Shown here one piece after another: positions 1 through 64,000 of a stretch of DNA of 64,000 nt. Position 1 is the first letter of the stretch, and the number at the start of each line of letters is the position of its first letter. This DNA comes from Chitinophagales bacterium (GTDB lineage: Bacteria > Bacteroidota > Bacteroidia > Chitinophagales > LD1), in NCBI GenBank assembly GCA_016787045.1, contig JAEUVA010000012.1, positions 1-64,000 of the forward strand. Reading direction: 5' to 3'. The notes under the pieces were generated by a model, which worked only from the letters and a program-made list of their open reading frames with translations, was not told the origin of the DNA and did not search any database. The position numbers and the translations under genes are program-made.

Positions 1-2830
1 TACACCCGGTGCGCTGATGTTTAACGGGGTATCTTCATTCGTAGTGTACGTGTCGTTATTAGCAATTGGAGGATCGTTTACTGGCGTAACTACGATAGTA
101 ATTTTTGTAGTGTCGCACTGGTTAGGTGTGCCGTTATCGCACACCACTAAACAAATGGAATCAACTCCATTGAAGTTAGTGGTAGGTGTATATGTTACAC
201 AAACCTGGTTTGATGGCAATGCAACAATAGTTGTTGTGTATGTTCCTGAATTAGGACCACAAACCGCACCAGCCACATAGTATGACTGATTAGTTTCTAC
301 ATCTGTTATAGGGAGGCAAACCGTAATCGGACAATCCTCACAAGTTACAATAGTGGTATCGGGTACTACAGGTGGATCGTTAACCGGAGTTACTGTGATA
401 AATACGAATGCGCTGTCACATTTTACAGGTGTGCCATTATCACAAATTGAATACTGGAAGGTATCCAATCCGGTATAGTTAGGGTTAGGTACATAGGTAA
501 ATGACCCATTTGCATTCAAAGTAAGCGTACCGTGGTTGGTACCACTCAGCTGTGGAGTAGTAACGGTAATTATGCCACCGTCAGGATCGCTATCGTTTGT
601 CATGATTCCCGGAACAGATACCGTTAATGTTCCATCTTCAGGTACAGTGTAGGTATCATCTACAGCAATTGGAGGTACATTTACACAACGATAATCCAAC
701 ACAACTACTGCAGTATCACACAACACGGGTGAACCACCATCACATATCACATAAGTGAAGGAGTCAATTCCGTTAAACAAAGGAGATGGTGGGGTGTATG
801 TAAATAATCCGGTACCGGCAATTGTTAATGTACCGGAATATGGACCGGCTAATGGCCCCAATACTGTAACCAGCGGTCCATCTACATCATTATCGTTAGT
901 CAATACGTTATTAGTGATATTGCTGCCTGTGCAGTTTACAAAGTAATCATCTACTGCTACTGGTGGATCATTTACCGGAGTAACAATAATGGTTACTCGA
1001 GCTGTATCGCAAGCTACCGGTGAACCGTTGTCGCAAATTACCAAGCATATTTGATCAGTGCCATTATAGTTCAGGTTCGGAGTGTAAGTAAAACAAACCG
1101 TATGCGGATTTGTGCCGTTGTTTACTCCAAGTGTACCCGACAATGATCCATTTGATGGACCACCACATACGGTAACACTATGAAGCTGAGTAGCTGACTC
1201 TGCATCAGTAATCGGCAAACAAACAGTAATTGGAACATCCTCAGGAGTTGTAACTGTTGAGTCATTAACAACCGGTGGATCATTTACGCAGTTTACAGTA
1301 ATGTAAGCTGTTGCATTTGCGCACAAACTCGGAAGAGGTGTACCATTATCACAAACAGTATATACAAATGAATCACTTCCACAGTAGTTGGCAGTAGGTG
1401 TGTAGGTGAATGAACCGTCTCCATTTAATATCAATGTACCGTGAGACACATTAACAAAAGGAGTAGAATTTACTGTTAGAGAAGTAACAGGATTCCCGTC
1501 TGCTGCATCATTATCATTGTTTCTTACACCGGTTACTGATGAAGTAATCAACGGAACATCTTCATTAGTAGAGTAAAAATCATTAACAGCAACTGGCGGA
1601 TCGTTCACCGGTGTTACGTTAACAGTAACTAGTGCTGTATCGCAAAGTACCGGTGAACCATTATCGCAAACTACAACACAAACTTGTGCGGTGCCATTAA
1701 AGTTAGCGGTTGGATTGTATGTTAAACAAACTGAGTGAGGAATAGTACCGTTATTTACAGACAAGCCGCTAACCGTACCATTGGTTACTCCACATAGTGT
1801 TACGCTGTGCAACTGTGTTGCACTCTCCGGATCACTAATCGGTAAACAAAGTGTAATTGGATTGTCTTCAGGAGTGGTTACAGTTGAATCATTCACCACC
1901 GGTGGATCGTTATCAGAATTTACTGTAATTGTTACACAAGCAGTATCAAATAAGAATGGCGCTGGTGTTCCACTATCAGTGATACGGTAGCAGAATACAT
2001 CCACTCCGTTAAAGTTTGCATTGGGCGTATAAACAAATGAACCGTTTGCATTTAAAGTAAGTGTACCGTTTGCTGGTCCACTTACTACTCCAACCACAGT
2101 CACAACTGTACCATCAGCCGGGTCACTATCGTTAGACAACACTCCTGGAGCACTGATTGTAAGCGGAGTATCCTCGTTAGTAGAATAAGTATCATCATTT
2201 GCCACCGGTGGGTCGTTCACCGGAGTTACATTAATAGTCACAGTTGCTGTATCACACAATACTGGTGATCCGTTGTCGCATACTATAACACATACTTGTG
2301 CAGTGCCATTAAAGTTAGCAGTTGGGTTGTATGTAAAACATACTGTATGCGGATTAGTGCCATTATTTACTCCAAGTCCGCTTACTGTACCATTAGTTAC
2401 TCCACAAAGGGTAACGTTATGCAATTGGGTTGCAGTTTCAGGATCGGTAATTGGTAAACAAACAGTAATTGGGTTGTCCTCGGGGGAAGTAACCGTGCTA
2501 TCGTTTACAACTGGTGGGTCATTAACCGGAACTACAGTAATAGTTACACAGGCGGTATCGCAAGCAGCCGGTATTTCATTATCACATACACGGTAGCAGA
2601 ATACATCCAGACCAGTATAGTTAGCATTAGGAGTGTAGGTAAATGAACCATTGGCATTTAACACTACAGAGCCATTAGTTGGGCCACTAACTGGTGTGGT
2701 GGTAACAGTCAATGGCTGCTGTGGATTAGCAGGGTCACTATCATTAACCAAAACACCCGGTGCGCTGATTGTAAGAGGAGTATCTTCGTTAGTTGAATAT
2801 GCGTCATCATTAGCAACCGGAGGACAAGAA
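1..2830 (-). repeat. Cadherin-like tandem repeats, two alternating types
   Basis: Conserved NDPPV boundaries recur near 68, 370, 673, 963, 1275, 1592, 1901, 2209, 2514 and 2822, a spacing of 290-317 bp (about 102 residues). Two unit types alternate for most of the array. Type A carries PEDxPITVCLPITD and LHxVTxCG and is Cys-rich. Type B carries NEDxPL, then NDxDxxDG and LNxNGSFxYTPN. The dyad period is therefore about 612 bp. The two A units at about 1592-1901 and 2209-2514 are nearly identical at protein level, which suggests recent duplication or gene conversion. Confidence 0.85.
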
Positions 2831-5800
2831 GTTACAGTAGCATTAACAGTAGCGGAGTTAGTGCTTGAGCAACCACTCACCGTTACCGTTAACGAATACA
2901 ATCCACTCATGCTTGGAGTTGCCAATGGACGGGTTGGGCTTTGAGCAGCCGAAGTAAATCCTCCCGGACCAGACCATGAATATGTAGCACCCGCTACGGT
3001 AGAGGCAAAGAACTTTAAAGTATCTCCCCAACATTTCGGGCTATTAGTAGTTGGTGTAGGAGCCGTAGGTGTTTGATTAACTGTTAAAAATACCGGAGCA
3101 GATGATGGAGATACGCAACCGGTAATAGTTTGTGTAACTGTAAAGTTACCTTGGTTGATTAATGCTACACTTGAAAGCGTAACCGGATTACCGGTTGTAC
3201 TAAATCCGGGGCCACTCCATGTAAATATAGAGCCACCTGCACCAGAAGCAGTGAAGGTTACATTTTGACCAGTACATGCCGGGTTTGGAAGTACAGTAGT
3301 AATTACAGGAGCTGCGGGTGTAGGATTTACTACAACAGTTACCTGAGCTGTGTCTGAGCTACATCCACTTAATGTTTGGAATAAGAAATACGTGCCTGCG
3401 TTAACTAACTGCACGTTGTTAATTGTTGGATTTTGAATGGAAGCGCCAAAAGAGTTTGGCCCAAACCAATTCCAAGTAGCAGCACCACTTCCTGTTCCTG
3501 TTAGATTTAGTGTTTGTCCTGTACAGATTGGATTTGGTGAAGCAGATGCGGTAGGAACGCCTGGTTTTGGTAGCACAGTTACAGAGGTTGCAGCTGAAGC
3601 CGTACAATTATTGCCATCGGTAACGGTTACATTGTAAGCCCCTGCAAAGCCACTGCTGGCATTCGCTCTAGTTGGGTTTTGGATAGAGGCCGAGAATGTT
3701 GAAGGCCCTGCCCATGCATAAGAATAGGTACCCGTGCCACCACTTGGGGTAGAGGTAAGGTTAATAGTTCGTGTTTCGCAAACCGGTGAGTTACTGCTGG
3801 CCGTAACTGATGGAGTAGCATTAACGGTTACTACTGTAGAGGCAGTAGCACTACATCCGTTGTTATCTGTTAAAGTTACAGAGTAAGTTCCGCTGTGAGC
3901 AGTAATAGTTAAAGACCGTGTAGGGTTTTGAATAAATGCACTGTAGCTTACCGGGCCAGACCATGAATATGAATACGGAGTAGAGCCACCCGATGGGGTT
4001 GAAGTTAAGTTAAGCGTAGCACCGGCACATATTGGCGAGTTGCTTCCAGCACTAACTGAAGGATTTGTATTTACAACTACCGCAGTAGATCCGGTTGCAG
4101 AACAACCATTCACGTCTGTAATTGTAACGTTATATGTACCAGCATGAATAGTTTGAATATTTGTGCGAGTTGGGTTTTGCCCACCTGCACTGTAGCCACT
4201 TGGCCCTGTCCATGAGTAGGTATAAGGTGATGTGCCACCAAGCGGAGAACCGGATAAGTTAAGCGTGCTACCCACACAAACCGGTGAGTTGCTGCTTGCA
4301 CTCACACCAACTCCTGTATTCACCACTACGTTAGTAGATGCAGTGCCAGAACAGTTGTTAGCGTCAGTAACTGTTATATTGTAGGTGCCTGCAAAACCTG
4401 CAACAACGTTAGTACGAGATGGATTTTGTAAGTTACTAGTGAAACCAGGACCTGTCCATGAGTAAGTGTATGGTGTAGTACCACCAGATACAGAAGATGA
4501 TAAGTTTAATGTGCCTCCGGTACAAGCCGGTGAATTGCTTCCGGCAGTAATGTTTAATCCGGGGTTAACCGTAATAGCTCCAGTTTGAGCAGTTGCTGAA
4601 CAGCCGTTGTTAGTAGTTACCGTTACAGAATAAACACCGGAATGAATTGGTTGAGCATTTACACGTGTAGGATTTTGAGTTGAGGCAGAGTAGGTAGCCG
4701 GGCCAGACCATACAAAAGTATATGGAGTAGTACCACCGGTAACCGTAGAGTTCAACTGTATAGTAGAACCGGTACAGTAGCTTGGGCTAGAGCTGAAAGC
4801 AGAAACTACGGGAGTTTCATTCACTGTAACAGCTGGAGTTGATGCAGTGGCCGTACAACCGTTGTTGTCTGTTAATGTAACCGAGTAAACTCCCGAATGG
4901 CTAACTAATGACCCCGGACGAGTAGGATTCTGAACGGTAGCAGAGAAACTGGCCGGACCGCTCCATGAGTATGAGTATGGTGTACTTCCACCCGATGGCG
5001 CACTTGTTAATTGAATAGTTTGGCCTGAGCAATACGTTGGGCTGCCGCTATTTGCAGAAATAGATGGAGATGGATTAATTGCAACCGTAGATGTAGATGT
5101 AGATGCCGAGCATCCATTATTATCCGTTACCGTTACATTATAAACACCACCCATAGCCGCTGTTGCAGGGCCGCGTGTTGGGTTCTGAGCAGAAGAGCTA
5201 AATGTTGATGGTCCACTCCATGAGTAGGTATATGGAGTTGTTCCACCAGATGGGTTAGCGTTTAACTGGATGGTGGCTCCGGTACAGTATGCGGGTTGTG
5301 AACTAGAAGCCGAAACTGAAGGACTTTGATTAATAGTCACATTTGTACTGGCAGATGCAGTACAACCGTTTGAGTTAGTCACTGTTACACTATACGCGCC
5401 AGACATTGCGGTTGTAGCCGAAGGTCTGGTTGGGTTAGCTATTGTTGAAGTAAACGAAGGCCCACTCCAAGAGTATCCTGAAATAGTGCCAGAACCAGCT
5501 GCTGCGTTAGCAAACAGGTTTAAGGTAGCACCGGAGCAAATTGGACTGTTATTCGTAGGTGCAGTGGTAGGCACCGCATTTATTGCCACAGATGTAGTAG
5601 CAGTGGCTGTACAGCCACGAGCATCTGTTACAGTTACATTGTATGCCCCAGCCATAGCTGGTGTTGCAGGGCCTCTGGTTGGGTTTTGAGTAGAAGCTGA
5701 AAAACCACCTACACCAGACCAACTGAATGTGTTGTATGGAAGAGTTCCGCTTCCGGGTGTTGAGGTAAGATTAATCGTATTACCCACACATACCGGTGTA

Positions 5801-8800
5801 TTGCTTGATGCAGATAAAGTTGGGTTAGGATTTACGGTAATTGTAGTACATGCCGGAGCCGAAGTACAACCTGCTACAGTCTGTGTAACACAATAGCTGC
5901 CTGTCATGGCGGTTGTAACACTGCTGCGAGTTAATGGATTACCGGTAAAGGTGAAGCCGCTGGGGCCAGTCCAATTATATGTAGGGCTTACTTGTGCAGA
6001 AGAAGCGGTAAGAGTAAATGAACCACCCACACATACATTGTCGGCAGATGCAGTAAGGCCAGGAACAGGAACGCTTGCTGCGCTAAGCACGTATGTGCCT
6101 GGCAAAGTAAATCCACAAGCTGGGTTAGTTGGGTGAAAGACCTGAACCGCTGTGTATGTGCCTGAAGTTAAACCAGAAATAACTAACGTACCTGTGGTAC
6201 CGTTAGTAGTATAGGTGAATGGGCCTTGTGGAGAACCACCATTCAAGGTATAGTACACACCGTAAGTTACTCCAGGCACTAAATTACCATTAGATATAGT
6301 AATAGAACCGTTTGGTGGCGTACACGTAGTTGGATTTTGAGTAGTAATAGTGGCACCTGTCAAGTTTACACAACGGAAACGGATGACTAAATAATCCTCA
6401 ACTTCACCGTTAGCTGCGTTAGCAGTAGGCGATGGAGTTGGAGTGTTAAAAGATGCTTGTGTAGTAATACGTATCCTCATGTAAGAGGTATCAACCGTAG
6501 GCAGAGTATTAAAATTATATCCTGTCCATGTAAGCGTTCTGGAAGTGGCACCTGGAGGCACTGTGTTGGTAGCTACTTCACTATTTTCAAACACACCGTT
6601 GCGGTTAAAGTCAATCCAGCCCATTAAATAGGCAGTTGTTAACCCAGGGTTAGATAAACTAATAGTTTGTGTGTAAGATGTAGATGTATCCTGCACCATA
6701 ACTTGAGTACCGGGTATTCCATCTTCATCATCCGGAGTGCTTCCATTCAAATCGTCACCATTCGCTCTTTGAGTTGGGTTCGGGAAATCTTCGGGATCGG
6801 TATTTGCAGTACCCAATTTTAAGCCACCAACAATAACGTGATTAGGGTTACCATAGCTGGCTGGTGCATCGCCATAGTCAAAGTTTAACAATATACCAAT
6901 ACGCCATTTGAAGATGATGTGTTTATCATCAGTACCTGTAGAGTTAATAGGATCAAAAGTAGCATTAGGCCCGGTAGTAGGTCCAAGTACTACTGGTTCA
7001 ATATTGGTGTGTGTGCTGTGTGTGGTAGTTCCCAGTACAATTAACGAATCACCTTCTACCACAAACTGGTTACTTCCTTTTGGAGTGCCCGTGTTACCCA
7101 AATAGTCATTTTGTGCACCACCTACATAGGTAGAGTAGTAATGCTGACGCAAATCTGTTCCCAATACCATCCAAAAAATATCCCAAGTACCTCCATTGTA
7201 TGTAGAATCATAAAAAGCACCACCGTCATTGATATTTTTGCACGGAAAACTACCTGTACCAGAGCCGGTCTCCCCAAAAATCATGGCTGCATATGGAGTG
7301 TAAGTTCTTAGAGTGTTGCCTCGGTCATTTCCTGAACCACCAAAGTAGGTAGCCATCCAAGGGTCAGTACCACCGGTAAAACCGCTACGGGGTATTTTAC
7401 ACAAAATACCATCTTGGCCACCGTTATGAGTATTATCAAAGCGTGTGGTAGCGCTCGCGCCAATACCCAATGGGAAGTTTGTAGAAGAAGTAAAACCTGT
7501 TATATATAAGGTGTCAAACGGGTCTATAGCTATTCCATAAAAATCATCCGCATCTGAACCACCAATTCGGCTTAACATGCTAAAAGTACCGCCTGATGAT
7601 GGTATTACACCCACCACACCGTCTTGGTTACCACTCACACCGCTTGAAGCACCGTTTACCAAACCCGGGAAAGTGGCTGTTGTACTGGCAGTGAAGCCGG
7701 AGAAGGCAATAGCTCCATCGCTAAAAATAGCAATGTCGTTTAACTGTTCTGCTGCCGAACCACCTACATAAGTACCAAAAGTCAAGGTATTGAAATTGGT
7801 AAACTTAGCGATGTACATCTCGTTTCCTCCGGAAAATGAGTTATCATAAGCATTAACGATGTAGTTTGGAGCTGCTGTTGGCAATGCCGCAGTAACTGTA
7901 CCACCTACCACAAAACTGTTGTTAGACAAAGCACGCACCGATACCATTTCCTCGGGTGATGCTCCCGAGCCACCTATATATGTAGCATACAATAACGAAC
8001 CTAAAGTGGAGGCCGGAAAGGCAGCAACCCAACCATCTTGATTATCGCGAGAGTTATCAAAAGAGGTGGCTAATGTTCCGGTCATGGGTACATTCACCCC
8101 GTTGGCAGCAAAACCACAAGCAAAAATTACCGAGTTATCTGGTGAAAGCGAAAGTCCGTAAACACGGTCGTTACCACCACTAGCACCATAATAAGTAATA
8201 GCTGTAATAGCTGTACCTAAAGCATTAAACTTATAGATTATACCATCTTGACCAGAACCATAAGCATTGAATGCTCCAAATAGAGTGGCCGGGTTAATAT
8301 AGTTACCCGCACCGGTAGAGATAGCCATATTAGTTGAGCCACCACAGTAAACGTTACCTACGTTGTCCACTTCAACTGCAAACAAATACTCGTCAAAGGT
8401 GTCGCTATTGTTGTCAAAGAAAGTACCCCATTTCAGACTCGGGTCAATTACTAACTCATATCGGCTATCTATTTTATCTAATGAAGTAAAGGTTACAAAA
8501 TCTCCATCCAGCTTAAATTGCATTCTTACCGGTACTTTTTTGCCTTCTACTATTTGATAGGCCTCCGGTATATCAAACTTTACTTCATCAAAACTGAGCT
8601 TAACACATAAATTCCCTTTTTCGTCTATGCGAACACCATCCTGACCTTTCAGGCGCATTTTAATTGAGGAGTAATCTTTACCGGCTGCTACAATCCAGTC
8701 GAATTCTAGTGTGTTTCGTTCCTGGCTGTACATACGTAGGGCCACACCGTCATATACTTCATGCATAGTTAACTCGCCAAAATTGCGAACACCTGAAGCA

Positions 8801-9261
8801 TGGTAGCGTGGGTCTTCACCCATGAAGTAGTTATTAATGGTAACAAACTGGTTAGTTTGTGTAATAGTTGAGTTCAGGTTTGCTCCCTCAAGCAAAAGCC
8901 CCCAACCATGTACTTCCTTGGTTTCTATATGGTCGTACCCCTCCTCTTCTTCCTCCTCGTGCTCTTCATGCTCTTCGTTTTTGTTCATCGACAAAAAGTA
9001 GAGCATGTCTTTTTTAACTACTAAGCTACCGATATTGGTTTTACCTACACTTACAATGTCTTTCTCCCACTGACCTTTGTTTTCGGTAAACGAGATGGTA
9101 TTGTGGCTTTCTTTCAACAACTCTGTGTAGTGCTTTTTCTGCACCGGATCTAACTTGCTCTGTTGAGCAAATGAGGTTGCAGACACACTGACCAATACTA
9201 GTGTAATGGCTAGGCTGGCAATTGAAAACAAACGGCTTGGGGTAAGATTTCTTAAATTCAT
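1..9261 (-). CDS. Giant secreted repeat protein, C-terminus off the window (at least 3087 aa)
   Basis: A single open frame runs from ATG at 9261 to base 1; the frame at both ends agrees (9261 is divisible by 3, and the last codons read as a repeat unit). Residues 1-31 form a signal peptide ending SATSFA. Residues about 50-270 resemble the DUF7948-type N-terminal domain, with an acidic Glu/His patch near 92-105. Residues about 280-800 hold SBBP-like beta-propeller repeats with YxTYxGGS motifs. Residues about 860-960 form a GEVED domain (NGEVEDYL visible). Then come 13 Ig-like/SprB-like units of about 84 residues, followed by cadherin-like (Big_9/tandem-95) units of about 102 residues that continue past base 1. 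It is probably exported by T9SS to the cell surface as an adhesin or matrix protein, but the C-terminal sorting domain that would prove this is not in the window. A promoter and leader hairpin lie upstream. Confidence 0.88.
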   Translation of the reverse strand, partial: MNLRNLTPSRLFSIASLAITLVLVSVSATSFAQQSKLDPVQKKHYTELLKESHNTISFTENKGQWEKDIVSVGKTNIGSLVVKKDMLYFLSMNKNEEHEEHEEEEEEGYDHIETKEVHGWGLLLEGANLNSTITQTNQFVTINNYFMGEDPRYHASGVRNFGELTMHEVYDGVALRMYSQERNTLEFDWIVAAGKDYSSIKMRLKGQDGVRIDEKGNLCVKLSFDEVKFDIPEAYQIVEGKKVPVRMQFKLDGDFVTFTSLDKIDSRYELVIDPSLKWGTFFDNNSDTFDEYLFAVEVDNVGNVYCGGSTNMAISTGAGNYINPATLFGAFNAYGSGQDGIIYKFNALGTAITAITYYGASGGNDRVYGLSLSPDNSVIFACGFAANGVNVPMTGTLATSFDNSRDNQDGWVAAFPASTLGSLLYATYIGGSGASPEEMVSVRALSNNSFVVGGTVTAALPTAAPNYIVNAYDNSFSGGNEMYIAKFTNFNTLTFGTYVGGSAAEQLNDIAIFSDGAIAFSGFTASTTATFPGLVNGASSGVSGNQDGVVGVIPSSGGTFSMLSRIGGSDADDFYGIAIDPFDTLYITGFTSSTNFPLGIGASATTRFDNTHNGGQDGILCKIPRSGFTGGTDPWMATYFGGSGNDRGNTLRTYTPYAAMIFGETGSGTGSFPCKNINDGGAFYDSTYNGGTWDIFWMVLGTDLRQHYYSTYVGGAQNDYLGNTGTPKGSNQFVVEGDSLIVLGTTTHSTHTNIEPVVLGPTTGPNATFDPINSTGTDDKHIIFKWRIGILLNFDYGDAPASYGNPNHVIVGGLKLGTANTDPEDFPNPTQRANGDDLNGSTPDDEDGIPGTQVMVQDTSTSYTQTISLSNPGLTTAYLMGWIDFNRNGVFENSEVATNTVPPGATSRTLTWTGYNFNTLPTVDTSYMRIRITTQASFNTPTPSPTANAANGEVEDYLVIRFRCVNLTGATITTQNPTTCTPPNGSITISNGNLVPGVTYGVYYTLNGGSPQGPFTYTTNGTTGTLVISGLTSGTYTAVQVFHPTNPACGFTLPGTYVLSAASVPVPGLTASADNVCVGGSFTLTASSAQVSPTYNWTGPSGFTFTGNPLTRSSVTTAMTGSYCVTQTVAGCTSAPACTTITVNPNPTLSASSNTPVCVGNTINLTSTPGSGTLPYNTFSWSGVGGFSASTQNPTRGPATPAMAGAYNVTVTDARGCTATATTSVAINAVPTTAPTNNSPICSGATLNLFANAAAGSGTISGYSWSGPSFTSTIANPTRPSATTAMSGAYSVTVTNSNGCTASASTNVTINQSPSVSASSSQPAYCTGATIQLNANPSGGTTPYTYSWSGPSTFSSSAQNPTRGPATAAMGGVYNVTVTDNNGCSASTSTSTVAINPSPSISANSGSPTYCSGQTIQLTSAPSGGSTPYSYSWSGPASFSATVQNPTRPGSLVSHSGVYSVTLTDNNGCTATASTPAVTVNETPVVSAFSSSPSYCTGSTIQLNSTVTGGTTPYTFVWSGPATYSASTQNPTRVNAQPIHSGVYSVTVTTNNGCSATAQTGAITVNPGLNITAGSNSPACTGGTLNLSSSVSGGTTPYTYSWTGPGFTSNLQNPSRTNVVAGFAGTYNITVTDANNCSGTASTNVVVNTGVGVSASSNSPVCVGSTLNLSGSPLGGTSPYTYSWTGPSGYSAGGQNPTRTNIQTIHAGTYNVTITDVNGCSATGSTAVVVNTNPSVSAGSNSPICAGATLNLTSTPSGGSTPYSYSWSGPVSYSAFIQNPTRSLTITAHSGTYSVTLTDNNGCSATASTVVTVNATPSVTASSNSPVCETRTINLTSTPSGGTGTYSYAWAGPSTFSASIQNPTRANASSGFAGAYNVTVTDGNNCTASAATSVTVLPKPGVPTASASPNPICTGQTLNLTGTGSGAATWNWFGPNSFGASIQNPTINNVQLVNAGTYFLFQTLSGCSSDTAQVTVVVNPTPAAPVITTVLPNPACTGQNVTFTASGAGGSIFTWSGPGFSTTGNPVTLSSVALINQGNFTVTQTITGCVSPSSAPVFLTVNQTPTAPTPTTNSPKCWGDTLKFFASTVAGATYSWSGPGGFTSAAQSPTRPLATPSMSGLYSLTVTVSGCSSTNSATVNATVTSCPPVANDDAYSTNEDTPLTISAPGVLVNDSDPANPQQPLTVTTTPVSGPTNGSVVLNANGSFTYTPNANYTGLDVFCYRVCDNEIPAACDTACVTITVVPVNDPPVVNDSTVTSPEDNPITVCLPITDPETATQLHNVTLCGVTNGTVSGLGVNNGTNPHTVCFTYNPTANFNGTAQVCVIVCDNGSPVLCDTATVTINVTPVNDPPVANDDTYSTNEDTPLTISAPGVLSNDSDPADGTVVTVVGVVSGPANGTLTLNANGSFVYTPNANFNGVDVFCYRITDSGTPAPFLFDTACVTITVNSDNDPPVVNDSTVTTPEDNPITLCLPISDPESATQLHSVTLCGVTNGTVSGLSVNNGTIPHSVCLTYNPTANFNGTAQVCVVVCDNGSPVLCDTALVTVNVTPVNDPPVAVNDFYSTNEDVPLITSSVTGVRNNDNDAADGNPVTSLTVNSTPFVNVSHGTLILNGDGSFTYTPTANYCGSDSFVYTVCDNGTPLPSLCANATAYITVNCVNDPPVVNDSTVTTPEDVPITVCLPITDAESATQLHSVTVCGGPSNGSLSGTLGVNNGTNPHTVCFTYTPNLNYNGTDQICLVICDNGSPVACDTARVTIIVTPVNDPPVAVDDYFVNCTGSNITNNVLTNDNDVDGPLVTVLGPLAGPYSGTLTIAGTGLFTYTPPSPLFNGIDSFTYVICDGGSPVLCDTAVVVLDYRCVNVPPIAVDDTYTVPEDGTLTVSVPGIMTNDSDPDGGIITVTTPQLSGTNHGTLTLNANGSFTYVPNPNYTGLDTFQYSICDNGTPVKCDSAFVFITVTPVNDPPVVPDTTIVTCEDCPITVCLPITDVETNQSYYVAGAVCGPNSGTYTTTIVALPSNQVCVTYTPTTNFNGVDSICLVVCDNGTPNQCDTTKITIVVTPVNDPPIANNDTYTTNEDTPLNISAPGV
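2990..6090 (-). repeat. 13 tandem Ig-like/SprB-like repeats, period about 251 bp
   Basis: The Cys-containing start of each unit (xxPVCxGxxxxL) recurs near 3019, 3264, 3517, 3774, 4018, 4271, 4512, 4768, 5025, 5275, 5530, 5785 and 6031. Each unit continues with PYxYSWSGPxxFxSxxQNPTR and ends GxYxVTVTDxNGCTAxA. Each is an 82-85-residue beta-sandwich-type unit with about two conserved Cys. Degeneracy is moderate, so the array looks older than the cadherin-like array downstream. Confidence 0.85.
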
Positions 9262-9295
9262 ATAAGAGGGATTTGAAATAATTGTTGGGGTATGA

Positions 9296-9409
9296 TTAAA
9301 TAAAAAAGCAAGCAAGGTTTAGCACGCCTGCTTGCTTTGCAAAACTCGTAACACAACCCTTACAGGTTGGCACTTTTTTACAGAATGTTGGTTTGTTAAA
9401 TTGTTTCAT
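9296..9409 (-). CDS. Candidate 37-aa leader peptide overlapping a terminator hairpin
   Basis: ATG at 9409 opens a 37-codon frame that starts MKQFNKPTFC, has Cys at positions 10, 16, 19 and 34, and stops with TAA at 9298-9296. The last 14 codons or so cover the stem-loop at 9305-9338, and the stop lies just after the U-tract, 35 nt before the giant gene. This is the geometry of a leader peptide whose translation would disrupt a terminator. I recognise no family, and the ORF could be a chance reading of a small RNA or leader. Confidence 0.4.
   Translation of the reverse strand: MKQFNKPTFCKKVPTCKGCVTSFAKQAGVLNLACFFI
9299..9338 (-). terminator. Intrinsic terminator in the leader of the giant gene (attenuator candidate)
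   Basis: Read on the minus strand, the arm at 9338-9327 pairs with 9317-9305 (12 bp, one bulged base at 9315, 9-nt loop) and is followed by a run of six T, then ATTT. It lies about 38 bp upstream of the giant gene's ATG and downstream of its predicted promoter, so it would stop transcription before the gene unless antiterminated. It could instead be the end of a small RNA. Confidence 0.6.
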
Positions 9410-9472
9410 TCATTCAATAATAAGCATGGGCGTAACTCTAACTATTACGCACCCTATTTCACATAATTTGCG

Positions 9473-9503
9473 CAAATATATCACTAGAACCTATTGGTGT
9501 CAA
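9473..9503 (-). promoter_or_regulatory. Bacteroidota-type promoter for the giant gene
   Basis: On the minus strand TTG (9503-9501) is followed after 20 nt by TATATTTG (9480-9473), matching the TTG-N17/23-TAnnTTTG consensus of Bacteroidota primary sigma promoters. The predicted start near 9466 gives a leader of about 205 nt containing the short ORF and terminator. In the rest of the gap 9510-9737 I see nothing beyond AT-rich spacer before aroE. Confidence 0.55.
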
Positions 9504-9737
9504 GTATTAAATTGACAATCAGCCCCTTTTATTCTAACCATGTACAAAAAAGTGGAATCTATTTCGTTTTAAAACGGCTCATTTTCAATGAATTGCACTA
9601 AAATATAGACTATTATGCCTTAATTGAGCCATAAATGATACAACCTGACGACTAAAATTTAACAAATCATTAACCTGAGCATTTTTCGCCACTTAACCAT
9701 ACCGAAATTGTTAAATATGCTCGTGAAACTACTTTGA

Positions 9738-10466
9738 ATGCGCAAATTCGGCCTTATCGGTAAATCACTGACCCACTCTTTCTCTAAAAAGTACTTTACC
9801 CAAAAATTTGAGCAACAGCAGCTAATTAACTGCGTGTACAAAAACTTTGAATTAGCCACTATTGAATCATTGAAAGCGTTGTTAACTGAAAATCCGAACA
9901 TAGAAGGATTAAATGTTACCATTCCGTACAAAGAAACAATTGTAAAAAGTATGGACTGGCTGAGTGCTGACGCAAAAAGTATTGGGGCTGTAAACTGTGT
10001 AAAGATTGCCAATGGTAAACTAATTGGGTTTAATACTGATGCATTGGGTTTTGAGACAGCACTGCAGCAACTGATTGGTAACCTAAAGCCGTTCTGCTTC
10101 ATATTGGGCACAGGGGGCTCTTCAAAAGCAGTAGTACATATACTTAAAAAAAACAACCTGCCATACATACTCGTATCAAGGCAATTCAAAGAGGGCCAAA
10201 CCACTTACAGTAGTATTGCGCAGCACTTAACACCCGCTAACCTGTTTATCAATACCACGCCATTGGGCATGTTTCCGGATATAAACAACTGCCCGGACAT
10301 ACCTTACCACTTACTATCCGAAAAAGATTTTCTGTTTGATTTAACATACAATCCGGCAGAATCTCTTTTTTTAAAAAAAGGGAAAGAGCAACATTGTAAA
10401 ACAATGAACGGACAGTTGATGCTTGAAGTACAGGCAGAAGAAAGCTGGAAAATTTGGAATTCATAA
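9738..10466 (+). CDS. aroE: Shikimate dehydrogenase
   Basis: Catalyses NADPH-dependent reduction of 3-dehydroshikimate to shikimate in the cytoplasmic aromatic amino acid pathway. The 242-residue frame shows the N-terminal substrate motif GKSLTHSFS (residues 8-16), NVTIPYK with the catalytic Lys65, NTDALGF with Asp101, the nucleotide-binding loop GTGGSSKAV (124-132) and the C-terminal NGQLMLEVQAEESW. The length is slightly shorter than the E. coli enzyme and typical for Bacteroidota. The start is fixed by the family's N-terminal GLIG strand. A TACTTTG sequence abuts the ATG, but I do not count it as a promoter. It is probably cotranscribed with the next gene. Confidence 0.95.
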   Translation: MRKFGLIGKSLTHSFSKKYFTQKFEQQQLINCVYKNFELATIESLKALLTENPNIEGLNVTIPYKETIVKSMDWLSADAKSIGAVNCVKIANGKLIGFNTDALGFETALQQLIGNLKPFCFILGTGGSSKAVVHILKKNNLPYILVSRQFKEGQTTYSSIAQHLTPANLFINTTPLGMFPDINNCPDIPYHLLSEKDFLFDLTYNPAESLFLKKGKEQHCKTMNGQLMLEVQAEESWKIWNS

Positions 10467-10480
10467 ATTGTATTAATAGT

Positions 10481-11221
10481 ATGAATAAAAAACTACGCAA
10501 CCACCTTATTGAGCATTACAGAGCATACATCACGAAAAGGTATGACTACGAAACGCTGAAATCAGATAAAAAATTCCCTAAAAACTTTACCAAAGATACC
10601 GTTGAAGAACTGCGCGATTTCTTTTTAGACAACCTGTACACATCTCCTAAAAAAAGAGAGGAGTTAGATGCCGCATTTCAGCAGTTGGAAACATACGTGG
10701 CACACCCTACTAAAATTTGGGGACTGATGGGCAATTTGGCATCGGCCATTTTTAAGTTTGGCATTCATTTTCCGGCTGCCATAAGAGTGGGTATGGCTGC
10801 ACTTAAAACACATACCAGCGCCCGCCATTTTGAAGCGCAACTCATGCAAGCTGCTGAAGAATCTAAAAATGAAGTGCCTCTAACAGATGAACAATTTGAA
10901 GCATGTTTAGCTGCTTTACCAACAGAGCAATTGGAGCAACTGATTGCCGAACTTGCAGAACTCTTTATGTCGCTTACCGATACTGCCATGTTAGATAAAA
11001 CGGTTGCTATTTTGAAAGATGTACTTCAAAAAATGAGGAGTAAAAAAGACATCTACGGACCTGAAGATGAAGATGCCATACAATTAGGTATTACAGTACT
11101 AGAACGGGGCGAAAAACTATTGAGCAAATACGATGAAACCACCAAAGAGCAAATTGTTGATTTTGTGGTTTACAACGAAACCAAGTTTCTAAAATATCTA
11201 CAAAAGAAGCGTAAAGAATAA
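10481..11221 (+). CDS. Conserved hypothetical helical protein
   Basis: I do not recognise this protein beyond a Bacteroidota-type hypothetical. The 246-residue product has no signal peptide or clear membrane segment, is highly charged and is predicted mostly helical, with an acidic centre (PEDEDAIQLG) and a very basic C-terminus (YLQKKRKE). A longer frame opens at 10454 inside the end of aroE; I prefer ATG 10481 (MNKKLRNHLIEHY), 14 bp after aroE stops, because the extra nine residues are translated from aroE's own end. It lies between aroE and uvrB on the same strand. Confidence 0.7.
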   Translation: MNKKLRNHLIEHYRAYITKRYDYETLKSDKKFPKNFTKDTVEELRDFFLDNLYTSPKKREELDAAFQQLETYVAHPTKIWGLMGNLASAIFKFGIHFPAAIRVGMAALKTHTSARHFEAQLMQAAEESKNEVPLTDEQFEACLAALPTEQLEQLIAELAELFMSLTDTAMLDKTVAILKDVLQKMRSKKDIYGPEDEDAIQLGITVLERGEKLLSKYDETTKEQIVDFVVYNETKFLKYLQKKRKE

Positions 11222-11227
11222 ACTTGA

Positions 11228-11261
11228 TTTTGAGTTTCATTAAAGTGCATTGCTAATTTTG
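11228..11261 (+). promoter_or_regulatory. Promoter of uvrB, apparently giving a leaderless mRNA
   Basis: TTTTG (11228-11232) is followed 21 nt later by TAATTTTG (11254-11261), a match to TTG-N-TAnnTTTG. The uvrB ATG is only six bases after the -7 element, so transcription would start at or next to the start codon. Confidence 0.5.
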
Positions 11262-11267
11262 CGGGCT

Positions 11268-13307
11268 ATGCCTTTTCAACTCACTACCCGTTTTCAACCC
11301 TCCGGTGATCAACCCGAAGCCATCAGGCAACTCACGGAGAATATTCAGCAAGGTGAAAAACATCAGGTACTTCTTGGAGTTACCGGTAGCGGCAAAACTT
11401 TTACGGTTGCCAATGTGATTCAAAACATACAGAAGCCCACTCTAATACTAACTCACAATAAAACTTTAGTAAGCCAGTTGTATGGTGAGTTCAAACAGTT
11501 TTTTCCGGAAAATGCTGTAGAATATTTTGTATCTTACTATGATTACTACCAGCCGGAAGCGTACATTGTTTCTACCAATACGTATATAGAAAAGGACCTA
11601 TCTATAAATGAAGAAATTGACAAGCTCCGCTTAAGCACTACTGCTTCTCTTCTATCAGGCCGGAGAGATGTTATTGTAGTGGCATCTGTATCGTGCATTT
11701 ATGGAATGGGGAATCCGGTAGACTACGAAAATGGCATTATTCGTATTCAAAAAAATCAAATTATATCGCGCAATGAACTACTTCATGCATTAGTAGATAG
11801 TTTGTACTCGCGTAGTGATGATGCGCTGCACAGAGGCACCTTTAGAGTAAAAGGTGATGTAGTAGAAGTGGCGTTACCCTATGTGGACTATGCCTATCGC
11901 ATTACATTTTTTGGCGATGAAATAGAGGAGATGGAAAGCTTTGAACCATCTACCGGACGCAAATTAGGCGACCTTAAAAACTTAGCCATTTTTCCGGCCA
12001 ACTTGTATGTAACCTCTAAAGACAAACTAGAGCAAGTTCTAGAACAAGTTGCTTTAGAGTTAGCCAACCAAGTTGAATACTTTAAAAGTGTAGGTAAACA
12101 TCAAGAAGCAGCGCGTATAAAAGAGCGTGTGGAGTTTGATATGGAAATGATTCGGGAGTTGGGCTACTGCTCCGGCATTGAAAATTATTCGCGCTTTTTT
12201 GATGGCCGCGCAAAAGGCACACGGCCATATTGTTTATTAGATTATTTCCCGGATGATTTTTTACTGGTGCTAGACGAAAGCCATCAAACCATTCCACAAA
12301 TTGGAGGTATGTATGGTGGCGACAGAAGCAGAAAAATGAACTTGGTAGAATATGGTTTCCGGCTACCCTCTGCACTAGATAACAGGCCGTTAAATTTTAA
12401 TGAATTTGAAGGCAAAATAAAACAAGCAATTTATGTAAGCGCTACACCCGGTGATTATGAAATGGAGAAAACCGGTGGCGAATTTGTAGAGCAAGTGGTG
12501 CGCCCAACTGGTTTGCTTGACCCACCCATTGAAGTACGCCCAAGCATTAATCAAATAGATGATTTATTAGAAGAAATAGATGAGCGGGTAAAAAAACGAG
12601 AGCGTGTTTTGGTTACTACACTTACCAAACGAATGGCAGAAGAATTGAATAAGTATTTGCAGCGCTTAGCCATAAAATGCCGCTATGTACACAGCGAGGT
12701 AGATACATTAGACCGGATTGAGATAATTCGTGATTTACGCTTGGGAAAATTTGATGTGCTGATTGGAGTAAACTTGTTGCGAGAGGGTTTAGACTTGCCC
12801 GAAGTATCACTCGTAGCCATATTGGATGCAGATAAAGAAGGATTTCTGCGCAACCGGAGAAGTTTGATACAGGTAAGCGGGCGCGCTGCACGAAATGCCA
12901 ATGGCAAAGTAATTATGTATGCCGATACCGTTACTAAAAGTATGCAGGCCACCATTGATGAAACTAACCGCAGACGCGAGAAACAGATCAAATACAACAT
13001 AGAGAACAACATCACGCCACAAACGGTGTTCAAATCGCGTGAGGAAATTTTGAAGCAGACATCGGTTTTAGATATCCGCAAAATATCGCCTGATGTATAT
13101 GCTGAAAACGAAGAAGAGCTGAGTATGGTAGCAGAACCGGTAATGCAATACATGAATGCTGAGCAATTGCACAAATCTATAGAAGCAACTCGCAAAAAAA
13201 TGCTGGAAGCCAGCCGCGAAACCGACTTTCTTACTGCTGCAAAACTGCGCGATGAAATGCAGGCCCTGCAGAAGATGCTCAAGGAGAAGTTTGGGGGTAG
13301 TGATTAG
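11268..13307 (+). CDS. uvrB: Excinuclease ABC subunit UvrB
   Basis: DNA-damage-loading helicase of nucleotide excision repair, acting with UvrA and UvrC. The 679-residue product has Walker A GVTGSGKT (37-44), the DNA-inserting beta-hairpin region with SYYDYYQPEAY, the DESH box followed by QIGGMYGGDR, helicase motif VSGRAARN, and a C-terminal UVR motif (AAKLRDEMQALQ) that contacts UvrC. A TTG at 11250 would add six residues, but ATG 11268 (MPFQLTTRFQ) fits the family N-terminus. A good promoter immediately precedes the ATG. Confidence 0.97.
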   Translation: MPFQLTTRFQPSGDQPEAIRQLTENIQQGEKHQVLLGVTGSGKTFTVANVIQNIQKPTLILTHNKTLVSQLYGEFKQFFPENAVEYFVSYYDYYQPEAYIVSTNTYIEKDLSINEEIDKLRLSTTASLLSGRRDVIVVASVSCIYGMGNPVDYENGIIRIQKNQIISRNELLHALVDSLYSRSDDALHRGTFRVKGDVVEVALPYVDYAYRITFFGDEIEEMESFEPSTGRKLGDLKNLAIFPANLYVTSKDKLEQVLEQVALELANQVEYFKSVGKHQEAARIKERVEFDMEMIRELGYCSGIENYSRFFDGRAKGTRPYCLLDYFPDDFLLVLDESHQTIPQIGGMYGGDRSRKMNLVEYGFRLPSALDNRPLNFNEFEGKIKQAIYVSATPGDYEMEKTGGEFVEQVVRPTGLLDPPIEVRPSINQIDDLLEEIDERVKKRERVLVTTLTKRMAEELNKYLQRLAIKCRYVHSEVDTLDRIEIIRDLRLGKFDVLIGVNLLREGLDLPEVSLVAILDADKEGFLRNRRSLIQVSGRAARNANGKVIMYADTVTKSMQATIDETNRRREKQIKYNIENNITPQTVFKSREEILKQTSVLDIRKISPDVYAENEEELSMVAEPVMQYMNAEQLHKSIEATRKKMLEASRETDFLTAAKLRDEMQALQKMLKEKFGGSD

Positions 13308-13366
13308 TGATACAGTCCTAACTCTGATGTACTATTAAAGTCTGCCAAAAAGAAAAATCAATCTAC

Positions 13367-13398
13367 TTTTTGAGTTGTTCTTCGCTTTTCTATTTTCG
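13367..13398 (+). promoter_or_regulatory. Promoter of tRNA-Ser
   Basis: TTTTTG (13367-13372), 18 nt, then TATTTTCG (13391-13398), five bases before the mature tRNA. The identical -7 octamer, at nearly the same distance, precedes the RNase P RNA gene in this window. Confidence 0.55.
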
Positions 13399-13403
13399 CC
13401 CCC

Positions 13404-13494
13404 GGAGAGATGGCAGAGCGGTTGATTGCAGCTGTCTTGAAAACAGCCGTCCGTGATGAGCGGACCGGGGGTTCGAATCCCTCTCTCTCCGCCA
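13404..13494 (+). tRNA. tRNA-Ser (anticodon UGA), CCA encoded
   Basis: The acceptor stem GGAGAGA pairs with TCTCTCC. The anticodon arm GCTGT-CTTGAAA-ACAGC gives anticodon TGA, which reads UCN serine codons. There is a long variable arm (CCGTCCGTGATGAGCGGACCG region) typical of class II tRNAs, and a T arm with GGTTCGAATCC. Discriminator G is followed by a genomically encoded CCA at 13492-13494. Confidence 0.97.
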
Positions 13495-13502
13495 AAAAAA
13501 TG

Positions 13503-13525
13503 TCCTGCATCTTGCAGGATTTTTT
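13503..13525 (+). terminator. Intrinsic terminator of tRNA-Ser
   Basis: TCCTGCA (13503-13509) and TGCAGGA (13513-13519) form a perfect 7-bp stem with a 3-nt loop, followed by six T. It lies eight bases after the CCA end. Confidence 0.85.
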
Positions 13526-13615
13526 GTTTGTATTCGTTGTATTCCGATTTATAAAATTGGATTACCATAATGTGCGGACAATCCGACAAATCAACCTTTT
13601 TGAAAAAAGTTACTG

Positions 13616-14848
13616 CTACACATCACGAAACTTTTTGTTTTTGGTGGCTAATAGCTTGACTTCTTTATTCAAATCGGCCTTAGGATCATTGCGCTTAATA
13701 GTTTCTGTTCCCAGATTTTGAGCCAACACTATTTTGCTCTTACCATGTTTCACTTTTAAGCTATCTATTGCTTTGTACAACTTCATTTCTTTCTCCGTAT
13801 CCTGAAACATATCGGCCTGGTAGCCGCCTTCTTCTAAACTTGAAAAACGTACACCTAACAACCGTACATCGCGACCCACCTCATAGAAGTCATTAAACAA
13901 ATACAATACTTTCTCTAGAAGTAACTTAGAGTTAGCGGTTGGTTTTATACTCAACTGCTTTGTATGTGTCTCAAAATTTTTGTAACGTATTTTGATTGCC
14001 ACACAGCCCGCCAACTTTCGCTCGTCCCGAAGCTCAAATGCTAATTTTTCTACTAAAGAAATGAACACTTTTTTCAACCATTCTTTATCTTGAGAATCTT
14101 TATGAAACGTTCGCTCACTGCTCATACTTTTAGGGTCGTGATAGGGCTGAACATTTACAGATGCTTTACCATGCGCGCGATGCCACAAATCAATACCACT
14201 TTGCCCCATCCAATGTTGTAGCGCATCTGCACTAAACTGGCGCAAATCATATATTGTTTTAACACCCTTTGTATGAAGAAATTTCTCCGTTTTTTCGCCA
14301 CAAAAAGGAATGCGACCTACCGGCAATGGGTCTAAAAACTGCTGTTCAGTTCCAAGGGGAATCATATATTGTCCATTGGGCTTTGCTTCGTTAGTGGCCA
14401 TTTTCGCCAGCATTTTATTTATTGATAATCCAAACGAAATCGGTAATCCGGTTTGAGCAATAATGGCTTGCCTGAGTTGAGTAGCCCAGTCATATACATT
14501 ATTATATTTATCCATACCGGTAAGGTCAATATAAAATTCATCTATGCTAGCTTTTTCAAAGAGCGGTGCTCTCTCCGCTATTACATCTGTTACCATTTTT
14601 GAATACTTGCTATACTCGCTCATGTGGCCTTGCATATAAACCCCATTGGGACACAACTGCCTTGCTTTTTTAAAACTCATTGCGCTACGCACTCCCATAC
14701 TTCTTGCTTCGTAACTACAGGAGGAAACCACACCTCTGTCTCCTACTCCACCCACAATTACCGGTTTGCCATTAAGAGAAGGATCCAATAGCCGCTCTAC
14801 CGATACAAAAAATGAATCTAAATCCATGTGGAGAATATACGGCTGCAT
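13616..14848 (-). CDS. dinB: DNA polymerase IV (Y-family translesion polymerase)
   Basis: Error-prone lesion-bypass polymerase. The 410-residue product begins MQPYILHMDLDSFF with metal ligands Asp9 and Asp103-Glu104 (SIDEFYIDLTG), and has the fingers motif SYEARSMGVRSAMS (45-58), the helix-hairpin-helix region around residues 175-205, and a little-finger domain. The C-terminus is Lys-rich without an obvious QLxLF clamp motif. It is divergent from the alkylguanine methyltransferase gene with 55 bp between the ATGs, so shared damage-responsive regulation is possible, but no operator is evident. Confidence 0.95.
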   Translation of the reverse strand: MQPYILHMDLDSFFVSVERLLDPSLNGKPVIVGGVGDRGVVSSCSYEARSMGVRSAMSFKKARQLCPNGVYMQGHMSEYSKYSKMVTDVIAERAPLFEKASIDEFYIDLTGMDKYNNVYDWATQLRQAIIAQTGLPISFGLSINKMLAKMATNEAKPNGQYMIPLGTEQQFLDPLPVGRIPFCGEKTEKFLHTKGVKTIYDLRQFSADALQHWMGQSGIDLWHRAHGKASVNVQPYHDPKSMSSERTFHKDSQDKEWLKKVFISLVEKLAFELRDERKLAGCVAIKIRYKNFETHTKQLSIKPTANSKLLLEKVLYLFNDFYEVGRDVRLLGVRFSSLEEGGYQADMFQDTEKEMKLYKAIDSLKVKHGKSKIVLAQNLGTETIKRNDPKADLNKEVKLLATKNKKFRDV

Positions 14849-14903
14849 GATTAGCTATATTAGAAAATGTGCCCTACATTAGAATATACTTCTACTAAAT
14901 GAT

Positions 14904-15395
14904 ATGAACCAGATATACCAATCGTTTTTATCCAATGAATTTGGAACGTTACAAATATGCGGTAACCAAAACAGTATCACTGCTGTAAAATTCGTAGATA
15001 CGGAAGTTGCTGTAACCGCTTTTGAAAATGAGATTACAATTCAATGCAAGCAAGAGTTGCAAGAATATTTTGATGGGAAGCGACAAGTCTTTTCTGTGCC
15101 TTTACAGTTACAGGGCACTCCATTTCAAAACAGAGTATGGGAAACGTTAACGTCTATAAACTACGGAGAAACTATCACCTATCTCGCCTTGGCAAAACGG
15201 CTGGGCAATGTAAAATCTATTCGTGCCGCTGCTTCAGCAAATAGTAAAAATCCTATTTCAATCATTGTACCATGCCATAGAGTTATAGGCAGTGGTGGTA
15301 AGTTAGTAGGTTATGCCGGTGGACTATGGCGAAAACAGAAACTCTTAGCTCTTGAACAAGAAACTTCTGGTAGTTACCGTACTATTTTTAATTGA
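14904..15395 (+). CDS. ogt: Methylated-DNA-[protein]-cysteine S-methyltransferase
   Basis: Suicide repair enzyme that moves O6-alkyl groups from guanine to an internal Cys. The 163-residue product contains the active-site motif IVPCHRVIGSGG (Cys124), the helix-turn-helix recognition region RAAASANSKNP (107-117) and the C-terminal VGYAGGLWRKQKLLALE. It lacks an N-terminal Ada-type domain, so it is the Ogt/MGMT-only form. The last 8 bp overlap the end of the convergent gene. Confidence 0.95.
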   Translation: MNQIYQSFLSNEFGTLQICGNQNSITAVKFVDTEVAVTAFENEITIQCKQELQEYFDGKRQVFSVPLQLQGTPFQNRVWETLTSINYGETITYLALAKRLGNVKSIRAAASANSKNPISIIVPCHRVIGSGGKLVGYAGGLWRKQKLLALEQETSGSYRTIFN

Positions 15396-17217
15396 GTTGA
15401 TACTCGCTATCAACTTGATTTAGCTGATTGATTTCTCCATTTACTGATCTAATAAATGCCTCTATAATTTCTGCTGTGCGATCCGGTTGCACCATGTGAT
15501 ACAGGTGTTCTCTAAACAAATCAGTCTCGTGCTCATTGGTTACATCTATCACTTGAACGCCTTCTGCCTCATAAATGCGAGGAACATATTTTGCTACTCC
15601 ATCGCGGTTACTCTTCAATATTAAGACTGGTATATTTTGCTTTGCAAAATTTTGCAATCCGTATTGCCCATCAAACATCATACTTTGTTCTAAAGCAGAA
15701 TGCGTTTGAATAGCAAAAATTTTTGCCGGTAATCGGTTTAGCGCGTTCTCAATAGGTATTCTGTTGAGATGAGGCAGGGAATCCATGTTTGTCATTAAAT
15801 ACAGGATGCGTGATTTAGCTGCTGACCAGATTTTATCTCGCACATTACTTTCCTTTTTGATTAACCAATCGCTAAGTTGAATACCACGCTTCCGTACGCC
15901 TGATTTAGAGTCCAACGGAATGACAGCCCGCACTGTACTTAACATGGTTTTTATTCCCAACCCATTGAGTAACGACATTGATGGCAAAATAACGTTATCT
16001 AAAAAACCAAGTACTGCGTGTTTGGTTTCTTCTCCAAAAAAAGGGTTTGCACCTATCCTGCCTTTCAGGTAGTTTTTAACTGCCGGATACTTGTTTAGCT
16101 CCCTATCAATCATCATCAGGTAAACATTTCCCATGGAGTGATCGTAGATGTAAACATCATGCCCTCGTGAACCAAAGTAATCTACCACAGCATTAATATT
16201 TTTGCATACATGATGCGAATATTTTTCGGGCGGCATACTGCTGGGTATGGAGCCATAGTGCATGGCAGCTGCAATGTATAAGTGTGATGGCATAATGGCC
16301 AACATACCATCAAAAGAATTGAGCCCAAGAAACCCATGTATAAAAATTATCACGGGAAGTTTCTCTTTTGCGTTTTCGTTGTAGAAGTTAGCTGTATCCA
16401 CTTTAATCACACTATCGCCATAGCTGGTTTGGCGCACAATCTCAATTTGCGGCCAAGTTAGTGCATGATCATCCACAAACACAGTTAAGCGTTTATGTAC
16501 ATTGGGCAAGTAGCGTAAAAAACCGGGGCTTTCGTTCTGCTTGGCATTGGTAGCATATAACCATGCCAATGGCCTTCGCTTGTCAGACTTAGTAGCCAAA
16601 AATGCAATGCGTTTTGACTTTAACAAAAAGTGCGGAGTGCCTGTAATTTCTTTTTCTCTACGATTGGTAACCACCACAGCAATATCTGTACTTTCAAATG
16701 CTTTGGAGTTTCGCTCAATAGCAGCTACACGCCCTGTGGGGTCACATGCCAAAAAAACGTAATCAAAACCGTTTTTCTTGTGTTCTTTTAAATAGGCAGA
16801 TACTGATCTATTAAAATCTGCCGCATAAGTTTCTAAACTTTCGCGATTAAAGTTGTATCCAATTACTTGCTCTCGCTTGATTAGTCCTTTGCGAAAAAGC
16901 TTTTTGATAAACTCGCGTGCATCAACTACACCTTCTTCTAATTTTCGTTGCCGGTACAACGGAGAGTTGACAAACGTGTAAAGTATATTTTGCGGATTCT
17001 TTAACTCTGCATAATTTTCTAATATATATTGATACGCCCCTGCCGGTGATTTGCCATGCGAAAGGCCAACCAGAAACACTCCTCCCTTTTCTAACAACCT
17101 GTTGGCGTGCTTGATAAAATCTTTACCTACTGCACTATTAAAATCCGCAGGGTTATGGTAATACTTAGTCTCCGGCACGTTGGGCGTAATGGTGCCGTAC
17201 TCATTTTTTTCGTCCAT
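15388..17217 (-). CDS. Fusion: 6-phosphogluconolactonase/NagB-like domain plus alpha/beta hydrolase
   Basis: The 609-residue product joins two folds. Residues about 20-230 resemble the glucosamine-6-phosphate isomerase/6-phosphogluconolactonase fold: FLVGLSHGKSPAGAY (48-62) matches the phosphate loop, FDYVFLACDPTGRVA (151-165) matches the GxGxDGHxA region, and LLKSKRIAFLATKSDK matches the late strand. Several usual catalytic residues are absent (no NLDEY; DPTGR replaces the DGH motif), so the domain may bind rather than turn over substrate. Residues about 285-600 form an alpha/beta hydrolase with oxyanion motif HGFLG (294-298), nucleophile elbow DHSMG (Ser361) and a late His near HEHLY-type residues. 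There is no signal peptide, so it is probably cytosolic. The substrate is unknown. Confidence 0.7.
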   Translation of the reverse strand: MDEKNEYGTITPNVPETKYYHNPADFNSAVGKDFIKHANRLLEKGGVFLVGLSHGKSPAGAYQYILENYAELKNPQNILYTFVNSPLYRQRKLEEGVVDAREFIKKLFRKGLIKREQVIGYNFNRESLETYAADFNRSVSAYLKEHKKNGFDYVFLACDPTGRVAAIERNSKAFESTDIAVVVTNRREKEITGTPHFLLKSKRIAFLATKSDKRRPLAWLYATNAKQNESPGFLRYLPNVHKRLTVFVDDHALTWPQIEIVRQTSYGDSVIKVDTANFYNENAKEKLPVIIFIHGFLGLNSFDGMLAIMPSHLYIAAAMHYGSIPSSMPPEKYSHHVCKNINAVVDYFGSRGHDVYIYDHSMGNVYLMMIDRELNKYPAVKNYLKGRIGANPFFGEETKHAVLGFLDNVILPSMSLLNGLGIKTMLSTVRAVIPLDSKSGVRKRGIQLSDWLIKKESNVRDKIWSAAKSRILYLMTNMDSLPHLNRIPIENALNRLPAKIFAIQTHSALEQSMMFDGQYGLQNFAKQNIPVLILKSNRDGVAKYVPRIYEAEGVQVIDVTNEHETDLFREHLYHMVQPDRTAEIIEAFIRSVNGEINQLNQVDSEYQLN

Positions 17218-17396
17218 GTGAATTGGTGCTGCTTATGCAACAACTATATGCAGCGGCTATATTGAACAAAAAATACGGATTGCAAAAACATTGCTAATCG
17301 CGTACCATCCACCTTCAGCCAGTATAAATGGGTTAACCTCAAAAAACTATTGTCGTTATTGATATATATTTACGCTTTGATTGCAAAAGTACTGGT

Positions 17397-20300
17397 ATGA
17401 AAAATTTATACTTTGGAATAGCGCTTTTACTCACTATTTCCTTTACAAACAAATCGTTTTCACAAGCAGAAACCCAAAACCCCAATGGTGGGGGAAATGG
17501 CTTGTATTGGCGGCTCACGGGTAACACAGGTACTGTTGACGGCACCAATTTTATTGGTACTATTGATAATGTTCCTTTCAACATTCGGATTAACAACCTC
17601 CGTGCCGGGCGAATAACCAATGCTGTTACCGGGCAAACTTTTTATGGTTTTCAGGCAGGCAATGCCATTACCGGCATCAACAACGTGATGGTAGGTACAA
17701 ATGCAGGGCAAAACCAAACTACCGGTACTGAGAATGTAGGTATAGGTGCGTACGCTTTGACCGGTGCTGCCGGTGCAACGGCAAGTGCAAACACAGCAGT
17801 GGGTTTTAATGCTTTGGTAAGCACCACAACAGGTGGTCAAAATGCTGCTTTTGGACATTATTCGTTGGGAAATAATACCACAGGCATACTCAATTCTGCC
17901 TTTGGCGCGGGCAGTATGGATGGTTTTCAAACCGGTTCATACAACACCGCTTCGGGCTTTTGGGCGTTGCGCGGTTTATTCCCGGCCACAGGGAGTTACA
18001 ACTCAGCTTATGGTTTTCAAAGTTTGTTCTCTGTTTCATCGGGTAGTTACAACACCGCCATGGGTGTGTTTGCTTTACGGAGTATGCAAGGAGGTAATTA
18101 CAATGTGGCTATAGGTGATTCTGCGTTATACGCCTACACTGCTACCGGATACATGAACACTGCGGTAGGCCATGTTGCTCTACGTAGCTCAACCACAGGA
18201 GGTGCTAACACTGCTGTAGGTTCATATGCGTTGTACACCAATACAACTGCCAGCAATAACACTGCGGTAGGTAATGCTGCATTGATGTATAACGTAAGCG
18301 GACCAAACCAAACTGCAGTAGGTAATGGTGCAATGCAATTTTATACAACTGGCGCTGGTGGAAACGTGGCATTAGGGTACCACGCTATGCGCCAAACACT
18401 CACCACAAATGTATCCACTGCTGTAGGGCCTGAAGCCATGGAATTTGATAGCGCAAGCACAATGAATGTGGCAGTGGGCTGGAGAGCTCTTCGGACTCAA
18501 AAAACAGGTTCTGAGAACACGGCAATTGGTGTGGGCGCGTTAGAAGTTGGCGGTGCATTCAGCTTTAATACTGCTGTGGGTCGTGGTGCGGGTTTCAATA
18601 CCGTTGGAAATCTAAACACGTTTGCAGGTTTCTTAGCCGCTGCTACTGATTCATCTACAGGGGCTACCATAGCGGGAGCATACGCAGGTTACTACAACCT
18701 TGGAAATTACAATACCTACTATGGCTACGAAGCGGGTATTGGCTCTGGTATTGGTTCGGGAGTAACCTTAGAAAAAGGACGAGGATTAGAAAACTCCGCA
18801 TTTGGTGCATTTGCGTTGGATTATATCTACAATGGAAATTCCAACACTTCTTTGGGTTATGGATCTATGTATTGGGCATACAATGGCAGAGGTAACGTAG
18901 CGGTAGGTACCCGTGCTCTGCACGGAGATGCATCTAAAATAAACGGCAACTATAACGTGGCTGTGGGTGATAGTGCTGCTCACCTGAACAGAAATGGAAA
19001 TGGTAACATAGCCATTGGCGGTCACTCTCTACGTAGCAACATCAACAGCTCTGGCAACGTAGCTGTTGGTGACTCCGCATTGCTACTTTACACCGCCACC
19101 AATTACATGAATACCGCTATAGGTTATACTACACAACGCAATGCCACTACAGGATATGCTAACACATCTCTTGGTTCATATACACTATACCAAAACGTAA
19201 CAGGTATCAACAATACCGCCATTGGTAATGCTGCCTTACAATTGAATACCAATAGCAACAACACAGCGGTAGGCAATGGTGCTTTACAGCTTAATGTTGG
19301 CGGTTTTGAAAATGTAGCAATTGGATCAAATGCTATGAATGCCAATACCAGCAGTTACCGCAATGTAGCGGTAGGTTATAGTGCATTAGCCAGTAACCAA
19401 AGTAGTTTAGTCAATCTTGGAATTGGCTATCAAGCCGGTTTTAGTCACACTACAAATAACGATAATATCTATATTGGCTACAATGCCGGGCAATTAGATG
19501 TTTCGGGCTCTGTATCTGTTAACATTGGTAATTATGCCGGTTTGAGAAACAACGGTTCGCTAAATACTTTTGTTGGTTTTCGCTCGGGCTGGGATAACAA
19601 CGCAACTGACTTAACCTCTGGCAACAACACCGGGCTTGGTGGTTATACCTTAACAAAGCTAACCACCGGTAGCGGCAACACCGCCACCGGTGTATCTGCA
19701 CAACGTAACTCAACAACCGGCACTAACAATACCGCAGATGGTTATCAAAGCATGCAATACAACACCACAGGGGGCGAGAACGCTGCTGTGGGCGTTAATG
19801 CGCTTAGAGGTGTAGTTGCAGGTTCTACCCCTAGTGCAAACTCGGTACTGGGAACATATGCTATGCAAAACGTAACTACTGCCAACCAGAACGTGGCGGT
19901 AGGCCACTATGCACTTACACAACTTACCTCCGGTGGAACAAACGTAGCAGTAGGTGCCGGATCTATGGATCAATCTACCACTGCTTTCAACAATACATCG
20001 GTAGGTTTTTGGTCGGGCAGATACTTACAAACCGGTAGCGCAAACGTAGCTATTGGCTACCAAGCCCTTTATGGCGGTAGTGGAAATACTGCTACCAGCA
20101 ACAACACTGCTGTGGGTTATGCTTCGCTCTTCTCTACAACAACCGGCAATAACAACACAGCACTTGGCTATAATGCCGGCACTGGCATTACAACTAACAC
20201 ATATAACACTTTTTTAGGCACTAACGCTACGGCAAGTACTGGGCTTACTTATGCAACTGCCATTGGTGCTGATGCCATTTCAACTTCTAGCAACTCTATA

Positions 20301-21311
20301 ATTTTGGGTCGCACTTCAACTCCAACCCGTGTGAGTATTGGTGTGAACAATACCCTTGTAAACTATAAATTCTACACTTACCATCAACAACTAACCGCAG
20401 ATGGTGATAATCAGCATACCATAATGGGAGCACGATATAGAGATAGTCAAAATGATGGAACAGGATATGCTTTGGGTACTACAAATACCGCCACTGCCGG
20501 CTATAATGACTGGGGTGATTTATACACCTTTGGTGTGGGAGGATTTAGTTTCAATGATTTCTCGCGCACAGGAGGTGTATTAGGAGCTCAAGTGGCTGGC
20601 AGTTACTGGGGGTCGTTAGGATACAGAAGTAGTACCCCTACTAATTATGGTGTGTACGGTACTAGTTCTACAACCGGTGCGGGTTTTTTACCAGATGGAA
20701 GCGAAGGATTTACAGGTATAGGTGGTGGTTTTTTTGGTGGAGTTATCGGCTCTTGGAGCAGAGGCGAAGTAATAGGACAAGTAACAGCCGGAGAGTTATT
20801 TGCCGCATATAATTTGGGAAATGTTTACACCAGCGGGCATCAAGCAGACGTGGTTAGCATAGGAACTAAAAAAGTGCCCGCGTATAGCATCACCGGTAGT
20901 GAGCTAAAAGTATATGCCGATGGAAATGCTTCGCTCAATGGCACTTCTGTTTTTGTACCCTTTGATGTAAACTTCAAATCTTTATTAGGCACAAATCCAA
21001 ACGTAACTATCACTCCAGTTGGCCAAGCTGCTCAACTTTATATAGCCTCCATCAGTAAAGATGGGTTTACAGTGGCTTCAACCAAATCAGCTAATGTTCA
21101 GTTCAACTGGATGGCAGCCGGTAAGCGTGTAGATGCCGATAGCACAAAAATACCAACAGAAGTTTTAGAGCCGTCCTTTGACACCAATATGAAAAAAGTT
21201 CTATTTAATGAAAATAACTTGGAGCAATCGGGTACGCCTGTTTGGTACGATGGCAAAAAAGTAAGGTTTGATAAAGCACCCGAAAAGAAAGTGGAGCGCA
21301 AACAAGAATAG
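17397..21311 (+). CDS. Secreted protein with about 50 YadA-head-like repeats
   Basis: The 1304-residue product has a signal peptide (residues 1-22, ending KSFS) and a long array (about 70-960) of 17-18-residue units of the form NTAVGxxAL...TTGxx, as in the left-handed beta-roll head of trimeric autotransporter adhesins. A stalk and YadA-type membrane anchor are not visible. Instead the last 340 residues hold a unique domain (YRDSQNDGTGYALG, NFKSLLGTNPN, NVQFNWMAAGKR) and a charged tail KKVERKQE. I see no T9SS sorting domain, so its anchoring is unclear. A block near residues 235-310 recurs in similar order near 555-630, indicating a higher-order duplication. The gene is convergent with the M28 peptidase gene. 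Confidence 0.8.
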   Translation: MKNLYFGIALLLTISFTNKSFSQAETQNPNGGGNGLYWRLTGNTGTVDGTNFIGTIDNVPFNIRINNLRAGRITNAVTGQTFYGFQAGNAITGINNVMVGTNAGQNQTTGTENVGIGAYALTGAAGATASANTAVGFNALVSTTTGGQNAAFGHYSLGNNTTGILNSAFGAGSMDGFQTGSYNTASGFWALRGLFPATGSYNSAYGFQSLFSVSSGSYNTAMGVFALRSMQGGNYNVAIGDSALYAYTATGYMNTAVGHVALRSSTTGGANTAVGSYALYTNTTASNNTAVGNAALMYNVSGPNQTAVGNGAMQFYTTGAGGNVALGYHAMRQTLTTNVSTAVGPEAMEFDSASTMNVAVGWRALRTQKTGSENTAIGVGALEVGGAFSFNTAVGRGAGFNTVGNLNTFAGFLAAATDSSTGATIAGAYAGYYNLGNYNTYYGYEAGIGSGIGSGVTLEKGRGLENSAFGAFALDYIYNGNSNTSLGYGSMYWAYNGRGNVAVGTRALHGDASKINGNYNVAVGDSAAHLNRNGNGNIAIGGHSLRSNINSSGNVAVGDSALLLYTATNYMNTAIGYTTQRNATTGYANTSLGSYTLYQNVTGINNTAIGNAALQLNTNSNNTAVGNGALQLNVGGFENVAIGSNAMNANTSSYRNVAVGYSALASNQSSLVNLGIGYQAGFSHTTNNDNIYIGYNAGQLDVSGSVSVNIGNYAGLRNNGSLNTFVGFRSGWDNNATDLTSGNNTGLGGYTLTKLTTGSGNTATGVSAQRNSTTGTNNTADGYQSMQYNTTGGENAAVGVNALRGVVAGSTPSANSVLGTYAMQNVTTANQNVAVGHYALTQLTSGGTNVAVGAGSMDQSTTAFNNTSVGFWSGRYLQTGSANVAIGYQALYGGSGNTATSNNTAVGYASLFSTTTGNNNTALGYNAGTGITTNTYNTFLGTNATASTGLTYATAIGADAISTSSNSIILGRTSTPTRVSIGVNNTLVNYKFYTYHQQLTADGDNQHTIMGARYRDSQNDGTGYALGTTNTATAGYNDWGDLYTFGVGGFSFNDFSRTGGVLGAQVAGSYWGSLGYRSSTPTNYGVYGTSSTTGAGFLPDGSEGFTGIGGGFFGGVIGSWSRGEVIGQVTAGELFAAYNLGNVYTSGHQADVVSIGTKKVPAYSITGSELKVYADGNASLNGTSVFVPFDVNFKSLLGTNPNVTITPVGQAAQLYIASISKDGFTVASTKSANVQFNWMAAGKRVDADSTKIPTEVLEPSFDTNMKKVLFNENNLEQSGTPVWYDGKKVRFDKAPEKKVERKQE

Positions 21312-21329
21312 AAGTTGCTATTCTTGTTT
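21300..21329. terminator. Shared palindromic terminator between convergent genes
   Basis: A perfect 12-bp stem (21300-21311 with 21318-21329) and 6-nt loop spans the whole gap. Each arm contains the TAG stop codon of one of the two converging genes. U-tracts are weak (TTGTTT), so efficiency is uncertain. Confidence 0.55.
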
Positions 21330-22187
21330 AACTGTTTGTATTTTTTGTGCAATTACCGCTATGAGATAATTCCTAAGATTTTCAATACCTTCAATGTTGA
21401 TTTTATCGGGTGTATCAGTGCAGCGGTGGTAATCATTATGAGAACCGGTAGTGATAAACGTAACCCACAAATTGTTTTGCAGGAATGCAGAATGCTCTCC
21501 TACTGAATGAATTTGCTGCACAGATGGCATTATATTATCCGTCATTACATCGGGCCACAATATGTTTGTTTCTACACGTATCTTTTTTGAAATAGTATCT
21601 AACCTGCCCACCATATCTAAATTGATAATCCATGTGTATGGATAAAGCTTGTTACTGATCAATTTTGCCAATGCTTTACTACCATACATCCCATCTTCGT
21701 GGCCACTGGTATAAACAATAGTTGGTTGTAAATAGGCAAAGTTTTTCTGTAATGAATCGAACAGCATCAGCGCAAGCGCAACTCCACTCGCATTATCATC
21801 TGCACCCGGATGTATGCACGTTTTGTTTACCTCTTTACTTTTGATGCCACCGCTACCTAAGTGATCGTAATGAGCAATGATGTACAGATGGCTTACAGCA
21901 TTTTTTTTGCTGCTCAGCAAAAAATTTTTGGCAAAGATTTTATTCCCGTCCTTCAAGTAGCTGAATCGCTGAGTTTGTAAAGATACGTTGCTCTTATACT
22001 TGTTAACCCAAGTATGAAATAACTTGCTTGTAGCTGGCCCGGTTGGCCGTCCTACCCAACTTGAGTCGCACAATTCAGCAATCATTTTCTGAGGTAACAT
22101 CTCTCTGGTGCTTTGCGCTGAAGAATGCAGTGCGCACATCATCAACAAAACCAAAGTAACTGTGCAAAGAATTTTAGAGCGCATCAT
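21318..22187 (-). CDS. M28-family metallopeptidase, secreted, atypical active site
   Basis: The 289-residue product starts at the ATGATG at 22187 (a TTG at 22199 would only overlap the rodA stop). A signal peptide ends at ALHSSA. M28 zinc ligands are recognisable: IIAHYDHLG, GADDNASG, NLDMVGR and the late HNDYHRCTDTPDKIN. The usual Glu-Glu pair (general base plus zinc ligand) reads GHEDGMYGS instead, so the catalytic Glu position is His. It may be an aminopeptidase with altered chemistry or an inactive relative. It is the last gene of the cell-shape operon, starting 8 bp after rodA stops. Confidence 0.8.
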   Translation of the reverse strand: MMRSKILCTVTLVLLMMCALHSSAQSTREMLPQKMIAELCDSSWVGRPTGPATSKLFHTWVNKYKSNVSLQTQRFSYLKDGNKIFAKNFLLSSKKNAVSHLYIIAHYDHLGSGGIKSKEVNKTCIHPGADDNASGVALALMLFDSLQKNFAYLQPTIVYTSGHEDGMYGSKALAKLISNKLYPYTWIINLDMVGRLDTISKKIRVETNILWPDVMTDNIMPSVQQIHSVGEHSAFLQNNLWVTFITTGSHNDYHRCTDTPDKINIEGIENLRNYLIAVIAQKIQTVKQE

Positions 22188-22195
22188 ACCACAAA

Positions 22196-23452
22196 TCAAC
22201 GCATAGTTTCGTAGCGCTGTGTGTCTAATCGCAAAAAAACAAAAAGTAACAGTGTAAACGCTAACAAAGATGAACCTCCATAGCTAATAAAAGGCAAAGG
22301 AATACCTACCACCGGAGCTACACCTATGGCCATGCCGATGTTTATTAGAAAATGAAAAAACAATACTGACACCACACAGTAACCGTATATTCTACTGTAT
22401 TTAGAGCGTTGCCGCTCTGCCAGATAAAGCAGCCGAAAAAACAAGGCCACAAAAAGTGCGATAAGCACGATACTTCCTAAAAAACCAAACTCCTCTCCCA
22501 CTGAACTAAAAATAAAATCGGTGCTTTGCTCCGGTACAAATTTGAGTTTGGTTTGAGTACCGTTTAAGTACCCCTTGCCTATTAAACCGCCAGAGCCGAT
22601 GGCGATAATGCTTTGCTTGATGTTCCAATCGCGGTCTTTCTCTACTTCTTTGCCTAGCAGTACATTTATGCGATCTTGCTGGTGCCTTTTCAACTTACTA
22701 AAGCCATAATCAACAGACAACACAAAGCCGGCAGCAACTACCCAAAGCACTAATGCAGTAACTACAACTCGTTTGTTTTTCCACGAAAAATAAATGACAA
22801 AAAGTGAAACTGCGAGGAGCGAAGCAATTAGATAATACTTATTAACCACCAATGCCAATACAGCCAATACAGCTACTATTGTTCCAACTATAAGAAAATA
22901 GCTTTCTAATCCATCGCGAAAGAGCACCAAGCTAAACGCTAAAAACACCATTGCAGAACCGGCATCACCCTGAGCTGCCACAATCAGCATGGGCGTTCCA
23001 ATCACTGCAAAGGCCTTCCACTTATCTGACCATTTGCGGATATCTACACCTAAACCCGATAGATACTTTGCCAACCCGAGTGAGGCACCAAATTTTGCCA
23101 ACTCAGAGGGCTGCATTTGAAATCCGCCAAATCGAATCCAGTTACTTTGGCCTTTTACCTCGGTACCTATTACAAAAACAGATAATACAAAGAGTAGTAT
23201 TAAAACATAAAAGACATACGAGAGTGTTACAAAAAAACGGCCCTCAATCAGTATGATTGAGAATGCCATCACTGCTGATGCAATCATCCATCTAAACTGC
23301 CTACCGCTGTTGATGTTTGCATCAAAAATACTCACCTCATCGCCACCGCTGGAGGCAGAATAAATGATTAACCAGCCAAACAAGGTTAGTACCATGTAAA
23401 TGAGGATGGTAAACCAATCAACTTTATCTCCTATGGATTCTTGGCGTGGCAT
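22196..23452 (-). CDS. rodA: Rod shape-determining protein RodA (SEDS glycosyltransferase)
   Basis: Peptidoglycan polymerase of the elongasome, working with PBP2. The 418-residue protein has about ten membrane segments. Family motifs are present: GGFQMQPSELAKFG, GYLNGTQTKLKFVPEQSTDFIFSSVGEEFGFLGS and PLPFISYGGSSL near the C-terminus. It follows mrdA by 3 bp on the same strand. The start ATG at 23452 is kept because it gives a short cytoplasmic tail before the first segment. Confidence 0.95.
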   Translation of the reverse strand: MPRQESIGDKVDWFTILIYMVLTLFGWLIIYSASSGGDEVSIFDANINSGRQFRWMIASAVMAFSIILIEGRFFVTLSYVFYVLILLFVLSVFVIGTEVKGQSNWIRFGGFQMQPSELAKFGASLGLAKYLSGLGVDIRKWSDKWKAFAVIGTPMLIVAAQGDAGSAMVFLAFSLVLFRDGLESYFLIVGTIVAVLAVLALVVNKYYLIASLLAVSLFVIYFSWKNKRVVVTALVLWVVAAGFVLSVDYGFSKLKRHQQDRINVLLGKEVEKDRDWNIKQSIIAIGSGGLIGKGYLNGTQTKLKFVPEQSTDFIFSSVGEEFGFLGSIVLIALFVALFFRLLYLAERQRSKYSRIYGYCVVSVLFFHFLINIGMAIGVAPVVGIPLPFISYGGSSLLAFTLLLFVFLRLDTQRYETMR

Positions 23453-23455
23453 GGT

Positions 23456-25354
23456 TTACTCGTCTCCCCCTGGGCTTAGTGTTGCGCTTTTGTTGATAGA
23501 AACACCATACTTGCGCAGCAGGTTATCGTTAAACATTTTTTCTTGCATGGGTAATCGCCTGGTTGAAATGCTATCGTTCAAATATTTTTCTACCATCAAA
23601 CTGGCAATTGGAGCAGCGTAAGTAGAACCATAACCGCCATTTTCTACAACCACAGCAATTGCAATCTTTGGATTGTCACGAGGAGCAAATCCGGCAAACA
23701 TAGAGTGGTTATCACCATGCGGGTTCTGAGCGGTTCCTGTCTTTCCGCACATAGTAATTCCCTCTACTCTGGCAGAGCGCGCAGTGCCCGCCTCTACTAC
23801 CTGAAACAACCCCTCTACTGTGGGTTCAAACCATTCGGCATTAATGCTCACGGTATGTTTTTCGTATGGATGAGTTACGTTCTTTCCGGTTACGGGGTCA
23901 GTAATTTCTTTTACAATATGTGGAGTTACCCAGTATCCCTTATTGGCAATACATGCAAAAATATTTGCCATTTGCAGTGGGGTAACTAGTACTTCACCTT
24001 GGCCTATGCCAAGAGAAATAATGTTAGAAGAATGCCAACCTGTTTTACCATACATTTTATCAAAATACGTGGTAGATGGTATGTTGCCTCTCCCTTCACT
24101 TGGCAAGTCAACACCGGTTTTTACTCCAAGTCCAAACTCATTGCAATAGTGCTGCCATTTGGTATATATGTCATGTATATCCTTATATTTTCGGTTCTCT
24201 ATGGTATTTCTGAATGTTTGCCAAAAATACGGATTGCAAGATTGTTGCAAGGCGTACATAATATTTGTAGCCGAAGGGTGATGGTGTGAGCAATGTAACT
24301 GTAGCCCTGCAAAAAAATACACTCCGCTACATGGCACTGTATAGTCAATACCTTGTACGCCCTCTTGCAATGCAATTAAACCAACGATAGGTTTGAATGC
24401 AGAACCGGGAGGGTATGTTGCTAAAGTTGGGCGGGAGTATAGGGGGAGCAATGTATCTTCACGAAGTGCCTTGAAATTTTTGCCCCGTATGGCACCACAA
24501 AGTAAATTAGGGTCATAACCCGGGCTGCTAACTAATGCCAGTATTTCTCCGGTAGATGGTTCAATAGCTACAATGCTTCCTTTCTTATTTTGCATCAGCT
24601 TTTCACCATATTCCTGTAGCAAAATATCAAGCGTGGTTATCACATTGTCACCGGCAATTGCTGTTGTATCAAACTCTCCATCATTAAAACTACCTACCTC
24701 ACGGCCAAGCACATCTACATATACATATTTTTTTCCGCGTATCCCTCCCAGCTCTTTTTCATATACTTTTTCTATGCCGCTTTTACCTACATAATCGCCT
24801 GGCTTGTAATAACTTTCACTAGCCGCAATTTGCTTTTCATCCACCTCACCTATATCGCCCAATATGGTTGCGGCCACTCTGTGTGGGTACTTACGCACCG
24901 ACCGTATTTGACCATAAAACCCGGGAAACAAGTGCATAAATTCTTGCAAGCGACTGTAATCTTTTTGCGAAATCTGCTTAACAAAAACATTGGGCTTACG
25001 GGTAGAATAGCCCTTTTGCCGCTGCATATCCAACCACTTTTTTTGAAATTGCTCGGGTGTAAACCCTAAAAGTTCACACAATTTTAAAGTGTCTGCATCT
25101 TTTACAGCTCTTGGAGTAACCATTAAATCATAAAGCGGTTCGTTGTATATAATCAACTCACCGTTCCTATCATAAACCAATCCGCGAGTAGGATAAACAT
25201 CTACCTCCTTAATAGCATTGTTCTTTGCAAGTGCATCATACTTGGTATCAATTATCTGTAGATAAAACAAGCGAATTAAAAATATAGAAGCAAACAACAA
25301 TATGATGATGCGTAAAACCTGATACCGATTTTTAAATAGATCCTTACCGCTCAC
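23456..25354 (-). CDS. mrdA: Penicillin-binding protein 2 (transpeptidase)
   Basis: Class B PBP that cross-links peptidoglycan during side-wall growth. The 632-residue product has one N-terminal membrane segment (residues about 12-33), the dimerisation/pedestal region with RGLVYDRNGE (57-66), and transpeptidase motifs S318-xx-K321 (PPGSAFKP), S372-x-N374 and K538-T-G (CGKTGTAQNPHG). It sits between mreD (12 bp gap) and rodA (3 bp gap), the classical elongasome order. Confidence 0.96.
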   Translation of the reverse strand: MSGKDLFKNRYQVLRIIILLFASIFLIRLFYLQIIDTKYDALAKNNAIKEVDVYPTRGLVYDRNGELIIYNEPLYDLMVTPRAVKDADTLKLCELLGFTPEQFQKKWLDMQRQKGYSTRKPNVFVKQISQKDYSRLQEFMHLFPGFYGQIRSVRKYPHRVAATILGDIGEVDEKQIAASESYYKPGDYVGKSGIEKVYEKELGGIRGKKYVYVDVLGREVGSFNDGEFDTTAIAGDNVITTLDILLQEYGEKLMQNKKGSIVAIEPSTGEILALVSSPGYDPNLLCGAIRGKNFKALREDTLLPLYSRPTLATYPPGSAFKPIVGLIALQEGVQGIDYTVPCSGVYFFAGLQLHCSHHHPSATNIMYALQQSCNPYFWQTFRNTIENRKYKDIHDIYTKWQHYCNEFGLGVKTGVDLPSEGRGNIPSTTYFDKMYGKTGWHSSNIISLGIGQGEVLVTPLQMANIFACIANKGYWVTPHIVKEITDPVTGKNVTHPYEKHTVSINAEWFEPTVEGLFQVVEAGTARSARVEGITMCGKTGTAQNPHGDNHSMFAGFAPRDNPKIAIAVVVENGGYGSTYAAPIASLMVEKYLNDSISTRRLPMQEKMFNDNLLRKYGVSINKSATLSPGGDE

Positions 25355-25366
25355 TTGTATTCCGTT

Positions 25367-25888
25367 TTAGGCAAAACGTTTTTTCTTACGATTAGAGAAA
25401 AGATAAACAAACAATATCATAAACAATACAGACACGATTGTGCTAAATAGCACCTTGAGAATGACAATAAAAAAATTGCGGAACAATACTTCTTCTACAA
25501 TAAAATAGCATAGCAAATACAGAAATGTAGCCACGCCACAGTAGATAACAAACCACGTTAAACCTTGTGCATACACATTGGGGCTAATTTCAAACTCTGT
25601 GCCTTTGGGGGTGATAATATTTATGAAAAACGGGCGAAAATACCCTAAAGCCAACCCTGCTGCGGCATGCATACCCGTTGACCCCAAAAACAAATCTAAA
25701 GATAGACCGGCTAGCATCCCCACTATCATTAACAACAAGCGAGGCATTTCAAAAGGCAGCAAGAGTACAAAAAGTGGAAAAATGTATGGATTTACGAAAG
25801 TGCTAAAGTTGATATTGCTAAACACTAATACTTGTGCTGCCAACAACAACACAAAGCGTAACAAGTTTATTGGTATTTGTGCTATCAT
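25367..25888 (-). CDS. mreD: Rod shape-determining protein MreD
   Basis: Integral membrane elongasome component that links MreC to PBP2/RodA. The 173-residue product has five or six predicted membrane segments and a basic C-terminal tail (NRKKKRFA). Sequence conservation in this family is low; the assignment rests on size, topology and its position between mreC (1 bp gap) and mrdA. Confidence 0.88.
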   Translation of the reverse strand: MIAQIPINLLRFVLLLAAQVLVFSNINFSTFVNPYIFPLFVLLLPFEMPRLLLMIVGMLAGLSLDLFLGSTGMHAAAGLALGYFRPFFINIITPKGTEFEISPNVYAQGLTWFVIYCGVATFLYLLCYFIVEEVLFRNFFIVILKVLFSTIVSVLFMILFVYLFSNRKKKRFA

Positions 25889-25889
25889 A

Positions 25890-26738
25890 TTACTGCTTAG
25901 GTGATTGTAAATTGATGACAGTATCTAACACAATTAACTCAGACTTACGAATATTGTTAACCACATATACGTAAGATACGTTTCCGAAACTTGTACTCAG
26001 TTTTACTCTAACATCTAACATGTTTTTTTCGGGCTCTGCCTCTACTTTGCTCACCGTACCCACCATCACATTTTTTGGAAACAACTGAGAGTAGCCGCTT
26101 GTTACTAAGGTATCACCCACTTTTACGGGCACGTGTTTGGCTATCTGCTCTAAATCTACATGTGTTGTGCTATTGCCATCCCAACTGATGTTTCCGAAAT
26201 AATCGTTTTTTAGAAAGCGGGCACTCACTTTAAAATCTTTGCTCAGCACGCTCATTACTGCTGAGTAGTTTTCGGTAACACTAACTACTTGCCCCACAAT
26301 ACCGTTGCTGCAAATAACTCCCATTTGCTTTTTAATGCCGTGCTTGCTCCCCTTGTTCAGATAGATATAATTTACAGGCCGGTTAAGCGAATTACGTATA
26401 ACTTCTGCGGCAATGTATGTGTAATTTTGCACATATTTTTTTGAGGAATCGCTCACTGCACCTGTATCTATCCGGTTGTCATACTTAGAGTCAATAAGTT
26501 GTTCGCGCAAGCGAGCGTTTTCTTCTACCAAACTATCATTTGTACTCCGCAAGTACAAATAATCGGTAATGCCCGTATAAGCAGAGTACAACCTTCCGCT
26601 CACATTATTGGCGGTATGAATATACGCCACTTGGTTGTAATGATTGTTCTTATATATTAAATAAATACAAAATCCTTCTAACCCTAAAAAGAGAAGGAAC
26701 ACATGGTAGGTTACAAAAAAACGAAACAGATTATACAC
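25890..26738 (-). CDS. mreC: Rod shape-determining protein MreC
   Basis: Periplasmic scaffold of the elongasome. The 282-residue product has a short basic N-terminus, one membrane segment (about 10-28), a coiled-coil stretch (about 60-90, ENARLREQLID) and the beta-barrel domains with the family motif YIYLNKGSKHGIKKQMGVIC and the later VKVGDTLVTSGYSQLFPKN. It lies 78 bp downstream of mreB and directly upstream of mreD. Confidence 0.93.
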   Translation of the reverse strand: MYNLFRFFVTYHVFLLFLGLEGFCIYLIYKNNHYNQVAYIHTANNVSGRLYSAYTGITDYLYLRSTNDSLVEENARLREQLIDSKYDNRIDTGAVSDSSKKYVQNYTYIAAEVIRNSLNRPVNYIYLNKGSKHGIKKQMGVICSNGIVGQVVSVTENYSAVMSVLSKDFKVSARFLKNDYFGNISWDGNSTTHVDLEQIAKHVPVKVGDTLVTSGYSQLFPKNVMVGTVSKVEAEPEKNMLDVRVKLSTSFGNVSYVYVVNNIRKSELIVLDTVINLQSPKQ

Positions 26739-26816
26739 CTTGCACGATATGGTTAGTGCAGCTAAGGGAAAAAACTTTAACTACTCAACAGAAATAAAGA
26801 AGTAACATATCCACTT

Positions 26817-27845
26817 TTACTCATCCATCAGGAAAGTAAAACGGTCAATGTTTTTGAGGGCTATACCGGTACCTCTTACCACAGCTCTCAGAGGATCTTC
26901 AGCCACATGAACAGGTAACTTTGTTTTTTGGCTAATACGTTTATCTAAACCTCTGAGCAATGCTCCTCCACCGGTCAAGTACAACCCGGTTTTAAAAATA
27001 TCTGCCGCTAACTCTGGAGGGGTGGTTTCAAGTGCCTTGAGAATTGCTTCTTCTATTTTAGAAATGCTTTTATCAATGGCATGAGCAATCTCCGAATAAG
27101 AAACTATGATTTGCTTAGGAATGCCGGTCATTAAATCGCGGCCATTTACCGGAAAATCATCAGGTGGAGAATCAATATCCGTCAGCGCGGAGCCCACGTT
27201 TATCTTTATCATTTCAGCTGTACGCTCGCCAATCAGCATATTGTGTTGCCTGCGCATGTAGTCCACTATGTCCAATGTAAACTCATCACCGGCTACGCGA
27301 ATAGACTGATCGCAAACAATGCCCGAAAGTGCAATTACGGCAATCTCGGTTGTACCGCCACCAATGTCAATAATCATATTTCCGTTTGGCTCCTCCACAT
27401 CTATTCCTATTCCAATAGCTGCCGCCATTGGCTCGTGTACCATTTTCACCTCTTGACCGCCAGCTTGCTCAGCGCTATCTTTTACGGCACGTTTCTCCAC
27501 CTCAGTAATTCCCGATGGGATACAAATAACCATACGATAACGCGGTGGAAAAAGTGGTTTCTTTTGCCCATAAATCATACTTATCATTTCCCGTATCATA
27601 CTTTCTGCCGCTTTGAAATCGGCAATTACACCGTCTTTCAGCGGCCTCACGGTCTTGATGTTTTCATGCGTCTTTTCATGCATCTGCATGGCACGGTGCC
27701 CCACAGCTATCACCTTATCGGTGCGTCTGTCAATGGCTACAATAGAAGGTTCATCTACTACCACTTTATCGTTATGAATAATCAGCGTATTTGCTGTGCC
27801 AAGGTCTATGGCTATTTCTTGAGTCAGGAAATTAAATAATGCCAT
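26817..27845 (-). CDS. mreB: Rod shape-determining protein MreB (bacterial actin)
   Basis: Filament-forming ATPase that directs lateral wall synthesis. The 342-residue product shows phosphate-1 motif DLGTANTLI (15-23), VRPLKDGVIADF, phosphate-2 motif IDIGGGTTEIAV and the adenosine motif LTGGGALLRGLDKRI. Length and sequence are typical. It is the first gene of the minus-strand operon mreB-mreC-mreD-mrdA-rodA-M28. The 257-bp region upstream (27846-28102) separates it from the divergent OmpA-family gene and must hold both promoters; a TACTTTGG sequence on the minus strand near 27890 is a possible but imperfect -7 element. Confidence 0.97.
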   Translation of the reverse strand: MALFNFLTQEIAIDLGTANTLIIHNDKVVVDEPSIVAIDRRTDKVIAVGHRAMQMHEKTHENIKTVRPLKDGVIADFKAAESMIREMISMIYGQKKPLFPPRYRMVICIPSGITEVEKRAVKDSAEQAGGQEVKMVHEPMAAAIGIGIDVEEPNGNMIIDIGGGTTEIAVIALSGIVCDQSIRVAGDEFTLDIVDYMRRQHNMLIGERTAEMIKINVGSALTDIDSPPDDFPVNGRDLMTGIPKQIIVSYSEIAHAIDKSISKIEEAILKALETTPPELAADIFKTGLYLTGGGALLRGLDKRISQKTKLPVHVAEDPLRAVVRGTGIALKNIDRFTFLMDE

Positions 27846-28102
27846 GCAGGGGGGGCTGGTGTTTACCGTTTATTAAAATGGCGCCAAAGTAGAAAAAAAC
27901 CCGCCACAGTTTGTGCAATAAACACCAAGAAAATGTTGCAGAATTTTCTGTGCAGAAATAATCCGGCCATCTGGTTATACTTTAACCCTAAAAAAGGTTT
28001 GCTGTAAAGAACATTTTTGTTTTATTTGCGAGGTATCGTGTATATGGCTTTCAATCCGTATTCATGCCGTACATTAACTGAATTCTCATAGAAACCTGAC
28101 TT

Positions 28103-30115
28103 ATGACAAATAAATTTACTACTACTTTGTTGATGTTGGCCTTGTTCACTCCGGTATTTGTTAATGCCCAGAACGAAGCCCCTGAAAATGGCGCTGATAA
28201 GAAGGCAAAAAAGACTGAAAACACAGAAACAAGCCCTGAGAAAAAAGACGATGGTGCCAAGGTGAAAGATCGCCAAAACCAAACCGAGTTTTTTAAACCC
28301 GATATGGAGGCCTCGCAACATAATTTCTACAAAAGACGCGATATTTCCACACCATTACAACCCAGCTACGATCAAGATTCTGCAGTTTACCAAAAGGGTA
28401 AAAAGCGCGAAAAGCAACAGCAATCCTATATCAACAATCAGTATCTCTTCCCTGCAAAGCCAAAAAATCAGTGGGAGTTGGGAATAAACTTTGGGTCTGC
28501 ATTCATTAGTGGTGATGTGAAACCGTATGTGCACATTAAAGGGCTAATTCAAAATATTGGTGCCGGCTTTACAGTGCGCAAGGCGTTTGGCTACATGGGT
28601 TCTATCCGGTTTGGCTACAACTTTTATATGACTACCGGCCGCAACTGGGAACCGGATGAAAACTTACAGTTTAACCAAGCTTTGCGCGGGCGTTATGACT
28701 CTCGAGTAAATTACTGGAACAACCCCCGTTTGATGAAACAGAACACTACAGACTCATTGAACATGAACAAAATGTTTTTCTACAACTACCGCACTTACAT
28801 GCATGAGGTTCATGTAGCAGGGGTTTTGAGTTTTGGGAATATCAACTTTCATAAAGAAAGAAATATTATCAGCTTCTACCTTTTAGGCGGTGCAAGCGCG
28901 GCCATATATACCACATACATGGATGCGCTAAATTCAAATGGCGATGTGCATGATTTTTCTCACGTACATTCTCTCTTTTACAACGCCACAGCCAATAACA
29001 ATGTAACCGCAGCTTTAGACAAGCGAAAGGAAGCCCTAAAACGTTTAGATAATATTTTAGATGGAAAATATGAAAGCAAGGCCGAGCGAGAAAACAACGT
29101 ACCCGGAATTAAAGGGTGGGGATTTTTGCCATCGGGCACTGTGGGAGGCGGTATTCAATTTCACGTAACTAAATGGATGACATTGGGCATAGAAGAGCGT
29201 ATAATTATTTCAGGCAGCGATTTGTTAGATGGCTACCGTTGGCAGCAAGATGTGCACAATGGATTTACAAGAGATTTGGATAACCTTTCGTACACTTCTA
29301 TCAACCTATTGTTTCACTTAGGTAAAAAACGTACAGAGCCACTATACTGGCTGAACCCGGTACACCACACCTACAAAAAATTAGGAGAAGTAAACCCCGC
29401 CAGCATTGCAGATGACCTGAAGAAGGATGATGATGATGATGGTGTGCCTAACTGGTTAGACAAAGAACCAAACACCAAAAAAGATTGCCCTGTTGATACC
29501 AAAGGCCGTGCATTGGATAGCGACAAAGACGGAATAATTGATTGTGATGATAAAGAGCCATTCTCTGCTCCCGGCTATCCGGTTGATTCATTTGGTATTG
29601 CTATTATTCCACCAAACCCATGCTGCGATACCACCGGCTTTAGTGATGGCCCTGATGGACCGGGCGGACCAAATAGTGGCAAAGGCAAAAAAGGCGGCAG
29701 CGGTTATGACTGCTCTAAAATTGAGTTACCTGCTGTAGTGTTTGAAGATGATAAATACTACCTAGACCCTCAGTTCTACGGCAACTTACACCAAATTGCA
29801 GAGCGCATGCAAATGTGCCCCGATATGAAGTTGGTAGTAACCGGATTTGATGAGTCGCGCAATGACCAAAAATACAATGAGCAGTTAGCTTGGAACAGAG
29901 CCAATGCAGCAGTTGATTATTTGGTAGAGAAGTATGGTATATCTCGCGATAGATTTATAGTGAAATACCAAGGCGGTAAAAAAGCAGCTACCGGTACTGC
30001 TTACGAAAAGAAAATGAAAAATAAGGTAGAGTTCCGCTATGCTAACGATGGTGAGTCGGGCAATAGCAACCCACCTGCTCCACACCCTGGCTTAAAAGCC
30101 GGCTCTAACAAGTAG
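28103..30115 (+). CDS. OmpA-family outer membrane protein with calcium-binding repeats
   Basis: The 670-residue product has a signal peptide (ending VFVNA), a charged low-complexity linker (residues 23-110, Lys/Glu/Gln-rich), a DUF6089-like outer membrane beta-barrel region (about 120-420), thrombospondin type 3-like Asp-rich repeats (440-487, DDDDDGVPNWLD and DSDKDGIIDCDD), a Gly/Pro-rich hinge, and a C-terminal OmpA peptidoglycan-binding domain (about 550-650, with LVVTGFDESRNDQKYNEQLAWNRA). It probably tethers the outer membrane to peptidoglycan. A strong terminator follows. Confidence 0.88.
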   Translation: MTNKFTTTLLMLALFTPVFVNAQNEAPENGADKKAKKTENTETSPEKKDDGAKVKDRQNQTEFFKPDMEASQHNFYKRRDISTPLQPSYDQDSAVYQKGKKREKQQQSYINNQYLFPAKPKNQWELGINFGSAFISGDVKPYVHIKGLIQNIGAGFTVRKAFGYMGSIRFGYNFYMTTGRNWEPDENLQFNQALRGRYDSRVNYWNNPRLMKQNTTDSLNMNKMFFYNYRTYMHEVHVAGVLSFGNINFHKERNIISFYLLGGASAAIYTTYMDALNSNGDVHDFSHVHSLFYNATANNNVTAALDKRKEALKRLDNILDGKYESKAERENNVPGIKGWGFLPSGTVGGGIQFHVTKWMTLGIEERIIISGSDLLDGYRWQQDVHNGFTRDLDNLSYTSINLLFHLGKKRTEPLYWLNPVHHTYKKLGEVNPASIADDLKKDDDDDGVPNWLDKEPNTKKDCPVDTKGRALDSDKDGIIDCDDKEPFSAPGYPVDSFGIAIIPPNPCCDTTGFSDGPDGPGGPNSGKGKKGGSGYDCSKIELPAVVFEDDKYYLDPQFYGNLHQIAERMQMCPDMKLVVTGFDESRNDQKYNEQLAWNRANAAVDYLVEKYGISRDRFIVKYQGGKKAATGTAYEKKMKNKVEFRYANDGESGNSNPPAPHPGLKAGSNK

Positions 30116-30137
30116 ACCTTACTATTAATCCAAATAG

Positions 30138-30167
30138 AAAAGCCACATCGTTTAGGTGTGGCTTTTT
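30138..30167 (+). terminator. Intrinsic terminator after the OmpA-family gene
   Basis: AAAAGCCACA (30138-30147) pairs with TGTGGCTTTT (30157-30166) across a 9-nt loop; the T-run continues to 30167 and then GTTTT. Confidence 0.85.
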
Positions 30168-30253
30168 TGTTTTAGCTATTGCTACACAGATTACATACAT
30201 CGGCTGCGTTTGCTACATTAGCCCGATATCCTAAAAACGATTTATAAAGAACT

Positions 30254-31747
30254 ATGAAAAAAATTTTAGTAGCCAACCGAGGTGAAATAGCTCTTAGAGT
30301 GATGAAGAGCGCCCGCGAAATGGGCATAAAAACTGTTGCCGTATATTCTGAAGCCGATAGAAATTCACCACATGTACGCTATGCCGATGAAGCGGTGTGT
30401 ATTGGCGCTGCTCCATCTAAAGAAAGTTATTTGTGTGGTGAAAAAATTGTAGCGGTAGCCAAAAGTTTAGGAGTAGATGGCATACATCCCGGTTACGGAT
30501 TTTTGAGTGAAAACGCAGCGTTTGCAAAGTTGGTTGAAGAAGCCGGTGTTACATTTATTGGCCCCACACCTGACTCTATTGAGATAATGGGCAGCAAACT
30601 GGCAGCTAAAGAAGCTGCTAAAAAATTCAACATACCAATGGTACCCGGGAGTGAAGGTGCTATAAATACCGTTGAGGAGGCAAAACAGATTGGTGCTGAA
30701 ATTGGTTACCCAATATTGATAAAAGCAAGTGCCGGAGGTGGTGGCAAAGGTATGCGGGTGGTAAACAATGCCGGAGAGTTAGAAGAGCAAATGCAACGCG
30801 CACAAAGCGAAGCACTCAACTCTTTTGGCGATAGCAGTGTGTTTATAGAAAAGTATGTGGGTTCGCCCAAACATATAGAGGTGCAGATACTTGGCGATAA
30901 CTATGGCAACATCGTTCATCTGTTTGAGCGAGAATGTTCCGTACAGCGCAGACATCAAAAAGTGGTTGAAGAAGCCCCCAGTTCTTGCCTTACCCCGGAA
31001 AAAAGAAAAGCTATAGGCGAAGCAGCGGTAATGGTTGGCAAGAGTTGTGCCTACATTGGCGCAGGTACTGTTGAGTTTCTGGTAGATGAACAACTTAATT
31101 TCTATTTTTTGGAAATGAATACCCGCTTACAGGTGGAGCATCCGGTAACAGAAATGATAACAGGGATTGATTTAGTAAAAGAGCAGATAAAAATTGCACG
31201 TGGAGAAAAGTTGAGTTTCAAGCAAGAAGAAATAGAAATACGTGGACATGCCGTAGAACTCAGAGTGTATGCAGAAGACCCTCTCAACAATTTTTTACCC
31301 GATATTGGTAAGCTCCAACAATATAAAAAGCCCGAAGGCCCGGGTGTAAGAGTAGATGATGGTTATGAGGAAGGAATGGAAATTCCGATTTACTATGACC
31401 CTATGTTAGCTAAACTCATTGGTTATGGCAAAGATCGCTCTGAGGCCATTAGCAGATTACTGCGCGCCATACAAGATTACAAAATAGTAGGTGTAAAAAA
31501 TACGCTTCGTTTCGGGCAGTTTGTTTTGCAGCATCCAAACTTTGTATCCGGTGAATTTGATACTCATTTTGTAGGTAAGCATTACAATCCGGAATTACTA
31601 AACTCTGAAAACGAAGATGAAATGAATATAGCTGCATGGATTGCAGCTCATTTGTATACTAAAAAATCCAACACAACTACTACGGCTAACCAGAAACTAT
31701 CTGTTAGAAAAACTGATTGGTACAAAAACAGAAGCAGCCACCGGTAA
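30254..31747 (+). CDS. accC: Biotin carboxylase subunit of an acyl-CoA carboxylase
   Basis: ATP-grasp enzyme that carboxylates biotin on the carrier protein, the first half-reaction of acetyl-CoA (or propionyl-CoA) carboxylase. The 497-residue product shows the N-terminal ANRGEIALRVMKSA, the ATP-binding glycine loop ASAGGGGKGMRVV (about 158-170), FIEKYVGSPKHIEVQ, ECSVQRRHQKVVEEAPS and EMNTRLQVEHPVTE. A C-terminal extension of about 45 residues (from about 455) exceeds the E. coli AccC length. The carrier and transferase subunits are not adjacent, so the cognate acyl-CoA cannot be decided from context. Confidence 0.93.
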   Translation: MKKILVANRGEIALRVMKSAREMGIKTVAVYSEADRNSPHVRYADEAVCIGAAPSKESYLCGEKIVAVAKSLGVDGIHPGYGFLSENAAFAKLVEEAGVTFIGPTPDSIEIMGSKLAAKEAAKKFNIPMVPGSEGAINTVEEAKQIGAEIGYPILIKASAGGGGKGMRVVNNAGELEEQMQRAQSEALNSFGDSSVFIEKYVGSPKHIEVQILGDNYGNIVHLFERECSVQRRHQKVVEEAPSSCLTPEKRKAIGEAAVMVGKSCAYIGAGTVEFLVDEQLNFYFLEMNTRLQVEHPVTEMITGIDLVKEQIKIARGEKLSFKQEEIEIRGHAVELRVYAEDPLNNFLPDIGKLQQYKKPEGPGVRVDDGYEEGMEIPIYYDPMLAKLIGYGKDRSEAISRLLRAIQDYKIVGVKNTLRFGQFVLQHPNFVSGEFDTHFVGKHYNPELLNSENEDEMNIAAWIAAHLYTKKSNTTTTANQKLSVRKTDWYKNRSSHR

Positions 31748-31785
31748 ACAGTAGCTGCTATCCAATCAGTTCCCTGTAAAATGTT

Positions 31786-32930
31786 CTACTTCGCGTCTTT
31801 CATATAATTCTCTAATGCAGTAATAATAGTTGGATTGTTTGGCAGTGGTGCCATAAGGTGTAGTTTTAATCCCTTCTCAATAATTGCATCAGCGGTAGTT
31901 TTTCCGTACACGCCAATCTTAAGATTTCCTTGTTTGAACTTCGGAAAATTGTGAAACAAGGAATGTATACCGGTTGGGCTAAAGAACAGCAGAATGTCGT
32001 ATTGTTCTAAGTTAACATCCTTTAAATCGTTTGGCACTGTGCGATACATCACCCCTTCGGCATAATTAAAGTTATTGGCTTGCATGAAGGCCGGTATTTC
32101 ATCCTTCCGTACTTCTGCACATATATACAAAAAGCGAGTTGCGTCTCTATGCTTCATAAGCAGCATTCGCAACTCTTTGTTATTGTGCAAGTCACCAAAA
32201 AAAACTTTACGCTTTCTGTACTGTGTGTACTTCTGTAAATAAAGTGCAATAGCTTCGCTGGTACAGAAAAATTTTGTTTCCTGACTCATTTTTACACGCA
32301 GCTCTTCGCAAATACGGAAAAAATGATCAATTGAATTTCGGCTGGTAAAAATTATTCCACCGTAGTCATTCAAAACAATTCGCTGTTTTCTAAAATCTTT
32401 TCCCGGTACGCCCTCTACAGTAATGAATGGCTTGAAAGTAAACTTCACTTTAGTACGCGCTTCCATATCAAAATATGGCGACTTAGGCCCTTCGGGCTTT
32501 GGTTGCGCTACTAACACATGCTTTATTTTGGTTTTGGGTTCTTTAGAGATATAGTCCTGATAATTGGTTTCCACCCGTTGTGGAATGATGATTTGTGGCT
32601 TAGATACTGTCGGTTGCGCAGATACCGGCTTAGCAACTGTAGAGGTGTTGCTTTTTGATTTCGGCTGCTTCTTGGAACTTTTAATAAAAGAAGAAGCGCT
32701 CTTCTCAGGCGATGTCACATCGGCCTTTTTAGATAGAGCGCTTCTACTGTTGGATGTTTTACTGTCCTTGGCCTGTTTCCTTGAAACGGCTTTGCGGACA
32801 GCGGGCTTAGCGAAAGCAGCAGATTTAACTACTTCTTTTTTTTTGCTACTTTCTTAGCCGCTTTCTTCGCAGGCTTTTTAGCCGCTTTCTTGGCTACTTT
32901 TTTAGCCGCAGCTTTTTTCTTTGTTGCCAT
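31786..32930 (-). CDS. hemD: HemD-like uroporphyrinogen-III synthase with H1-like tail; frame broken at A9
   Basis: Residues from about 150 on match Bacteroidota HemD, which cyclises hydroxymethylbilane to uroporphyrinogen III: VLVAQPKPEGPKSPYF, VEGVPGKDFRKQR, IIFTSRNSIDHFF, CTSEAIALYLQKY and LLFFSPTGIHSLF are visible. This frame has no ATG upstream of that domain (only GTG at 32718). The ATG at 32930, two bases after the DUF4271 stop, begins a 33-codon Lys/Ala frame (MATKKKAAAKKVAKKAAKK...) that ends at TAG 32831. A -1 shift or one extra A at the A9 run (32836-32844) joins the two into about 381 residues with continuous Lys/Ala/Ser/Pro-rich composition. Options are programmed frameshifting, transcript slippage or a homopolymer sequencing error. 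Confidence 0.72.
32834..32846 (-). other. Slippery A9 run (A AAA AAG heptamer) inside hemD
   Basis: In the frame opened at 32930 the codons read GCA AAA AAA AAG AAG TAG. A AAA AAG in this phase is the same heptamer used for -1 frameshifting in E. coli dnaX. A -1 slip gives GAA GTA GTT and continues into the HemD domain. Nine consecutive A residues would also favour RNA polymerase slippage. No upstream Shine-Dalgarno-like stimulator or strong downstream stem was obvious to me. Confidence 0.55.
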
Positions 32931-32932
32931 GG

Positions 32933-33826
32933 TTAGGAAACTGTTTTGGTTAACAATTTGATAAATAGAAACAGCATTGCTATTTCTTGTGTACAAACGT
33001 AAATAATAAAATGATATATACTTCTGTACATCAATTTATACGATGTGGATAACACTCTCCATAACAACAATATAAGAAAAATTAAGCAAACAAACAAAGT
33101 TAAATAATACACTATGTATAAATATTTTCCGGGTGCTGTGTAAAAAACAAATAGAGCCGGAATCAGCGACAGACCGAGGGTTTTGCAAATAGTTGAAAAA
33201 ATAAATACATATTCTTCAGCAGCTTGTTTCATTTCAAAAACATATCCACTAACTTGAATGGCAAAAAGCTTTGCGATGTAAAAAAATGTGAATAAAAAAA
33301 TGAGAAAGAGTATGGAAGTGAAATTTTCTAAAGTGTTTACACCAAAAATTTTGACAAGAATAAATCGCACATACAAACTCATAACTAAAATAAAGTTAAG
33401 GTGTAAAAGAAATGATGAGAGAGTAATCTCTGATGTTTGCGTGCGAAGCACCTGTTGAGCCATATTACTGTTTACCAATGATTGCAACAAATCGCTCAGT
33501 TCTTTATTGAAAGCTGTTTTGACGTACGTAACAGCACAGAGCAAAACTACCAATACAAAAAAAACGTACTTATTACTTCCGTGCGGAGATAGCTGCTGCA
33601 CATCATACCTATGCGCTTTACCGGCTGAATTCAAAAGCAAGCTGCCGGTGTAGTTCTTCGCAAAATAATCTGACTCTATTGAGTCTTTTAAATATTGTGC
33701 ACGCTGTACAGAATCAGTATTGAAGGCAACTAACCCGGTAGTATCAGACGCTATGCTCTCTGGCAGATGGCAAAAAAGCGATTGAGCGCAAAACAACAAA
33801 CCCAAAAGCAGTAAAATATTTTTCAC
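32933..33826 (-). CDS. DUF4271 family membrane protein
   Basis: The 297-residue protein has an N-terminal signal or anchor segment (MKNILLLLGLLFCAQSLF), a periplasmic stretch of about 70 residues, then about seven hydrophobic segments between residues 85 and 295. Position and pattern match the Bacteroidota DUF4271 family, commonly found next to hemD; function unknown. It starts one base after the Omp85-like gene stops and its own stop is two bases before the hemD tail ATG, so translation is probably coupled. Confidence 0.8.
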   Translation of the reverse strand: MKNILLLLGLLFCAQSLFCHLPESIASDTTGLVAFNTDSVQRAQYLKDSIESDYFAKNYTGSLLLNSAGKAHRYDVQQLSPHGSNKYVFFVLVVLLCAVTYVKTAFNKELSDLLQSLVNSNMAQQVLRTQTSEITLSSFLLHLNFILVMSLYVRFILVKIFGVNTLENFTSILFLIFLFTFFYIAKLFAIQVSGYVFEMKQAAEEYVFIFSTICKTLGLSLIPALFVFYTAPGKYLYIVYYLTLFVCLIFLILLLWRVLSTSYKLMYRSIYHFIIYVCTQEIAMLFLFIKLLTKTVS

Positions 33827-35599
33827 TTAGAAATAATTGACGTACCCAATATGAATTTTTGAATCATTGAAGGTTAGCTTATTTCCTAATTGCCGGCCCA
33901 TAGCATAGGTAATGCCAAATATACCGGCTTTGGTTTCTATGGCACCGGTTACACCAAAACCAAACGGGAAATCATTTTTAAATGTAGAATACCGAACATC
34001 CTGTACCATGGCAGCATTGAAGAACGCGCCAAAGTATGAATTCTTTGAAAGCAAAAAACGGTACTCTACATTGGCCATTACATAGTATGGTGTAAAAATT
34101 GATTGATCATCAAACCCACGCAAAGAGTTGGTGCCTCCCAACCGAAACATTTCGTTTGTAAAAATTCTGCGACTGAAGAAATACTTCCCTTCTATGTTTG
34201 TTTTAATAGTGTGCCGGTTAGCGAGTTTCCAGTATTTGTCAATGGCCAAACCTACTCTACATTGAAAAGATTTGAGCCGTATAGTATCATAAAGCTCTCC
34301 AAAGGTATTTCCACTAACTTCGTCTTTTAGGGTTGCTATAGTATTGTTTCTTTTAATCTGCTTAACTCCGGCAGAACCACTAAACCGCAACACATAACCA
34401 CTCACCGGGTTAAACCGGTAATTCAACTGCTGTAGAAAATACTCTAACGCAAACTCATTGGACGATACATCTAAGTTGCCAGGCAGCGTGCGGGTTGTTT
34501 TAATTCGGGCGGTATCTACATTCAATATTATGGTAGAGCGCTGACGGTAAGATGCCTGCACATAATTGCTGCCAAGCAACTGGTAGCGTATGCCATAGTC
34601 CCCATCCAGGTCTATATAGGTGGTATCGCGTTTGTACAATTCAAATTTGGCATTGATGCCCAAAGGCAATCCGGCAAGGTACGGAAAGCTAACACGCGCG
34701 TCCAGTCGTTGTGTTTTGGGTTGTAGCTTTTGCCATTCAATAAAAAACTCTTCGCCAAGACCCAATAAACTGAACAAATGAAAACGCGCTTCACCGGTTA
34801 CCAATAATTTTTGGCCGCTACTGCCGGGCAATAAACCAAGTAGAAAATTAAACTGACTGGCTTTGCGGTCGCGCAAAAAGAGATTGACGGTGGCTTTGCC
34901 GTTTTGAAATTCAACCTGGTGCGGTTGAATGGACTCTACAAACTGAAGTTCATTAATGCGTTGAGTAATGCGTCTGATATTTGTTTCATTGTATGGCTTG
35001 CCTGTTTTGATGCCTAGGTAGCTCCGCAAAAACATACGCTTTACTTTTGTTTTGCCGTTTATGCGTAGGGTGTCAATCAATATCAAATCATTTTTCTCCA
35101 ATTTCAAAGCGGCTTCATAAAATGCTGCATTAGGTATTATGCTATCTAAACGGATAGCTGCAAATGGGTAACCGTTGTTCTCGCAAGAGCGAAGTATCTT
35201 TTCTTTAATAGTATTAGCTTCGGTAAGCGTTACCGGTTTTTGTGCATTTAACTTTTGCTTGGTATTTGACTCCGCCAACAAAGCAGACTCTACGTTCCCA
35301 CTGCTGAGCAACAGCTTCTCCAATTTTTCTCCTACATAAATATGCGCTTGAACAGACACCGAATCTACGCACACACTATCTACAGAAACTGCAAGGTATC
35401 CGCCATTTTGAATTTTCAGTATTAACTTACTTAGCTCTGTTAGCGCTTCAGATGAATCTTTGTGTAAAGTTTTGTAGCTAAACCTCCCTTCAAAAAATGA
35501 AGTTGGCTTATCTGTATTTGCTACCCGCAAAACAAATGTACGCTGCGCCACAGCCACGCACCAAAAACTAAGCAGGAGTATGATAAAAAATAAACGCAT
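33827..35599 (-). CDS. Omp85/BamA-TamA-like outer membrane protein
   Basis: The 590-residue product has a signal peptide (ending CVAVAQ), POTRA-like segments in the first 230 residues (for example LRINGKTKVKRMFLRSYLGIKTGKPYNE) and a C-terminal beta-barrel rich in alternating aromatic residues. The Omp85 loop-6 signature appears as FRLGGTNSLRGFDDQ. It is shorter than a full BamA, so an accessory translocation/assembly role is more likely than the essential Bam core. A -7-like TATCTTCG lies shortly upstream on the minus strand (near 35614-35607). First gene of the Omp85-DUF4271-hemD operon. Confidence 0.8.
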   Translation of the reverse strand: MRLFFIILLLSFWCVAVAQRTFVLRVANTDKPTSFFEGRFSYKTLHKDSSEALTELSKLILKIQNGGYLAVSVDSVCVDSVSVQAHIYVGEKLEKLLLSSGNVESALLAESNTKQKLNAQKPVTLTEANTIKEKILRSCENNGYPFAAIRLDSIIPNAAFYEAALKLEKNDLILIDTLRINGKTKVKRMFLRSYLGIKTGKPYNETNIRRITQRINELQFVESIQPHQVEFQNGKATVNLFLRDRKASQFNFLLGLLPGSSGQKLLVTGEARFHLFSLLGLGEEFFIEWQKLQPKTQRLDARVSFPYLAGLPLGINAKFELYKRDTTYIDLDGDYGIRYQLLGSNYVQASYRQRSTIILNVDTARIKTTRTLPGNLDVSSNEFALEYFLQQLNYRFNPVSGYVLRFSGSAGVKQIKRNNTIATLKDEVSGNTFGELYDTIRLKSFQCRVGLAIDKYWKLANRHTIKTNIEGKYFFSRRIFTNEMFRLGGTNSLRGFDDQSIFTPYYVMANVEYRFLLSKNSYFGAFFNAAMVQDVRYSTFKNDFPFGFGVTGAIETKAGIFGITYAMGRQLGNKLTFNDSKIHIGYVNYF

Positions 35600-35660
35600 T
35601 ACTTTGCGCGAAGATAACGCATAAAATGCACCTTCATTTTACATCGCATCAATAAATAGT

Positions 35661-36797
35661 TTGGCTGGTATATACATTCATATCCCCTTTTGCAAACAGG
35701 CGTGCAATTACTGCAACTTTTATTTCAGCACCTCGCTACAAAACAAAGTGCAGTTTATTGAAGCATTATTAGCAGAAATTGAGCTGACAAAAAGCTATCT
35801 GGAAGCTGAGCCGGTAGAAACAATCTACTTTGGAGGTGGTACCCCTACATTATTAACTATTGAAGATTGGCGATTGATTATTGATGCGCTGGGTAGTGTT
35901 TACGCTCTCCACCATTTATTGGAGTTTACTATTGAAGCTAACCCCGATGATTTGAAAGATAGAAAGTATTTGAGTGGTTTAGCTGACTTAGGTGTAAATA
36001 GGTTTTCGATTGGCATACAATCTTTTTTTGAAGATGACTTGAGGTATATGAACCGCGCACATACGGCTACTGAAGCTACCGAAGCCGTGAAGCGGGTACA
36101 AGATGCCGGATTTAGCAACATTACTATTGATCTGATTTATGGCACTCCCACAATGAATAATGAACAGTGGCTTCAAAATCTGGGTACCGCATTTCAACTT
36201 AATGTGCCACATATTTCTGCGTATGCACTAACAGTAGAACCCAAAACTGTTTTAGAAAACAAAATCAGGAAAAAACAACTTGCCCCTGTAGATGATGTAC
36301 AATCGGCTAAGCATTTTGAGATACTATTAAGCGAAATGAAGAAGCATGGATTTGAGCAGTACGAAATTTCAAACTTTGCAAAGCCAGATGCCTATGCCAT
36401 ACACAACAGTAATTATTGGTTAGGTAAAAAATACCTGGGGCTTGGCCCATCGGCTCATTCATACAACGGAACCATACGAAGCTGGAATGTGAGTAACAAC
36501 CTTACCTATATTAACAGCTTAAGAAAAGGACAGCGCGCCTTCGAGCAAGAAACACTGACCCCGGCACAAGCCGTAAATGAAAAAATAATGACCGGTTTGC
36601 GAACCAAGTGGGGGGTAAATATTTCCGATTTCGGATTTCAGATTTCGAATTTGATGAGGCGTAACTTGAAAACTGTTGATGAACATTGCTACACTTTAGA
36701 AAATGATCTACTGCGCTTGACAGATGCCGGAAAGCTTTATGCCGATGGCATTGCAGCGCAGTTGTTTATAGATGATGAACATATATCATTGCAGTAA
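35661..36797 (+). CDS. hemW: Radical SAM heme chaperone HemW (TTG start)
   Basis: Formerly annotated as oxygen-independent coproporphyrinogen oxidase; HemW binds heme and a 4Fe-4S cluster. The 378-residue product begins (TTG)AGIYIHIPFCKQACNYCNF, with the cluster Cys at 10, 14 and 17, then ETIYFGGGTPTLL and FSIGIQSFFEDDLRYMNRAH. The TTG initiator is chosen because MAGIYIHIPF is the family start and no in-frame ATG or GTG precedes it. Residues about 320-332 (NISDFGFQISNLM) come from a heptanucleotide repeat absent from typical family members as I know them. The next gene starts 9 bp downstream. Confidence 0.92.
   Translation: MAGIYIHIPFCKQACNYCNFYFSTSLQNKVQFIEALLAEIELTKSYLEAEPVETIYFGGGTPTLLTIEDWRLIIDALGSVYALHHLLEFTIEANPDDLKDRKYLSGLADLGVNRFSIGIQSFFEDDLRYMNRAHTATEATEAVKRVQDAGFSNITIDLIYGTPTMNNEQWLQNLGTAFQLNVPHISAYALTVEPKTVLENKIRKKQLAPVDDVQSAKHFEILLSEMKKHGFEQYEISNFAKPDAYAIHNSNYWLGKKYLGLGPSAHSYNGTIRSWNVSNNLTYINSLRKGQRAFEQETLTPAQAVNEKIMTGLRTKWGVNISDFGFQISNLMRRNLKTVDEHCYTLENDLLRLTDAGKLYADGIAAQLFIDDEHISLQ
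36620..36654 (+). repeat. Heptanucleotide repeat, five units, inside hemW
   Basis: Five consecutive 7-bp units match consensus GATTTCG; three are exact or one base off (36627-36633, 36634-36640, 36641-36647). The frame is maintained. The same kind of 35-bp element occurs in the DUF1015 and E1 genes. Confidence 0.7.
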
Positions 36798-36806
36798 ATT
36801 TTACCC

Positions 36807-38051
36807 ATGTCTATCATTAAACCTTTTAGTGCAGTAAGGCCAAAACCTGAGTGGGCCTCGGCTGTTGCTTCTTTGCCTTACGATGTGATGAACTCGAAAG
36901 AAGCCGCGCAGATGGCGGCAGGCAATCCATATTCTTTTTTGCATGTAAGCCGCGCAGAGATTGATATGCCTGCCGGCACTAATGAGCACGCGCAAGAAGT
37001 ATATGATAAGGCGGCAGAAAATTTTAAGAAGCTAATTGCCGATGGAGTTTTGATACAAGAGGAAAAACCACTGTTGTACATCTACGCGCAAACTATGAAT
37101 GGCCGCCAACAAGTGGGTTTGGTGGCTTGCAGCAGTATTGATGATTACTTTAATAATGTGATAAAAAAACATGAGTTCACCCGACCCGAAAAAGAAGAAG
37201 ACCGCATAAGACACATGGAAACAGTGCAAGCGCATGTAGGCCCTATTTTTCTCACTTACCCGGAAAACAAATCGGTGAATGAAATTATACAACAAGTAGT
37301 CAAGCAAAATTTGCCGGTTTATGATTTTACAGCCGCTGATGGTGTAAAACATGCCGTATGGTTAATAGATAATGAGCAACACATTAATGCACTTGTTCAT
37401 TTGTTTGAAAAAGAAATTCCGTTTACTTACATTGCCGATGGGCACCACCGCACTGCTTCAGCAGCCAAAGTAGGCCTGCGCCTGCGCGAGCAAAATGTAA
37501 ACCATACGGGCACCGAAGAATACAATTACTTCTTGTCAGTATTGTTTCCGGATAAGCAATTGGCCATTATGGACTACAACCGCTTGGTTAAAGATTTGAA
37601 CGGCTACAACGCAAAAGATTTTCTGGAACAAATAGCAGCCAAGTTTGAAATTTCCAATCCATCCTCCGAAATCCGGATTCCAAAATCACTTCACGAATTT
37701 TCGATGTACCTCAACAACACATGGTACACCCTAACTGCAAAGCCCAATATCGTTCAACAAGACCCCATAGGCATTTTAGATGTTACTATTTTACAAGAGA
37801 ACATCTTAGGGCCATTACTCGGCATACAAGACCCGCGTACCGATAAGCGCATTGATTTTGTAGGTGGCATTCGTGGGCTGGCGGAGCTGCAACGCAGGGT
37901 AGATAACGGAGAAATGCAGGTGGCATTTGCACTCTATCCGGTTTCGCTGCAACAATTGATGGACATAGCCGATAGCGGAAAGGTGATGCCGCCAAAAAGC
38001 ACCTGGTTTGAACCCAAGTTGCGCGATGGCTTATTCTCTCATTTATTTTGA
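36807..38051 (+). CDS. DUF1015 family protein
   Basis: The 414-residue product matches DUF1015 by its N-terminal IKPFSAVRPKPEWA...LPYDVMN, the central ITLTYPENK-like segment and the conserved YIADGHHRTASAAKVG motif followed by YNYFLSVLFPDKQLAIMDYNRLV. There is no signal peptide. The biochemical role is not settled as far as I can say; some related ParB-like-fold proteins are serine kinases, but I cannot support that here. Residues about 283-294 (SNPSSEIRIPKS) are encoded by a heptanucleotide repeat. It is probably cotranscribed with hemW. The stop overlaps the convergent gene by 13 bp. Confidence 0.87.
   Translation: MSIIKPFSAVRPKPEWASAVASLPYDVMNSKEAAQMAAGNPYSFLHVSRAEIDMPAGTNEHAQEVYDKAAENFKKLIADGVLIQEEKPLLYIYAQTMNGRQQVGLVACSSIDDYFNNVIKKHEFTRPEKEEDRIRHMETVQAHVGPIFLTYPENKSVNEIIQQVVKQNLPVYDFTAADGVKHAVWLIDNEQHINALVHLFEKEIPFTYIADGHHRTASAAKVGLRLREQNVNHTGTEEYNYFLSVLFPDKQLAIMDYNRLVKDLNGYNAKDFLEQIAAKFEISNPSSEIRIPKSLHEFSMYLNNTWYTLTAKPNIVQQDPIGILDVTILQENILGPLLGIQDPRTDKRIDFVGGIRGLAELQRRVDNGEMQVAFALYPVSLQQLMDIADSGKVMPPKSTWFEPKLRDGLFSHLF
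37653..37687 (-). repeat. Heptanucleotide repeat, five units, inside the DUF1015 gene
   Basis: On the minus strand, units at 37687-37681, 37680-37674, 37673-37667, 37666-37660 and 37659-37653 follow a 7-bp period around GATTTCG (the central unit is exact). The orientation relative to the gene is opposite to that in hemW. Confidence 0.65.
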
Positions 38052-38779
38052 GAGGGTACAAAACCAAAATTATTGTAGTACGCTTTTTTGTTATTAAGAT
38101 TCTGATGCTTGCTAAAAGAAAAACTGCTTAACGGCAGCATTTGCTTGCCAGCTAAAAAATATCCCTTATAGCCATGTTGTTCTATCCATTCAAACGTGTT
38201 TAGGGCAACATCTTCTCCCACATGGCGTGCCTCTATCTCTATCAATATGGTGGGCTTGCACTTTGCCAATACGCTTGCTGCACCTTTCAATACATTCCAT
38301 TCATTTCCCTCTACATCAATTTTTAAAAAGTTGGGCGCAAGGTTGTTTTGCAAACAATACTCATCTAATGTAATGGTTCTAATGCTTTGTAATCGGCCAT
38401 CAGCAGTGGTAACATCCGCCATCAAGCGGGCACCGGGCGATGATCCAGATTGTTTTGTAGTTGGAATAAAAAGTTGACTTTGCTCCACCACATCATTCAG
38501 CGCTAAATTTTCAATCGTCACATTATTCCAGCTAAAATTTTGCCTCAACTCTAATAAGTTTCTATACAAATTTCGCTGCGGCTCAAACGCCACTGCCTTT
38601 CCTCTCACGCCAATTTGTTTTTGCATCCAGTAGAGATAGCCGCCCTTGTGCGCACCAATGTCAAACGCAATATCACCGTGTTTTGTGTGCTGCAACAAAA
38701 AATGTATACCGCCTATATCGTGCTTGTATTTGTAGCGATATGCGCGATGAAGAAGGGTAATGTAATTGAGCCATTTCAC
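38039..38779 (-). CDS. FkbM family methyltransferase
   Basis: SAM-dependent O-methyltransferase of the FkbM type, often acting on glycans or polyketides. The 246-residue product contains motif I IAFDIGAHKGGY (37-48), VAFEPQRNLYRNL, and the family signature FLKIDVEGNEWNVLKGA (about 151-167) followed by PTILIEIE. It overlaps the end of the DUF1015 gene tail to tail and is divergent from prfB with 86 bp between starts. The substrate cannot be inferred from neighbours. Confidence 0.88.
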   Translation of the reverse strand: MKWLNYITLLHRAYRYKYKHDIGGIHFLLQHTKHGDIAFDIGAHKGGYLYWMQKQIGVRGKAVAFEPQRNLYRNLLELRQNFSWNNVTIENLALNDVVEQSQLFIPTTKQSGSSPGARLMADVTTADGRLQSIRTITLDEYCLQNNLAPNFLKIDVEGNEWNVLKGAASVLAKCKPTILIEIEARHVGEDVALNTFEWIEQHGYKGYFLAGKQMLPLSSFSFSKHQNLNNKKAYYNNFGFVPSQNK

Positions 38780-38815
38780 AGCCGCTAAGCAAAAACAAAT
38801 CAGCTACTTTTCTAC

Positions 38816-38848
38816 TTTGTGGCAGTGTGTAGCGCTTATTTATATTCG
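38816..38848 (+). promoter_or_regulatory. Promoter of prfB
   Basis: TTTG (38816-38819), 21 nt, then TATATTCG (38841-38848), a TAnnTTCG variant of the Bacteroidota -7 element. The ATG is 17 bp after the -7 box, giving a short leader. Confidence 0.45.
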
Positions 38849-38865
38849 CAGCACAAATTTTAGAC

Positions 38866-39967
38866 ATGACCAGCGAAAACATTAATGCTATAAGGAGCCG
38901 TTTAGAGGCGCTGAGGAGGTTTCTTTGACATAGATAACCGCAAACTCAAACTACTACAAGACGAACAAACCACACTGCACCCCGATTTTTGGAATAATCC
39001 CAAAAAAGCGGAAGAACTTTTAAAGGAAATAAAAGTAAACAAGAGTTGGCTAAGTGTTTTTGAAGAAGCACAAAAAGCATACGAAGACACGGTGGTGTAC
39101 CGCGATTTTTTTGAAGCCGGAGAGGCCACAGATACTGAACTCAAACACGCTTATGAAAATGCACTGAAGAGTGTGGACGAATTAGAGTTTCGCTCCACAC
39201 TCAGCCACTCTGAAGACCAGCTTAGCGCCATACTGGAAATTAATGCCGGAGCCGGTGGCACCGAAAGTTGCGACTGGGCACAAATGCTATTGCGCATGTA
39301 TGTGATGTGGGCCGAAAAACACGGATTTAAAATTACCGAAGTAGAGCGCACCGATGATGATGTAGCGGGTATTCGCTCTGTATCATTAGAAATTGAAGGC
39401 GATTTTGTGTACGGTTTTTTGAAAGGCGAAAACGGAGTACATCGGTTGGTGCGCATTTCGCCATTCAATGCGCAGGGCAAGCGGCAAACTTCATTTGCCT
39501 CCGTATTTGTATATCCGATGGTGGACGACACCATTGAAATCAAAATTCCGGATGGTGAGTTAGAGTGGGATACTTTTAGAAGTAGTGGTGCCGGTGGGCA
39601 AAACGTAAACAAAGTAGAAACAGCAGTGCGGCTGAAACACTTGCCCACTGGCATAGTGGTCACTTGCCAAATTACCCGCTCACAGCACGATAACCGCGAC
39701 CGTGCTTTGCAAATGCTCAAATCAAAACTCTACGAAATGGAGTTGCAAAAAATAAATGAAGCGCGCGATAAATTGGAAGGGACAAAGTTGAAAAACGAAT
39801 GGGGTTCACAAATCAGAAATTATGTATTGCATCCCTACAAATTAGTAAAGGACACCCGCACAGAGCACGAAACCTCGCAAGCAGAAACCGTACTGGATGG
39901 AGATTTAGATGATTTTATTAAAGCATATTTACTACACGCTACCAAGAAGCCGGAAAAACTGAACTGA
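38866..39967 (+). CDS. prfB: Peptide chain release factor 2, with programmed +1 frameshift
   Basis: RF2 terminates translation at UGA and UAA. ATG 38866 opens 20 codons that end in-frame at TGA 38926-38928. The rest of the protein continues in the +1 frame from GAC 38927 ([14 protein letters not shown]), for 366 residues in total. The codon-recognition tripeptide SPF ([14 protein letters not shown]) and the catalytic GGQ ([16 protein letters not shown]) are both present. The in-frame UGA lets RF2 abundance control its own synthesis. It is followed by a T9SS cargo gene whose ATG overlaps its TGA stop. Confidence 0.95.
38914..38929 (+). promoter_or_regulatory. RF2 autoregulatory +1 frameshift site
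   Basis: AGGAGG (38914-38919), a 3-nt spacer TTT, then CTT TGA C (38923-38929). This is the canonical arrangement in which an internal anti-Shine-Dalgarno pairing pushes the ribosome from CUU onto UUU when UGA decoding is slow. The Shine-Dalgarno-like hexamer is kept even though ordinary start sites in this window lack one. Confidence 0.95.
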
Positions 39968-40761
39968 TGAAACTCCTAATTGCTCTACTGTGTGCGCTGC
40001 CCGTTGTGCTACATGCGCAAAACTATCCGCTGGACATTGGCTTTAGCAACGTATTAAGCGGTCAACTTCCCACCGGATGGAATGGCGATATGGCAGTAAT
40101 GAATTATCACGGATTAAATGACGATAAAGGAATTTCCGGGCTGATAAGCGGTGGCGATAAAGAGGATAGTGTGGTAACCGATTGGGTAGGCCCCTTAGAT
40201 GATTACATCCAAATTATTTTTTGGTACCGCTTGGTAGATGAACTCATCTATCCATCTACCGAAAAAAATCTAACCACCGACAAGCTGGTGTTATCAATGA
40301 GCGATGATGGTTTAAACTTCTCTCCTATTTATACCATTGACTCTACCAACCACCTCGCTTCGCTCAACTTCAAAAAAATTGATTTTAACCTCAGTGGCCA
40401 TCAAGGCGAAACGGTAAAGTTTAAGTTTTGGGCAAGGCACGGCAAAGGCAGTAGTTATTACGTAGATATTGATTCAATAAAAGTGCGCAAAGACTTTCCG
40501 CCACCTGCCGGATTACAATCGTCATTGAATGCAGAGCCCTTCTTCACTTTGTTCCCCAATCCGGTAACTCAAGGGCAAGCGCTAAATCTTCGGTTTCCTA
40601 AAACTGTTTTTCAGCATGTAGTTTCAATTTACAACTTGATGGGCGAAAAAATAGGTACACATACTATCAATGGCGATGCCGCCACCATTAGCCCCGGGCT
40701 GTTGCCAGGCATATATGTTGTGACTGATGAGAACCTTCGCAAAAAAATAGTGGTACAATGA
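39967..40761 (+). CDS. T9SS type A cargo protein, carbohydrate-binding-like
   Basis: The 264-residue product has a signal peptide (ending VVLHAQ), a single beta-rich domain (about 20-175) of the choice-of-anchor/jelly-roll kind (SGLISGGDKEDSVVTDW, VKFKFWARHGKGSSYYVDIDSIKV) and a type A C-terminal sorting domain (about 185-264) with FTLFPNPVTQGQ, VSIYNLMGEKIG, LLPGIYVV and KKIVVQ. It should be secreted by T9SS and anchored on the surface. The start overlaps the prfB stop (TGATG) and the end overlaps hldD by 4 bp, an odd place for a surface protein. Confidence 0.85.
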   Translation: MKLLIALLCALPVVLHAQNYPLDIGFSNVLSGQLPTGWNGDMAVMNYHGLNDDKGISGLISGGDKEDSVVTDWVGPLDDYIQIIFWYRLVDELIYPSTEKNLTTDKLVLSMSDDGLNFSPIYTIDSTNHLASLNFKKIDFNLSGHQGETVKFKFWARHGKGSSYYVDIDSIKVRKDFPPPAGLQSSLNAEPFFTLFPNPVTQGQALNLRFPKTVFQHVVSIYNLMGEKIGTHTINGDAATISPGLLPGIYVVTDENLRKKIVVQ

Positions 40762-41723
40762 GCATAGTAGTAACCGGAGCATCCGGCTTTATTGGGTCTA
40801 ACTTAGTACATGCGCTCAACCTTGCAGGACATGAAGATTTGATACTTGTGGATGAATTCGAGACTACGGCAAAACACTTCAATCTGTTTGGTGCAGTTTA
40901 TTCTCAAAAAATACACCGCGATATTTTTGTTGATTGGCTAAACGAAAACTCCAGTGAAGTAGAATTTATTTTTCACTTGGGTGCCCGCACCGATACCGCA
41001 GAGTTTAACTTTAGGGTTTTAGATTCACTTAACCTCAGCTACTCCAAACAACTCTGGGAAATTTGCACGGCCAAACAAATACCCATCGTCTATGCATCGT
41101 CTGCCGCTACTTACGGCTTGGGCGAGAATGGATTCTCGGATGCACATGAGTTAGTTCACTTACTGAAGCAACTCAACCCATACGGGCTCAGCAAACAACT
41201 TTTTGACTTGCACGTACTGCACCAAAAAGAAAATCCTCCTTTTTGGTGCGGTTTAAAATTTTTTAATGTGTATGGCCCACGCGAGCAACACAAAGGGCGC
41301 ATGGCTTCGGTTGTTTACCATGCTTACCAACAAATTACACAAACAGGAGCAGTAAAGCTGTTTAAAAGCCACCACGCTGATTTTGCAGATGGCGAACAAC
41401 TACGCGACTTTATTGATGTAGATGATGTAACCCAAGTATGTATTTGGTTGTACAGTCAATACAAGACTGGTAGTTCTCATAATGGAATTTACAATCTGGG
41501 CACCGGCAAAGCGCAAACTTTTAATCAATTGGCCGAAGCGGTGTTTGCCGCATTGGCAATTACACCAAGCATAGAGTACATAGATATACCCACTGATATC
41601 CGCGACAAGTACCAATATTATACACAAGCAGATATGCGTAAACTAAAATCTGCAGGTTACGCCACACCTTTCCGCACATTGCAAGAAGCCGTGCCGAGCT
41701 ACATTCACTTTTTGAGAAACTAA
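40758..41723 (+). CDS. hldD: ADP-L-glycero-D-manno-heptose 6-epimerase
   Basis: Epimerises ADP-D-glycero-manno-heptose for the LPS inner core. The 321-residue short-chain dehydrogenase-fold product has GASGFIGSN (7-15), HLGARTDTAE, YASSAATYG, the Y-x3-K catalytic pair in NPYGLSKQ, FFNVYGPREQHKGRMASVVYHAYQQ and RDFIDVDDV. The KGRMASV segment is diagnostic for HldD among NAD-dependent epimerases. ATG overlaps the previous stop by 4 bp. Confidence 0.93.
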   Translation: MSIVVTGASGFIGSNLVHALNLAGHEDLILVDEFETTAKHFNLFGAVYSQKIHRDIFVDWLNENSSEVEFIFHLGARTDTAEFNFRVLDSLNLSYSKQLWEICTAKQIPIVYASSAATYGLGENGFSDAHELVHLLKQLNPYGLSKQLFDLHVLHQKENPPFWCGLKFFNVYGPREQHKGRMASVVYHAYQQITQTGAVKLFKSHHADFADGEQLRDFIDVDDVTQVCIWLYSQYKTGSSHNGIYNLGTGKAQTFNQLAEAVFAALAITPSIEYIDIPTDIRDKYQYYTQADMRKLKSAGYATPFRTLQEAVPSYIHFLRN

Positions 41724-41820
41724 CGCATTCTTACAAGTTACTCACATAGCCGCATTAACGCTAACGTTTAGTTAATATAAACGTACTTTTATTCCTGTTA
41801 ATCATCATAAATAATTTCAA

Positions 41821-42465
41821 GTGGCATTCAATAATCTATTCTCATTCCTGGTACCAAAAGATAAGAATTTCTTTAAACTGTTTGAGCAGAGCAGCGGCAA
41901 TCTGGTAGAAATTTCAAGAGTATTTTCAGAAATGGTGAATGCACCCATAGAAAAACGCTCAGAGCTGTTGAAAAAAATATCTGACTTAGAGCATGTGGGT
42001 GACGAACTTACGCACCAGATTTTTTTAGAGCTCTCCACCAACTTCATCACCCCGTTTGACCGGGAAGATATTTCTTACCTCGCCTCCTCTTTAGACGACA
42101 TTGCGGATTACATCCACGGCTCAGCCAAGCGGTTTGATTTGTACCGCATAGGTGAAGCCAGCAGCAGTATGAAAAAACTGGCGGAGATTATTGAGCATTC
42201 TGCCAAAGAAATTCAGGTGGCCATCATTAACATGAAAGATATGGGCAATGCCGTGCGTGTACGCGAAGCCATTGTACGCATCAACAGTTTAGAAAACCAT
42301 GCTGATGACGTGTTTGATACAGCCATAGCCAGCTTGTTTGAAACCGAAACCAATCCGGTAGAAGTATTAAAACTAAAAGAGATACTTTCTAACATGGAAA
42401 CCGCTACCGATAAATGCGAAGATGTGGCCAATGTGATAGAAACCATTATTGTAAAAAACTCTTAA
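41821..42465 (+). CDS. DUF47/PhoU-like protein (GTG start)
   Basis: The 214-residue all-helical protein resembles DUF47 (PhoU-domain) proteins, which are regulatory partners of low-affinity phosphate (PiT) transporters: ISDLEHVGDELTHQIFLELSTNFITPFDREDI and the second copy INSLENHADDVFDTAIASLFE with ATDKCEDVANVIETIIVKNS give the two metal-binding E/DxxxD motifs. GTG at 41821 is the only sensible initiator. The transporter gene that usually follows is absent; the next gene is convergent, with the stop codons overlapping at TTAA. Confidence 0.85.
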   Translation: MAFNNLFSFLVPKDKNFFKLFEQSSGNLVEISRVFSEMVNAPIEKRSELLKKISDLEHVGDELTHQIFLELSTNFITPFDREDISYLASSLDDIADYIHGSAKRFDLYRIGEASSSMKKLAEIIEHSAKEIQVAIINMKDMGNAVRVREAIVRINSLENHADDVFDTAIASLFETETNPVEVLKLKEILSNMETATDKCEDVANVIETIIVKNS

Positions 42466-43784
42466 CCGCTAAAAACAAATGTGCTGAGTACATAACAACT
42501 CAGTACAGCTATGCTGTAAAGCATCAGTATTTTTATGGGGATGTACTTCTTCGGGCTGATGCCTTCTTTGAGATAACAAACGGTCGCCAAAAACAACTTG
42601 TCTGCACAAAAGGCCACCAAAGTGCCCAGAGCAATTCCCTTTAAACCCCACCAATACGCAAAAACCAAACTGAGCGAAGTGTTGAGTATTATTTCAATTA
42701 CAGAGCTCATCAGTATGTACTTTGTTTTCCCCAATGCAGTCAAAATGCTTTGTGGAAAAACCAAACGGGGAATAATTAGCAATAGATAAACATCAAACAC
42801 CAAATGTGCCTCCTCAAACTCCGCAGAAAACACGTAACGATAAGCATATCTACTAATTAGCAGCAGTACTATGGTAAGCGGAAACATCCAATGCATCATT
42901 TTTGCACTTCCTTTTTTAACTACTTCCAGGCCATTTTGTAGATTTGCCGATACCACCGGCAACATAGCCGCACTGAATGTATTGGCCACAATCAGTAGTA
43001 CTGGCAGTTCTTTAGCTCCATAGCGATAGATGGCGAAACGCTCTTTCGAAAAATACTCCCCCACTATCCAACCATCTACATATTCGGAAGAGCCGCTGAT
43101 AAGCAGCGCAAACAAAAGTGGTAGTGCCATCCTAATGTGCTGCTGGAGCAAAGCATAGTTAGGTCTATAAATTGCATATCTTTTTAAAAGGTATAAGGAG
43201 TAAATAAACTTGCCAACAGCCACCGAAGTAAATGCATAAGCAGCTGCAAAAAGAGGTTCTTGGTTGGTTAAACTAAACAGCAGTATAGCGAGCAGCACTG
43301 TTGCCACTGCACTAATTATGGCGTAGCCAACCAATGCCTGGTACCTGCCCCGTAAATACAATAAATACTCATTGATAAACGCAGGAACATTAAACAATAT
43401 GTATGCCCCTGCCAATAATGCCACTGTGCTATTACCTGTTTGAGTAATCTCTCTTTCTTCAACAAACCGAAGTGGTAGCATTGCATAGCATAAGAGCAAG
43501 CAAGAAACTAAGATGCTACCACCCAACAACATCAAAAATGTGTTGTATAGCAGATTGTTTTTTTGCTCTTCATCAGCTCTGCCATACAAAGACAGCAGGG
43601 CGTTTGTTACTGCACCTACCCCAAAAAAAGTAACCAACCCCGAAGTAAAAATCAGGTTTTCATAAGCCCCAATCTGAGCAAGCGAAAACCCACCCTTAGC
43701 CAATACCACACCAAGCAGCACAAAAGCAGCGTAGCGGACTATATGAAAAAACTGTAAGGCGTTAATACGTTGCAAAACAGGCAA
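42462..43784 (-). CDS. Oligosaccharide flippase family protein (MOP superfamily)
   Basis: The 440-residue protein has about 12 predicted membrane segments and the overall pattern of Wzx-like polysaccharide flippases, with the N-terminal GGFSLAQIGAYENLIF and central SGSSEYVDGWIVGEYFSKERFAIYRYGAKELP resembling lipid-linked glycan exporters. hldD nearby on the other strand also serves surface glycan synthesis, but no glycosyltransferase cluster is present, so the substrate is unknown. Confidence 0.82.
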   Translation of the reverse strand: MPVLQRINALQFFHIVRYAAFVLLGVVLAKGGFSLAQIGAYENLIFTSGLVTFFGVGAVTNALLSLYGRADEEQKNNLLYNTFLMLLGGSILVSCLLLCYAMLPLRFVEEREITQTGNSTVALLAGAYILFNVPAFINEYLLYLRGRYQALVGYAIISAVATVLLAILLFSLTNQEPLFAAAYAFTSVAVGKFIYSLYLLKRYAIYRPNYALLQQHIRMALPLLFALLISGSSEYVDGWIVGEYFSKERFAIYRYGAKELPVLLIVANTFSAAMLPVVSANLQNGLEVVKKGSAKMMHWMFPLTIVLLLISRYAYRYVFSAEFEEAHLVFDVYLLLIIPRLVFPQSILTALGKTKYILMSSVIEIILNTSLSLVFAYWWGLKGIALGTLVAFCADKLFLATVCYLKEGISPKKYIPIKILMLYSIAVLSCYVLSTFVFSG

Positions 43785-43840
43785 TGGTGAAATTAACTAT
43801 AATGGTGCAATATCTTAAAAGTCGCATTATGACCTGCATC

Positions 43841-43872
43841 AAAAAAAAAGGGGGCTACCTACGGCAGCCCCC
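43841..43872 (-). terminator. Intrinsic terminator of the minus-strand T9SS gene
   Basis: GGGGGCT (43850-43856) pairs with AGCCCCC (43866-43872); on the minus strand the stem is followed by nine T (43849-43841). It lies 26 bp beyond the stop at 43898. Confidence 0.88.
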
Positions 43873-43897
43873 TTCAATGATTAGTCTAGATTGAAAA

Positions 43898-44686
43898 CTA
43901 TTCAATAGAAATTGACTTTGTGATAACTCCTTCAGCGCTTTTAATTAGTAAAGTATAAATACCCTTGGGCTGGTTGCTAAGGTTAAGTTGCTGATTGTAA
44001 CCGCCAATTAAATCTATAGCTTCGGCATAAACAGTGCGGCCTGTAACATCTAAAATAGATACTGTTCCATTCAGGCGGCTAGCTGCTTGGATGCTCAACG
44101 TAAAAACGCCTTTGCTGGGGTTAGGCATCACCTTTACTTCGGCATTAAGATGAGTTGAAACGTTACCAATACCGGTGGCAGTACATTGTGCTCCGTTGGC
44201 TACTACATCTATAGAAAAGGTTTTCCCGTATTTCTGCTGTATGTACTGCTGAATAGTAAGGTTGGTATCTATGGTACCAAAACCGGGTACAGTTGCATTT
44301 ATATAGATGAGTCCGTTGAAAGCAATGGGGTAATTTCCCACCGGATCGTTGGTAGTACCAGTAGTGCGTCCACATCCATTAGTGCCTGGCAAAAAAGTAG
44401 GCCCTGCAGGGTTTGACACATAGCTTAAACCATTAGGAAGACCTGTTATGCTGTTTAACACAACTGAGTCAATGTAAACCGTAATAGAAAAACCAGAGAT
44501 AGTAACTACTTCTTCTGTAGGGATATACAGTTGCAGTGTTTCATCATAAGGTGTTCCTACTTTAGCACAGGGTACATTATCTGGCGTGGGGCTAAAAAAC
44601 TGCGTATTGGTGTTATCAATAGTACATTGGCTGTTGGCATAACCTGCTACAGCCATAAGAAGAAAGAAAGAGTAAAACTTTTTCAT
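43898..44686 (-). CDS. T9SS type A cargo protein
   Basis: The 262-residue product has a signal peptide (ending GYANS), a beta-rich domain (about 20-180) with a few Cys and many Thr/Pro (SPTPDNVPCAKVGTPYDE, FNGLIYINATVPGFGTI), and a C-terminal type A sorting domain (about 185-262) with VKVMPNPSKGVFTLSI, VSILDVTGRTVY and QPKGIYTLLIKS. Function of the cargo domain is unknown. It lies 105 bp after the 1354-residue T9SS protein on the same strand. Confidence 0.85.
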   Translation of the reverse strand: MKKFYSFFLLMAVAGYANSQCTIDNTNTQFFSPTPDNVPCAKVGTPYDETLQLYIPTEEVVTISGFSITVYIDSVVLNSITGLPNGLSYVSNPAGPTFLPGTNGCGRTTGTTNDPVGNYPIAFNGLIYINATVPGFGTIDTNLTIQQYIQQKYGKTFSIDVVANGAQCTATGIGNVSTHLNAEVKVMPNPSKGVFTLSIQAASRLNGTVSILDVTGRTVYAEAIDLIGGYNQQLNLSNQPKGIYTLLIKSAEGVITKSISIE

Positions 44687-44791
44687 TGTGTGTTTTTTGG
44701 ATTTTTATTTAGTGAATAATAATTAAAAGCGTGTGAATGTCATAAATACCTATCAAAGTAACAAATTCTAAATTGTAATTCTAACAAATAG

Positions 44792-47700
44792 TTAACGTAG
44801 CAAGGTGATGGTTCCCTTTAGCAGGCGTGTTGTATTATCATCAAAAGCGGCATTAAGGGTATAGGTAAACACCCCCATTGGCTGTGCAACTCCCTTGTAT
44901 ATACCATCCCATCCATCCAAAGAATTGTTGGTTTCAAATACCTTTTCGCCCCAGCGGTTGTATAACTTAAAGTTGAAATACTTGGTGCCGGATGTGATAA
45001 TATGCAAAATGTCGTTTGCTCCATCTCCATTGGGTGAAAAGGCAGTGGGTATATACACACGGGGCAGCTCAAAAATTTGTATGTAGTTGGTTTGAGCAAC
45101 AGTACTACTGCAACCAAACTGGTTAGAAGCAGTTAAGCTGACAGTGTATGTTCCATGTTCACTATAAAAATGAACCGGTGATTCTGCTGTGCTGTTGCTG
45201 CCATCACCAAATGTCCACGACCAGGTATCGCTGTTTTGCGATGTATTGGTAAAAGTGATTGGTGAACTGGCATCATTATACCCCACGAGCGGATTGGCCG
45301 TAAATGCGGCTACTGCTGAGGGGTTAACAGTTGTGTTTGCACTAAATATTGCACTGCAACTTCCTAACGAAGCGGTAAGAACTATAGTATAATTTCCCGC
45401 TGATGCATACGTATGATTGGGTGTAGAAGAAGTCGAGGAACTTCCGTCTCCAAAATTCCAGTTGTATGTAGCATTGGCCGGTGTAGTGTTGTTGGCTATT
45501 GCGCTCACTTCGCCTTGACAAACATTTTGTACCGTAAACGATGGTACCGGATTTGGATTCACATTAACTGTAATACTTGCTGTATTGCTACAGTTGTTAG
45601 CATCGGTAACTGATACCGTATAAGTGGTTGCAGATGCCGGATTGGCAGTAGGGTTAGCCACATTTCCGTTGCTTAAATCTGTTGTGGGGTTCCATGTGTA
45701 TGAAACACCACCGTTAGCACTAAGCACGGTGCTGCCCCCTTCACAAATGTTAGTAGAGGCAGGCAATCCTATATTGGGCAATGCATACACATTAAACAAT
45801 ATGCTATCGCGTCCACTGCAACCGGTGCTTACGTCTGTAAAGGAATATACCAAAGACCATGAACCCGCTCCGGATGTAGTGGGTTCAAACGTACCGGTGC
45901 TATTAGTGATTCCGGTGCCTGTCCACGCGCCACCAGCCGGTGAAAAACCTGTGAGGGTTTGTGTGCCCGCATCTATACAAGCCGAGGCATCAACACCTGC
46001 ATTTACTACTGGCGCTAATTGTACTGCCGTAACGATGGCAGAGCTTGGAGAGCTTGGGCAACCATTGTTAGTGGCAACTACCGTTACACTGTTTCCATTC
46101 AACAACAAGTTTGTAGTAAAAGTGTTGGCCGCAGAATTTTGGAGTGATGTGGCATTATCAAAAAATTCATACGAAGAATATCCCGCAGGTGAAGCTGTGA
46201 ATGTAACCGCATCGCCTTGGCAAATAGAGTTATCTGCATCGCTGCTGCTGAGTGTAACTATCGGTGTGGGAGTAACTGTAAGCACAACCGCAGAGCTTGG
46301 CGCACTTGGGCAACTACTTTGCGTAGCTACTACAGTTACTGCATCGTTGTTATTGAAGGTAGCGGATGAATAGGTACTTTGCCCACTATTTTGCACGCTG
46401 TTTCCATTCACAAAAAATTCATAAGTATCAAATCCCGGAGGGGAAGCGGTGAGTGTAACATTATTGCCTGCACATACATTGGTAGATGGAACAGATAGCG
46501 TGACAAATGGGGTGGGGTTCACTGTAGTTACAATTACATTGCTGGCATTGCTAGGGCAATTGTTATCGGTAGCAACACAATACACACTATTACCTTGGCC
46601 AAGTTGTGTGGTATTCCAAATATTAGACGACCCCGATTGCTGAAGTGAACTGCCATTGTAAAATGCGTAGTTATCATAACCAGCGGGTGTTGCTGTAAAC
46701 GTTACCAAATCGCCACCGCAGATAATGTTATCTGCATCTGAACTGGAAATGGTTACCGATGGTATGGGGTTTACTGTAGGATAAAGTACCGAACTTGGAT
46801 TACTAAAACATATTCCGTTAAAACCCAATACCATTACACTATCGCCCTGCTGCAGTCCGTTGGCGGTAAAGGTTGGCGAGGGTGAACTCTGTGCCTGATT
46901 TCCGTTAACAATAAACGTGTAAAGCAGATAGGTATTGGGAGATGCCGTGTAAGTGATGGGGTCTCCGGCACATATTGTATTGGCCGATGCAGCCAATGTA
47001 ATGTTAAGTGTATTGGGCTGAACATTTACCACTAAAGAATCTTTAACTCTGCCGCAACAAGGAGTAGTAACCCATACTACCACGGTATAAGTACCCGGTG
47101 CTGTAAACGCCATTGGGGCATTTTGCAGGTTAGGCCCTACTGCCACTGGCGGTATTGAAGATCCTCCAAAATCCCATTCGTACAAAGAACCTATTATAGA
47201 TGTGCTAAATGTATCGGGGCATCCGTTCACAGCAGGTATATTGGTATGCGTAATTGTACTGCCGGTAGTTTGGTTATTGAAAATGCCTACAAAATCGGTA
47301 AACACGGTTCCGTTGTAGGTGATAGTTTTTCTTCCAACAGAAGAATACATTACTGCAATAGGCCCCGCACCAGTTGCGGTAGCCGGGGTTGCCCCTGCAC
47401 CAAAATTCCAAGTGCCGGAAACGGGTGTAGAAAATAGAACCTCAGCGTTTGTACAACCATAGTTGAGCACCGTTATTACCGGAGGATTGCCGGGTACTGA
47501 GGTGATGTTTGATTGTGTGGGTGCCGTACCGTTGATATATAAATTTTGACTCAATCCGGCTGCTCCGTTACCACCATTACCACCGGCACCTCCTGCACCT
47601 CCTGCGCCTCCATTACCACCGGGGGTATTACCACAACCTGGAGTACCACCTGTACCACCCGTACCACCAGAGCCACCTACTCCACCGGAACCACCCACAC

Positions 47701-48856
47701 CACCGGAACCACCCGGACCGGCATTTAAACTACAATCTACAATGTTGCCCCCGGCACCATTGGTATATACAAATATGGCAAATGAGCCACCGCCTCCGCT
47801 ACCACCAATACCGCCTCCGCCACCGTAGCCGCCACCGCCACCGCCACCGCCTGCACCACCTACATCATCTTGTCCGTTGTTTTGGCGGCCTCCGCCACCA
47901 CCACCACCACCGCCTCCGCAACCCGGTGTGCCATTAGCTCCGTTTGCAGCAGCCGCACCGGGAATAAAGTACCCTGGTGCAGATACTACACCAGCCGGAC
48001 CTGCTGCTCCATTTCCGCCAATTGTTCCTGCTCCACCTGGTTGGCCGGGTTGGCCGGGTGTGGCACTATTGCAATTAGGGCTGCCAAATGTGCAACCTAA
48101 ATTGCAGGATGGGCCGGTACCTGTGGTGCCACCAGCACCTCCACATGCTCCCCCACCGGGCTGCCCCGGAGGACCTACACTGCCATGTACACCAGAGTTA
48201 GCACCTGTACCTCCATTGTTTCCTCCCACTCCGCCTGCCCCACCGGGTTTTACCGGCTCTAAGCCGCCATTGGTTCCGGGTGCTCCATTACCACCGGGTG
48301 CACCGGCTGTACCGGGCGCACCATTCACACCAGGTGAGCCACCCACGGTATTTACTGTGCACCGAACGATGTTGTAATTACTACAAGTGTTCAGATAAAT
48401 ACCATAAGCAGTAGCTGCTATGCCATTAGGTACATCTACATTTATGGTTAAATCTTGTAAGCGAAATCCGGAAACAAATGGGCCTAAAAACGCAGCAGTA
48501 CCATTTGCCGGAGCTGGTAATACATTAAGTGGCGTACGATGAATGACCGTAGCGGCAGCATTACTCTTAGACCAGTTTGTAGGATCAAACCCGCCTTCTA
48601 TGGTAAGGTTACTCACTAGCTGAATTTCGTTGTTGATATCATACACGCCCACAGCCATCCAAATAATGTTGTTGGTGGCATTTACCAAGGTTAACCCATA
48701 GGTTAAAGATGCGGGATTGGCTCTGGTTCCGGCACTACCGCTGCCTGCACCGGTTGGTGTAACATAAATGATGTTGCACTGCTGACCTTGTACTGCCAAC
48801 TGCAACACACTGATAGTAATAAATACTAAAATGCTTTTGAGGAAATGTTTACTCAT
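44792..48856 (-). CDS. T9SS type B surface protein with Gly-rich domain and PKD/Ig-like repeats
   Basis: The 1354-residue product has a signal peptide (ending LAVQGQ), a parallel beta-helix-like N-terminal domain (about 30-165, LVSNLTIEGGFDP, NTCSNYNIVRCTVN), a Gly-rich stretch (about 165-440) with GGxGG, GAPG and PGQPGQPGG runs and one long glycine tract, then at least six Ig/PKD-like repeats of about 85 residues (NxCxGxxVTLTASPxGxxxYEFF). A true PKD domain (YNWNFGDGSSS, WSWTFGDGSNS) follows, and the last 90 residues form a type B (CHU_C) sorting domain: YIPTAFSPNGDGANDIL, FKLYNRWGEKVFET, WDGIYKG. It is probably surface-anchored or released, with an adhesive or structural role. Confidence 0.88.
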   Translation of the reverse strand: MSKHFLKSILVFITISVLQLAVQGQQCNIIYVTPTGAGSGSAGTRANPASLTYGLTLVNATNNIIWMAVGVYDINNEIQLVSNLTIEGGFDPTNWSKSNAAATVIHRTPLNVLPAPANGTAAFLGPFVSGFRLQDLTINVDVPNGIAATAYGIYLNTCSNYNIVRCTVNTVGGSPGVNGAPGTAGAPGGNGAPGTNGGLEPVKPGGAGGVGGNNGGTGANSGVHGSVGPPGQPGGGACGGAGGTTGTGPSCNLGCTFGSPNCNSATPGQPGQPGGAGTIGGNGAAGPAGVVSAPGYFIPGAAAANGANGTPGCGGGGGGGGGGRQNNGQDDVGGAGGGGGGGGYGGGGGIGGSGGGGSFAIFVYTNGAGGNIVDCSLNAGPGGSGGVGGSGGVGGSGGTGGTGGTPGCGNTPGGNGGAGGAGGAGGNGGNGAAGLSQNLYINGTAPTQSNITSVPGNPPVITVLNYGCTNAEVLFSTPVSGTWNFGAGATPATATGAGPIAVMYSSVGRKTITYNGTVFTDFVGIFNNQTTGSTITHTNIPAVNGCPDTFSTSIIGSLYEWDFGGSSIPPVAVGPNLQNAPMAFTAPGTYTVVVWVTTPCCGRVKDSLVVNVQPNTLNITLAASANTICAGDPITYTASPNTYLLYTFIVNGNQAQSSPSPTFTANGLQQGDSVMVLGFNGICFSNPSSVLYPTVNPIPSVTISSSDADNIICGGDLVTFTATPAGYDNYAFYNGSSLQQSGSSNIWNTTQLGQGNSVYCVATDNNCPSNASNVIVTTVNPTPFVTLSVPSTNVCAGNNVTLTASPPGFDTYEFFVNGNSVQNSGQSTYSSATFNNNDAVTVVATQSSCPSAPSSAVVLTVTPTPIVTLSSSDADNSICQGDAVTFTASPAGYSSYEFFDNATSLQNSAANTFTTNLLLNGNSVTVVATNNGCPSSPSSAIVTAVQLAPVVNAGVDASACIDAGTQTLTGFSPAGGAWTGTGITNSTGTFEPTTSGAGSWSLVYSFTDVSTGCSGRDSILFNVYALPNIGLPASTNICEGGSTVLSANGGVSYTWNPTTDLSNGNVANPTANPASATTYTVSVTDANNCSNTASITVNVNPNPVPSFTVQNVCQGEVSAIANNTTPANATYNWNFGDGSSSTSSTPNHTYASAGNYTIVLTASLGSCSAIFSANTTVNPSAVAAFTANPLVGYNDASSPITFTNTSQNSDTWSWTFGDGSNSTAESPVHFYSEHGTYTVSLTASNQFGCSSTVAQTNYIQIFELPRVYIPTAFSPNGDGANDILHIITSGTKYFNFKLYNRWGEKVFETNNSLDGWDGIYKGVAQPMGVFTYTLNAAFDDNTTRLLKGTITLLR
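47550..48360 (-). repeat. Gly-rich collagen/PGII-helix-like coding repeat
   Basis: About 270 codons with Gly at every second or third position, giving an unusually GC-rich block compared with the flanks. Short motifs GGAGG, GSGGVGGSGG and PGQPGQPGG recur. Interruptions (SFAIFVYTNGAGGNIVDCSLN) look like beta-helix rungs, so the Gly-rich parts may be loops inserted in the beta-helix. Confidence 0.8.
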
Positions 48857-48949
48857 CTCTGCGGGGTTTTAAAAACTGTCCGAAAAATAACAAAATGTGT
48901 GTATGAAGTAGGAAGATGGTAATCTAGCAAAAAAGGATGCCAGCCAGCT

Positions 48950-50116
48950 CTAATTGTATGTAAAAGTGCCATGCTGAGTTTGCAAAAAAACTTCTGCTTT
49001 TGTGGCTTGCTCCGTGTAACCAATTATTTGTGCTTCTACATTAAACGACCTGGCTATATCAATAATTATAGCCGCGCATTTTTCATCTGTATAAAGCTCA
49101 AAGCGAGTGCCACAGTTGAGCACTTTGTACATTTCCTGCCAATTGGTACCGCTTTCTTTTTGAATTAGTGTGAATAGAGGTGGCACGGGAAGCAAGTTAT
49201 TTTTTATGATGCGTAACCCATCTATATAATGTAAAACTTTGGTGTGCGCGCCACCGGTGCAGTTAATCAACCCGGTAATTTGTGCGGGTAATTCGTGCAA
49301 TATTTTTTTGACAATGGGCGTGTAGGTACGGGTGGGAGAAAGCAATGCTTTGCCAATGTTTAAAGGAGTACCAGATAAATCATCGGTAAGTTTTTTTGTG
49401 CCGCTGTAAACCACACTGCTATCGGTAGCGGCATCAAATGTTTCGGGGTATTTTTCTGCATAATAGTTAGAAAGCAAATCATGACGTGCACTTGTAAGTC
49501 CGTTGCTACTAATACCGCTGTTGTATTGCTCTTCGTAAACTGCTTGACCGTAGCTTGCAAATCCAATAATTACATTTCCGGGCTTTATGTTTTGTGTTAA
49601 AATCAAATCGCTTTTTTTCATTCGGGCAGCCATCGTGGCATCAACGGTAGTGGTACGCACACAATCGCCCAAATCAGCAGTTTCGCCTCCCATTTGGTAG
49701 ATATTTACTCCGTACTCTTTCATACGCTGTACAAACTCATTTCCACCGGCAATAATCTCAGCTATTACCTCTCCGGGTATCTGGTGTTTGTTGCGGTTGA
49801 TAATGCTGGTGAGTAAAAAACTATCGGTGGCTCCTACGCATAACAAATCATCTAAATTCATCACAATGGCATCTTGCGCAATACCGCGCCAAACCGAAAG
49901 GTCGCCTGTTTCTTTCCAATATAAATAAGCCAGTATAGATTTGGTGCCACTACCATCGCTGCTCATTACATTGCACCAGCCATCTGCTCCGGCCAAATAG
50001 TCGGGGTAGATTTTGCAAAATGCTTTTGGATACAAGCCGTGGTACAAATTTTTTACGGCTGCGTGAACTTCTTCTTTGCCGGCACTTACTCCACGTTTGA
50101 GGTATTTATCTTCCAA
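48950..50116 (-). CDS. purM: PurM-like phosphoribosylformylglycinamidine cyclo-ligase
   Basis: ATP-dependent closure of the imidazole ring in purine synthesis (AIR synthase). The 388-residue product carries the PurM phosphate/ATP motifs in divergent form: GADGWCNVMSSDGSGTKS (43-60), IAQDAIVMNLDDLLCVGATDSF, YQMGGETADLGDCVRTTTVD and LINCTGGAHTKVLHY. This longer, divergent type is common in Bacteroidota. The start is a TTG (LEDKYLKRGVSAGK); no in-frame ATG lies close upstream, and the family N-terminus fits. It lies 105 bp after the NtrC-type regulator gene. Confidence 0.82.
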   Translation of the reverse strand: MEDKYLKRGVSAGKEEVHAAVKNLYHGLYPKAFCKIYPDYLAGADGWCNVMSSDGSGTKSILAYLYWKETGDLSVWRGIAQDAIVMNLDDLLCVGATDSFLLTSIINRNKHQIPGEVIAEIIAGGNEFVQRMKEYGVNIYQMGGETADLGDCVRTTTVDATMAARMKKSDLILTQNIKPGNVIIGFASYGQAVYEEQYNSGISSNGLTSARHDLLSNYYAEKYPETFDAATDSSVVYSGTKKLTDDLSGTPLNIGKALLSPTRTYTPIVKKILHELPAQITGLINCTGGAHTKVLHYIDGLRIIKNNLLPVPPLFTLIQKESGTNWQEMYKVLNCGTRFELYTDEKCAAIIIDIARSFNVEAQIIGYTEQATKAEVFLQTQHGTFTYN

Positions 50117-50221
50117 TTTAGTTGCGAGTTGTTGATTACGTGTTGTTAGGTTGGGGACAGTGAGCGGATGAAAAACAAAATCAGTTCATGTCTTTACTTC
50201 TCTATTCGCCAATTGCCTTCG

Positions 50222-51577
50222 CTACTGTCTCCTTAAATCGTACTTCTCTATTTTGTTGTATAAGTGGCTGCGTTGTATATCCAATACTTCGGCAGATTTA
50301 GATACGTTCCAGTTGAATTTTTTGAGTTTGTGTTCAATAAAGAGTTTTTCTATATGTTCTTTGAAATCCTGAAACTTATCGAACTGCTCAAACAAATCTG
50401 TAGGCGTATCTTTAGCTTGTGTATTGGTCACAAAACTGCGTACTTCTGTTTCTGTAATTTTATGGTCAGAGAGGATGACTAACCGTTCCATCACATTCCG
50501 CAACTCGCGGATGTTTCCATCCCACTTCATTACTTTCAATTCTTCAAATGCTTTGGGAGTGATAATTTTTTTTGGAATACCATAGTCCTCACAAATTTCT
50601 TTCACAAATTTTTCGGCCAGCAGGGGCACATCATCTGAGCGATCGTTAAGCGAAGGTACATGTATCAAAATAACGCTAATACGGTGATACAAGTCCATTC
50701 TGAAGCGGCCTTCTTCAACTTCTTTCAATAGATCTTTGTTAGTAGCGGCTACTACTCGTACATCTACCAAAATATCTTTATCGCCTCCCACTCGGGTGAT
50801 GCGGTTCTCTTGCAATGCACGCAACACTTTGGCCTGAGCCGATAAACTCATATCGCCAATTTCATCCATAAATAAGGTACCTCCATTAGCTTGCTCAAAC
50901 TTGCCAATGCGCTGTTTAATAGCCGATGTAAAGGCACCTTTTTCATGGCCAAATAGTTCACTCTCTATCAACTCGCTGGGTATAGCTGCACAGTTCACTT
51001 CAACTAACGGACCCGCGGCACGGTTACTTTTTTCGTGTATCCAACGGGCTACCAGTTCTTTACCGGTGCCGTTCTCTCCGGTTACCAGTACGCGCGCTTC
51101 TGTAGGCGCTACCCTGTCTATGGTATCTTTTATTTTTTGGATAGCCGGTGATTCACCGATTATCTCGCGGGTTTTACCTGCTTTTCTGCGGAGCACTTTG
51201 GTTTCGGTAACCAGCGATGATTTTTCTAAAGCATTGCGCACGGTTACCAACAGGCGATTTAAATCAGGCGGCTTTTGTATAAAATCGTAAGCGCCTTTTT
51301 TGGTGGCCTCTACGGCATTTTCGACCGTACCGTGGCCACTAATCATAATGATGGGCGTTTCGCAATCGGTACCGCGCAGTTTGTCTAACACTTCCATGCC
51401 GTCCATTTTGGGCATTTTGATGTCTAACAAAGCACAGTCAAAATCGCCATTGCTGAGCGCCTCAAACGCTTGTGCTCCATCCGCAGCTTCCTCTACAGTG
51501 TAGCTTTCAAATTCTAATATTTCACGAAGTGTTTTACGAATACTTTTCTCATCGTCTGCAATCAGAACTTTTGCCAT
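50222..51577 (-). CDS. NtrC-family sigma-54-dependent response regulator
   Basis: The 451-residue product has a receiver domain with phospho-acceptor Asp52 (LLDIKMPKMDG), an AAA+ domain with Walker A GENGTGKE (167-174), sigma-54 contact loop GAFTSA (214-219, in place of GAFTGA), Walker B GGTLFMDEIGDM, and a Fis-type helix-turn-helix (NVSKSAEVLDIQRSHLYNKIEKY). It should activate sigma-54 promoters when phosphorylated. No histidine kinase gene is adjacent. A small perfect hairpin lies 16 bp upstream of the ATG, between it and the RNase P RNA gene. Confidence 0.93.
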   Translation of the reverse strand: MAKVLIADDEKSIRKTLREILEFESYTVEEAADGAQAFEALSNGDFDCALLDIKMPKMDGMEVLDKLRGTDCETPIIMISGHGTVENAVEATKKGAYDFIQKPPDLNRLLVTVRNALEKSSLVTETKVLRRKAGKTREIIGESPAIQKIKDTIDRVAPTEARVLVTGENGTGKELVARWIHEKSNRAAGPLVEVNCAAIPSELIESELFGHEKGAFTSAIKQRIGKFEQANGGTLFMDEIGDMSLSAQAKVLRALQENRITRVGGDKDILVDVRVVAATNKDLLKEVEEGRFRMDLYHRISVILIHVPSLNDRSDDVPLLAEKFVKEICEDYGIPKKIITPKAFEELKVMKWDGNIRELRNVMERLVILSDHKITETEVRSFVTNTQAKDTPTDLFEQFDKFQDFKEHIEKLFIEHKLKKFNWNVSKSAEVLDIQRSHLYNKIEKYDLRRQ

Positions 51578-51592
51578 GTACTATGTTTTAGT

Positions 51593-51611
51593 TCGCCACG
51601 CAAGGTGGCGA
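51593..51611. other. Short hairpin in the leader of the NtrC-type gene
   Basis: TCGCCAC (51593-51599) and GTGGCGA (51605-51611) form a perfect 7-bp stem with a 5-nt loop. It has no T-run, so it is not an intrinsic terminator by itself; it may stabilise or regulate the mRNA start. Confidence 0.3.
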
Positions 51612-51628
51612 TTTGATGAATAAAAAAT

Positions 51629-51990
51629 GTTGCAAGCTATAAGCCGGATTCTGTTTTCGCCAAGGCGAACCCCTATCATTTATCTGCGATACTGCTCACG
51701 CAGTACCTGAAACGCCACACCCCTCAACGAACAATCGGGCGAGCAGCCCTCAAGCGCTGATGTACGTTGGCTTTCAACCCGCAAGGTTTACCCCACCGCT
51801 GCATTGCTACAACGATGCGTGCGCTCTTACCGCACGTTTTCACCCTTGCCACGGCTAAGCCGAGGCGGTTATTTTCTGCGGCACTATCTGTAAGAACGTT
51901 GTGTGTCCTCCCCACCCGTTAGGTGGTGCGGTGCTCTATGTTGTCCGGACTTTCCTCCCCGGTTTCCCGAAGCGATAGAGCACTTGCAAC
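51629..51990 (-). ncRNA. rnpB: RNase P RNA (bacterial type A)
   Basis: Catalytic RNA that matures tRNA 5' ends. On the minus strand the signature GAGGAAAGTCCGGAC (about 51959-51945) and ACATAGAGCACCGCACC follow a 5' end GTTGCAAG (51990-51983), which pairs perfectly with the 3' CTTGCAAC (51636-51629) as helix P1. The 3' part contains the conserved AATCCGGCTTATAGC. A T-rich run (51628-51621) directly after P1 acts as terminator. The ends are set by P1 and could be off by a few bases. Confidence 0.95.
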
Positions 51991-51996
51991 TGTTTG

Positions 51997-52004
51997 CGAA
52001 AATA
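51997..52004 (-). promoter_or_regulatory. -7 element of the rnpB promoter
   Basis: TATTTTCG on the minus strand (52004-51997), six bases before the 5' end of RNase P RNA. It is identical to the -7 octamer of tRNA-Ser at 13391. A -33 TTG at the expected distance is not clear. Confidence 0.45.
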
Positions 52005-52068
52005 GACAATTGGTTTACCGCACGAAGTTTTTTTGGCGAGTGTGGAAATTTGGCACATCATTGTGGAT

Positions 52069-52713
52069 ATGACATGGCGATGGCGCTTAGCTCAGTTTTT
52101 TGAATTGTGGTGGTGGAAAAATTACCTCCGCAATAAAAAAGTGGTTGACTACACCGCCTGGAAGAAAGCATATTGGAAAAACTTGCTTGAACCACATCTA
52201 TCGCTACTCCACATATCACCCAATACTACCATTGCAGATTTTGGCTGCGGACCAGCAGGGGTGTTTTTGTTTTTCAAGAAACAAAAAATTACCGCCATTG
52301 ACCCTTTACTTTATCAATATGAAAAATCAATTCCTCATTTTGCAAAAGAAAGCCATCCAAACGTAACGTTTGTAGAAAGCACCATTGAAGATTACAGGGC
52401 TAAAGAAAAATACGATGTGGTTTTTTGTATGAATGCCATTAACCATGTACACAATATTGAAAAAAGCTACGATGTATTATGCCGTCAGTTGAACCCAAAC
52501 GGTTATTTGGTGATGAGTATTGACGCACATAACTTTTCGTTTTTCAAATTACTTTTTCGGTGGATACCCGGAGATATTCTTCACCCACACCAATATGACT
52601 TAAAGGAGTACAAACAGTTTTTGGTTAAAAGGAAGCTAACGGTCTTAAAAACTGAACTCACCAAAAAAGAATTCTTTTTCAACCACTATTTAATTCTTGC
52701 CAAACTTGATTAA
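52069..52713 (+). CDS. Class I SAM-dependent methyltransferase
   Basis: The 214-residue product has SAM motif I IADFGCGPAGVF (about 56-67), the acidic loop after strand 2 (ITAIDPLLYQYE), and post-motif DVVFCMNAINHVHNIEKSYDVLCRQLNPNGYLVMSID typical of ubiquinone/menaquinone-type methyltransferases. The C-terminal region is not diagnostic. A TTG at 52033 would extend it by 12 residues; ATG 52069 (MTWRWRLAQFFE) is preferred because the extension lies close to the rnpB promoter region. The target is unknown. Confidence 0.8.
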   Translation: MTWRWRLAQFFELWWWKNYLRNKKVVDYTAWKKAYWKNLLEPHLSLLHISPNTTIADFGCGPAGVFLFFKKQKITAIDPLLYQYEKSIPHFAKESHPNVTFVESTIEDYRAKEKYDVVFCMNAINHVHNIEKSYDVLCRQLNPNGYLVMSIDAHNFSFFKLLFRWIPGDILHPHQYDLKEYKQFLVKRKLTVLKTELTKKEFFFNHYLILAKLD

Positions 52714-52755
52714 CATCAACTATAAGAATTCTTCTATGTTCGTAAAAAACAATGT

Positions 52756-53247
52756 ATGACTCAAGCTCAGCTATTAGCACAAACCCTACAAAAGGTGCGC
52801 GATTTAACGATGTGGTATATAGGTATGCTAAAACTAAGCGACCCTTACAAAGAATTTGAAGTGAATGGCATAAAACTCAACAGCGTTTATTGGTTAACCG
52901 CACACCTTGCCTGGGCCGAAAACATGCTAATACTAGAAATGTGTGGTGATGATTCTGTTAAAGCAGACTGGCTAAATCATTACGCATTAGGAAGTGATGG
53001 AACCCTGCATACCGAAAAGCCAGATATGAAAGAAACCATACACTTGCTAAAAGAAATACACGCCAAGAGTATGGAACTACTCAACAATCTGCCGGACGAA
53101 AAGCTGGAAGAAATAAACAAACGCGAATTTGGTTTTGGTGGCGACAAAACCGTGCGCATGATGATACAACATTGCATACGCCATGAAGCCATGCACACCG
53201 GCCACCTGAGTTGGCTTTGTAAAATCAACGGAGTTAAAGCTATATAA
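52756..53247 (+). CDS. DinB-superfamily protein
   Basis: A small four-helix-bundle protein of about 163 residues; members are metal-dependent enzymes such as thiol transferases (bacillithiol/mycothiol-dependent), unrelated to DNA polymerase IV despite the name. Putative metal ligands are the His in WLTAHLAW (about 50) and those in MIQHCIRHEAMHTGHLSWL (about 138-149). There is no signal peptide. Same strand as its neighbours, with 42 bp and 18 bp gaps. Confidence 0.8.
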   Translation: MTQAQLLAQTLQKVRDLTMWYIGMLKLSDPYKEFEVNGIKLNSVYWLTAHLAWAENMLILEMCGDDSVKADWLNHYALGSDGTLHTEKPDMKETIHLLKEIHAKSMELLNNLPDEKLEEINKREFGFGGDKTVRMMIQHCIRHEAMHTGHLSWLCKINGVKAI

Positions 53248-53265
53248 TAAAATCAACCGTGTAAA

Positions 53266-55083
53266 ATGAAAAACGTATTCATCGCAGCAATTACTTTATT
53301 GCTATTTTCTTGCACTATGAAAAACACAGCAAAAACATATACTGCCGAAGAAATTGCGGCAGAGTCGAAACGAGTAAACGAATATCTGGACCGCAAGTTT
53401 GATGAGTCGGTATTGCGCAACCCCGAGTGGGCCGCCAACATGGGTTTTAAGGTGAACTATGGCGAGTGGAGCGACCGCAGCGAAGAAAATAGCGACCGCG
53501 AATTAGCAATTGCTAAATCCAATCTGGATTCGTTAGAAAAAAACTTTAACCTGAATTGCTTAGATGCACAAACCCAACTGAGTGTAAGTATGCTCAGAGA
53601 AGACTTGCAGCGTTGGGAAGAGGGACGCAAATGGCGTAACCACGGTTACGAGATTACACAAATGGGTGGTGTGCATAATGATGTTCCTTCTTTTCTCATC
53701 AATATTCACCAGATAGATTCGGCAATAGATGCAGAGCACTACCTGAGCCGTTTGCAGAAAATTGAAAAAGTAATTGACCAAACAATAGTGAATCTGAAAA
53801 AGAGTGAAGAGTTGGGAGTTTACCCCCCTTACTTCACCTTTCATTATGTAACTGACGACATCAAAAGTTTTATTGATGGATGCAGCAAAACAGATGCGAG
53901 CAATATTTTGCTAAGCGATTTTTCAAGCAAAGTAGATGCATTGGCCATTGATAAATCGCACAAAGGTATGCTTAAGCAGCAAGCAGCCGAAATTCTTAGC
54001 AGCAGTGTAAAAAATGCTTATCAAAAATTACTTGACTACTGGGTGCAATTAGAAGTAAAAGCAAAAGCCAAGGGAGATAACGGTGCATGGAGTTTGCCCG
54101 ATGGTGAAAAATATTACGCCTCTCAACTCAAGTTCCACACAACTACCAACATGACCCCTGATGAGGTGTATGCATTGGGTGAAAAAGAAGTAGCCCGCAT
54201 ACAAAACGAAATGCACCAGATAATGAAACAGGTGAATTTTAAAAGTGATTCGTTACAAGATTTTTTTGCGTTTGTGCGCACCGACAAACAATTCAAATAC
54301 AGCAATAATGCAACCGGCAAAAAACAATTGCTTTCAGATGCCAACAACTACATAGATGAAATGCGAAAAGAGTTGCCTACGTTTTTTGCCACCTTACCCA
54401 AAGCCGATTTAGTAGTTAAAGAAGTGGAGGCCTTTCGCGCTAAAAGTGCCGGTGGCGCTTTTTATGAAGACCCTGCATTAGATGGCTCTCGCCCCGGCAG
54501 ATACTATGTGAATTTGTACAACATGGATGATGAGCCAAAATACCAAATGGAGGCACTTACTTACCACGAGGCCATCCCCGGTCACCACATGCAAATAGCC
54601 ATTGCGCAGGAACTACAAAACATACCTAAGTTTCGCAGGCATGAGTTTTTTACCGCTTATATAGAGGGCTGGGCTTTGTATGCCGAAAAGTTAGGCAAAG
54701 AAGCCGGCAAATACCAAGACCCTTACTCCGATTTTGGGCGATTAAGTATGGAAATTTTCAGAGCAGCACGATTAGTGGTGGACGTAGGCATTCACCACAA
54801 AAAATGGACTCGTGAGCAAGCAATAGACTACTTTATGAAAAATACCGCAAATGCATCGGGCGATATTGAGCATGAAATAGAACGCTACTTCTTGTGGCCG
54901 GGACAAGCTACGGGGTATAAGATAGGGATGATAAAAATTCAGGAACTACGTGAAAGAGCGAAACAACAACTAGGTGAAAAATTTGACATCAAAAAATTTC
55001 ATGATGTAGTATTGACTAATGGTGCGGTTTCACTGAGTACGCTAGAAGAGTTGATAGATAAGATGATTGAAGAGAACAAGTAA
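53266..55083 (+). CDS. DUF885 family metallopeptidase-like lipoprotein
   Basis: The 605-residue product starts with a lipoprotein signal (LLLFSC, lipidated Cys about 16). The DUF885 catalytic signature YHEAIPGHHMQ (zinc ligands around His434 and His441 with Glu435) and the downstream FFTAYIEGWALYAEKLG (third ligand Glu) are clear, followed by GQATGYKIGMIKIQELRERA. Family members behave as secreted dipeptidyl or endopeptidases, but substrates are poorly defined. The following gene starts within 2 bp of the stop. Confidence 0.85.
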   Translation: MKNVFIAAITLLLFSCTMKNTAKTYTAEEIAAESKRVNEYLDRKFDESVLRNPEWAANMGFKVNYGEWSDRSEENSDRELAIAKSNLDSLEKNFNLNCLDAQTQLSVSMLREDLQRWEEGRKWRNHGYEITQMGGVHNDVPSFLINIHQIDSAIDAEHYLSRLQKIEKVIDQTIVNLKKSEELGVYPPYFTFHYVTDDIKSFIDGCSKTDASNILLSDFSSKVDALAIDKSHKGMLKQQAAEILSSSVKNAYQKLLDYWVQLEVKAKAKGDNGAWSLPDGEKYYASQLKFHTTTNMTPDEVYALGEKEVARIQNEMHQIMKQVNFKSDSLQDFFAFVRTDKQFKYSNNATGKKQLLSDANNYIDEMRKELPTFFATLPKADLVVKEVEAFRAKSAGGAFYEDPALDGSRPGRYYVNLYNMDDEPKYQMEALTYHEAIPGHHMQIAIAQELQNIPKFRRHEFFTAYIEGWALYAEKLGKEAGKYQDPYSDFGRLSMEIFRAARLVVDVGIHHKKWTREQAIDYFMKNTANASGDIEHEIERYFLWPGQATGYKIGMIKIQELRERAKQQLGEKFDIKKFHDVVLTNGAVSLSTLEELIDKMIEENK

Positions 55084-55084
55084 C

Positions 55085-55984
55085 GTGAAAAAAATTGGTT
55101 TTGTAGTACATGGCAAACTAAGCAATCACACTTCGCTTATCAGCGAACTGAACAACAATTTCTCTTTATACAGTACTACCATAAAATATACTGAGCACGC
55201 ACAACATGCTATTGAGTTAGCCACAGCACTGTGTGCTGAACAGGTAGATTACTTGATTGCTGTTGGAGGTGACGGTACACTAAACGAAGTGATCAATGGA
55301 GTGATGCGCTCCGGCAATACACAGATAAAGTTGGGTGTGCTACCATATGGTAGTGGCAACGATTTTGTAAAAACCATTCATGCGCCATCATCTGTTACAG
55401 GTTTGGCGGTACTGATTAAAAATGACCAATACAAACCCATCGATTTGTTGCATTGCACATTTACATCGCCCGATGGAAATCCGGCAAAAAGGTATTGCAT
55501 TAATATTACTGATGTGGGTATGGGTGGCGATATTGCCGAGCAACTTAACCGCTCTAATAAGTGGCTGGGCGCTACACTTACTTACCAATACTTTATTGTA
55601 AAAACATTGCTTACATACCGCCCAAAAATGATTCGTATAAAGAGCGATGAACTTAATTACGAAGGTTCTGTAATGAATTTTTGTATGTGCAACGGCAAGT
55701 ATTTTGGCAGCGGGTTGGGCGTATCGCCACATTCGTTGGTAGATGATGGTAAAATGAACTTAGTGTGCATTGGCGAAGTGAGTTTATTGGATTACATCAA
55801 AAATTTTGCTGCTATAAAAAAATGCGAGCCACTCATCCATCCGCAGGTATTTTATGCCACAGCCAATTACATACAAATAGACGGAGCAAACGAAAGGTTG
55901 CCGATTGATTTAGACGGGGAGTTTGCCGGCTATTCGCCTATGAATGTGCGGGTGCTGCCAAACGCATTATACTTTCTTTGTTAA
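55085..55984 (+). CDS. YegS/DgkB-type lipid kinase (GTG start)
   Basis: The 299-residue product has the diacylglycerol-kinase catalytic motif VGGDGTLNEVINGV (about 60-73), GVLPYGSGNDFVKTI and TDVGMGGDIAEQLN, as in bacterial lipid or sphingosine kinases. GTG 55085 (VKKIGFVVHGK) is chosen; a TTG at 55067 would overlap the previous gene. Bacteroidota make sphingolipids, so a ceramide/sphingoid substrate is conceivable, but nothing in the sequence decides. Confidence 0.85.
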   Translation: MKKIGFVVHGKLSNHTSLISELNNNFSLYSTTIKYTEHAQHAIELATALCAEQVDYLIAVGGDGTLNEVINGVMRSGNTQIKLGVLPYGSGNDFVKTIHAPSSVTGLAVLIKNDQYKPIDLLHCTFTSPDGNPAKRYCINITDVGMGGDIAEQLNRSNKWLGATLTYQYFIVKTLLTYRPKMIRIKSDELNYEGSVMNFCMCNGKYFGSGLGVSPHSLVDDGKMNLVCIGEVSLLDYIKNFAAIKKCEPLIHPQVFYATANYIQIDGANERLPIDLDGEFAGYSPMNVRVLPNALYFLC

Positions 55985-55993
55985 TTGCTACAT

Positions 55994-56602
55994 ATGCCCT
56001 TACACAACATCATTCCGCACAATAGCTTCACCATTGGCATTTGGCAAATTGCCGAAGACATTACTTTTTTCAGCCCACATTTCTCAAACCCTGCAATTCA
56101 TCACGAAAAAAAACGGCTGCAATGGTACGCTACCCGCCACCTCGCCAACCTGATAATGAAAAAAGAAGTAGAGATAATGAACGATGAAAACGGCAAACCG
56201 TACTTAACAGAGAGCAACGTTCAAATTTCTATTTCGCATACAACGCAATATGCAGCTGTGATGATTAGCGCCACCCACCGTGTGGGTATTGACTTGGAAG
56301 AAATTCACCCGAAAGTACAACGAGTAGCCCACAAGTTTTTGCGAGAAGATGAAATCAACGCCATACAGGCACATGAGTTAACAGAAAAATTGATTGTGTA
56401 TTGGAGTGCAAAGGAAGCGCTGTATAAGTTGCATGGAAGAAAACAACTGACCTTTAAAGAACAACTACTCATAGATGCGTTTGTGTTGCAAAATGCCGGA
56501 ATGCTAAAGGCAGAGGTAGTGGCTGAAGATGCTCACTGGCAAGGACTGGAGGTGCATTATTCCACTCTGGGGAATCATATACTAACGCATGTTATCGTTT
56601 AA
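55994..56602 (+). CDS. 4'-phosphopantetheinyl transferase
   Basis: Moves phosphopantetheine from CoA to carrier proteins. The 202-residue Sfp/AcpT-type product shows the metal-binding VGIDLEEIHPKVQRVAHKFLREDE and the catalytic YWSAKEALYKLHGRK, plus the N-terminal half-domain with NGKPYLTESNVQISISHT. ATG 55994 is preferred to the TTG at 55985. Since AcpS-type activity is usually housekeeping, this may serve fatty acid or aryl-polyene synthesis; no carrier gene is adjacent. Confidence 0.88.
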   Translation: MPLHNIIPHNSFTIGIWQIAEDITFFSPHFSNPAIHHEKKRLQWYATRHLANLIMKKEVEIMNDENGKPYLTESNVQISISHTTQYAAVMISATHRVGIDLEEIHPKVQRVAHKFLREDEINAIQAHELTEKLIVYWSAKEALYKLHGRKQLTFKEQLLIDAFVLQNAGMLKAEVVAEDAHWQGLEVHYSTLGNHILTHVIV

Positions 56603-56679
56603 CACATTTTTCCTGTTTTAAACGCTGTAAAAACAACATTTTGCTTATTCCACCGTTCATAGTTTCTTCGCGCCTCGTT

Positions 56680-57534
56680 ATGAAAAGGTTTCGCAACATA
56701 TTTATTCCATTATTCATCGGTTTGCTGATGCTTGTATGTGCATCTGCAAAAGCACAGGTACATGAGTTTGGTGCATGGGGTGGCGTCAGCAATTATTTTG
56801 GTGATTTGAATACCCAAACCTCTTTCAAATTTGTACGCCCCAGTGCTGGTGCATTTTACCGCTATAACATCCGCTATCGTGGGGCTTGGAAAACATCTAT
56901 CAATTGGGGCAATGTTGAATTTGATGATGCCAAAACCAATATGGCGTGGAACAAGCAGCGCAACCTCAGTTTTCGCTCGCAGATTTACGATGTAACCAGT
57001 ATTATAGAATTCAATTTTTTTAAATACGATAAAGCCAGCACTAAAAAGAAACATCATTTTACACCTTATATCGGCACAGGTATTTCGCTCTTCTTTTTTA
57101 ACCCGCAAGCCAAGTACCAGGGCAAATGGTACTACCTGCAACCCTTAGGCACCGAAGGGCAAAACGACCCGAGTTACTCGGGAGTAAAAAAATACCGTCT
57201 GTTCAATTTTGCCATTCCGCTGGTGGGTGGCTTTAAATTCTCTTTTGCCCGCAATTGGAATGTGGGTATTGAAGCAGGTGTACGCAAAACATTTACCGAT
57301 TACTTAGATGATGTAAGCGGTAAATATCCAAGCTATGCATCGCTACCCGGTGGCTCTACCGGTTTAGCAGCCGCACTGAGCGACCGCAGCGTTGAAGCCG
57401 GAGAAAAAATTGGCAAGCCCGGTTACCAGCGTGGCCACAGCCCTAAGTTTGATGATTACCTGATGGGCGGTATTACTATTTCATATACCATTATGAAACA
57501 GCAATGCCCTACGCCCAACAACACTTACCGTTAA
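56680..57534 (+). CDS. DUF6089 outer membrane beta-barrel protein
   Basis: The 284-residue product has a signal peptide (ending ASAKAQ) and the DUF6089 pattern: VHEFGAWGGVSNYFGDLN at the mature N-terminus, PSAGAFYRYNIRYRGAWKTSINWG, SIIEFNFFKYD, FTPYIGTGISLFFFNPQAKY, FAIPLVGGFKFSF and a late GVRKTFTDYLDDVSG. It should be a small outer membrane barrel. ATG 56680 is preferred over the TTG at 56641 because the signal peptide then starts properly with MKRFRN. Confidence 0.87.
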   Translation: MKRFRNIFIPLFIGLLMLVCASAKAQVHEFGAWGGVSNYFGDLNTQTSFKFVRPSAGAFYRYNIRYRGAWKTSINWGNVEFDDAKTNMAWNKQRNLSFRSQIYDVTSIIEFNFFKYDKASTKKKHHFTPYIGTGISLFFFNPQAKYQGKWYYLQPLGTEGQNDPSYSGVKKYRLFNFAIPLVGGFKFSFARNWNVGIEAGVRKTFTDYLDDVSGKYPSYASLPGGSTGLAAALSDRSVEAGEKIGKPGYQRGHSPKFDDYLMGGITISYTIMKQQCPTPNNTYR

Positions 57535-57574
57535 CACAGTATTAGCAATTCTTACTTTTACAACCAAAAACTAT

Positions 57575-58036
57575 ATGCGCTCAGAAGCCAGCACACCTGA
57601 TAAGTACGTGCAAAATTTACCTGATGACCGTAAAGCAGCATTAGAGCAACTGCGCAAAACCATTTCAAAAAACCTGCCTAAAGGGTTTGAAGAAGTGATG
57701 CAATACGGCATGTTGAGCTACGTGGTTCCACACAAACTATATCCTTCTGGCTACCATTGCAAGCCCGAAGAACCACTACCGTTTTTAGCAGTTGCCTCTC
57801 AAAAAAACAGCATTAATCTGTACCACATGGGTATGTATGCCGATAAAAAACTACTGGACTGGTTTGTAGCTGAATTTCCGAAACACAGTACCGCCAAATT
57901 AGATATGGGTAAAAGCTGTGTGCGGTTTAAAAAGCCGGAGCAAATCCCCTTTAAACTGATTGGTGAGTTAGCCGCTAAGATGACTCCTAAAGATTGGATA
58001 ACGCTGTACGAAAAAAGTTTTAGAAAGAAATCATAG
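57575..58036 (+). CDS. DUF1801 domain protein
   Basis: The 153-residue product matches the DUF1801/YdhG-like fold: VQNLPDDRKAALEQLRKTI, EEVMQYGMLSYVVP, FLAVASQKNSINLYHMGMY, LDMGKSCVRFKKPEQIPFKLIGELAAK. Function unknown; cytosolic. It ends 2 bp before the transporter gene. Confidence 0.8.
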   Translation: MRSEASTPDKYVQNLPDDRKAALEQLRKTISKNLPKGFEEVMQYGMLSYVVPHKLYPSGYHCKPEEPLPFLAVASQKNSINLYHMGMYADKKLLDWFVAEFPKHSTAKLDMGKSCVRFKKPEQIPFKLIGELAAKMTPKDWITLYEKSFRKKS

Positions 58037-58038
58037 TA

Positions 58039-58935
58039 GTGCAATTGATTTCCGGCATTCCCATTCCAGTACGTCACATTCTTATCAGTACGCTCAGTTT
58101 TGCTATCATGAATGTGTTGCTGAAAAAAGTAACACATCTGCCTGCTATGGAAATTGTGATGTTTCGCTGTGGAGTGAGTATGCTGCTTTGTTTTGCAGCG
58201 CTGAGCAACACCGGTGTAAGCTGGATAGGAAACAATCGTCTGCTTTTATTGGCAAGAGGAGTTTTTGGCACCACTGCGCTCTTTACCTTTTTTTATACTT
58301 TAGATAAAATGCCTTTGGGAAGTGCAGTAACTATCCAATACCTCTCTCCTATTTTCACCACTGTAATTGCCATTTTTTGGTTGCAAGAAAAAGTAAAAAG
58401 CATTCAATGGCTATTTTTTGCTATATCATTTTTGGGTGTAGTGGTAATCAAGGGTTTTGACTCACGCATCCCAACAACTGCCTTGCTGGTAGGTATTGCT
58501 TCTGCTTTTGCATCGGGCATGGCATACAATGTGGTGCGTACTTTGCGAGGCAAAGAAAACACTATGGTGGTAGTCTTGCATTTTCAGCTTGTAGGGTTTG
58601 TGTTAGGCATGCTCTTTACTGTTTTCAATTGGCGCACACCAACGCTCATTGACTTAGTGTATCTATTTTTCATTGGTGTAACCACACAAATTGGTCAGGT
58701 TAATTTGACTAAAGCACTGCAAGGCGAAAAAATGGCCAACGTATCGGTGTACAATTATCTCGGAGTGTTGTATGCTGTGCTCTTTGGTTGGTTGTTTTTT
58801 GATGAATCCTATTCTGCAATGGCTTTATCAGGCATTATTCTGGTGCTGAGCGGAGTGTTGCTTAATTATTTTTATCAGCAATGGCAATTGCGCAAACTGG
58901 TACCAGAAGAAACACTTTCGGGTGTTGAGGAATAA
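58039..58935 (+). CDS. EamA/DMT family transporter (GTG start)
   Basis: The 298-residue integral membrane protein has ten predicted segments in two EamA repeats (residues about 8-140 and 150-285), with MPLGSAVTIQYLSPIFTTVIAIFWLQEK in the first and KALQGEKMANVSVYNYLGVLYAVLFGWLFFDE in the second. The substrate (metabolite or amino acid efflux) cannot be inferred. GTG 58039 gives the usual short N-terminus. Confidence 0.85.
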   Translation: MQLISGIPIPVRHILISTLSFAIMNVLLKKVTHLPAMEIVMFRCGVSMLLCFAALSNTGVSWIGNNRLLLLARGVFGTTALFTFFYTLDKMPLGSAVTIQYLSPIFTTVIAIFWLQEKVKSIQWLFFAISFLGVVVIKGFDSRIPTTALLVGIASAFASGMAYNVVRTLRGKENTMVVVLHFQLVGFVLGMLFTVFNWRTPTLIDLVYLFFIGVTTQIGQVNLTKALQGEKMANVSVYNYLGVLYAVLFGWLFFDESYSAMALSGIILVLSGVLLNYFYQQWQLRKLVPEETLSGVEE

Positions 58936-58962
58936 AAAAAAGCCGGCATAGAACCGGCTTTA
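58933..58962. terminator. Bidirectional terminator between convergent genes
   Basis: AAAGCCGG (58939-58946) pairs with CCGGCTTT (58954-58961). An eight-base A run at the left arm gives a strong U-tract for the minus-strand DUF1761 gene; the plus side is weaker. Confidence 0.75.
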
Positions 58963-58986
58963 TGAAATAAGCATTAGCAAAAATTA

Positions 58987-59490
58987 TTAAGCAAACTGGC
59001 AGATAAGCGCACCCATAATAGCGCAACATATAGTCCAGTATCCTGCATTAATCAAAATGTATTTCCACCCGCGAAACTCAAACAAACCATTGATGGCAAT
59101 AATTGGAAGCAAAAAGAAAATACCGGTTATTGCTCCGTGTATTGCTCCGTGGCGAAAGGTGCGAAAACTGGTGGTAAAATCGCCATAAAGCGACTTGGCT
59201 GTTGCAATAGTAGCATCAGAAATAGGGTGATTCATTTCCGGTACCAGCAGCGCATCAAAACCGAATTGGTGGATAGTCATGAAATGCAGCGATATAGCAA
59301 TCAAAAAACTATACACATAAGTAAGCCCAAATACCAAAGGCATGTTCATCTTTGTTTTTGCATCTTCCGGAGTAAGACCTGCTCCGGCCATCCAAGCATT
59401 TCCAAACAGACTTTTGCTATACCACAACATACCCAAAGCAAGCGGAATAAGCGCAACTAGCGCAGATACTATAAAATTAATTTTTGCCAT
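58987..59490 (-). CDS. DUF1761 family membrane protein
   Basis: The 167-residue protein has four predicted membrane segments and fits DUF1761: N-terminal INFIVSALVALIPLALGMLWYSKSLFGNAWM, a central FGLTYVYSFLIAISLHFMTIHQFG, and C-terminal GAIHGAITGIFFLLPIIAINGLFEFRGWKYILINAGYWT. Function unknown. It is convergent with the EamA transporter and shares its terminator. Confidence 0.8.
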   Translation of the reverse strand: MAKINFIVSALVALIPLALGMLWYSKSLFGNAWMAGAGLTPEDAKTKMNMPLVFGLTYVYSFLIAISLHFMTIHQFGFDALLVPEMNHPISDATIATAKSLYGDFTTSFRTFRHGAIHGAITGIFFLLPIIAINGLFEFRGWKYILINAGYWTICCAIMGALICQFA

Positions 59491-59563
59491 GTTTTTTTGT
59501 TTTATACCTCAAATGTAAGTTAACATTAGTACGGTGCAAATAAAGTTATGTGTACTTCACACA

Positions 59564-61555
59564 TTAATAGTCAAGCAATTGCTGCAATGTTTGATTTAAG
59601 GTTGATTTTGCTAAGAATTTTTTTTCAAGAGAAAGCGCAAATGGCACCGGTGTATCCAATGAAGCACAACGCATGACAGGTGCATCTAAATATTCAAACA
59701 AAGTTTCAGTTATCCATGCAGAAATTTCTGCACCTATGCCTCCGGTTAAAGTGTCTTCATGCAATATCAAAACCTTGCCGGTTTTCTTAACCGTATCAGC
59801 TATAGCGTCTTTATCAAATGGAAGTAATGTACGTAAGTCTAACACATCGGCTGTAGTGCTTGTTCCTGCCGACTGCCAACTTTTCACTTCATCTAACGCC
59901 CAATGCACACCGGCTCCGTATGTGATGATGGATACATCCTCTCCTTCGTTCACTAGTTTTGCTTTGCCTATTTCAAGTGTGTAGTAATCTTCAGGTACTT
60001 CGCCTTCTACACCACGGTAAAGCGCCTTGTGCTCAAAGTACATCACGGGGTTGGGGTCTTCAATAGCTGCACAAAGCAGCCCTTTGGCATCGTAAGGTGT
60101 ACTGGGGTAAACAATTTTTAAACCTGGCACATGAAAAAACCATGCTTCGTTGCTTTGCGAGTGAAAAGGCCCTGCACCTACACCCGCACCGGTAGGCATG
60201 CGCACTACTACATCTGCGTTTTGCCCCCAGCGCCAATAGCTTTTTGCCAAGTTGTTGACAATGGCATTAAAGCCCGTTGATACAAAATCGGCAAACTGCA
60301 TTTCTACCACACTCTTCATCCCCTTAACGCTCATGCCCAATGCCGCACTCAGAATGCCGCTTTCGCACAATGGCGTGTTACGTACACGCTCTTTGCCAAA
60401 TTCCTCCACATACCCCTCAGTGATTTTAAATACCCCACCATACTCGGCTACATCCTGACCCATAATAATCAGATTATCAAATTTTCGCATTGATTGACAG
60501 AGGCCATCGCTCACGGCATCTACCAGCCGTTTTTGATGTCGGGTGTCGGATGCCGGATGTTGGATGACAGGAACAGAAGGAGCATAAACTTCTGTTTCTT
60601 CTTTGATCGTGTCAGGTAAAACTTCAGGTTGCTTGTCGGCAGCGTCAAAGGCGGCACGCACTTCTTTATCGTATTCTTCCTTAAGCATTTCGGGGTAATC
60701 GGGCGAAATGATCCCAAGCTCAATCAGCCAATTTTCGTAGTTGGTAACAGGGTCTTTTTTCTCCCAAACTTCAAACAACTCTTTAGGTACATACTTCACC
60801 CCGCTGGCCTCTTCGTGCCCGCGCATACGAAAAGTCATGCATTCCAGCAGCACCGGATGTGGGTTTACAATCATTTCTTCTCGCAGCATTTTAACTGTAT
60901 GGTAAACTTCTAATAGGTTATTGCCATCAATAGTCAAACCCTTCATGCCATAACCTATGGCGCGCTCAGCCAGATACTTACAACGAAACTGTTCGTTTGT
61001 AGGTGTAGAAAGTCCGTAGCCATTGTTTTCAATCAAAATTATGATGGGCAAATCCCACACGGCAGCTATGTTGCAGGCCTCGTGAAAATCGCCTTCGCTC
61101 GTGCCTCCATCGCCTGTAAAGGCCACTGTAATTTTTTTCTCCTGCTTTAGTTTTGAAGCCAAAGCAATACCATCACCCACACACAATTGCGGGCCGAGGT
61201 GCGAAATCATACCCACTATGTGGTGCGCATTGGTGCCAAAGTGAAAACTTCTTTCGCGCCCTTGCGAAAAACCATTTTGCTTGCCTTGAAATTGCTCAAA
61301 CAATTGTTGCAAATCGCAGTTGCGCGTAGTAAACACACCGAGGTTGCGATGCAGCGGACACACATATTCATCTGCCTCCAAAGCGGCTGTAACTCCAACC
61401 GATATAGCTTCTTGCCCTATTCCGCTAAACCATTTGCTTACTCTGCCTTGCCGCAGTAGTTTGAGCATCCGCTCTTCAATTACTCTTGGTTTCAGAATAA
61501 GTTTATAGAGATGGATCAACTCGTCATTACTGAGGTCTTTTCTATCAAATTGCAT
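59564..61555 (-). CDS. 2-oxoacid dehydrogenase E1, alpha and beta fused
   Basis: Thiamine-diphosphate-dependent decarboxylase of a 2-oxoacid dehydrogenase complex, most like branched-chain 2-oxoacid dehydrogenase. In the 663-residue product residues 1-320 are the alpha part, with TPP/Mg motif GDGGTSEGDF to ENN (148-178). Residues 343-663 are the beta part, with GQDVAEYGGVFKITEGYVEEFGKERVRNTPLCESG and the transketolase-like C-terminal domain. The linker (330-343, VIQHPASDTRHQKR) contains a heptanucleotide repeat. Fusion of E1 alpha and beta is common in this phylum. The E2 and E3 genes are not in the window. Confidence 0.9.
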   Translation of the reverse strand: MQFDRKDLSNDELIHLYKLILKPRVIEERMLKLLRQGRVSKWFSGIGQEAISVGVTAALEADEYVCPLHRNLGVFTTRNCDLQQLFEQFQGKQNGFSQGRERSFHFGTNAHHIVGMISHLGPQLCVGDGIALASKLKQEKKITVAFTGDGGTSEGDFHEACNIAAVWDLPIIILIENNGYGLSTPTNEQFRCKYLAERAIGYGMKGLTIDGNNLLEVYHTVKMLREEMIVNPHPVLLECMTFRMRGHEEASGVKYVPKELFEVWEKKDPVTNYENWLIELGIISPDYPEMLKEEYDKEVRAAFDAADKQPEVLPDTIKEETEVYAPSVPVIQHPASDTRHQKRLVDAVSDGLCQSMRKFDNLIIMGQDVAEYGGVFKITEGYVEEFGKERVRNTPLCESGILSAALGMSVKGMKSVVEMQFADFVSTGFNAIVNNLAKSYWRWGQNADVVVRMPTGAGVGAGPFHSQSNEAWFFHVPGLKIVYPSTPYDAKGLLCAAIEDPNPVMYFEHKALYRGVEGEVPEDYYTLEIGKAKLVNEGEDVSIITYGAGVHWALDEVKSWQSAGTSTTADVLDLRTLLPFDKDAIADTVKKTGKVLILHEDTLTGGIGAEISAWITETLFEYLDAPVMRCASLDTPVPFALSLEKKFLAKSTLNQTLQQLLDY
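60535..60569 (+). repeat. Heptanucleotide repeat, five units, inside the E1 fusion gene
   Basis: Five consecutive 7-bp units on the plus strand fit consensus GATGTCG (close to GATTTCG), exactly filling 60535-60569. They encode the interdomain linker of the fused E1 alpha-beta on the opposite strand, where an insertion would be tolerated. Confidence 0.75.
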
Positions 61556-61603
61556 GGAGCGAAGTAAAAACTAAATGGTCAACCGCAAAAAGGGACTATT
61601 CAA

Positions 61604-63022
61604 TTACACCCACCCAATATTCTCTAAATACGCCATGCCGCTTTTGTGTTCCTTAGTGGCAGCTTGTTTCAATTCGTGTTCAAATTCTGCTTTTGCTGCT
61701 CTTCGTGTTTTATCATCAGGCAGGCGGATGGCTTGGTTTAAAAATTCCAGCGTATGTTTTTCAATCAGGTAAAAGGCATCGTTGGTTTGCTGAAAGTATT
61801 TGTAGTTGCGGAGTGTGGTAGTAAGCCATTCAAAATTCTTTAACTCGTAATACGCAATGAGTTGATAGAGCATAGCCACCCGATAAATCACCGGTCGGTT
61901 TTCACGTGCAAGTTTAGATTGATTGAAAAACAGTAAATAATCCAGCGCCTTGTTGTATTCTTTTTCTTTCAAACACAAACCCGAAATGCTGATGTGCAGC
62001 TTTATCAGTTCGGCTTCATTCAATTCATTTTGATGCAAAGGCAGTTCGGCTTCTATCCACTTCAATAATTTTTTACCTTCTGCATTTCTCTTGCCTGTGA
62101 TGTAGTTATTAAGCTTTAAGCGAAGCAGGCAAACAAATTTGTTTGTAGAGCCCCATTTGCTGATGGGTTCAAATGTTTCCAGCTGCCGAACTATTGCATC
62201 CATGCTTTCTCCGGCACTTGTTGCTGTTAAACCCGCGTTGTAGAGTGCGTTGATATAACCTATTTCACTTAACACATAAGCGTGAGATATGGGCTGTTTC
62301 AGTTCCACTAAACGCAGATTGCTTTTCAGTGCAACGGGATAGTTTCGCTCCACGGTATAGAGCAAACTTTTTAGTGTTTCGGCACTTGCCTGTGCTTTTT
62401 TGCTGCTATACTTTTTTTTAGCATTCAGCAGCGGGTGCTTGCTAAATGCCTGTATATTATTCGCTTCCTTTTTTCCACGCTGAAGGTACAGATGGTGTGC
62501 CTCAAAAAACAAAACCTTCAACTGCTTGTCTTCTTGGGCTTTTTCATCTATTTTTTTTGCAATCTGCAAATACTGCTGCCCGCGTTGTAAGGTAGCCATA
62601 ATGTTAGCCAAATTCCAAATTATCAACTGCTCCAGTTCAAACTCTTCTGCCTCTTGCGCCTCGGCAAGTGCAGCCAGCAGCAGGTCTTCCGCTTGCTGAC
62701 TAAGCTTACGGCTAAGCAAGGTTTCGGCATATTCTATTTGCTGTAAAATACGCAGGCGGGCATACTTTGGTTGAAGTTGCTCGTGCAGTATAGCAAGCAG
62801 CGCACTGTACAAATAAGATTTGGTGTTGCTGAAATTTATCGTCAGGTTTTCTCCGGCAAAGTATTTTTTGGCATCCGTATCGTTTTTTATTTCGCCTTTG
62901 GCAATAGCATCAAACAGGCGTACAAAGTTGGTATCGGATTTGGTGGCATACTTTTCTTTAAAAAGTTTTTTCTCTGTGGCCGTAAGCGTGTTGATTAAAA
63001 CGTAGAGGTCATCCTTTTTCAC
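61604..63022 (-). CDS. Conserved hypothetical helical (TPR-like) protein
   Basis: I do not recognise the family. The 472-residue product is almost entirely helical, with repeated ~35-40-residue helix pairs (QQAEDLLLAALAEAQEAEEFELEQLIIWNLANIM; EYNKALDYLLFFNQSKL) resembling tetratricopeptide repeats, rich in Leu/Ala/Lys, with no signal peptide or membrane segment. The N-terminus (MKKDDLYVLINTLTATEKKLFKEKY) may be a small separate helical domain. It is divergent from the secreted protein at 63119, with 96 bp between the starts. Confidence 0.7.
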   Translation of the reverse strand: MKKDDLYVLINTLTATEKKLFKEKYATKSDTNFVRLFDAIAKGEIKNDTDAKKYFAGENLTINFSNTKSYLYSALLAILHEQLQPKYARLRILQQIEYAETLLSRKLSQQAEDLLLAALAEAQEAEEFELEQLIIWNLANIMATLQRGQQYLQIAKKIDEKAQEDKQLKVLFFEAHHLYLQRGKKEANNIQAFSKHPLLNAKKKYSSKKAQASAETLKSLLYTVERNYPVALKSNLRLVELKQPISHAYVLSEIGYINALYNAGLTATSAGESMDAIVRQLETFEPISKWGSTNKFVCLLRLKLNNYITGKRNAEGKKLLKWIEAELPLHQNELNEAELIKLHISISGLCLKEKEYNKALDYLLFFNQSKLARENRPVIYRVAMLYQLIAYYELKNFEWLTTTLRNYKYFQQTNDAFYLIEKHTLEFLNQAIRLPDDKTRRAAKAEFEHELKQAATKEHKSGMAYLENIGWV

Positions 63023-63118
63023 GTTTGTAATATGCTCACTCGTTCCATTTTTTCAAAATTTTGGTTTTGACACTGTTCTGTGTTGCACCACGTTTGCACC
63101 AACAAAAAAACACAGAAA

Positions 63119-64000
63119 ATGAAAAACAAATTCACGCTTGTTGCAACCCTGCTGCTTGGTAGCTTCTACGCAAACGCACAAATTTCACACAACACTTATG
63201 GCGATGGCAGCTTGCGCCTGCTCAGCGACCGCTACAGAGAATGGAGCACACAAACCTTTGAATGGGACGATAGCGACTCCTCTGCGTACAGCTACAATGC
63301 ACAAGGAATGGAAAGCGAGAAACGCAGGTTTTTCTCGCCAGCTAACGTTTGGAACTATGCCAACCGAAAAACGCAAACCTACACACCCACAGGCAAAATT
63401 CTTTTACTGATTGATTCAAACTTTGCATCAGCAGCCGGCAGTAAGCGTAATGAGTATGCATATAATGCTAATGACCAGGAAACCTTATTGACTACCTATC
63501 GTGTTTCCAGCGGAAACTGGATTCTTGAGGCAAGGTTCCAAACCAACTACACTGCTTTTGATAGCATAAATGTTTACCTGACTCAATTATACCAAAACAA
63601 TGTATGGGAAAACGCATCTCGCGAACGGTATGCTTACAATGCTCAGAACCGCGATACCTCGCGCACTTATGAAATATGGAACAACAACCAGTGGAAAGGA
63701 TATACAAGGCAGATTGAAACATTAAACGGAAACGGATCGGTAGCGAGTGTTACTAACCAGACATATGATACGCTGTCTGCTTCTTACAAAAACTATAGTC
63801 AATTTACTTATCTCTATGATGCCAATAACCGCGTCATCTCCTACACCCTTAAATTTTGGGATATAGCAAATAACTTATGGGCAAACAGTTCTCTTTCCTC
63901 CTTTTCTTATGATGCCAACGGCAATCTGGAGCAAACCCTAACCGAAGAATGGGATGCTGCTAATCTGGAATGGGATTTATACAACTTAATTACCAATACG
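63119..64000 (+). CDS. Secreted protein with RHS/YD-like repeats, C-terminus off the window
   Basis: ATG 63119 opens a frame that runs to the last base (294 codons). A signal peptide (ending FYANA) is followed by degenerate repeats of about 25-35 residues mixing Tyr/Asn-rich strands and Trp (YSYNAQGMESEKRRFF, EYAYNANDQETLLTTYRVSSGNW, YAYNAQNRDTSRTYEIWNNNQW, FTYLYDANNRVISYTLKFWD, FSYDANGNLEQTLTEEWD), resembling YD/RHS-type beta-shell repeats of Bacteroidota secreted proteins. A T9SS sorting domain may follow beyond the edge. Confidence 0.75.
   Translation, partial: MKNKFTLVATLLLGSFYANAQISHNTYGDGSLRLLSDRYREWSTQTFEWDDSDSSAYSYNAQGMESEKRRFFSPANVWNYANRKTQTYTPTGKILLLIDSNFASAAGSKRNEYAYNANDQETLLTTYRVSSGNWILEARFQTNYTAFDSINVYLTQLYQNNVWENASRERYAYNAQNRDTSRTYEIWNNNQWKGYTRQIETLNGNGSVASVTNQTYDTLSASYKNYSQFTYLYDANNRVISYTLKFWDIANNLWANSSLSSFSYDANGNLEQTLTEEWDAANLEWDLYNLITNT

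What the first reader, a model, noticed from the sequence alone, without database searches (positions are those of the whole stretch)
32834..32930. HemD-like gene with histone-H1-like tail split by an A AAA AAG slippery heptamer
Seen: an ATG two bases after the DUF4271 stop opens a Lys/Ala frame that ends after 33 codons. The A9 run within it carries A AAA AAG in the correct phase, and a -1 slip continues without a stop into the uroporphyrinogen-III synthase domain, whose own frame has no good upstream start. The composition stays Lys/Ala/Ser/Pro-rich on both sides, so the pieces belong to one gene. Known: A AAA AAG drives -1 frameshifting in E. coli dnaX, and A9 runs favour transcript slippage. 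Inferred: two products could be made, a 33-residue H1-like peptide and a tailed HemD. A plain one-base homopolymer sequencing error is the main alternative.
Basis: partly seen in the sequence, partly recalled or inferred. Interest (0 to 1): 0.72.

Follow-up and report, generated by a model that had tools for sequence, protein, structure and literature searches.

The report
Conserved A9 frameshift in HemD-like gene
A bacterial gene is split by a run of nine A's, so that a slip during copying or reading would give either a tiny histone-like peptide or a much longer protein; every readable relative keeps the same split, together with an RNA hairpin just after it, so it is not a sequencing error.

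Summary
All 28 readable junctions in the window's GTDB family (order Chitinophagales, 4 genera), plus 4 genomes of a second family, have the same split. A Lys/Ala-rich ORF stops 0-9 nt after a run of exactly 9 (28 genomes) or 10 (4 genomes) A's; the HEM4 frame is always -1 and closed just upstream. Different codons, in all three phases, rebuild the run; about 840 other A-runs in these ORFs never exceed 7. A HEM4 tree needs two separate origins.

Not in the finding: each genome carries an RNA hairpin downstream of the run. In the window's family it covaries and occurs at this gene only.

'HemD' is misleading. This HEM4 paralogue is kept in genomes without detectable HemC (21 of 30, including this 99.6%-complete one).

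Best reading: programmed frameshifting, more likely RNA-polymerase slippage than -1 ribosomal frameshifting, makes an H1-like peptide plus an H1-HEM4 fusion. The hairpin's role is open; attenuation is one guess. No transcript or protein data were available. A new, conserved recoding case of a known kind, with an unusual RNA element.

The parts
32933..33826 (-). DUF4271 membrane protein, upstream gene; its stop lies 2 nt before the ATG of the H1-like ORF
   Evidence: Pfam PF14093 E 1.9e-20; spacing; close spacing kept in relatives
32829..32930 (-). H1-like Lys/Ala ORF (33 aa), 0 frame, ends with TAG
   Evidence: homologous MATK... ORF in all 28 readable family junctions
32836..32844 (-). A9 run, the inferred slip site
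32835..32841 (-). In-phase heptamer A AAA AAG (possible -1 ribosomal slip site)
31786..32838 (-). -1 frame: K/S/P-rich linker and HEM4-family protein (350 codons from the junction)
31831..32430 (-). HEM4 (PF02602) domain match
32761..32802 (-). P1, weaker hairpin (GCTGTCC/GGACAGT) between run and P2; similar arms in most of the genus, not tested by a covariation count
32692..32745 (-). P2, covarying hairpin: 11-bp outer stem and inner stem
32683..32691 (-). U-rich tail after P2 (TCTTTTATT)
32716..32718 (-). GTG in the HEM4 frame, the one candidate internal start kept across most of the genus; it lies inside P2
31733..31759 (-). Terminator-like hairpin after the HEM4 stop (probable end of the transcription unit)

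Best explanation
One gene with a programmed frame change at a conserved A9/A10 run. Ordinary decoding gives a short H1-like Lys/Ala peptide (24-115 aa) that ends right after the run. Slippage that adds one A to the mRNA (RNA-polymerase realignment, favoured), or a -1 ribosomal slip on the same A's (not excluded), gives that tail fused through a K/S/P-rich linker to a Bacteroidia-specific HEM4-family protein. Shown by comparison: the split, its direction, the run length, and a conserved hairpin downstream. Inferred: that slippage occurs and at which level, that both products are made, and that the hairpin tunes their ratio (for example by ending or stabilising the short mRNA when ribosomes stop at the 0-frame stop, while frameshifted translation runs through it).
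For: Same split in all 28 readable family junctions and in 4 genomes of a second family, always -1, none in frame. The run is 9 (28) or 10 (4) A's and starts at codon position 1, 2 or 3 by genus; about 840 other A-runs in the same ORFs are 7 or shorter; the N-terminal KKK is always broken by a G. HEM4-frame start codons are not conserved across genera; L019 has none before residue 16 of the core. The HEM4 tree forces at least two origins. Covarying hairpin in the linker, one strong model hit per family genome, at this gene. A run of 9 A's or T's is known to slip efficiently in bacteria (PMC5009743), as in T. thermophilus dnaX; 11 A's give about 20-25% in C. rodentium tssM (PMC4256274).
Against: No transcript or protein evidence. 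Genomes within a genus are related, so 32 junctions are far fewer independent events. Given the amino acids and codon usage, a tail run of 9 is not rare in every group (P 0.07-0.7). Constant -1 direction is what the GeneTack rule takes as ribosomal frameshifting. Codon-position-3 excess before the first possible start is only moderate in g1 and unclear in g4 and f4g7. In f4g7 a conserved ATG at the HEM4 core allows internal starting.
Confidence: 0.85

Rival explanations
1. -1 programmed ribosomal frameshifting at A AAA AAG / A AAA AAA (dnaX-like) does the shift, rather than transcriptional slippage. A sub-rival: the programmed event is the same, the machine differs.
For: In-phase A AAA AAA in every genome, A AAA AAG in the window's. 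Direction always -1. A single tRNA-Lys (UUU) was found, the condition linked to slipping in E. coli dnaX (PMC5009743).
Against: Seven A's would do, yet 9-10 are kept in every codon phase. The first well-supported hairpin starts 21-36 nt after the run, too far for the usual stimulator (spacing of about 5-9 nt, own knowledge). Weak hairpins directly after the run are seen in some genomes only.
Confidence: 0.3
2. Two separate genes: the H1-like ORF, and HEM4 translated from its own internal start (re-initiation, or GTG/TTG/ATG in the linker).
For: GTG in 15 of 16 genomes of the window's genus; ATG in 5 of 7 of g4; ATG at the ancestral HEM4 start in all four f4g7 genomes.
Against: No start is shared across genera, and L019 has none before the core. 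The linker before these starts stays open and similar in the HEM4 frame. The GTG lies inside the covarying hairpin, which can explain its conservation.
Confidence: 0.12
3. Sequencing or assembly error in a homopolymer.
For: One-base homopolymer slip; one relative has N's at the run (L017).
Against: The same frame relation in 32 separately assembled genomes, with run lengths 9 and 10 and different surrounding codons.
Confidence: 0.01
4. Phase-variable homopolymer switched by replication slippage.
For: A homopolymer in a coding region.
Against: Not one in-frame ('on') genome among 32, although run lengths 9 and 10 both occur, each with the shift kept.
Confidence: 0.02

Closest known systems
dnaX of Thermus thermophilus (transcriptional slippage at nine A/T)
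   Same: A run of 9, slippage yields a population of mRNAs, two products with one N-terminus (PMC5009743).
   Different: There the unshifted product is the long one; here the unshifted product is a short basic peptide. No covarying hairpin of this kind is described there in what I read.
dnaX of Escherichia coli (-1 ribosomal frameshift at A AAA AAG)
   Same: Heptamer present in the window's genus; single tRNA-Lys UUU found.
   Different: Heptamer varies by genus, run length is kept instead, and the conserved hairpin lies too far downstream.
tssM1 of Citrobacter rodentium (transcriptional frameshift at 11 A's)
   Same: A poly-A run shortly before a stop; slippage makes the longer product (PMC4256274).
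   Different: Other gene, other phylum, longer run; here the split is kept throughout a family.
Poly-A frameshift gene clusters found by GeneTack
   Same: Conserved adjacent ORFs joined at an A-run (PMC3711429).
   Different: Main text names neither uroporphyrinogen synthase nor Chitinophaga; its supplements were not read.
PG0202-type HEM4 proteins, listed as specific for Bacteroidetes
   Same: HEM4 family protein restricted to the phylum (PMC1887533; class-wide orthologues).
   Different: Orthology with PG0202 not checked by sequence; no H1-like tail reported there.
Bacterial H1-like Lys/Ala proteins (AlgP, Hc1/Hc2; own knowledge)
   Same: Lys/Ala(/Pro)-rich low-complexity composition.
   Different: No Pfam match; DNA binding not tested.

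Membership tests
Programmed transcriptional realignment (poly-A slippage) genes | Uninterrupted A/T run of about 9 or more at the frame junction | tested here: met
   9-10 A's in 32 of 32 junctions
Programmed transcriptional realignment (poly-A slippage) genes | Junction and both ORFs conserved across genera | tested here: met
   4 genera of f1 and genus f4g7
Programmed transcriptional realignment (poly-A slippage) genes | mRNAs with extra or missing A's | not testable with these tools
   No transcript data
Programmed transcriptional realignment (poly-A slippage) genes | Both shift directions among orthologues (GeneTack rule) | tested here: not met
   Always -1; the rule is a guide, since dnaX uses either mechanism
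-1 programmed ribosomal frameshift (dnaX-like) | In-phase slippery heptamer | tested here: met
   A AAA AAA in all, A AAA AAG in many
-1 programmed ribosomal frameshift (dnaX-like) | Stimulatory structure about 5-9 nt downstream | tested here: not met
   Conserved structure begins 21-36 nt after the run or later; nearer hairpins are weak and not general
-1 programmed ribosomal frameshift (dnaX-like) | Upstream Shine-Dalgarno-like stimulator | not tested
   None seen by eye in the A/K codons before the run; no systematic test
Uroporphyrinogen-III synthase (HemD) | HEM4 fold/family match | tested here: met
   Pfam 1.4e-27; human UROS 1jr2 E 1.9e-5
Uroporphyrinogen-III synthase (HemD) | HemC in the same genome to supply its substrate | tested here: not met
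   No HemC in G000 or in 21 of 30 family genomes
Uroporphyrinogen-III synthase (HemD) | Curated HemD score cut-off (NCBIfam equivalogs) | tested here: not met
   Best 36.6 bits against a cut-off of 275
Uroporphyrinogen-III synthase (HemD) | Enzyme activity | not testable with these tools
   -
Histone H1-like bacterial proteins | Lys/Ala-rich repeats | tested here: met
   Sequence
Histone H1-like bacterial proteins | Match to a curated H1-like family | tested here: not met
   No Pfam match
Phase-variable homopolymer locus | On and off run lengths among relatives | tested here: not met
   0 of 32 in frame
Known Rfam element (hairpin) | Match to a described RNA family | tested here: not met
   Nothing at P2 up to E 1
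Intrinsic terminator / attenuator | Strong stem followed by a U-tract | tested here: inconclusive
   Stem yes; U-rich in most of f1 but little above codon expectation, absent in f4g7, long loop

The most novel reading that the evidence does not exclude
A frameshift-gated attenuator: a conserved hairpin with a U-rich tail ends (or caps) the short mRNA when ribosomes stop after the A-run, while slipped, fully translated transcripts run through it, so that polymerase slippage sets the ratio of an H1-like peptide to an H1-HEM4 fusion that is not a heme enzyme.
Probability: 0.2. Interest if true: 0.88.

Novelty: new variant of a known kind. Interest (0 to 1): 0.74.

Why it matters
Programmed frameshifts fixed across whole groups of cellular genes are few (prfB, dnaX and some others; own knowledge). 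This one is fixed in a family, arose at least twice by the HEM4 tree, and comes with a locus-specific structured RNA, so its mechanism is directly testable. It also indicates that the 'HemD' gene linked to DUF4271 is probably not a heme enzyme: it is kept where HemC is missing, so its annotation would mislead pathway predictions, and its real role is an open question.

Tried and rejected
Sequencing error and phase variation. A conserved internal start as the full explanation. Rfam identity of the hairpin (only a sub-threshold McaS match elsewhere). A hammerhead-like reading of CUGAUGAG in genera g3/g4: not shared by the others, dropped. A plain terminator reading of P2: tail U-content is only slightly above codon expectation and absent in the second family; the scan tool's loop limit of 8 nt would miss it anyway. 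Synonymous-codon model of the run: suggestive only. Another Lys/Ala ORF like this in the genome: none found by a protein search. Literature: no paper found on this gene's frameshift or on DUF4271 function in the held library; PG0202, a HEM4 protein listed as specific for Bacteroidetes, is probably the P. gingivalis orthologue, not checked by sequence.

Full report
What is there. On the minus strand, DUF4271 (32933-33826) is followed after 2 nt by an ATG (32930) that opens a 33-codon Lys/Ala ORF ending in GCA AAA AAA AAG AAG TAG. A -1 shift in the A9 run (32836-32844) leads into a 350-codon open frame with a HEM4 domain. The HEM4 frame is closed by a stop 9 nt before the run. The finding's description is right; it omits the strand.

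It is conserved, so not an error. A search of 60 relatives found the gene in nearly all; the window's GTDB family holds 30 genomes in 4 genera. Of the 30, one contig starts after the junction and one has N's in it. The other 28 all show a MATK... Lys/Ala ORF ending just after an A-run, with HEM4 in the -1 frame. Four genomes of a second family (f4, genus g7) show the same layout. None of the 32 is in frame.

The run itself is what is kept. It is 9 A's in 28 genomes and 10 in 4. It is built as GCA AAA AAA AAG, GCA AAA AAA AAA, (G/C)AA AAA AAA A.., CAA AAA AAA AAT or AAA AAA AAA, starting at codon position 3, 2 or 1 according to genus. The same ORFs hold about 840 other A-runs, none longer than 7, and the N-terminal Lys-Lys-Lys is always broken by a G. 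Under a model of synonymous choice a tail run of 9 has P 0.07-0.7 per group, jointly about 7e-4 taking the largest value from each of five groups. Codon bias alone is thus unlikely but not absurd; the contrast with the rest of the ORF is the stronger argument.

No good alternative start. In the HEM4 frame between run and core, no ATG, GTG or TTG is shared across genera; L019 has none until residue 16 of the core. The window's genus has a GTG in 15 of 16, but it lies inside the covarying hairpin described below. The second family keeps an ATG at the ancestral HEM4 start, so there internal starting stays possible. Codon-position-3 excess before the first possible start is moderate in the window's genus (0.43 against 0.31 and 0.30) and unclear in the smaller sets.

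Two origins. A tree of HEM4 cores needs at least two changes for the frameshift label: family f1 and genus f4g7 are separated by starred branches, though a long branch (L154) lies beside f4g7 and the bootstrap had not fully settled. In-frame Lys-rich extensions of HEM4 occur in families f16, f19, f20 and in the sister genus of f4g7. So a basic tail on HEM4 has arisen repeatedly in this order, and apparently twice as a frameshift product.

A conserved RNA hairpin. While testing the linker I found a strong inverted repeat after the run in all 32 genomes. In 8 of 11 tested genomes none of 150 synonymous resamples was as strong; L014 (1/150), L029 (2/150) and L030 (7/150) are weaker. In the window's genus 99.2% of pair cells are standard pairs, with 5 pairs changed on both sides (shuffle mean 2.2; 17 cells against 3.8), and slid controls collapse. 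Across the family 7 pairs are compensatory, 24 cells against 6.3. The structure was drawn from these sequences, so control (b) leans towards it, and the shuffles ignore relatedness; the compensatory pairs across genera are the main support. The one-sided changes that keep a pair are G-U on the sense strand, as expected of RNA. A covariance model made from 18 of these sequences (so many genomes are training cases or near them) gives one strong hit per genome in all 30 family genomes, always at this gene (G004 holds it on two contig ends), and no comparable hit elsewhere. Fold z-scores of single examples are -4.3 to -5.5 for genera g1, g3 and g4, -1.7 for g2, and -9.6 for the second family, whose hairpin is a different sequence. 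The first hairpin (P1 in the window's genus, P2 in the others) starts 21-36 nt after the run; P1 was not tested by a covariation count. No Rfam family matches.

What it does: inference. The distance makes the usual contact with a ribosome on the run unlikely, and RNA polymerase meets the run before the hairpin is made. In genera other than the window's the hairpin begins 12-29 nt after the 0-frame stop; in the window's genus P2 begins 59-89 nt after it, with P1 between. With a U-rich tail in most of the family this suggests ending or protecting a short mRNA. The U-excess over codon expectation is slight and the second family has none, so I hold this at about one in five.

Slippage or ribosomal frameshift. 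For slippage: run length at the known threshold for bacterial RNA polymerase (PMC5009743) and free codon phase. For ribosomal frameshifting: constant -1 direction (the GeneTack rule) and a single tRNA-Lys (UUU) found in the genome, the condition linked to dnaX slipping in E. coli. Given a programmed frameshift I put slippage at about 0.6.

HEM4 is probably not HemD here. The genome is 99.6% complete, has one HEM4 gene and no detectable HemC. In the family HemC is in 9 of 30 genomes, and a second, shorter HEM4 gene occurs in those 9 and in one 82%-complete genome; where both are seen they lie within about 1-2 kb on the same contig. The DUF4271-linked form is present in all 30 and as a 43-50% identical protein in the sampled genomes of the class, while outside the class only distant HEM4 matches appear. 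It falls far below NCBI's HemD cut-offs.

Limits. No transcript or protein data; genomes are mostly metagenome assemblies; relatives within a genus are not independent; E-values of the home-made model are rough.

Noticed in passing
G000:C1:54147-54333 (L148): Two tandem tRNA-Ala-like genes with an 8-nt anticodon loop (ARAGORN 'agca'), next to a normal tRNA-Ala(GGC) and each followed by the same terminator-like hairpin. Either decayed copies or odd tRNAs.
   Followed up: partly
window 31786-32535, minus strand: The DUF4271-linked HEM4 protein is kept throughout sampled Bacteroidia, also in genomes of this family without HemC; its function is open.
   Followed up: partly
L034, L039, L046, L056, L154-L160: In-frame Lys-rich N-terminal extensions of the same HEM4 protein in several other Chitinophagales families, apparently of separate origin.
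   Followed up: partly
window 43841-43849: The only other run of nine A/T in the window; it lies between ORFs, not inside one.
   Followed up: partly
L125 948-1035, G000:C36: ARAGORN calls a tRNA with anticodon 'tta' (stop) near tRNA-Leu and tRNA-Gly; not examined.
   Followed up: no
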